DNA of 20,664 bases from a virus. How positions within the stretch are numbered: position 1 is the stretch's first letter; every line of letters starts with the position of its first letter. The translations under genes were made by a program, and so were the position numbers. The DNA is taken from IMG/VR virus record IMGVR_UViG_3300025896_000229, positions 1 through 20,664 of that record; one strand, written 5' to 3'. Positions 1-20,664 of the stretch are shown here, in pieces. The notes under the pieces are model-generated. The model saw only the letters and a list, made by a program, of their open reading frames with translations, searched no databases and was not told the DNA's origin.

Positions 1-52
1 GGCCAATGTAAATTTTGTTGTTGGTCAAGTTTGTGATTTTATAAATTTTCAT
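1..52 (-). CDS. GIY-YIG family endonuclease, N-terminal fragment cut by window edge
   Basis: The minus strand opens an ATG at 52 and reads MKIYKITNLTNNKIYIG before the window ends, so only 17 complete codons are visible. The pattern IYKITN, a short spacer, then KIYIG is the start of the GIY-YIG nuclease domain, with the two conserved tyrosine triads in the usual order about ten residues apart. GIY-YIG proteins in T4-like phages are mostly homing endonucleases (Seg and I-TevI families) that cut DNA of related phages and spread their own gene. Some free-standing relatives have other roles. It lies downstream of the 363-aa protein on the same strand and has its own late-type promoter octamer at 58-65, five bases from the ATG, with no ribosome site. 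The start is supported by this promoter and by the immediate match to the family N-terminus. The catalytic Arg and Glu lie outside the window. Confidence 0.72.
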   Translation of the reverse strand, partial: MKIYKITNLTNNKIYIG

Positions 53-57
53 AATAG

Positions 58-65
58 TATTTATG
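58..65 (-). promoter_or_regulatory. T4-late-like promoter octamer of the GIY-YIG gene
   Basis: Read on the minus strand this is CATAAATA followed by CTATT and then ATG. The sequence ATAAATACTATT matches the classic T4 late promoter consensus over 12 bases. T4 late transcription starts about six bases after the octamer, which here is the A of the start codon, so the predicted mRNA is leaderless. An inverted repeat AGTATTT/AAATACT (83-77 and 62-56) overlaps the octamer. Read-through RNA from upstream could fold there, just before the AUG. Confidence 0.6.
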
Positions 66-100
66 CTATATGGTAAAAATACTGGTGTTATGCTGTGCCA

Positions 101-1192
101 TTAATTGTCTGCCTTAGGTTTAACAAACACACCGCTAAGTGCCTGTCGTTGTGGAACAGTAACGCCACGATCAGTTGTGGTAGTTGCTTGGTTATTGATA
201 TACGGTCCTGCATTGGTTGCAGTAGTTGTCCATCCAGCTGATGTTGAATTGTCGGCGAGTCGGTACCATTTGTTTCCTCGATAAACAAATAGACGCTGTG
301 GCTGGAAGTCTGTTCTAACAAACAGCTCGCCCTGCCCTGGAGCACTAGGGAAACTTAAACCAGTTGCAATATTTGTAGTGTCTCCACTTTGCGCCACATG
401 CTCTGTTGTATTGACTGCAATTATAGAAGTACCAGTACCGTCAAATCCATTAATAACAGGAGCAAAGGTAGACGCTGTAAATTCAGTATTCTTATATCCA
501 GCTGCCGGAGTAATAACTTCTGCACTTGCAACAATAGCATTTGAAATAGCAATTTCCTTGTTGTAAGTACTGAGTGCATTTTTCAAACTGTTTTCATCTT
601 CTGGATCTCCCAGTAGGCTGCGATATTCTTGTGCATCATTGATAGGCGCTGCCTTGATGCGCCACAAGTGTGGCCACCAAGTTGGTCCAAAACCTTCTGC
701 TGAACGTGCAGAATCTTGAATAGCATAAAATTTATTGATACTCTTTGCATTGGCATCAAGTAGCAGGTCATCATTCAAGTGAGGTAATTCTAGTACGTCG
801 CCTGCCATGAGTTTGCGTCCAAGACGTTCTACCATTTCATTTGTATGGAATGTGATAAACAGCGTGTCAGCGTTTAAGAACAAACCAAATTGGCTCAAGT
901 CAAAGTCTTGGTCACTTACATTGTAAGTTCCACGTAATTCATAAACAGTTGTGTCATACACACGATCACGGTTTTCCATGAACAAGATGTCCTGTATGTC
1001 CATTTCATTGATTTCACCCTTTGCAGCCAAATTGGGCTTGGCAGGATCAGATCCATCTTCTACGGCTGCTGGTCCAAGATATTTGTGGATCAAGATTGAG
1101 GTGCCACCTGCACCCACAGCTTCTCGTATCAGGCGATCCTGATAGTAAAAGTCGTTTGTTTTAGCGTTCTTCCAAAGTGATAATTTAGGCAT
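101..1192 (-). CDS. T4-like virion structural protein, probably neck/tail region
   Basis: 363 aa. The first 190 residues look like a conserved structural protein known from marine T4-like phages: IHKYLGP near 36-42, ENRDRVYD near 73-80, YNVSDQDFDL near 90-99, a MAGDVLELPHL stretch near 129-139, and a Trp-rich WWPHLWRIKAAP near 172-183. I recall this type being annotated as a virion structural protein. The GDVLELP and WRIK segments may correspond to parts of neck protein gp14, but the usual gp14 signature is not obvious, so I give no symbol. Residues 281-314 (PGQGELFVRTD, RLFVYRGNKWYRL) match the P-G-x-W/F-x-x-T...W repeat seen several times in the sheath protein of this window. The start has a ribosome site (AGGA on the minus strand) and a late-type promoter 41 bases upstream. 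It is divergent from the rest of the structural cluster. Confidence 0.6.
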   Translation of the reverse strand: MPKLSLWKNAKTNDFYYQDRLIREAVGAGGTSILIHKYLGPAAVEDGSDPAKPNLAAKGEINEMDIQDILFMENRDRVYDTTVYELRGTYNVSDQDFDLSQFGLFLNADTLFITFHTNEMVERLGRKLMAGDVLELPHLNDDLLLDANAKSINKFYAIQDSARSAEGFGPTWWPHLWRIKAAPINDAQEYRSLLGDPEDENSLKNALSTYNKEIAISNAIVASAEVITPAAGYKNTEFTASTFAPVINGFDGTGTSIIAVNTTEHVAQSGDTTNIATGLSFPSAPGQGELFVRTDFQPQRLFVYRGNKWYRLADNSTSAGWTTTATNAGPYINNQATTTTDRGVTVPQRQALSGVFVKPKADN

Positions 1193-1232
1193 TGTTTCCT
1201 GTCCAGGTCCAAAAGGTCCTGTTTCTTAGTGT

Positions 1233-1240
1233 TATTTACC
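1233..1240 (-). promoter_or_regulatory. Late-type promoter for the 363-aa virion protein
   Basis: On the minus strand the sequence is CCGGTAAATAACACTAAG. The octamer GGTAAATA with its 3' extension ACACT is shared with the promoters of gp13 (2539) and gp19 (6466). The predicted start near 1227 gives a leader of about 35 bases with an AGGA ribosome site. It abuts the -35 box of the rightward sigma70 promoter, leaving only two bases between them. Confidence 0.6.
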
Positions 1241-1242
1241 GG

Positions 1243-1271
1243 TTGACAGACGTTCAAGGATAAGTTATAAT
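1243..1271 (+). promoter_or_regulatory. Perfect sigma70 promoter for the 405-aa unknown gene
   Basis: TTGACA at 1243-1248 and TATAAT at 1266-1271 are both exact consensus hexamers with the ideal 17-base spacer. The predicted start is near 1278, giving a leader of about 23 bases with GGAG at 1292-1295 before the ATG at 1301. A promoter this strong should be read by unmodified host RNA polymerase right after infection, which marks the downstream gene as early. Confidence 0.88.
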
Positions 1272-1300
1272 ACAGCATTGTCCCACTAAATGGAGTTAAA

Positions 1301-2518
1301 ATGGCTACTGCAACTAAGAAAAAACCTACCCTTGTAAGGAAAACACGGGTCACTGCCAAGCAAGTGAACGCTCATCGTACACGTGGTGGCGCCGCCAAAG
1401 ATTTTAGCCCATCATGGGAAGGCGCTGCCGAGTTTAACGAAGAACAGTTTACACGACAGTTCCGACGTTCAATGGACTATTATCGTCTTGAAACCAATAC
1501 CAAAACCCTGCGCCCAAAAGTAGCAGAGTGGATGGAAGCTAATGGCTACAAAAAGGATGCCATTAACGAATTCCGCAAGCTAAAAGACAGTAGAGTAAAC
1601 TCCACCTTGTGCGGGGTAGCCGCTTGTTTGGTGCGCGGCATGCCTCCTGTATACGAAGGTTTTAATAGTGGGCGTGACTCTGCAGAATGGTTAAAGGCTG
1701 AAATTGCCAAGGCCATGAAAGACGGCAAGAATGATATTGACGAGACTGAAACTGAAAAAGTTGTTCCAGTAGTAAAGAAGGAAACTATACAAGATCGCCT
1801 GGCAGAAAAGTTCAGCGAAACAATGGGCGATATTGAAGGCGCCATTGATGACTACATTACTGAAGGCAAAGATCCTAAAGTATTTCATCTCTTGTCTATT
1901 GCAAATATTGCAGTACAGTATTCGTCCAAGATTGTTGACTTGATTCAGCCTAGGATCAACGAACTAAACGAGTTGCTGGAAGGCAAGGACAGCCAACTAA
2001 TGGAAGCATACAAGCACTTGGGCAAGCGTGAAGTTAAGGCATACATTAAAATGTATGAAGCAATCATCAACGATGCAATGGCTTATAAGACTAGCAAAAT
2101 TGCAACTCGTGCTAAACCAAAACGCAAGCCAGTGCCACCAGAACGTCAAGTCAAGGGATTGAAGTACCTTAAGGAATTCGCAGAACTTGGACTTAAAAGT
2201 ATTAACCCAACTGAGATTCTCAACATGAGCGAGTTGTGGACTTACAATACCAAGACCCGCAAGTTGGGTCGCTTTGTAGTCAGCATGCACGGTGAGATGT
2301 CAATTAGTTTGCTGGGTGTCAAAGGTAGTGCTATCATTGGATTTGATGAAATCAAAAGCACTTGCAAAACTCTGCGTAAGCCAGCAGAAAAACTAGCCGA
2401 GCTCAAGACACAGGGCAAACCTGGACTTCGTAAGTTTATGGACTCTATTAAAAGTGTTGAGACTCGACTAAAAGGACGAATTAGTCCAGATACCATCCTG
2501 CTTCGCGCACTCAAGTAA
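1301..2518 (+). CDS. Unknown 405-aa phage protein, early-promoter driven
   Basis: I do not recognise this protein. The N-terminus (about 1-35) is basic and low in structure, rich in Lys, Arg and Thr. The middle (about 45-130) contains RQFRRSMDYYRLET and a NEFRKLKDSR helix region, followed by a charged linker near 140-160. Residues 160-280 look largely helical, and a second basic stretch (KPKRKPVPPERQ) lies near 269-280. The C-terminus has a compact segment around residues 310-350. There is no signal peptide or membrane segment, so it is probably cytoplasmic, and the basic patches would suit nucleic-acid binding (inference). The start is fixed by GGAG six bases upstream and by the perfect sigma70 promoter. 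Although flanked by structural genes, it has early rather than late control, so a role in host takeover or DNA metabolism is more likely than a virion role. Confidence 0.8.
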   Translation: MATATKKKPTLVRKTRVTAKQVNAHRTRGGAAKDFSPSWEGAAEFNEEQFTRQFRRSMDYYRLETNTKTLRPKVAEWMEANGYKKDAINEFRKLKDSRVNSTLCGVAACLVRGMPPVYEGFNSGRDSAEWLKAEIAKAMKDGKNDIDETETEKVVPVVKKETIQDRLAEKFSETMGDIEGAIDDYITEGKDPKVFHLLSIANIAVQYSSKIVDLIQPRINELNELLEGKDSQLMEAYKHLGKREVKAYIKMYEAIINDAMAYKTSKIATRAKPKRKPVPPERQVKGLKYLKEFAELGLKSINPTEILNMSELWTYNTKTRKLGRFVVSMHGEMSISLLGVKGSAIIGFDEIKSTCKTLRKPAEKLAELKTQGKPGLRKFMDSIKSVETRLKGRISPDTILLRALK

Positions 2519-2528
2519 GGACTTGCAA

Positions 2529-2561
2529 TGCAGTCTTCGGTAAATAACACTGGAGACTGCA
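2529..2561 (+). promoter_or_regulatory. Hairpin around the gp13 late promoter, sequestering the ribosome site
   Basis: TGCAGTCTTC (2529-2538) can pair with GGAGACTGCA (2552-2561) over ten base pairs with a single G-U. The 13-base loop is GGTAAATAACACT, so it begins exactly with the late promoter octamer. The 3' arm contains the gp13 ribosome site GGAG (2552-2555), seven bases from the ATG. RNA entering from upstream would carry both arms. RNA started at the late promoter (predicted near 2552) would lack the 5' arm. Confidence 0.7.
2539..2546 (+). promoter_or_regulatory. Late-type promoter octamer of gp13
   Basis: CGGTAAATAACACT is the same extended motif found at the 363-aa gene and at gp19. 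The predicted start six bases past the octamer (about 2552) leaves a leader of roughly 11 bases with GGAG at its very 5' end. The octamer sits in the loop of the hairpin at 2529-2561. Confidence 0.62.
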
Positions 2562-2562
2562 C

Positions 2563-3312
2563 ATGCAAAACAATACAACTTACCGTTCTAAAGCGGCAAA
2601 AACTATCGAGCTAATGCTTGGTGGTGGCTTAGTAGATGTCGAACTAGACAAAGAACACTACGACATGGCAATTGATAAAGCCATTGGAAAATATCGTCAG
2701 AGATCCAGCAGAGCAGTAGAAGAAAGCTTCATGCTACTAAATTTAACCGCTGGTAATAGTTCTTACACATTGCCAGACGAAGTTATTGACGTTAGAGTTG
2801 TTTATCGCTCCAGCGCAGGTGGTATTGGTACAACAAGCACAACGTTTGAACCGTTTGAAGCAGCCTACTTAAACATGTATATGCTCAACGCCGCACGTGG
2901 GCAAGGATTAGCATCATTTGAATTATACATGGGACAGCGTGAGTTGATGGCAACTATGTTTGGCGCCCATGTGACATTTACATGGAGTCAGACTAGTAAG
3001 TTATTGAATTTGCATCGTAATATCAAGGGTGAAGAATCAGTACTGCTACACACTTACAACTATCGCCCAGATGAATCCCTGTTACAGGATACTGGTTCGG
3101 GACCTTGGATTCGAGATTATGCAACAGCTACAGCAAAAATGATGCTTGGTCAGGCACGTAGCAAGTTTGCACAGTTGGCTGGCCCACAAGGTGGTGTTAC
3201 GTTAAACGGCACCGACCTAATTGCACAATCACAATCAGAGATAGAAAAGCTAGAAGACGATCTGAAAACGTTTGCTGATGGTGGCACGCCACTTGGCTTC
3301 ATCTTTGGCTAA
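2563..3312 (+). CDS. 13: Neck protein gp13 (T4-like)
   Basis: 249 aa. T4 gp13 forms, with gp14, the neck that seals the packaged head and joins it to the tail. The N-terminal part has a helical ELxKEHYDMAIDKAIGKYRQRSSRAVEESFMLL pattern (residues about 27-60), followed by YTLPDEVIDVRVVYR near 73-87. This order of a short helix bundle, then a TLP-D-x-V-x-D-V strand, is how I recognise gp13-type head-tail connector proteins of marine T4-like phages. The C-terminal third is helical, with IAQSQSEIEKLEDDLK near 221-236. It is shorter than T4 gp13 (about 309 aa) but close to the marine forms. Start: ATG seven bases after GGAG and just downstream of a late-type promoter, which fits its expected late expression. 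It is followed by a metabolic gene with its own early promoter. Confidence 0.72.
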   Translation: MQNNTTYRSKAAKTIELMLGGGLVDVELDKEHYDMAIDKAIGKYRQRSSRAVEESFMLLNLTAGNSSYTLPDEVIDVRVVYRSSAGGIGTTSTTFEPFEAAYLNMYMLNAARGQGLASFELYMGQRELMATMFGAHVTFTWSQTSKLLNLHRNIKGEESVLLHTYNYRPDESLLQDTGSGPWIRDYATATAKMMLGQARSKFAQLAGPQGGVTLNGTDLIAQSQSEIEKLEDDLKTFADGGTPLGFIFG

Positions 3313-3320
3313 ACGGTAAC

Positions 3321-3349
3321 TTGACTTGATCATGCACTTGTGTTAATAT
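3321..3349 (+). promoter_or_regulatory. Sigma70 promoter of the dNMP kinase, apparently leaderless
   Basis: TTGACT (3321-3326) and TAATAT (3344-3349) are separated by 17 bases, each one mismatch from consensus. The start of transcription expected 6-7 bases after the -10 box falls on the ATG at 3355. No Shine-Dalgarno sequence lies in the five bases between box and start codon. The promoter begins nine bases after the gp13 stop codon. Confidence 0.8.
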
Positions 3350-3354
3350 AGTGC

Positions 3355-3978
3355 ATGACTACACAAATTATTGGCATCTGCGGTTTTATTGGTTCTGGCA
3401 AAGACACTGCCGCAGATTATCTTGTAAACTTTCACGAGTTCCGTAGAGACTCATTTGCCGCTACCCTTAAAGATGCAGTTGCTGCCGTTTTTAATTGGGA
3501 TCGAGAATTGCTCGAAGGACGTACTAAACAGGCCCGTGAATGGCGCGAACAAGTAGACCCATGGTGGGCTGACCGTTTGAAGATGCCCGAACTTACTCCA
3601 CGTTTAGCACTGCAACTTTGGGGCACAGAAGTATGTCGTCGTGGCTTTCATGACGATATTTGGATTGCCAGCTTAGAAGCACGGCTACGGGACAGCAAGG
3701 ACAATATTGTTATTAGTGATTGCCGCTTTCCAAATGAAATCAACTCTATTAAACAAGCAGGTGGTAAAGTGGTCTGGGTGCAACGTGGCACATTACCGAG
3801 TTGGCATATCATGGCAGGCAAAGCTAACCACGGTGATATAGTTGCTGCTGAAAAACTCAAGCAACTTGGTATTCATGCCAGCGAAACTGCATGGGTTGGT
3901 ACTGAGTTTGACGCCATCATTGACAACAATGGCACAGTTGACGATTTGTATAATCGCATTGCATTGGTTGTCCGATAA
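3355..3978 (+). CDS. 1: Deoxynucleoside monophosphate kinase (T4 gp1-like)
   Basis: 207 aa. dNMP kinases phosphorylate dNMPs, in T4 including the modified hydroxymethyl-dCMP, to feed phage DNA synthesis in the host cytoplasm. The P-loop is GFIGSGKD at residues 10-17, right after the first beta strand IIGIC. NVVISDCRFPNE-type sequence (NIVISDCRFPNEI near 116-128) is the Walker B/substrate segment typical of this family, and QLWGTEVCRRGFHDDIWI near 87-104 corresponds to the conserved GTE-R-D-W block. Length is close to T4 gp1 (241 aa) but shorter. There is no ribosome site. The sigma70 promoter immediately upstream implies an early leaderless mRNA. It is unusual to find this gene between neck and sheath genes. 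Whether this phage has modified bases cannot be told from the kinase alone. Confidence 0.88.
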   Translation: MTTQIIGICGFIGSGKDTAADYLVNFHEFRRDSFAATLKDAVAAVFNWDRELLEGRTKQAREWREQVDPWWADRLKMPELTPRLALQLWGTEVCRRGFHDDIWIASLEARLRDSKDNIVISDCRFPNEINSIKQAGGKVVWVQRGTLPSWHIMAGKANHGDIVAAEKLKQLGIHASETAWVGTEFDAIIDNNGTVDDLYNRIALVVR

Positions 3979-3998
3979 ACTAGAAAATAGTGTTTACC

Positions 3999-4006
3999 GG
4001 TAAATA
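3999..4006 (+). promoter_or_regulatory. Distal late-type octamer before the sheath gene, within a palindrome
   Basis: GGTAAATA overlaps a perfect 12-base palindrome TTTACCGGTAAA (3993-4004). It is the first of two octamers before gp18. The second is at 4028. The palindrome may itself be a protein-binding site or simply reflect a near-match octamer (GGTAAACA) on the other strand. Confidence 0.5.
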
Positions 4007-4027
4007 GGCCCAGATTTAGTACTTTGC

Positions 4028-4035
4028 GCTAAATA
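4028..4035 (+). promoter_or_regulatory. Proximal late-type promoter of the tail sheath gene
   Basis: GCTAAATA lies 45 bases before the sheath ATG. The predicted start near 4041 gives a leader of about 39 bases with GGAG at 4067-4070. A small dyad AGGG/CCCT lies in the leader, and ATATCT/AGATAT (4033-4038, 4069-4074) could pair only in read-through RNA. Confidence 0.55.
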
Positions 4036-4079
4036 TCTTTGTAGAGGGTATGATCCCTTAGATTACGGAGATATATAAA

Positions 4080-6470
4080 ATGGCTCAATTAAGTTCCCCA
4101 GGTGTAAGTGTTTCGATTATTGACGAAAGCGCCTACGCATCTGCTGGCACTGGTACAGTTCCAGTTATTGTTTTAGCAACACGTTCTAATAAAACGTCAC
4201 CAGACGGTTCAGTTGCACAATACACCACTGCACCTTTTGCTAAAAAACCACTTATTGTTACAAGCCAACGCGAGTTGGTACAATTATATGGTGAACCAAA
4301 GTTCACTATTGTTGACGGTACACCTGTACACGGTCACGAATTAAACGAATACGGCTTGCTTGCCGCTTATTACTACCTTGGTATTGCTAACCGTGCTGTT
4401 CTAGTACGTGCAGACTTGAACATGGAAGAATTAGAGCCACAAGCATCTGCCCCAACTGGCCCAGCAACAAATGGCCAATATTGGTTAGATACTGGCGCAA
4501 GCTCGTTTGGCCTGTTTGAAGGCAATGGCACTACTTGGGTAGCCAAGTCAGTATATGTAACAGACGGCGAACCAGGCGCAGGCGAAGGTGCAGTAGGCGA
4601 TTATGCATTAGATGCAACCAGCATAGTTAAGACATTCTACAAAAAAGTAGCGACAGAAGCTGGCAGCGTATGGAAAGCAGTTACATCTGGCAACCTAAGC
4701 GCAACAGTTACAGTTGCCCCTCACTATTCTGTACCAACCCCAGGTAACGGCGCAGTCTGGTTTAAGACAACAAGTCCAAATTCTGGCTTGTCTTTAAAAG
4801 TTAAAAAATACAATGCTTCTACACAAAGCTGGACAGCACAAACTGTTGGCGCAGGAAATGTAGATCAGTTAGTTGGCTATACAGATAATGCAACGGCTAC
4901 CGCAGCATTTGGTACCAAGTTGGTAACCAACAGCATTTATATTCAGTTTGCAAATGCTAATAGAGCCGAATTTGAAATCAAGCGTTACAATGGTTCTACA
5001 TGGGCTACTCCTACAGCAAGTGCAAGCGATACAGCACCAACAGGCGCACTACCAGACGGCAAGTTATGGTATGATGCAGGTAGCCTGGTTGACATTTATG
5101 TCAAAGCAACAGTCAATGATACTCCAATTTGGAAAGCAGCCAGTCAAATTGATGTGAACACAGAAGAACCAACTGAACCAAATTTTGGTGATGTATGGGT
5201 TGACACAAATGACATGGCCAACTATCCAATGCTAAAAGTATGGGATGGCAGTGCTTGGGTAGGCAAAGACAATGCAGATCAAACAACACAAGATGGTGTT
5301 TTATTTGCTGACTTGACAGCCGACGCAGGTGATGTAACTGGCGCCGAAGGTGGCGCAAACGCCATGGACGATCAAGCTCCTAACCCAGCTTACTTCCCAG
5401 AAGGTATGTTGTTATGGAACAGTGCAGTAAGCTCTGGTAACGTAAAAGCATGGAATGCCGCAGAAGGTTTCTGGCAGACAGAATCTGGTAACGTTGATAG
5501 CGGCCCTAAAGCAGGCGCTCCTTACATGTTTGATAAAGCTCAACGCCGTGTAGTTGTTAAGCGTTTGCAAGCAGCATTGACAAGCGGTGACGAACTACGT
5601 GCAGAAACATTGACTTTCAACGTTATTGCAACGCCTGGTTATGTTGAGTGTATTGACGAGATGGTTACATTGAACTTGGATCGTAAAGAAACAGCGTTCG
5701 TTATTGCTGACACTCCAATGAAGTTAAGCAACAAGACTACTGATGTTGTTAACTGGAGTCTAGGTACACTAGCCGGTACAAACGGCGCAGACGGTTTAGT
5801 AACACGCAGCGGCAGCGCAGCGATTTATTACCCAAGCGGTTTGTCAACTGACTTGAGCGGTAATGATGTTGCAGTTCCTGCAAGTCACTCTGTTCTACGT
5901 GGCATTGCATACAACGACCAAATTGCTTATCCGTGGTTTGCTCCAGCTGGTTTGACACGCGGTGCTCTAAGTGGTATCAGTAACTTAGGTACCGTTAATG
6001 CTGAAAACGAATTTGTTCCATTGGCATTGAACCAAGGTCAACGTGATGCATTGTACGAAAAGAATGTTAACCCATTGGTTAACTTCCCGGGACAAGGTTT
6101 ATACATTTGGGGTCAAAAGACTCTATACCCAAGCAGCTCTGCACTTGACCGCGTTAACGTTGGTCGCTTGTTGGCTTACTTGCGTGAGCGTTTTGATGTA
6201 ATTGCTCGTCCGTTCATCTTTGAACCAAACGATCAACGCACACGTAATCGCATTTTAGGTGTGTTCAACGCCTTCTTAGCAGACATGTACTCTAAACGTG
6301 CAGTATATGACTTCTTGGTAGTTTGTGATGATACAAACAACACTCCTGCTCGAATTGATAGAAACGAGTTGTACATTGACGTGGCAATTGAGCCAGTTAA
6401 GGCAGCTGAATTTATCTACATTCCGGTTCGTGTTGTAAACACTGGCGCGATTGCCAATGGTACACGCTAA
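4080..6470 (+). CDS. 18: Tail sheath protein gp18 with a large repeat-bearing insertion
   Basis: 796 aa. The sheath forms the contractile outer sleeve of the tail and drives the tube through the host envelope. The N-terminus LSSPGVSVSIIDES is the standard sheath opening. NRAVLVRAD near 104-112 and the C-terminal block near 650-796 (YIWGQKTL, NVGRLLAYLRERFDVIARPFIFEPND, IPVRVV) are the conserved core that makes the helical sheath. It is longer than T4 gp18 (659 aa). The extra length lies at residues about 120-470, the region that in T4 forms the outward-facing domains. Here it holds five to six degenerate repeats of about 35 residues ending in Trp. ATG 4080 follows GGAG at 4067-4070. Two late-type octamers precede it, and its stop codon overlaps the octamer of the tube gene. 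Confidence 0.95.
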   Translation: MAQLSSPGVSVSIIDESAYASAGTGTVPVIVLATRSNKTSPDGSVAQYTTAPFAKKPLIVTSQRELVQLYGEPKFTIVDGTPVHGHELNEYGLLAAYYYLGIANRAVLVRADLNMEELEPQASAPTGPATNGQYWLDTGASSFGLFEGNGTTWVAKSVYVTDGEPGAGEGAVGDYALDATSIVKTFYKKVATEAGSVWKAVTSGNLSATVTVAPHYSVPTPGNGAVWFKTTSPNSGLSLKVKKYNASTQSWTAQTVGAGNVDQLVGYTDNATATAAFGTKLVTNSIYIQFANANRAEFEIKRYNGSTWATPTASASDTAPTGALPDGKLWYDAGSLVDIYVKATVNDTPIWKAASQIDVNTEEPTEPNFGDVWVDTNDMANYPMLKVWDGSAWVGKDNADQTTQDGVLFADLTADAGDVTGAEGGANAMDDQAPNPAYFPEGMLLWNSAVSSGNVKAWNAAEGFWQTESGNVDSGPKAGAPYMFDKAQRRVVVKRLQAALTSGDELRAETLTFNVIATPGYVECIDEMVTLNLDRKETAFVIADTPMKLSNKTTDVVNWSLGTLAGTNGADGLVTRSGSAAIYYPSGLSTDLSGNDVAVPASHSVLRGIAYNDQIAYPWFAPAGLTRGALSGISNLGTVNAENEFVPLALNQGQRDALYEKNVNPLVNFPGQGLYIWGQKTLYPSSSALDRVNVGRLLAYLRERFDVIARPFIFEPNDQRTRNRILGVFNAFLADMYSKRAVYDFLVVCDDTNNTPARIDRNELYIDVAIEPVKAAEFIYIPVRVVNTGAIANGTR
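4449..5477 (+). repeat. Degenerate ~35-aa Trp-ending repeats inside the sheath protein
   Basis: Five clear units and one weak one share the pattern P-x-x-x-G-x-x-W/Y-x-D/K-T ... hydrophobic strand ... G/N-S/T-x-W. They start near residues 124 (NGQYWLDTG ... TTWVAK), 219 (GNGAVWFKT ... QSWTAQ), 318 (PDGKLWYDAG ... PIWKAA), 362 (NFGDVWVDTN ... SAWVGK) and 432 (PEGMLLWNSA ... GFWQTE). A weaker unit lies near 160-200 (VGDYALDAT ... SVWKAV). They diverge in DNA as well as protein, so they are old rather than recent tandem copies. One more copy ends the 363-aa virion protein on the opposite strand. Confidence 0.75.
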
Positions 6471-6473
6471 ATA
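6466..6473 (+). promoter_or_regulatory. Late-type promoter of the tail tube gene, overlapping the gp18 stop
   Basis: CGCTAAATAACACT matches the extended motif at gp13 and the 363-aa gene. The gp18 TAA (6468-6470) is part of the octamer. The predicted start near 6479 gives a leader of about 17 bases carrying AGGAG at 6482-6486, ideally spaced from the ATG at 6496. Confidence 0.65.
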
Positions 6474-6495
6474 ACACTAACAGGAGACACATAAA

Positions 6496-7104
6496 ATGGC
6501 AGTCAATTTAGACAAATTTAACGTAGACGGAGGCAGCGCAGGCGTATTAGTACAACCAAAACTACAATACCGTTTCCGTGTGCTATTAAACGAATTCGGC
6601 TCAGGCGAAAACTTAGAACTAACAAGTCAGGTTGTTAGCGTAAGTCGTCCAAGTTTAACACATGACGATGTAATAATCGACGTATACAACTCACGCATCA
6701 ACTTAGCTGGTAAGCACACATGGGATGCTATCACACTAACAGTGCGTGATGACGTAACAGGTTTAGTAACACGAGCAATTGCAGCACAGATGCAAAAGCA
6801 AGTAGACCATGCTAACCAATCCAGCATCAAAGCTGGCGGCGGTTACAAGTTTGGTATGGCAATTGAAAACTTGGATGGTTCTCAGCCAGCTAATGTTTTA
6901 GATGCATGGCAATTAGTAGGTTGCTATATTCAAAACGTAAACTACGGCGAAAATAACTATGCAACAAGTGATCCATTACAGATCACTATTGCTATCAAGT
7001 ACGACAATGCTGGACATATCATCGAAGGTACTAATGCACTTGATGGCGGCGCGGGCGATAACGACATTGCGGTTGCATCAACTGGTGTAGCACCTGGAGT
7101 TTAA
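6496..7104 (+). CDS. 19: Tail tube protein gp19
   Basis: 202 aa, a little longer than T4 gp19 (163 aa). Stacked hexamers form the tube through which DNA leaves the head. Recognisable features are the opening strand QPKLQYRFRVLLNEFG (about 20-35), the loop VSRPSLTHDDVIIDVYNSRINLAGKHTWDAITLTVRDD (about 48-85), and the C-terminal strand pair YGENNYATSDPLQITIAIKYD (about 151-171). These are the hallmarks of T4/phage-tube beta-barrel proteins. The start is fixed by AGGAG at 6482 and the late promoter at 6466. It lies directly after the sheath, as in T4, and is followed by two hairpins that could cut transcription, which would fit the high copy number needed for the tube relative to the downstream paralogue. 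Confidence 0.92.
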   Translation: MAVNLDKFNVDGGSAGVLVQPKLQYRFRVLLNEFGSGENLELTSQVVSVSRPSLTHDDVIIDVYNSRINLAGKHTWDAITLTVRDDVTGLVTRAIAAQMQKQVDHANQSSIKAGGGYKFGMAIENLDGSQPANVLDAWQLVGCYIQNVNYGENNYATSDPLQITIAIKYDNAGHIIEGTNALDGGAGDNDIAVASTGVAPGV

Positions 7105-7130
7105 TAGTACGCTTTAATTTAAAGTGATAA

Positions 7131-7160
7131 GTAAGTGTAAGCAGAAATGCTTGCCCTTAC
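7131..7160 (+). ncRNA. First of two GAAA-tetraloop hairpins after the tube gene
   Basis: GTAAG (7131-7135) pairs with CTTAC (7156-7160) and AAGCA (7139-7143) with TGCTT (7148-7152). The closing loop is GAAA, and the three bases between the stems pair except for one mismatch. GNRA loops are especially stable. There is no U-run after it, so it looks like an mRNA structure rather than a terminator. Confidence 0.6.
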
Positions 7161-7170
7161 AAGGAGAAAG

Positions 7171-7194
7171 AAAAGGGTTAGAAATAACCCTTTT
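7171..7194 (+). terminator. Probable terminator or attenuator between tube and tube paralogue
   Basis: AAAAGGGTTA (7171-7180) and TAACCCTTTT (7185-7194) form a perfect 10-bp stem closed by a GAAA loop. The terminal TTTT doubles as a short U-run, so it can act as a weak rho-independent terminator in either direction. An orphan AAGGAG lies just before it at 7161-7166. The hairpin could instead bring that ribosome site toward the ATG at 7209. Confidence 0.6.
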
Positions 7195-7208
7195 CCAATG
7201 ATACGCAC

Positions 7209-8573
7209 ATGGCATTTACAAACTTAGCATCCAAACTCATGCTTAACGACATGCAGGTCAATTCTGGCCCGCTTGGTAACGGCTTTCCATATTTAAAATT
7301 TGCATGGGAAATAGAATTAGCAGTCAAAGGCGGTAAAGCAAATGGGTTAGAGTCAACTGGTCCACTGACAGCAAAAAGTTGTGAACTACCTCGCTTTTCA
7401 ATTGAAACACAAGTGGTAAATGTATACAATCATAAAACTATAGTTCAAACAAAAATGAACTACGAACCAATCACAATGACCTTTTATGATCAAACTAATA
7501 ATGTTGCAGAGAGTTTGATCTGGCAGTTTGTATTGGGACAATTTGACAGCACTGATGGTTCTAAACGACCTGGGAAATTGCCTTTGGATGTAAAAATCTC
7601 AATGAAGAATTTAAGCGGTGATGGTGAAGACAAGGTATACAAATTAACAGATGCATTTATCACAGATGCGCAACACGATACACTAGATTATTCAACTAGT
7701 GATCCAATAGTATGGACTATCACATTGCGTTACGAAGATTTAGAAATCAGTGGTGTAAAAGATCTTGAGTTTAAAGGCCCTACACCAGAAGATGGCGGTG
7801 CTGGTATTAAAGCCTTGCCAAAGCCTCCTTCTAAGCCATCTGTGATAGCAGTGCCTGTCACAAAGCCGCCTAAAGCAGACGCAGTAAAAGAACGTGACAA
7901 ATGGGTTGAAGCAGGCGGCACAGTAACTGGCGGCGGTGCAGCCACTGGTAATCCTTACATGACAAATCAAACACGCCTAGGTAATCCAAATATTAGACCC
8001 GGTAGCTTGCGTGACCGCGCTGCCCGTGCCAATGCTGAACGTGCCAATGGTGGCAAGCCAGTGCAAACTGCTCCTTGGCCTGAAGGTCGTTCAGGAGCCT
8101 CAGAGGCAACTTATGATGCAATGGGAAATGTAACAGGAAATAGTCCAAGTACAGGTACTGCAACGGCACCAGTTGTTAACAAAACAACACCAGTACCACC
8201 GCCGTGGGTCCGCCCACCATCAAAAGAATTAGTAGCTGCAAATAAACAGTTTGTTAAACAAGAAGCTGAATATGTAAAAGATGATAAGGGAATGAATCCT
8301 GAATACAAAAAAGCATATCTTGCAGGATTAGAAAAATACCCTCCGTTAAGCAAAAGTTTGCAGTCACAAGAAACATCGAGAAATATGGCCGAAACAGATG
8401 CGCTACGTGCTGCCCCTCGGTATGCATCTCAAACTCGTACACAAAATGCTGACGGGTCAGCAACTGATAGAAAGACACCAACCAGCGTCAATAACAATCC
8501 TTCTGCTACTAATAGTCAAGCAAATAAAGAACAACAGTATGTTAAAAAGACTGGAAAACCAACCGATTATTAA
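7209..8573 (+). CDS. Tail-tube paralogue with long disordered C-terminal extension
   Basis: 454 aa. Residues 1 to about 185 resemble gp19 of this window: NVYNHKTIVQTKMNYEPITMTFYDQ matches the gp19 loop and strand around DVYN, and DYSTSDPIVWTITLRYED matches NYATSDPLQITIAIKYD at the same place. The remaining 270 residues are rich in Pro, Thr, Asn, Gln and Lys (for example LPKPPSKPSVIAVPVTKPP near 203-221) and look disordered. In T4, gp48, gp54 and gp3 are tube-related proteins that start or end the tube, so this may be a tube initiator or terminator. Which one cannot be decided. No good ribosome site lies next to the ATG. AAGGAG is 42 bases upstream, separated by a 24-base hairpin. Confidence 0.72.
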   Translation: MAFTNLASKLMLNDMQVNSGPLGNGFPYLKFAWEIELAVKGGKANGLESTGPLTAKSCELPRFSIETQVVNVYNHKTIVQTKMNYEPITMTFYDQTNNVAESLIWQFVLGQFDSTDGSKRPGKLPLDVKISMKNLSGDGEDKVYKLTDAFITDAQHDTLDYSTSDPIVWTITLRYEDLEISGVKDLEFKGPTPEDGGAGIKALPKPPSKPSVIAVPVTKPPKADAVKERDKWVEAGGTVTGGGAATGNPYMTNQTRLGNPNIRPGSLRDRAARANAERANGGKPVQTAPWPEGRSGASEATYDAMGNVTGNSPSTGTATAPVVNKTTPVPPPWVRPPSKELVAANKQFVKQEAEYVKDDKGMNPEYKKAYLAGLEKYPPLSKSLQSQETSRNMAETDALRAAPRYASQTRTQNADGSATDRKTPTSVNNNPSATNSQANKEQQYVKKTGKPTDY

Positions 8574-8575
8574 TT

Positions 8576-8863
8576 ATGGCATATAAAGTAATACCTCAAG
8601 TTGAATTTGATCGAGCAGTACAACAGGTACTGAGTCTAGGCATGGCACGAACTCCTGCTGAGCTAATTGTCATGGCACTATGGAAAGCCAGTATTGATTT
8701 AGGCTTAAATTTTAAAAGACTGATCGAAAAAGCAGTTGCCAATGGCACATTAGATGTTGATCAGTCTATACTTGATCATATCAATCTCACGTTACCCGAG
8801 ACCATACGTTACACAAAGAAAATAGCAACGTCAGTTTCATCAATTGCCAGCAGAGAGTTGTAA
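8576..8863 (+). CDS. Unknown 95-aa protein next to gp4
   Basis: I do not recognise this protein. It appears mostly helical with one longer hydrophobic helix around residues 23-45 (MARTPAELIVMALWKASIDLG), too polar for a clear membrane span. It starts two bases after the upstream stop with no strong ribosome site, so translational coupling to the tube paralogue is likely. Its own stop is immediately followed by the gp4 ATG. The position between tail tube and head completion genes suggests a small morphogenesis protein (inference only). Confidence 0.68.
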   Translation: MAYKVIPQVEFDRAVQQVLSLGMARTPAELIVMALWKASIDLGLNFKRLIEKAVANGTLDVDQSILDHINLTLPETIRYTKKIATSVSSIASREL

Positions 8864-9313
8864 ATGGCCAATAATTATTCACAGGGGTACTATGTAATAC
8901 TGAATCCTGAAAAGTATGTAGGCAAAGGAACACCAAAATATCGTAGCGGTTGGGAATTGACTTTTATGCGCTTCTGCGACAATCATCCCAGCGTAGTTTC
9001 TTGGGCAAGTGAATGTGTACGCATACCCTACAAGAATCCTTTTACTGGCCGCGACACATTTTATGTACCTGACTTTCTGGTAACATATCAAGTCAATGGA
9101 GTTAACCGTGCCGAACTCATTGAAATCAAACCCAAAGCACAAGCTGTCATGGAACTTGCACGTAGTCAACAAGAAAAAATGGCAGTTGCACTCAACATGT
9201 GCAAGTGGGCAGCAGCAAAAATATGGTGCAAGCGCATGGGCGCAACATTCCGCATCCTAACAGAAGAAGACATCTTTAATAACACCAATCCTTCACGTAA
9301 GCGCCGCAAATAA
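8864..9313 (+). CDS. 4: Head completion protein gp4 (TnsA-like nuclease fold)
   Basis: 149 aa, the same size as T4 gp4 (also called gp50). gp4 acts on filled heads before tail joining and belongs to a restriction-endonuclease-like family related to TnsA. Visible features are KYRSGWELTFMRFCDNHPSV (25-44) with E31, the YVPDFL segment with D70, and ELIEIKPK (84-91) giving E87 and K89. Together they form the E...D...ExK catalytic pattern. The WASE-x-V-R-IPY block near 47-56 is a further family signature. The C-terminus ends in a basic tail, NPSRKRRK. The ATG directly follows the stop of the 95-aa gene. No key residue is missing, so the nuclease centre looks intact. Confidence 0.9.
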   Translation: MANNYSQGYYVILNPEKYVGKGTPKYRSGWELTFMRFCDNHPSVVSWASECVRIPYKNPFTGRDTFYVPDFLVTYQVNGVNRAELIEIKPKAQAVMELARSQQEKMAVALNMCKWAAAKIWCKRMGATFRILTEEDIFNNTNPSRKRRK

Positions 9314-9328
9314 ATCATAAGTAAGTGC

Positions 9329-9835
9329 ATGACTAAGAAATTAGAAGAAGTGTTTGGTTTCCCACCTATTGAGGAAGCAAATGCTTTGGACCACACAATA
9401 CCAGAAGTTTCTGAAGAAATTCAGGAACAGCTTGTTGTAGCTGCCGCTACAATTGACATGGCAAACCGTGTCGATATTGCATTGCCCACTGTCACAGACA
9501 TGGCAACAGCAGAGCGTGAGTTAGACAAGTTAGCAAACATGGCGCAAGAACAAAGCGAACGTTTGATGGATTTGGGATTCAATGTTGACGATAGAAATGC
9601 AGGCAAGATTTTTGAAGTTGCCGCCCAACTGTTAAAAACAGCAGTTGATGCTAAGACAGCCAAGATAGACAAAAAGCTAAAAATGGTTGAATTGCAGTTG
9701 CGTAAAGCACGTATGGATCGGGATGAAAAAGGCTCAGATTCTAACAATGTTTTAGATGCAACCGAGGGCGGACTGATGGGAAATCGCAATGATATCGTGC
9801 AAGCAATCCTAAAGAGTGTCGGTCATAATAAATAG
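9329..9835 (+). CDS. 16: Terminase small subunit gp16
   Basis: 168 aa, matching T4 gp16 (164 aa). The small terminase forms a ring that regulates the packaging motor and recognises DNA for cutting. The central part, TAERELDKLANMAQEQSERLMDLGFNVDDRNAGKIFEVAAQLLKTAVDAKTAKIDKKLKMVEL (about residues 53-115), is a long helical coiled coil. Its R-x-x-E-V-x-x-x-L-L-K-T-x-x-D-A-K/N pattern is the gp16 core signature in T4-like phages. The ends are more variable. Start: ATG 9329, 15 bases after gp4. The upstream AAGTAAG is only a weak ribosome site, so coupling to gp4 is likely. Its stop codon overlaps a late-type octamer. In T4 gp16 and gp17 are adjacent, but here two genes separate them. Confidence 0.8.
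   Translation: MTKKLEEVFGFPPIEEANALDHTIPEVSEEIQEQLVVAAATIDMANRVDIALPTVTDMATAERELDKLANMAQEQSERLMDLGFNVDDRNAGKIFEVAAQLLKTAVDAKTAKIDKKLKMVELQLRKARMDRDEKGSDSNNVLDATEGGLMGNRNDIVQAILKSVGHNK
9827..9834 (+). promoter_or_regulatory. Late-type octamer before the 205-aa gene
   Basis: AATAAATA overlaps the gp16 stop codon (TAG 9833-9835). The predicted start near 9840 would leave about 16 bases of leader with AGAGGA at 9843-9848 and the ATG at 9856. The match is weaker because TAATAAATAG can arise simply from an A/T-rich gene end. Confidence 0.4.
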
Positions 9836-9855
9836 TCTTATGAGAGGATTCAATT

Positions 9856-10473
9856 ATGCCCACACTATTAGAGTATATTAATCAGTTACAGCGCGAACAC
9901 CGCTATCGTGTTAAGATGGCCTTCCAACCATCAGACCGCCAACTTGAAACTTTGGAGCGTCATATGAAGAAGTATGATGCACTAGAAGTTGGCCGCCCAG
10001 AAAAGCTAATGCTACAAGCACAACCAATGGATTTCCCGCAATTGGGTGGACATGAAATTGTTATTGTGGATGTGGTAACACGCTTGCCTGTTAGTGGCCC
10101 AACATTAGAAAACGAATTACGTAGTTTAATGTATATTGCTGATGGTCTATTAAAAGTATTTGGTCGTGACGAGCCAATTGAACAGCAAATCGAAGCAGAA
10201 GCAGATGTGAATACAGAAGCTAAACTTTGTGTTGACTATTCAGATTCTGAAGCAAACAAAGTAAGTGCCGATGAAGCCGCAGGCGACAAATACAATCAAG
10301 AGATGTTGAGCGCAGCCGACAAGTCTGGTAAAGAGCGTAAAGCTAACATTACACAACAGGTTGGTAAAATAACTTCGGGACCTGACTATACAGGCCCAGC
10401 TGATGGGAAGACAAGCCCAGTTGGCACTAAACAAAATAATATTGCTGTTCCAGGCAAAGGAGATAAGAAATGA
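9856..10473 (+). CDS. Conserved-looking unknown 205-aa protein in the packaging cluster
   Basis: The first 110 residues look like a folded domain: a helix YINQLQREHRYRVKMAFQPSD, then LERHMKKYDALEVGRPEKLMLQ, then the segment AQPMDFPQLGGHEIVIVDVVTRLPVS (about 55-80). I believe similar proteins occur in other marine T4-like phages as unnamed virion-associated proteins, but I cannot name it. From about residue 110 it becomes charged and low-complexity, ending in a Gly/Lys/Pro-rich tail (KITSGPDYTGPADGK). AGAGGA gives a good ribosome site. It overlaps the next start by four bases (ATGA), so the two unknown proteins are translationally coupled and probably act together in head assembly or packaging (inference). 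Confidence 0.72.
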   Translation: MPTLLEYINQLQREHRYRVKMAFQPSDRQLETLERHMKKYDALEVGRPEKLMLQAQPMDFPQLGGHEIVIVDVVTRLPVSGPTLENELRSLMYIADGLLKVFGRDEPIEQQIEAEADVNTEAKLCVDYSDSEANKVSADEAAGDKYNQEMLSAADKSGKERKANITQQVGKITSGPDYTGPADGKTSPVGTKQNNIAVPGKGDKK

Positions 10474-11633
10474 AAAAGACTAAAGTAAATGAAAGCATCC
10501 GTATTGCCAAAGAAGGCATTGGTGAGTGCTGGGATGACATGGCTGGTGTAACTGGTCAAACTCCTGAAGGCCAAAGTGAAGGCCCAATGACTGTTACTAT
10601 TAACATGCCAGGCAAGAATATCAGCGTTACAACAGACAGCGCAGATGAAATTGCAAACATTTTAAAATTAGCAGGAATTCAAATTGGCGGTATGAGTGCT
10701 GATACAGAAATGCCAGCAGAAATGCCTGGCGAACTAGCAGGTGTTGAAGAGCCAGCAGTTATGTATGTTGGTGCAGAACCAACAGTAGCAGCCGATCAAG
10801 TCCCAGGCGATAATGATGGCGATGGCGATCATGACATGCATGATCATGAAATTGAACAAGATGACGGCGAATCTGAAGAGGAAGAATCTGAAGAGGAAGA
10901 CGAACCAGAAGAAACTGACGAAGCAGTTGGTGACAAGTCATACACTTCTAAAGGTGGCACTGTGACGCAAACACCAACTGGCTTATCACACCAAGCAGGT
11001 TCTGGCACTTACGGTGGTACTGAAACTGATGCTGAAGAAAAATCACGTAAAGATAAAGAGCAGGAATTGGCCAAGAAAGATCTTCCAGAAGCGGTTGAAG
11101 AGATTGATGAAGAGACAGCTCGTATCTTACAACTTGCTGGTGTTACTAACGAAGCACAAAGTGCTGCTCAAAAAGCTGCATTCAAAGCAATGATTGATAA
11201 GAAGAACGGCGGCAAGTCTGCAGATAAAGCTGACGACAAAGACGACAACAAAAAGCCAGATGCAGACGGCGACGGCAAACCTGATTGGGCTGATAAGGAC
11301 GAAGAAGTTAAAGAAGAAGCACCTGCTACTAATTCTATTTTTGGTCAAGGCGTGTACGAACAAAGTTATGCTCGTATTCTAGAGTTAGCTGGACTTGCTG
11401 AAAGCAAACTAGCAAATAGTCCCGAAGGCACAAGCATGCCAGAGCCAAAGTTGTTTGACAACTTACCTTCTGCTCGTGGTGAAGGCGCTGGCCGTAAAGA
11501 CTTTGGTGCCAATCGTGCTAACAACCAAGGTGAAAACCCAATGGGCCCAGCCGACACAGTTGAAGAGCAGTTTAAAACTGCAATGGGCGAGTACAGAAAG
11601 TTTGTTGCTGAAACTATCAGCCGCAAGAAGTAA
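10470..11633 (+). CDS. Acidic, repeat-bearing unknown protein before gp17
   Basis: 387 aa, strongly acidic and probably largely disordered. Three copies of one short helix motif are visible: DEIANILKLAGIQ (59-71), EETARILQLAGVTNE (214-228) and SYARILELAGLAES (299-312), consensus xxAxILxLAGxxx. There are also two Asp-rich loops of the calcium-binding kind, DNDGDGDHD (114-122) and DADGDGKPD (264-272), and an almost pure Glu/Asp run at about 129-151. Such a protein could be a scaffold- or core-like component that binds a partner three times, or a virion-internal protein. That is inference, and no named family is claimed. Start: AAAGGAG at 10456-10462, eight bases before the ATG, overlapping the previous gene by four bases. 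It is followed by gp17 after 12 bases. Confidence 0.78.
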   Translation: MKKTKVNESIRIAKEGIGECWDDMAGVTGQTPEGQSEGPMTVTINMPGKNISVTTDSADEIANILKLAGIQIGGMSADTEMPAEMPGELAGVEEPAVMYVGAEPTVAADQVPGDNDGDGDHDMHDHEIEQDDGESEEEESEEEDEPEETDEAVGDKSYTSKGGTVTQTPTGLSHQAGSGTYGGTETDAEEKSRKDKEQELAKKDLPEAVEEIDEETARILQLAGVTNEAQSAAQKAAFKAMIDKKNGGKSADKADDKDDNKKPDADGDGKPDWADKDEEVKEEAPATNSIFGQGVYEQSYARILELAGLAESKLANSPEGTSMPEPKLFDNLPSARGEGAGRKDFGANRANNQGENPMGPADTVEEQFKTAMGEYRKFVAETISRKK

Positions 11634-11645
11634 TAGGAGGCCCTT

Positions 11646-13202
11646 GTGGGTGCTGAAAATACTTTTGTAAAATCACCTTTCAAAGTAGAGAAGTTCACGG
11701 ACGATCATGTCCGTGAACTTGCCATTTGCGCAGTTGATCCCATATACTTTATTGATAATTATTGTTGGGTACAACATCCTACTAAAGGTAAAGTTCGATT
11801 CAAGCTGTTTGATTATCAGCGCGACTTAATTGATTGCTATCACAACAATCGTTACAGCATCAACATGCTGGGACGACAGATGGGTAAGACTGCATGTGCA
11901 GCCGCATACCTTGTATGGCGAGCAATGTTCATGGCAGATCAAACAATTCTTATTGCTGCCCACAAATTTGCCGGTGCGCAAGAAATTATGCAACGTGTTC
12001 GCTACACGTATGAGACACTTCCAGAGTTTCTAAAAGCTGGTGCAACAAGCTACAACAAGGGCAGCATTGACTTTGACAACGGTAGCCGCATTGTATCAAC
12101 TACTACAACAGAAACAACTGCACGTGGTATGTCACTATCTCTAATTTATTGTGACGAGTTTGCATTCGTTAAGCCACGTATTGCTTCTGAGTTCTGGACT
12201 TCAATCAGTCCTACATTGTCAACAGGTGGTAAGTGTATTATTACATCAACACCCAATCAAGACGATGACCAATTTGCACGTATTTGGAAAGATGCTACTA
12301 AGAAAACTGATGCATATGGCAATCCAAATGCAACAGGACTTGGACGTAACGGATTTGCTAGTATTAAATTTATCTGGAGCGAGCATCCTGATCGTGGTGA
12401 GGAATGGGCTGCAACAGAACGTGTCAAAATTGGCGAAGAACGTTTCCTACGTGAGCATGAATGTGAATTCATTATTGCTGATGAAACATTGGTCAATCCA
12501 ATGAAATTGATTACTATGGAAAGCAAAGATCCAAATGGAAAAATGGGTCAAGTTCGTGTATACAAGTATCCCGAAGCAGGCAGTGCTTATGTGCTGGGCT
12601 GGGATCCAAGTCTTGGCACAGGTAGCGATCCAGCAGCCATCCAAGTGTTTAAATTGCCCGAGCTAGAACAAGTGGCAGAATGGCAACACAATAAAACTGA
12701 CATACAAGGACAGATGCGTACACTTGTGTCTATACTAAAATGGCTGCAAGATGAAACCAAAGGCAACGTTGAACTATATTGGTCATTGGAAAATAACACA
12801 ATTGGTGAAGCCGCACTTATTAGTGTACGAGAATTTGGTGAAGAACATATCCCTGGTACGTTTGTACAAGAAATACGCCGTGCTGGACAAAGCCGTGGCC
12901 GCAGAGGCTTTAATACCACTCATAAGAGTAAAATTACAGCCTGCATGCGACTAAAGAGCTATGTTGAAAGCGACAAAATGACAATTTATAGTCATAATAT
13001 GTTGCGTGAGTTAAAGAACTTTATTGCACGTGGTGCTAGCTTTGCTGCCAAAGACGGTGAAACAGATGACTTGGTCATGGCAACAATTTTAGTACTACGA
13101 ATGACAGAAGTTATCATGACTTGGGACACTGGCACATACGATCGATTGGTCAGTGCAGGTACAGATGAAGTTCTAAGACCAATGCCAATTGGCTTCCTAT
13201 AA
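11646..13202 (+). CDS. 17: Terminase large subunit gp17 (packaging ATPase/nuclease)
   Basis: 518 aa, shorter than T4 gp17 (610 aa). The protein docks on the portal, pumps DNA into the head with ATP and cuts the concatemer. ATPase domain: Walker A GRQMGKT (76-82, the T4 form is SRQLGKT), Walker B LIYCDEF with D170 and E171, and coupling motif TSTPN (200-204). RNase H-like nuclease domain: GWDPSLGTGSDPAAI with D320, WSLENNTIGEA with E382, and the DDLV pair D474/D475. All catalytic residues appear present. The start codon is GTG at 11646, chosen because a perfect AGGAGG (11635-11640) lies five bases upstream and directly after the stop of the previous gene. The missing length relative to T4 is mostly N-terminal. 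Confidence 0.96.
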   Translation: MGAENTFVKSPFKVEKFTDDHVRELAICAVDPIYFIDNYCWVQHPTKGKVRFKLFDYQRDLIDCYHNNRYSINMLGRQMGKTACAAAYLVWRAMFMADQTILIAAHKFAGAQEIMQRVRYTYETLPEFLKAGATSYNKGSIDFDNGSRIVSTTTTETTARGMSLSLIYCDEFAFVKPRIASEFWTSISPTLSTGGKCIITSTPNQDDDQFARIWKDATKKTDAYGNPNATGLGRNGFASIKFIWSEHPDRGEEWAATERVKIGEERFLREHECEFIIADETLVNPMKLITMESKDPNGKMGQVRVYKYPEAGSAYVLGWDPSLGTGSDPAAIQVFKLPELEQVAEWQHNKTDIQGQMRTLVSILKWLQDETKGNVELYWSLENNTIGEAALISVREFGEEHIPGTFVQEIRRAGQSRGRRGFNTTHKSKITACMRLKSYVESDKMTIYSHNMLRELKNFIARGASFAAKDGETDDLVMATILVLRMTEVIMTWDTGTYDRLVSAGTDEVLRPMPIGFL

Positions 13203-13209
13203 CTAAATA
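13202..13209 (+). promoter_or_regulatory. Late-type octamer placed for a leaderless start
   Basis: ACTAAATA overlaps the end of gp17 and is followed by CAGCT and the ATG at 13215. The spacing is identical to that of the GIY-YIG gene at the left edge (octamer, five bases, ATG). No ribosome site can fit. If the octamer works as in T4, transcription starts on the A of the start codon. Confidence 0.5.
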
Positions 13210-13214
13210 CAGCT

Positions 13215-14084
13215 ATGCCTACAAGAGAACAACTAACCAAAGAACTATCCGCTACAGTAGCAGGGGTAAGCCACAATTCTACATTTAAAGATGCTGATGG
13301 CAAAAGTACCCTTGATCAAGAGCAGGCAGTGTATCAATACGTACCAGATCAAAATATCATGGTCATGGTCAACTACGATAATACAGACGTTGAAGTATGG
13401 TATGATCCTTCAACCACTGATGTAGAATGGTTCAACAAAGAGTTTAAACCACGCATCAAAGCAATTGCTAGACGCTACCTGTACGGTACATCTATTCGCA
13501 GCTATGATGGCGATATTGAACCAAAACAAATGGTTCACAGAACAGAAACTGTTGCAGAAGGCCGTAACAGTTTAAAGATCAGCTACCATCCATTGGGCAG
13601 CACACAGATTCGTCTGGCCCACACTAAAAGTGTTACAGAAGAAAAGCCTGGCGCCCGTAGCCGCAACATCCAAGCACTGTTTGTGGAAAAGGATGGAGAG
13701 CGTTTCCGTTTCCCTTACAATCACTTGTTAGGCGCCAGAGTCATGGCTCTACACGTAGAGTCTGGTGGTAAGCCATGGGATGACCAAGGCACTAAGATTG
13801 TTGAAATCAGTCGTCGACGTAAAGACATTATGGAACTATTACGTTGGAGCAAGCGTTTAGAAGAAACTGAAGAAGTTTCAAATATCCGTAGCCAGGGAAA
13901 AACTGAAGTCATTATGTTAAAACGCATGATGGAACGTGCAGCCCGCACAGGTGATCTAAGTGGTATCGCTGAGTACCAACTTCCTGCAAAGACCAAACCA
14001 GGCGCCAGCCTGATCCAATCCAATGACATGGTGTCCGAAGCAGTGGCCAACCTGGAATCATCCTTAGAACGCCTGTTCAACTAA
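13215..14084 (+). CDS. Unknown 289-aa protein between gp17 and gp32
   Basis: I do not recognise a named family, but the block RNIQALFVEKDGERFRFPYNHLLGARVMALHVESGG (about 150-185) resembles a segment I recall from unnamed proteins of marine T4-like phages. The N-terminal part (about 35-110) has VWYDPSTTDVEWFNKEFKPRIKAIARRY and looks alpha/beta. The C-terminal third (about 200-289) is helical and charged, with RRRKDIMELLRWSKRLEETEEV. No signal peptide or membrane span is seen. It starts 12 bases after gp17 without a Shine-Dalgarno sequence. A late-type octamer five bases upstream suggests a leaderless late RNA, which together with its place next to gp17 favours a virion or packaging role (inference). 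Confidence 0.72.
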   Translation: MPTREQLTKELSATVAGVSHNSTFKDADGKSTLDQEQAVYQYVPDQNIMVMVNYDNTDVEVWYDPSTTDVEWFNKEFKPRIKAIARRYLYGTSIRSYDGDIEPKQMVHRTETVAEGRNSLKISYHPLGSTQIRLAHTKSVTEEKPGARSRNIQALFVEKDGERFRFPYNHLLGARVMALHVESGGKPWDDQGTKIVEISRRRKDIMELLRWSKRLEETEEVSNIRSQGKTEVIMLKRMMERAARTGDLSGIAEYQLPAKTKPGASLIQSNDMVSEAVANLESSLERLFN

Positions 14085-14099
14085 TTTGTTCGTTTTCTG

Positions 14100-14107
14100 G
14101 GTAAATA
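14100..14107 (+). promoter_or_regulatory. Late-type octamer upstream of gene 32
   Basis: GGTAAATA within CTGGGTAAATAGCC. It lies just before the sigma70-like promoter of gp32, so gp32 may be transcribed both early and late. T4 gene 32 is also served by more than one promoter. RNA from here would include the complete hairpin at 14142-14174. Confidence 0.45.
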
Positions 14108-14112
14108 GCCTC

Positions 14113-14141
14113 TTGCTTTAATTTGCAATCATAAGTATAAT
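14113..14141 (+). promoter_or_regulatory. Sigma70 promoter of gene 32
   Basis: TTGCTT (14113-14118) and an exact TATAAT (14136-14141) with a 17-base spacer. The predicted start near 14148 lies inside the 5' arm of the hairpin that follows. The resulting leader is about 85 bases, long for this genome. Confidence 0.75.
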
Positions 14142-14174
14142 ACAACACATGCACAAAGAAAACGCATGTGTTGT
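14142..14174 (+). promoter_or_regulatory. Perfect 11-bp inverted repeat at the gp32 transcription start
   Basis: ACAACACATGC (14142-14152) and GCATGTGTTGT (14164-14174) are exact reverse complements around an 11-base A-rich loop. It directly abuts the -10 box. It may act as DNA (operator) or as an RNA hairpin at or near the 5' end of gp32 mRNA. T4 gp32 represses its own translation through a folded 5' leader, so an autoregulatory role is a reasonable guess. The short TTTT after it also allows weak termination of read-through RNA. Confidence 0.65.
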
Positions 14175-14232
14175 TTTAGTCCACTATAGGGCTTAACACT
14201 CAAACTTACTCAACTTAAAGGTAAAACTCATC

Positions 14233-15219
14233 ATGGCAACATTAGCAGAAATTCGCGCTCGACTAGCAGAGCAAGCACAAAAATCCAGTGGTACAAAGCA
14301 AGGTGGTGGCGACAACTCCATTTATGCACACTGGAACATCCAAGAAGGCACTTCAGCCTCAATTCGATTCCTCCCAGACGCAGACGAAACAAATACATTC
14401 TTTTGGCGTGAACGTCAGATGATCAAGATTCCATTCGCAGGCGTTGCAGGACAAGACGAAAACAAAAAAGTTTACGTACAAGTACCTTGCGTTGAAATGT
14501 GGGGCGAAACATGTCCAGTACATGCCACTATCCGTCCTTGGTTTAAAGATCCAAACATGGAAGCACTGGGCCGTACATACTGGAAGAAGCGTAGTTATGT
14601 TTTCCAAGGTTTTGTTGTTTCAAGCCCAATGGAAGAAGATAGCGTTCCAGAGAACCCAATCCGTCGCTTTGTGATCTCTCCACAGATCTTTACGCTTATT
14701 AAGCAAGCGTTGATGGATCCAGACATGGAAAATATCCCAACTGACTATCAGAATGGAACTGACTTCCGCCTGAACAAGACACAAAAGGGTGGCTACGCTG
14801 ACTACTCAACATCAGGTTGGGCACGTAAAGAACGTAGTTTGAACGAAGTGGAATTGCAAGCAATTGCAACACACGGTTTGTTCAACTTGAACGACTTTAT
14901 GCCAAAGCGTCCTGGCATCGACGAACAAAGAGCAATCTTTGAAATGTTTGAAGCCAGTGTTGAAGGCAAGTTGTACGAGCCAGAACAATGGGGCAAGTTC
15001 TATCGTCCAAGTGGCGTACAGATTGCTAATGCCCCTGGCGCGGCAGCAGACGCTGATGAAGATACACCTGCTAAGGCAGCGCCTGTAGTAACACGTCCAG
15101 CACCTGTTGCTTCACAATCGGCTCCGGCAGCCGCAACAGCACCAGTTGCACCAGCAGAAGGAGCAGCCAAGCCCAGCGTAGACGACATCCTTAAGATGAT
15201 CCGCAGCCGTCAAGCATAA
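14233..15219 (+). CDS. 32: Single-stranded DNA-binding protein gp32
   Basis: 328 aa (T4: 301). gp32 coats ssDNA at replication forks and recombination intermediates and works with UvsX and UvsY. The N-terminus MATLAEIRARLAEQAQKSSG is the cooperativity segment. The DNA-binding core follows with YAHWNIQEGTSASIRFLPD (31-49), a Cys/His cluster C86-x7-C94-x2-H97, and RTYWKKRSYVFQGFVV (114-129), the aromatic/basic DNA path typical of gp32. Residues about 265-312 are an Ala/Pro-rich linker. The last 15 residues, PSVDDILKMIRSRQA, form a conserved-looking amphipathic end instead of the very acidic T4 tail. The zinc site seems smaller than in T4 (His plus three Cys), with one ligand unclear. AAAGG lies about 12 bases before the ATG, within a long structured leader. 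Confidence 0.93.
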   Translation: MATLAEIRARLAEQAQKSSGTKQGGGDNSIYAHWNIQEGTSASIRFLPDADETNTFFWRERQMIKIPFAGVAGQDENKKVYVQVPCVEMWGETCPVHATIRPWFKDPNMEALGRTYWKKRSYVFQGFVVSSPMEEDSVPENPIRRFVISPQIFTLIKQALMDPDMENIPTDYQNGTDFRLNKTQKGGYADYSTSGWARKERSLNEVELQAIATHGLFNLNDFMPKRPGIDEQRAIFEMFEASVEGKLYEPEQWGKFYRPSGVQIANAPGAAADADEDTPAKAAPVVTRPAPVASQSAPAAATAPVAPAEGAAKPSVDDILKMIRSRQA

Positions 15220-15227
15220 TTGACACA

Positions 15228-15248
15228 GGGAGAGCATGATGCTCTCCC
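15228..15248 (+). ncRNA. Strong hairpin between gp32 and uvsX
   Basis: GGGAGAGCA (15228-15236) and TGCTCTCCC (15240-15248) form a perfect, GC-rich 9-bp stem with a TGA loop, eight bases after the gp32 stop codon. There is no U-run after it (ACTTCATC), so it is not a standard terminator. A 3'-end stabiliser or processing site for the gp32 message is more likely. Confidence 0.7.
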
Positions 15249-15269
15249 ACTTCATCTTAAAGGAATAAT

Positions 15270-16343
15270 ATGGCAAAAGCATTCGATGTCTCTAAATTTA
15301 GAAAGAGCATTACAAAAAGTATTGAAGGCCTCTCTGTAGGCTTTAACGACCCAACTGATTGGATTTCCACCAACAACTTTGCACTTAACTATTTGATCAG
15401 TGGAGACTTTAATCGTGGTATCCCAATGGGCAAGGTTACTGTATTTGCCGGCGAGTCTGGCGCAGGCAAAAGTTTTATCTGTAGTGGTAACTTGGTTGCC
15501 AACGCACAAAAGCAAGGCATCTTTCCTATCTTAATTGATACAGAAAACGCTCTGGACGAGAAGTGGTTACATGCACTTGGTGTAGACACTTCCGAGGATA
15601 AGTTGCTAAAACTTAACATGGCAATGATCGATGACGTTGCTAAAATGATCAGCGAGTTTGTGGCACAATACAAAACAATTGCAGAAGGAGAACGTCCTAA
15701 AGTATTGTTTGTACTTGACTCACTTGGCATGTTGTTAACACCAACTGACGTTAATCAGTTTAACGCAGGTGATATGAAAGGTGACATGGGTCGCAAGCCT
15801 AAAGCACTTACATCACTGGTTCGTAATTGTGTAAACATGTTTGGCGATTTAAACTTAGGTTTGGTATGTACTAATCACACATACGCATCGCAAGATATGT
15901 TTGACCCAGATGACAAGATCTCTGGTGGCCAAGGCTTTATCTACGCAAGTTCTATCGTTGTTGCAATGAAGAAAATGAAGCTGAAGGAAGACGAAGACGG
16001 CAACAAGATTACACAGGTTAAAGGTATTCGTGCAGGTTGCAAGATCATGAAAACACGTTATGCCAAGCCTTTTGAATCAGTACAAGTTAAGATTCCATAC
16101 GAAACAGGCATGAATCCTTACAGCGGTTTAACTGACTTGATCGAAGCCAAAGGCATGTTAAAGAAAGAAGGCAATAGTCTTGTTTACACAACAGTTGACG
16201 GTGAAATCATTAAGAAGTTCCGCAAGGGCTGGGAACGCAACGATGATGGTTGTTTGGACACAGTAATGTCAAATATTACATCCAACCCACATATCTTTGA
16301 CAAGAGTGTTCCGCAAGAAGCACCTGAACTAGTCGAGGAATAA
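15270..16343 (+). CDS. uvsX: UvsX, RecA-like recombinase
   Basis: 357 aa (T4: 391). UvsX forms filaments on ssDNA and carries out strand exchange for repair and recombination-dependent replication. Walker A is GESGAGKS (61-68), Walker B is VLFVLDSLG (145-153), and TNHTYAS (201-207) matches the loop preceding the L2 region. KIMKTRYAKPFESVQVKIPYETGMNPYSGLTDL in the last third is typical of UvsX. The C-terminal tail is acidic (PQEAPELVEE), as in many RecA-type proteins. Start: ATG 15270 after AAAGGA at 15260-15265. It is separated from gp32 by a stable hairpin and is followed without a gap by the next gene (stop 16343, ATG 16344). No own promoter is seen. A TTGACA at 15220 has no matching -10. 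Confidence 0.95.
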   Translation: MAKAFDVSKFRKSITKSIEGLSVGFNDPTDWISTNNFALNYLISGDFNRGIPMGKVTVFAGESGAGKSFICSGNLVANAQKQGIFPILIDTENALDEKWLHALGVDTSEDKLLKLNMAMIDDVAKMISEFVAQYKTIAEGERPKVLFVLDSLGMLLTPTDVNQFNAGDMKGDMGRKPKALTSLVRNCVNMFGDLNLGLVCTNHTYASQDMFDPDDKISGGQGFIYASSIVVAMKKMKLKEDEDGNKITQVKGIRAGCKIMKTRYAKPFESVQVKIPYETGMNPYSGLTDLIEAKGMLKKEGNSLVYTTVDGEIIKKFRKGWERNDDGCLDTVMSNITSNPHIFDKSVPQEAPELVEE

Positions 16344-16766
16344 ATGGCCGAAGACCATGAACAATGGTTGAAAACGCAAGGTGTAAAGATCATTGGTCGG
16401 CACACCTTGCGCCGTGCTTCTGCTCCTAGTTTTATGAATTGGGCAAATGATCGAGAACATGATCGCATTGACTGGTCTGAACAATTCACCACAACAGAAG
16501 AACAAGTGTACCAGGTTGAACTTGATGAACGCACAATTGGAAAGTTTGAACGTTTAGAGTCAACTGTCAAGTATGCACTTGAGTATATGGATCGTAAACA
16601 TGGAGGTCAAAGGCCTTCTGCCCCATCAAACGATGTTGCTGATTATTACATTGACAATAAAGAACGTCATCTAGCATTACTACAAGAAAACTCAATGTAT
16701 CGAGACGCCTGGAAAGAGTTTCAATCCATAAGAGCCTTACTTGGTGAAACTCCCCATTGGCCTTGA
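16344..16766 (+). CDS. Unknown 140-aa protein directly after uvsX
   Basis: Not recognised. It begins on the base after the UvsX stop codon, with GAGGA (16335-16339) as ribosome site, so it is co-translated with UvsX. The sequence is charged and probably helical in the second half. It is rich in Asp, Glu, Arg and Trp (FMNWANDREHDRIDWSEQ near 31-48) and ends in GETPHWP. No enzyme motif, signal or membrane segment is visible. The close link with UvsX suggests a helper in DNA metabolism (inference). The next promoter lies inside its last codons (16763-16785). Confidence 0.72.
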   Translation: MAEDHEQWLKTQGVKIIGRHTLRRASAPSFMNWANDREHDRIDWSEQFTTTEEQVYQVELDERTIGKFERLESTVKYALEYMDRKHGGQRPSAPSNDVADYYIDNKERHLALLQENSMYRDAWKEFQSIRALLGETPHWP

Positions 16767-16785
16767 CAACAAGTTCTGCTATAAT
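16763..16785 (+). promoter_or_regulatory. Extended -10 sigma70 promoter, leaderless start
   Basis: TGCTATAAT (16777-16785) is a perfect extended -10 element. A TTGACA lies at 16763-16768 but only 11 bases away, too close to be a normal -35 partner. The predicted start of transcription (about 16792) coincides with an ATG that has no ribosome site. The promoter overlaps the stop codon of the preceding gene. Confidence 0.65.
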
Positions 16786-16791
16786 AGTCTT

Positions 16792-17010
16792 ATGCAACTC
16801 AAACTCTTAATCGAACAACTTCAAACACTATACGAATCTGAAATGCTTCATTATGAAATTATGGGCGAACCAGAAATCATGATTGATTGTTTTAAACGTA
16901 CTGCACCTGGTGAGTTTGTTTATGCAGGCTTCAACGATAAGATAGAGATCCAGCGAAGTAGCGATGGTGTATATCCTATACTAAATGCATTTTGGGATGA
17001 TGAAAGATAA
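16792..17010 (+). CDS. Small unknown 72-aa protein, leaderless
   Basis: MQLKLLIEQLQTLYESE opens a helix, followed by a more beta-like stretch with GEFVYAGFNDKIEIQRSSDGVYPIL. No family recognised. The open frame continues upstream to 16741, but that start would lie within the preceding gene and before the promoter. The ATG at 16792 matches the predicted transcription start of the extended -10 promoter. Its stop (17008-17010) lies one base before the likely start of the SGNH-like gene, so the two are coupled. Confidence 0.6.
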   Translation: MQLKLLIEQLQTLYESEMLHYEIMGEPEIMIDCFKRTAPGEFVYAGFNDKIEIQRSSDGVYPILNAFWDDER

Positions 17011-17011
17011 T

Positions 17012-17809
17012 ATGAGAGTAATGACATTTGGCTGTAGCTTTACCAAGTACCATTGGCCTACATGGGCGGATATCGTACTCAAGCAAGCCGACTTAGCTGG
17101 AATTCAAACCGACAACTGGGGTATGCCTGGTACTGGTAATTTGTTTATTGCCATACAGATACAACAGGCCATTTCCAAAGGTTTGCTAAAAGCCGGTGAC
17201 CATGCATTTATAGCCTGGAGCACCTTGTCAAGAGAAGATAGAATCGTTGACGGCAAATGGCTTACACCTGGTAATATTTTTAATCAAAATACGTATCCGC
17301 AGGATTGGGTAGAAAAATATGCAGATATGGAATTTTATGCACTTCGTGACTGCACATTGATCAATGCAACACGAGCGGCACTAGACGGTCTAGGTATTAA
17401 ACAAACTCAGTTTAGCATGTCCTGGAAAGAACCATATGGTAGCCATGATACTACTACTTCAAAAATTTTAAGAAAAGTTGACGATATATTTGATATTTAC
17501 AAATGCAAATTTGATTGTAAACCAATTTTAGAACTGATACCGTATCCACCACCAGTTACATTACAGGTAAATTGGTCACTAACCAATTTAACAGAAATTT
17601 ATACAGATACACACCATCATCCTGTTGACATGCTAAAATATGTTAAACAAGAATTATGCTCACTTGGCATCCCTTGGTTGACTATCGTTGATCCCAGGGT
17701 TGAAACTTGGACTCATGAATGGGATCATCAAATCAAAACTGCGCCACAACCATTACGGTATGTTGACTTTCCGATAAATCTGCCAAAGAATCAACAATGG
17801 GGCTTTTAA
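17012..17809 (+). CDS. SGNH/GDSL-like hydrolase family protein
   Basis: 265 aa from this start. MRVMTFGCSFTKYHWPTW gives block I with the expected nucleophile Ser9 in GCSFT. NWGMPGTGN (35-43) corresponds to the block II/III Gly and Asn oxyanion positions. DTHHHPVDM near 199-207 supplies the C-terminal Asp-x-x-His type residues. HAFIAWSTLSREDR near 64-77 is the central strand with a conserved Trp. SGNH enzymes cleave esters on sugars, lipids or cell-wall polymers. The target here is unknown. An in-frame ATG at 16985 overlaps the previous gene. I chose 17012 because GCSFT normally lies within ten residues of the N-terminus. It overlaps the cupin gene in a TAATG. No signal peptide, so it acts in the cytoplasm or in the virion. 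Confidence 0.72.
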   Translation: MRVMTFGCSFTKYHWPTWADIVLKQADLAGIQTDNWGMPGTGNLFIAIQIQQAISKGLLKAGDHAFIAWSTLSREDRIVDGKWLTPGNIFNQNTYPQDWVEKYADMEFYALRDCTLINATRAALDGLGIKQTQFSMSWKEPYGSHDTTTSKILRKVDDIFDIYKCKFDCKPILELIPYPPPVTLQVNWSLTNLTEIYTDTHHHPVDMLKYVKQELCSLGIPWLTIVDPRVETWTHEWDHQIKTAPQPLRYVDFPINLPKNQQWGF

Positions 17810-18276
17810 TGATTAAAAAGTTAATGCAACGACTGGGTCGACATCGTGTTATCATGGACCGACGCTCAGATGAACCCTTACTAGAAAGGTATTATGTTTT
17901 CCTTAAAGACCGAACATGGTTTCCATTTAATGTGTTTGTACACAAGTTTTGCAAATCAGACCCAGATGATGTGCATGATCATCCATGGCCTTACGCTACT
18001 TTAATATTGAAAGGCGGATATTATGAATGGACACCTATCTTTGACAAACAAGGTAACAAGTTTAGTGAAGTTGCTGTTTGGCGAGGACCCGGCAGTTTTC
18101 GTGTATGTGGGGCTAGTTCTTACCATCGTATTGAGCTTGATCCTAGCATAGAGTGTTGGACCATGTTCATGCCCGGACCACAACAGCGAGAGTGGGGATT
18201 CCTTGTTAACAACAAGTGGATTGAAAGTGAAACATACTTGTCTAAAATGGCATCACAAAATAACAAAGTCAGCTAA
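17809..18276 (+). CDS. Cupin-fold protein
   Basis: 155 aa from the TAATG overlap at 17809. An upstream in-frame ATG at 17797 is less likely. The core reads DDVHDHPWPYATLILKGGYYEW (about 53-74), then a PGSFRVCGASSYHRIEL block (about 94-110) and CWTMFMPGPQQREWGF (about 116-131). This is the two-motif cupin layout with H56, H58, E73 and H106 as candidate metal ligands. Phages and bacteria have many small proteins of this type, often without known substrate. They may be sugar isomerase- or dioxygenase-like. Coupled translation with the SGNH-like protein suggests one pathway, perhaps modification of a glycan or surface molecule (inference). A hairpin covers its stop codon (18268-18287). Confidence 0.72.
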   Translation: MIKKLMQRLGRHRVIMDRRSDEPLLERYYVFLKDRTWFPFNVFVHKFCKSDPDDVHDHPWPYATLILKGGYYEWTPIFDKQGNKFSEVAVWRGPGSFRVCGASSYHRIELDPSIECWTMFMPGPQQREWGFLVNNKWIESETYLSKMASQNNKVS

Positions 18277-18287
18277 GTATCGCTGAC
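18268..18287 (+). repeat. Hairpin with the cupin stop codon in its loop
   Basis: GTCAGC (18268-18273) and GCTGAC (18282-18287) pair perfectly around an 8-base loop that contains the TAA stop. There is no U-run. It may separate translation of the cargo genes from the following small gene. Confidence 0.45.
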
Positions 18288-18303
18288 CACTAAAGGTGGA
18301 TAT

Positions 18304-18558
18304 ATGGAGAAAAATACAATGAGTGATACATCAGGAGAAATGCTAGTTGAAATGTGGCTAGCAGTTAAACCCTATATTGATAAAAAAGAAAGACCAGATG
18401 CTGCCCTTGCATATTTGCGAGCATCTGAAGACTTTGTTAATTTAGAACAGGCCCAAGAAGATGCCAAGGGATCTGACACAGCACTTGACGGTGCTTTTGC
18501 AGAAATACTTGGTGACATCGAGGAAGAAGTTGAAGAAGACGAAGACGAGGATTATTAA
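18304..18558 (+). CDS. Small acidic unknown protein upstream of uvsY
   Basis: 84 aa from ATG 18304 (AAAGGTGG upstream). An alternative start at 18319 has GGAG nine bases before it and gives MSDTSGEMLVEMW, which looks more like a natural N-terminus. The protein is helical (LVEMWLAVKPYIDKKERPDAALAYLRASEDF) and ends in an unbroken Glu/Asp tail, DIEEEVEEDEDEDY. I recall similar small acidic proteins with a 'KKERxDAA' helix in other marine T4-like phages, without known function. It overlaps the uvsY-like start in a TAATG, so the two are co-translated. The acidic tail could contact basic partners such as UvsY or polymerase (inference). Confidence 0.7.
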   Translation: MEKNTMSDTSGEMLVEMWLAVKPYIDKKERPDAALAYLRASEDFVNLEQAQEDAKGSDTALDGAFAEILGDIEEEVEEDEDEDY

Positions 18559-19019
18559 TGAGTGCTTGGTATAGGAAGGTTGTTGCAGATTTAAGTTGCC
18601 TTCCAGACTGCATTGAATGGTTTGAAGGTGAACTCATTCAAGGCCGCATGGAACTAAAAATAGTTGGTAGCCTTGAAAAGGCCAGTCGTGAAATGCCAGG
18701 CATTGTAGAATACCGATTCAATCAGCTACAAGAGATTGAAGCTATACTCGAGCAACTTAACATCCAACTTCGTAAAGTCAGAAGTGCAAAGTTTCGTCAA
18801 TTTACAGAACATTACAATCGCGCACTAACCAGTCGCGATGCTGAAAAATATGTAGACGGTGAACCAGACGTATGTGACATGGATTCGATTGTAAACGAGT
18901 TTGCACTTGTCCGTAATAAGTTTCTTGGACTTGTCAAGGGGCTTGATAATAAGCAATGGCAAATCACCAACGTGGTAAAACTACGTGTGGCTGGCATGGA
19001 AGATGCCGAACTACGCTAA
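18558..19019 (+). CDS. uvsY: UvsY-like recombination mediator
   Basis: 153 aa (T4 UvsY: 137). UvsY helps UvsX displace gp32 from ssDNA and stabilises the filament. The protein is almost wholly helical. Residues about 47-85 (GIVEYRFNQLQEIEAILEQLNIQLRKVRSAKF) form a coiled coil. Residues about 90-100 (RALTSRDAEKYVDGE) are the Arg/Asp-rich middle. The end NKFLGLVKGLDNKQWQITNVVKLRVAGMED (about 119-148) corresponds to the family's C-terminal helix pair with a Gln/Trp-Ile-x-x-x-x-x-x-R pattern. Identification rests on this layout and the recombination neighbourhood rather than a catalytic motif, since UvsY has none. Start: ATG inside the stop of the previous gene. A strong terminator follows 25 bases after the stop. 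Confidence 0.68.
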   Translation: MSAWYRKVVADLSCLPDCIEWFEGELIQGRMELKIVGSLEKASREMPGIVEYRFNQLQEIEAILEQLNIQLRKVRSAKFRQFTEHYNRALTSRDAEKYVDGEPDVCDMDSIVNEFALVRNKFLGLVKGLDNKQWQITNVVKLRVAGMEDAELR

Positions 19020-19043
19020 TTCTGCTTAAAAACTAGACAACTT

Positions 19044-19069
19044 AGCCCCTTAGTGTTAGGGGCTTTTTT
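19044..19069 (+). terminator. Rho-independent terminator after uvsY
   Basis: AGCCCCT (19044-19050) and AGGGGCT (19058-19064) form a GC-rich stem with a 7-base loop, directly followed by six T (19064-19069). It is the clearest intrinsic terminator in the window and closes the recombination operon before a new promoter. Confidence 0.93.
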
Positions 19070-19105
19070 GTGGCTAAAATACAACACAAAATAGCCAAAA
19101 AACCG

Positions 19106-19134
19106 TTGACAACTGGTCCAAATCGTCGTATAAT
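19106..19134 (+). promoter_or_regulatory. Perfect sigma70 promoter with upstream A-tract
   Basis: TTGACA (19106-19111) and TATAAT (19129-19134), exact consensus, 17-base spacer. An upstream block CCAAAAAACCGTTG (19095-19108) runs into the -35 box and recurs at the next promoter at identical spacing. Just before it lies an inverted repeat TGGCTA/TAGCCA (19071-19076 and 19092-19097), a possible operator. Confidence 0.9.
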
Positions 19135-19159
19135 ATACACTTAAACAGTAAAAAGGAAC

Positions 19160-19315
19160 ATGATGCAGTACACCCTGATTACAAAAACTGGCAAAGTAAT
19201 GCAATTTTATGTCAAGGCTGTCGCTGATATGTATCAGCAAGGTTTAGGCGGTGTTGTATTTTCGCAACAAGACCTAATAACTGTTCAAAATAACCAAAAA
19301 ACGGTTGCTCTTTGA
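19160..19315 (+). CDS. New small gene: 51-aa unknown protein
   Basis: The frame opens with MMQYTLITKTGKVMQFYVKA and ends in QKTVAL before TGA at 19313. A second ATG at 19163 could also be used. AAGGAA lies just upstream, and the gene is preceded by a perfect sigma70 promoter with a leader of about 20 bases, which is stronger support than the length alone gives. The first half looks like two beta strands (YTLITKT, VMQFYVKAV) and the second like a short helix and strand. No family recognised. The last codons double as the A-tract and -35 box of the next promoter, so the gene and the AAA+ gene form an early unit. Expressed from host polymerase at once after infection, it could be a small host-takeover protein (inference). 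Confidence 0.65.
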   Translation: MMQYTLITKTGKVMQFYVKAVADMYQQGLGGVVFSQQDLITVQNNQKTVAL

Positions 19316-19333
19316 GCCAACTAGCAGTATAAT
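19305..19333 (+). promoter_or_regulatory. Sigma70 promoter of the AAA+ gene, twin of the preceding one
   Basis: TATAAT (19328-19333) is exact. The -35 position reads TTGCTC at 17 bases. The upstream block CCAAAAAACGGTTG (19294-19307) differs in one base from that of the promoter at 19106 and lies at the same distance (34 bases) from the -10 box. The predicted start near 19340 gives a leader of about 35 bases with AAAGGAA before the ATG. Confidence 0.75.
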
Positions 19334-19374
19334 CAATACTGTAGCAAGTTAATTCATCCACGCAAAGGAACAAC

Positions 19375-20430
19375 ATGTCAGCTTACATTACAATTTTGAA
19401 CGGTACATACCGTAGTTTTAACATCAAAAATCAAACGTTTGCACTTGTTGCTGATTACAAAGAAGGCACCAAGGGTGGCTATGTTACAGTACTTGCAGAT
19501 GAATCACTTGGTGAGTTTGCTGGACGCGAAGTTCGTGTTAAAGTTGCATCCATGCGCGATGTTATCCCAGCCAACGCCGCAGATTGCGCAACCAGTGTTG
19601 AAGGCAATTTTGACGCACCAAAACGAAAGGAATCTAAAGTGCAGGAATCAGATGAACAGGCAATTGAGCGTATTCGTGAACGCTTTGACATTTTAGAAGA
19701 GATGACAGAAGGTGCAGTTGATGGTACCGTCCGTGCTATGATTGTTGTTGGCCCTCCTGGTGTGGGCAAGAGTTTTGGTGTAGAAAAGGTACTTGACAAA
19801 AGTGCTATGTTTGACAAGATTGGTGGCACTCGTCCACGTTATGAGATTGTCAAAGGTGCAATGAGCGCCATTGGTTTGTATTGCAAGCTCTACAATTATA
19901 GCGATGCAGGTAACGTGTTGGTGTTTGACGATTGCGACAGTGTACTGATGGACGAGCTGAGCCTGAACATTTTGAAGGCAGCATTGGACAGTTCCAAGAA
20001 GCGTACAATTTGCTGGAACACAGACAGTCGCATGTTGCGTCAAGAAGGTGTGCCAGACAAGTTCGAGTTCAAAGGTAGTGCAATCTTTATCACCAACATC
20101 AAGTTTGAGAATGTGCGCTCTGCAAAGCTCAAGGATCACTTGGGTGCATTGGAAAGCCGTTGTCACTATCTGGATTTGACATTGGATACTACACGTGACA
20201 AAATGTTGCGTATCAAACAAATTATGATGGACGGTATGTTGGATGCATACGAGTTTGAAGAAGGTGCCAAGCAAGAATTGTACGAGTACGTAGATGCCAA
20301 CAAAGACAAGTTGCGTGAGTTGAGCCTGCGTACAGTTATTAAAATTGCAGACTTGAAGAAAATGGTTGGCGAAGGCTCCGACAAGTGGAAGCGTTTGGCA
20401 GAGACCACTGTTATGAAGCGAACTGCCTAA
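19375..20430 (+). CDS. AAA+ ATPase of unknown role
   Basis: 351 aa. The N-terminal 70 residues form a separate small beta-rich domain (ITILNGTYRSFNIKNQTFALVADY...GREVRVKVA), followed by a charged linker (about 80-105). The AAA+ core has Walker A GPPGVGKS (126-133), Walker B VLVFDDCDS with D185/D186 (181-189), sensor 1 IFITN with N221, and an arginine-finger candidate R242 in ALESRCHYLDL. A C-terminal helical lid ends near residue 345. The protein is soluble. I have the impression that similar ATPases occur in other marine T4-like phages, but its function is not known to me. Helicase loader, remodeller or host-takeover factor are all possible. AAAGGAA supports the start. It has its own sigma70 promoter, so it is probably early. 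Confidence 0.85.
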   Translation: MSAYITILNGTYRSFNIKNQTFALVADYKEGTKGGYVTVLADESLGEFAGREVRVKVASMRDVIPANAADCATSVEGNFDAPKRKESKVQESDEQAIERIRERFDILEEMTEGAVDGTVRAMIVVGPPGVGKSFGVEKVLDKSAMFDKIGGTRPRYEIVKGAMSAIGLYCKLYNYSDAGNVLVFDDCDSVLMDELSLNILKAALDSSKKRTICWNTDSRMLRQEGVPDKFEFKGSAIFITNIKFENVRSAKLKDHLGALESRCHYLDLTLDTTRDKMLRIKQIMMDGMLDAYEFEEGAKQELYEYVDANKDKLRELSLRTVIKIADLKKMVGEGSDKWKRLAETTVMKRTA

Positions 20431-20486
20431 GTTACCAAAACGGGCAATGACAATAAGACCTGTTGTAATTGAGTAAGGAGAATGAC

Positions 20487-20664
20487 ATGGCTTACAACAA
20501 TGGAAACCAGTACGACCAAGAAGCAGAGTATGCCAAAAAGTCTACTGTAGAACTAATTGCCATCCGTACTCAGTTTGAGTTGGCAGTAATTAATCATCCG
20601 CAAGGCCCTAAAATGTTCAATGAACATCTTGAGTGGGTCAAAATGAAAATTGCAGAACGAATTG
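20487..20664 (+). CDS. Unknown protein, 3' end cut by window edge
   Basis: The ATG at 20487 follows AAGGAG (20475-20480) at ideal spacing and the frame stays open for 59 codons to the window end. It reads MAYNNGNQYDQEAEYAKKST, then a helix-like VELIAIRTQFELAVINHPQ. No family recognised. It lies 56 bases after the AAA+ gene with no promoter or terminator visible between them, so it is probably in the same transcript. Confidence 0.68.
   Translation, partial: MAYNNGNQYDQEAEYAKKSTVELIAIRTQFELAVINHPQGPKMFNEHLEWVKMKIAERI

Follow-up and report, generated by a model that had tools for sequence, protein, structure and literature searches.

A hairpin combined with a late promoter is predicted to gate translation of the gp13 neck gene in T4-like jumbo phages

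The stretch of viral DNA analysed here, called the window, comprises 20,664 nucleotides (positions 1 to 20,664) of the IMG/VR record IMGVR_UViG_3300025896_000229. It carries a gene for a gp13-like protein that shares 38-45% identity with annotated jumbo-phage neck proteins; this gene is surrounded by a divergent virion gene, an ORF of 405 aa, and genes for a dNMP kinase, the tail sheath and the tail tube (Table 1). Named phages gave no match to the window region in megablast, and protein searches were therefore used instead. In phiM12, OC and DLP_6, homologues of the 405-aa ORF have genes of nucleotide metabolism and other early types as neighbours; this is consistent with early expression of the ORF without proving it. 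The subject of this analysis is a hairpin between the stop of the 405-aa ORF (2518) and the gp13 start (2563). At 1233-1271, a minus-strand late promoter GGTAAATA belonging to the virion gene at 101-1192 stands back to back with the plus-strand early promoter, only 2 bp away, and this pair is kept in relatives.

Table 1. Features of the gp13 locus in the window
Feature	Position	Strand	Description
Early promoter, host sigma-70 type	1243..1271	+	TTGACA-N17-TATAAT; 12/12 consensus match
Upstream ORF, 405 aa, probably early	1301..2518	+	phrog_11903 (unknown function), E 6.7e-54
Outer helix strand	2523..2527	+	UUGCA; pairs with UGCAA 2564-2568 in the minimum-energy structure of the read-through RNA
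5′ arm	2529..2538	+	TGCAGTCTTC; pairs with 2552-2561; confined to read-through RNA; upstream of the predicted late start
Loop, 13 nt	2539-2551	+	GGTAAATAACACT
Late promoter, T4-type -10 octamer, inside the loop	2539..2546	+	GGTAAATA; overrepresented in the window
3′ arm	2552..2561	+	GGAGACTGCA; opening GGAG (2552-2555) is the gp13 Shine-Dalgarno
gp13-like neck / head-tail adaptor Ad2, controlled gene	2563..3312	+	phrog_211, E 1.4e-36

An earlier note on this DNA had described a 10-bp stem, a 13-nt loop that opens with GGTAAATA and a GGAG in the 3′ arm, and all of these parts were confirmed from the sequence, with one G-U pair in the stem. In the minimum-energy fold three more pairs are added (GGU with ACU, the GGU being supplied by the promoter), so that the stem reaches 13 bp and the loop shrinks to AAAUAAC, while the outer helix UUGCA/UGCAA, less conserved than the core, takes in two bases of the gp13 AUG. 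The leader folds at -26 kcal/mol, compared with -9.65 +/- 2.3 for shuffled sequences (z -7.1), and 0/200 shuffles were as low.

Nearly all close relatives have the exact TTGACA-N17-TATAAT at ~1.3 kb before gp13, and the sequence of its spacer varies among them. The same note had placed a strong early promoter at 1243, aimed at gp13 across an interval free of terminators. The promoter and its direction were borne out, but the interval does contain one forward terminator-like match, weak and within the upstream ORF (2254-2270). From the sequence, gp13 thus appears to lie downstream of a conserved sigma-70 consensus without an effective terminator. On the late side, GGTAAATA occurs four times in the window versus 0.6 expected, and NNTAAATA, mostly in the forms GG, GC, AC or CA followed by TAAATA, is enriched 5′ of ORFs on the coding strand of related contigs (52 vs 15, 36 vs 11 and 24 vs 3). 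This motif of the related contigs resembles both the T4 late octamer and its Aeh1 variant, as given in PMC2988020, where the T4 octamer spans -13 to -6. Applying the T4 spacing to the GGTAAATA octamer gives a predicted late transcription start at ~2552, the first base of GGAG. A gp55-like sigma (phrog_234) was sought in related contigs, the window itself being a fragment, and was found in six of the 12, the five longest included (E 1e-25 to 2e-27). A search for the gp45 family matched nowhere, and its controls were likewise without a match; gp45 and gp33 are undetected in CBB (PMC5259590).

To compare the two transcript forms, as the earlier note had proposed, we calculated the opening energy, the cost of freeing the Shine-Dalgarno and the start codon. 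The forms separated strongly: three read-through RNAs of different length, among them the complete transcript from 1243, require 15.6-18.2 kcal/mol for opening, and late RNAs with starts at 2550-2554 require 2.0-2.2 kcal/mol. Altering the 5′ arm alone lowers the cost to 3.8 kcal/mol. The same calculation on T4 controls gave, for read-through and late RNA, 14.1/2.5 for e, 11.5/1.8 for 49 and 12.8/0.3 for I-TevII, versus 3.0/2.7 for the ungated gene 18; with a read-through leader cut as short as in the T4 controls, the values for the window gp13 were 18.6 vs 2.1. In the upstream-initiated RNA the Shine-Dalgarno and/or start codon are therefore predicted to lie inside a stable helix. The claim that late-start RNA loses the 5′ arm also stands in this model, as the octamer in the loop is placed such that the predicted late RNA begins beyond that arm.

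Comparison with relatives reveals compensatory changes in the stem, excluding an absence of covariation. Of the cells in 26 distinct close leaders, 92% are paired, and 32 have changed on both sides, compared with 13.5 in shuffles (0/500) and no more than 14 after sliding of the partner. Within the core of eight pairs (columns 18-25), the sole non-Watson-Crick cells are 27 sense-strand G-U. The structure has thus been conserved through compensatory change.

Beyond these close relatives, the stem itself turns over. L039 has the same architecture with a different stem and the promoter GATAAATA, while in the L052 group the promoter doubles as the 5′ arm and the start codon is buried instead. Named jumbo phages carry unrelated stems at the same place of the gp13 leader: CCCCTAAATATG/CATGTTTAGGGG in GAP32, GCACCCC/GGGGTGC in Munch, AATCCTC/GAGGATT in XaC1, ATAGCACCTC/GAGGTGCTAT in K64-1 and AAGCACCTC/GAGGTGCTT in Hallingskeid. 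In several named jumbo phages gp13 is preceded by a run of same-direction genes (nudix hydrolase, glutaredoxin, macrodomain). The suggestion that the device was simply kept from T4 is not supported: no late promoter occurs within 110 nt upstream of the start of T4 gene 13, which points to a separate deployment rather than a trait inherited from T4. The differences in stem sequence and geometry between lineages likewise indicate that the device has been remade or turned over repeatedly. In another lineage (L227, L219, L236, L237), GATAAATACTCGTATG lies near the gp13 start and the predicted late RNA begins at or beside the ATG, which suggests that gp13 mRNA is leaderless there.

Whether the hairpin is present appears to depend on gene order. 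In total, 146 distinct gp13 leaders were collected, and the usable ones were clustered by single linkage at 80% protein identity, giving 41 clusters. Each leader was compared with 60 shuffles, for which the smallest attainable p is 0.016. Mean opening energy is 11.9 kcal/mol in the 31 clusters with a co-directional upstream gene, 20 of which beat their shuffles at p<=0.05; in the 10 clusters with a divergent one, the mean is 4.7 kcal/mol and none does so. The early-minus-late opening difference separates the two arrangements with p = 1.4e-4, a value to be read with the clusters not being phylogenetically independent. An earlier version based on pairing probability gave 20/31 co-directional vs 1/10 divergent; because that statistic, which took the larger of Shine-Dalgarno and start-codon pairing, had a high null (~0.65), it was replaced by opening energy. 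The Shine-Dalgarno filter took most of the divergent loci of the L227 group out of the refined test, and L250 and L261 stayed in. In L042, gp13 keeps GGTAAATA, but the early ORF and early promoter are gone, a divergent virion gene lies directly upstream, and the hairpin has decayed to a short remnant stem. An intrinsic terminator match precedes the late promoter in L078 and L079, which have no significant gate, and L197 has a terminator match upstream as well. Some co-directional clusters nevertheless have a weak hairpin or none, such as the L224, L208 and L268 groups. In these sequences, the gp13 hairpin appears mainly at loci whose immediate upstream neighbour is an early gene with the same orientation.

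The proposition that every late promoter has such a hairpin was rejected, since significance is reached by 17% of 176 late-promoter leaders and by 5% of controls; the 17% counts repeated gp13 copies, and the excess is modest and gene-specific. Tail-tube leaders have no such hairpin tendency. The endolysin gene (phrog_894, Peptidase M15) carries a putative gate in three relatives (G009 L157:5381-6112 and the homologues in G001 and G003), where hairpins around CATAAATA, with a different stem in each phage, hide the Shine-Dalgarno, and predicted opening costs are 12.6-15.8 early vs 0.7-3.5 late. These genes are likewise preceded by same-direction genes, and their leaders parallel that of T4 lysozyme. 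Three other leaders were noted. In the tail sheath leader (window 4028-4080), GCTAAATA and the next bases can pair with TACGGAGATAT in such a way that the 5′ arm stops close to the late start; the shape is conserved and beats shuffles only in some relatives. At 9790-9856 of the window, a virion protein gene has AGGATT at its Shine-Dalgarno, which pairs with AATCCT 5′ of AATAAATA, a pairing that is conserved in most relatives and mostly weak against shuffles. In L101, L113 and L119 (G006, G005 and G008), a conserved GGGAGTATATACTC or near-identical leader stands before a large gene, ~60 nt past the late promoter; as it remains in the late RNA, it is not an early-off/late-on switch.

We consider it very probable that the region 2529-2561 unites a late promoter with a translational gate acting in cis. 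Early RNA from 1243 would run through the 405-aa ORF into gp13 and fold a hairpin of 10-13 bp, which would hide the Shine-Dalgarno together with some of the start codon and thereby keep gp13 from being made early. Later, RNA polymerase with a gp55-type sigma would start at ~2552 from GGTAAATA, and the resulting RNA, without the 5′ arm, would form no hairpin and be translated. The hairpin, its compensatory conservation and the position of the promoter within it are seen in the sequence, as are the conserved early promoter and the link to upstream direction; from them we infer early read-through in infected cells, the position of the late start, and the block and release of translation. The predicted late mRNA, starting right at the Shine-Dalgarno, may have a poor leader. 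Ribosomes that terminate on the upstream ORF, whose stop is as near as 10 nt to the hairpin, could also loosen its foot.

The same inverted repeat could instead act in the DNA, as an operator or a cruciform that aids opening of the late promoter, with RNA folding being incidental. Its symmetrical placement around the promoter in close relatives would fit, but most late promoters lack a repeat, as the modest excess and the tail-tube leaders illustrate, and the promoter falls inside an arm in other lineages. In addition, the stem-core departures are exclusively sense-strand G-U, with no other mismatch, and PMC2988020 describes T4 late promoters without conserved upstream sequence. We regard a DNA-level role as very unlikely. 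Equally unlikely is that the hairpin serves mainly in processing or stability of the early transcript, through RNase III-like cleavage or as an end-stabilising stem, rather than as a ribosome block. A long stem right after an ORF can indeed stabilise or be cleaved, and stems here reach 14-15 bp, but stability requires neither a hidden initiation site nor a position spanning the late start, whereas the 3′ arm holds the Shine-Dalgarno in most of the strong cases and the L052 group buries the start codon. A search of Rfam with the gp13 leader also gave no match.

The least probable of the three alternatives is that the hairpin couples gp13 to the upstream ORF, being opened by finishing ribosomes and setting level rather than timing. 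In its favour, the distance from the ORF stop to the stem is 10 nt, and in relatives mostly 9-11 nt, which puts the stem close to the edge of a ribosome that is terminating. Against this, a stem at 10-nt spacing is at or just past the ribosome footprint, and the internal late promoter, which is unneeded for coupling, would remove the structure entirely.

The mechanism of such a gate is already known from T4 e, soc, 49 and I-TevI. In gene e, the late promoter lies beside or within the 5′ strand of a hairpin that sequesters the Shine-Dalgarno, so that long early RNA is blocked and late RNA is free (PMC3014915). The same early-off, late-on hairpins occur at T4 soc, 49, I-TevI, I-TevII, I-TevIII and segB, and at Aeh1 mobE (PMC3014915, PMC2988022), in agreement with what the earlier note had stated for e and soc. 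The gp13 leader shares the structural features of the e/soc/49/I-Tev class, as judged from its sequence, and in I-TevII (CCTCGTA-TAAATATGAA-TACGAGG) the late promoter is within the stem-loop, as at the window gp13. Gene e differs in that it concerns lysis timing rather than a neck protein, and in its TATAAATA promoters and stem; the others are decoration protein, nuclease and homing endonuclease genes, whereas gp13 is a deeply conserved virion connector gene. Among jumbo phages, GAP32 and CBB have an ATAAATA-type motif upstream of structural genes, and CBB has a gp55-like sigma (PMC5259590); the GCTAAATA and ACTAAATA found in this analysis are similar to the Aeh1 a/gC at -13/-12 (PMC2988020). 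The excerpted promoter descriptions of GAP32/CBB and Aeh1 (PMC5259590, PMC2988020) make no mention of a gp13 leader hairpin, and a limited search of the open-access literature returned no report of a gated gp13. What is new is the switch on a virion connector gene, its wide conservation with turnover of the stem, its dependence on gene order, and its presence at the endolysin of three relatives.

The known T4 cases amount to a few genes from a single phage group; in many uncultivated and named jumbo phages, a virion connector gene appears to be protected by the same logic. Unrelated stems, and loss without an early neighbour, amount to a natural experiment on the purpose of the switch, that of silencing read-through. 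It is somewhat better than an even bet that in giant T4-like phages the switch is a general solution to early-to-late junctions, re-arising with new sequences when a late gene falls co-directionally behind an early one and decaying once that arrangement is lost, in which case gene order alone would predict its carriers, gp13 and endolysin first. Isolates that carry the switch (GAP32, Munch and K64-1) can be used for tests, and in unculturable phages it offers a way to infer early and late gene classes from sequence only.
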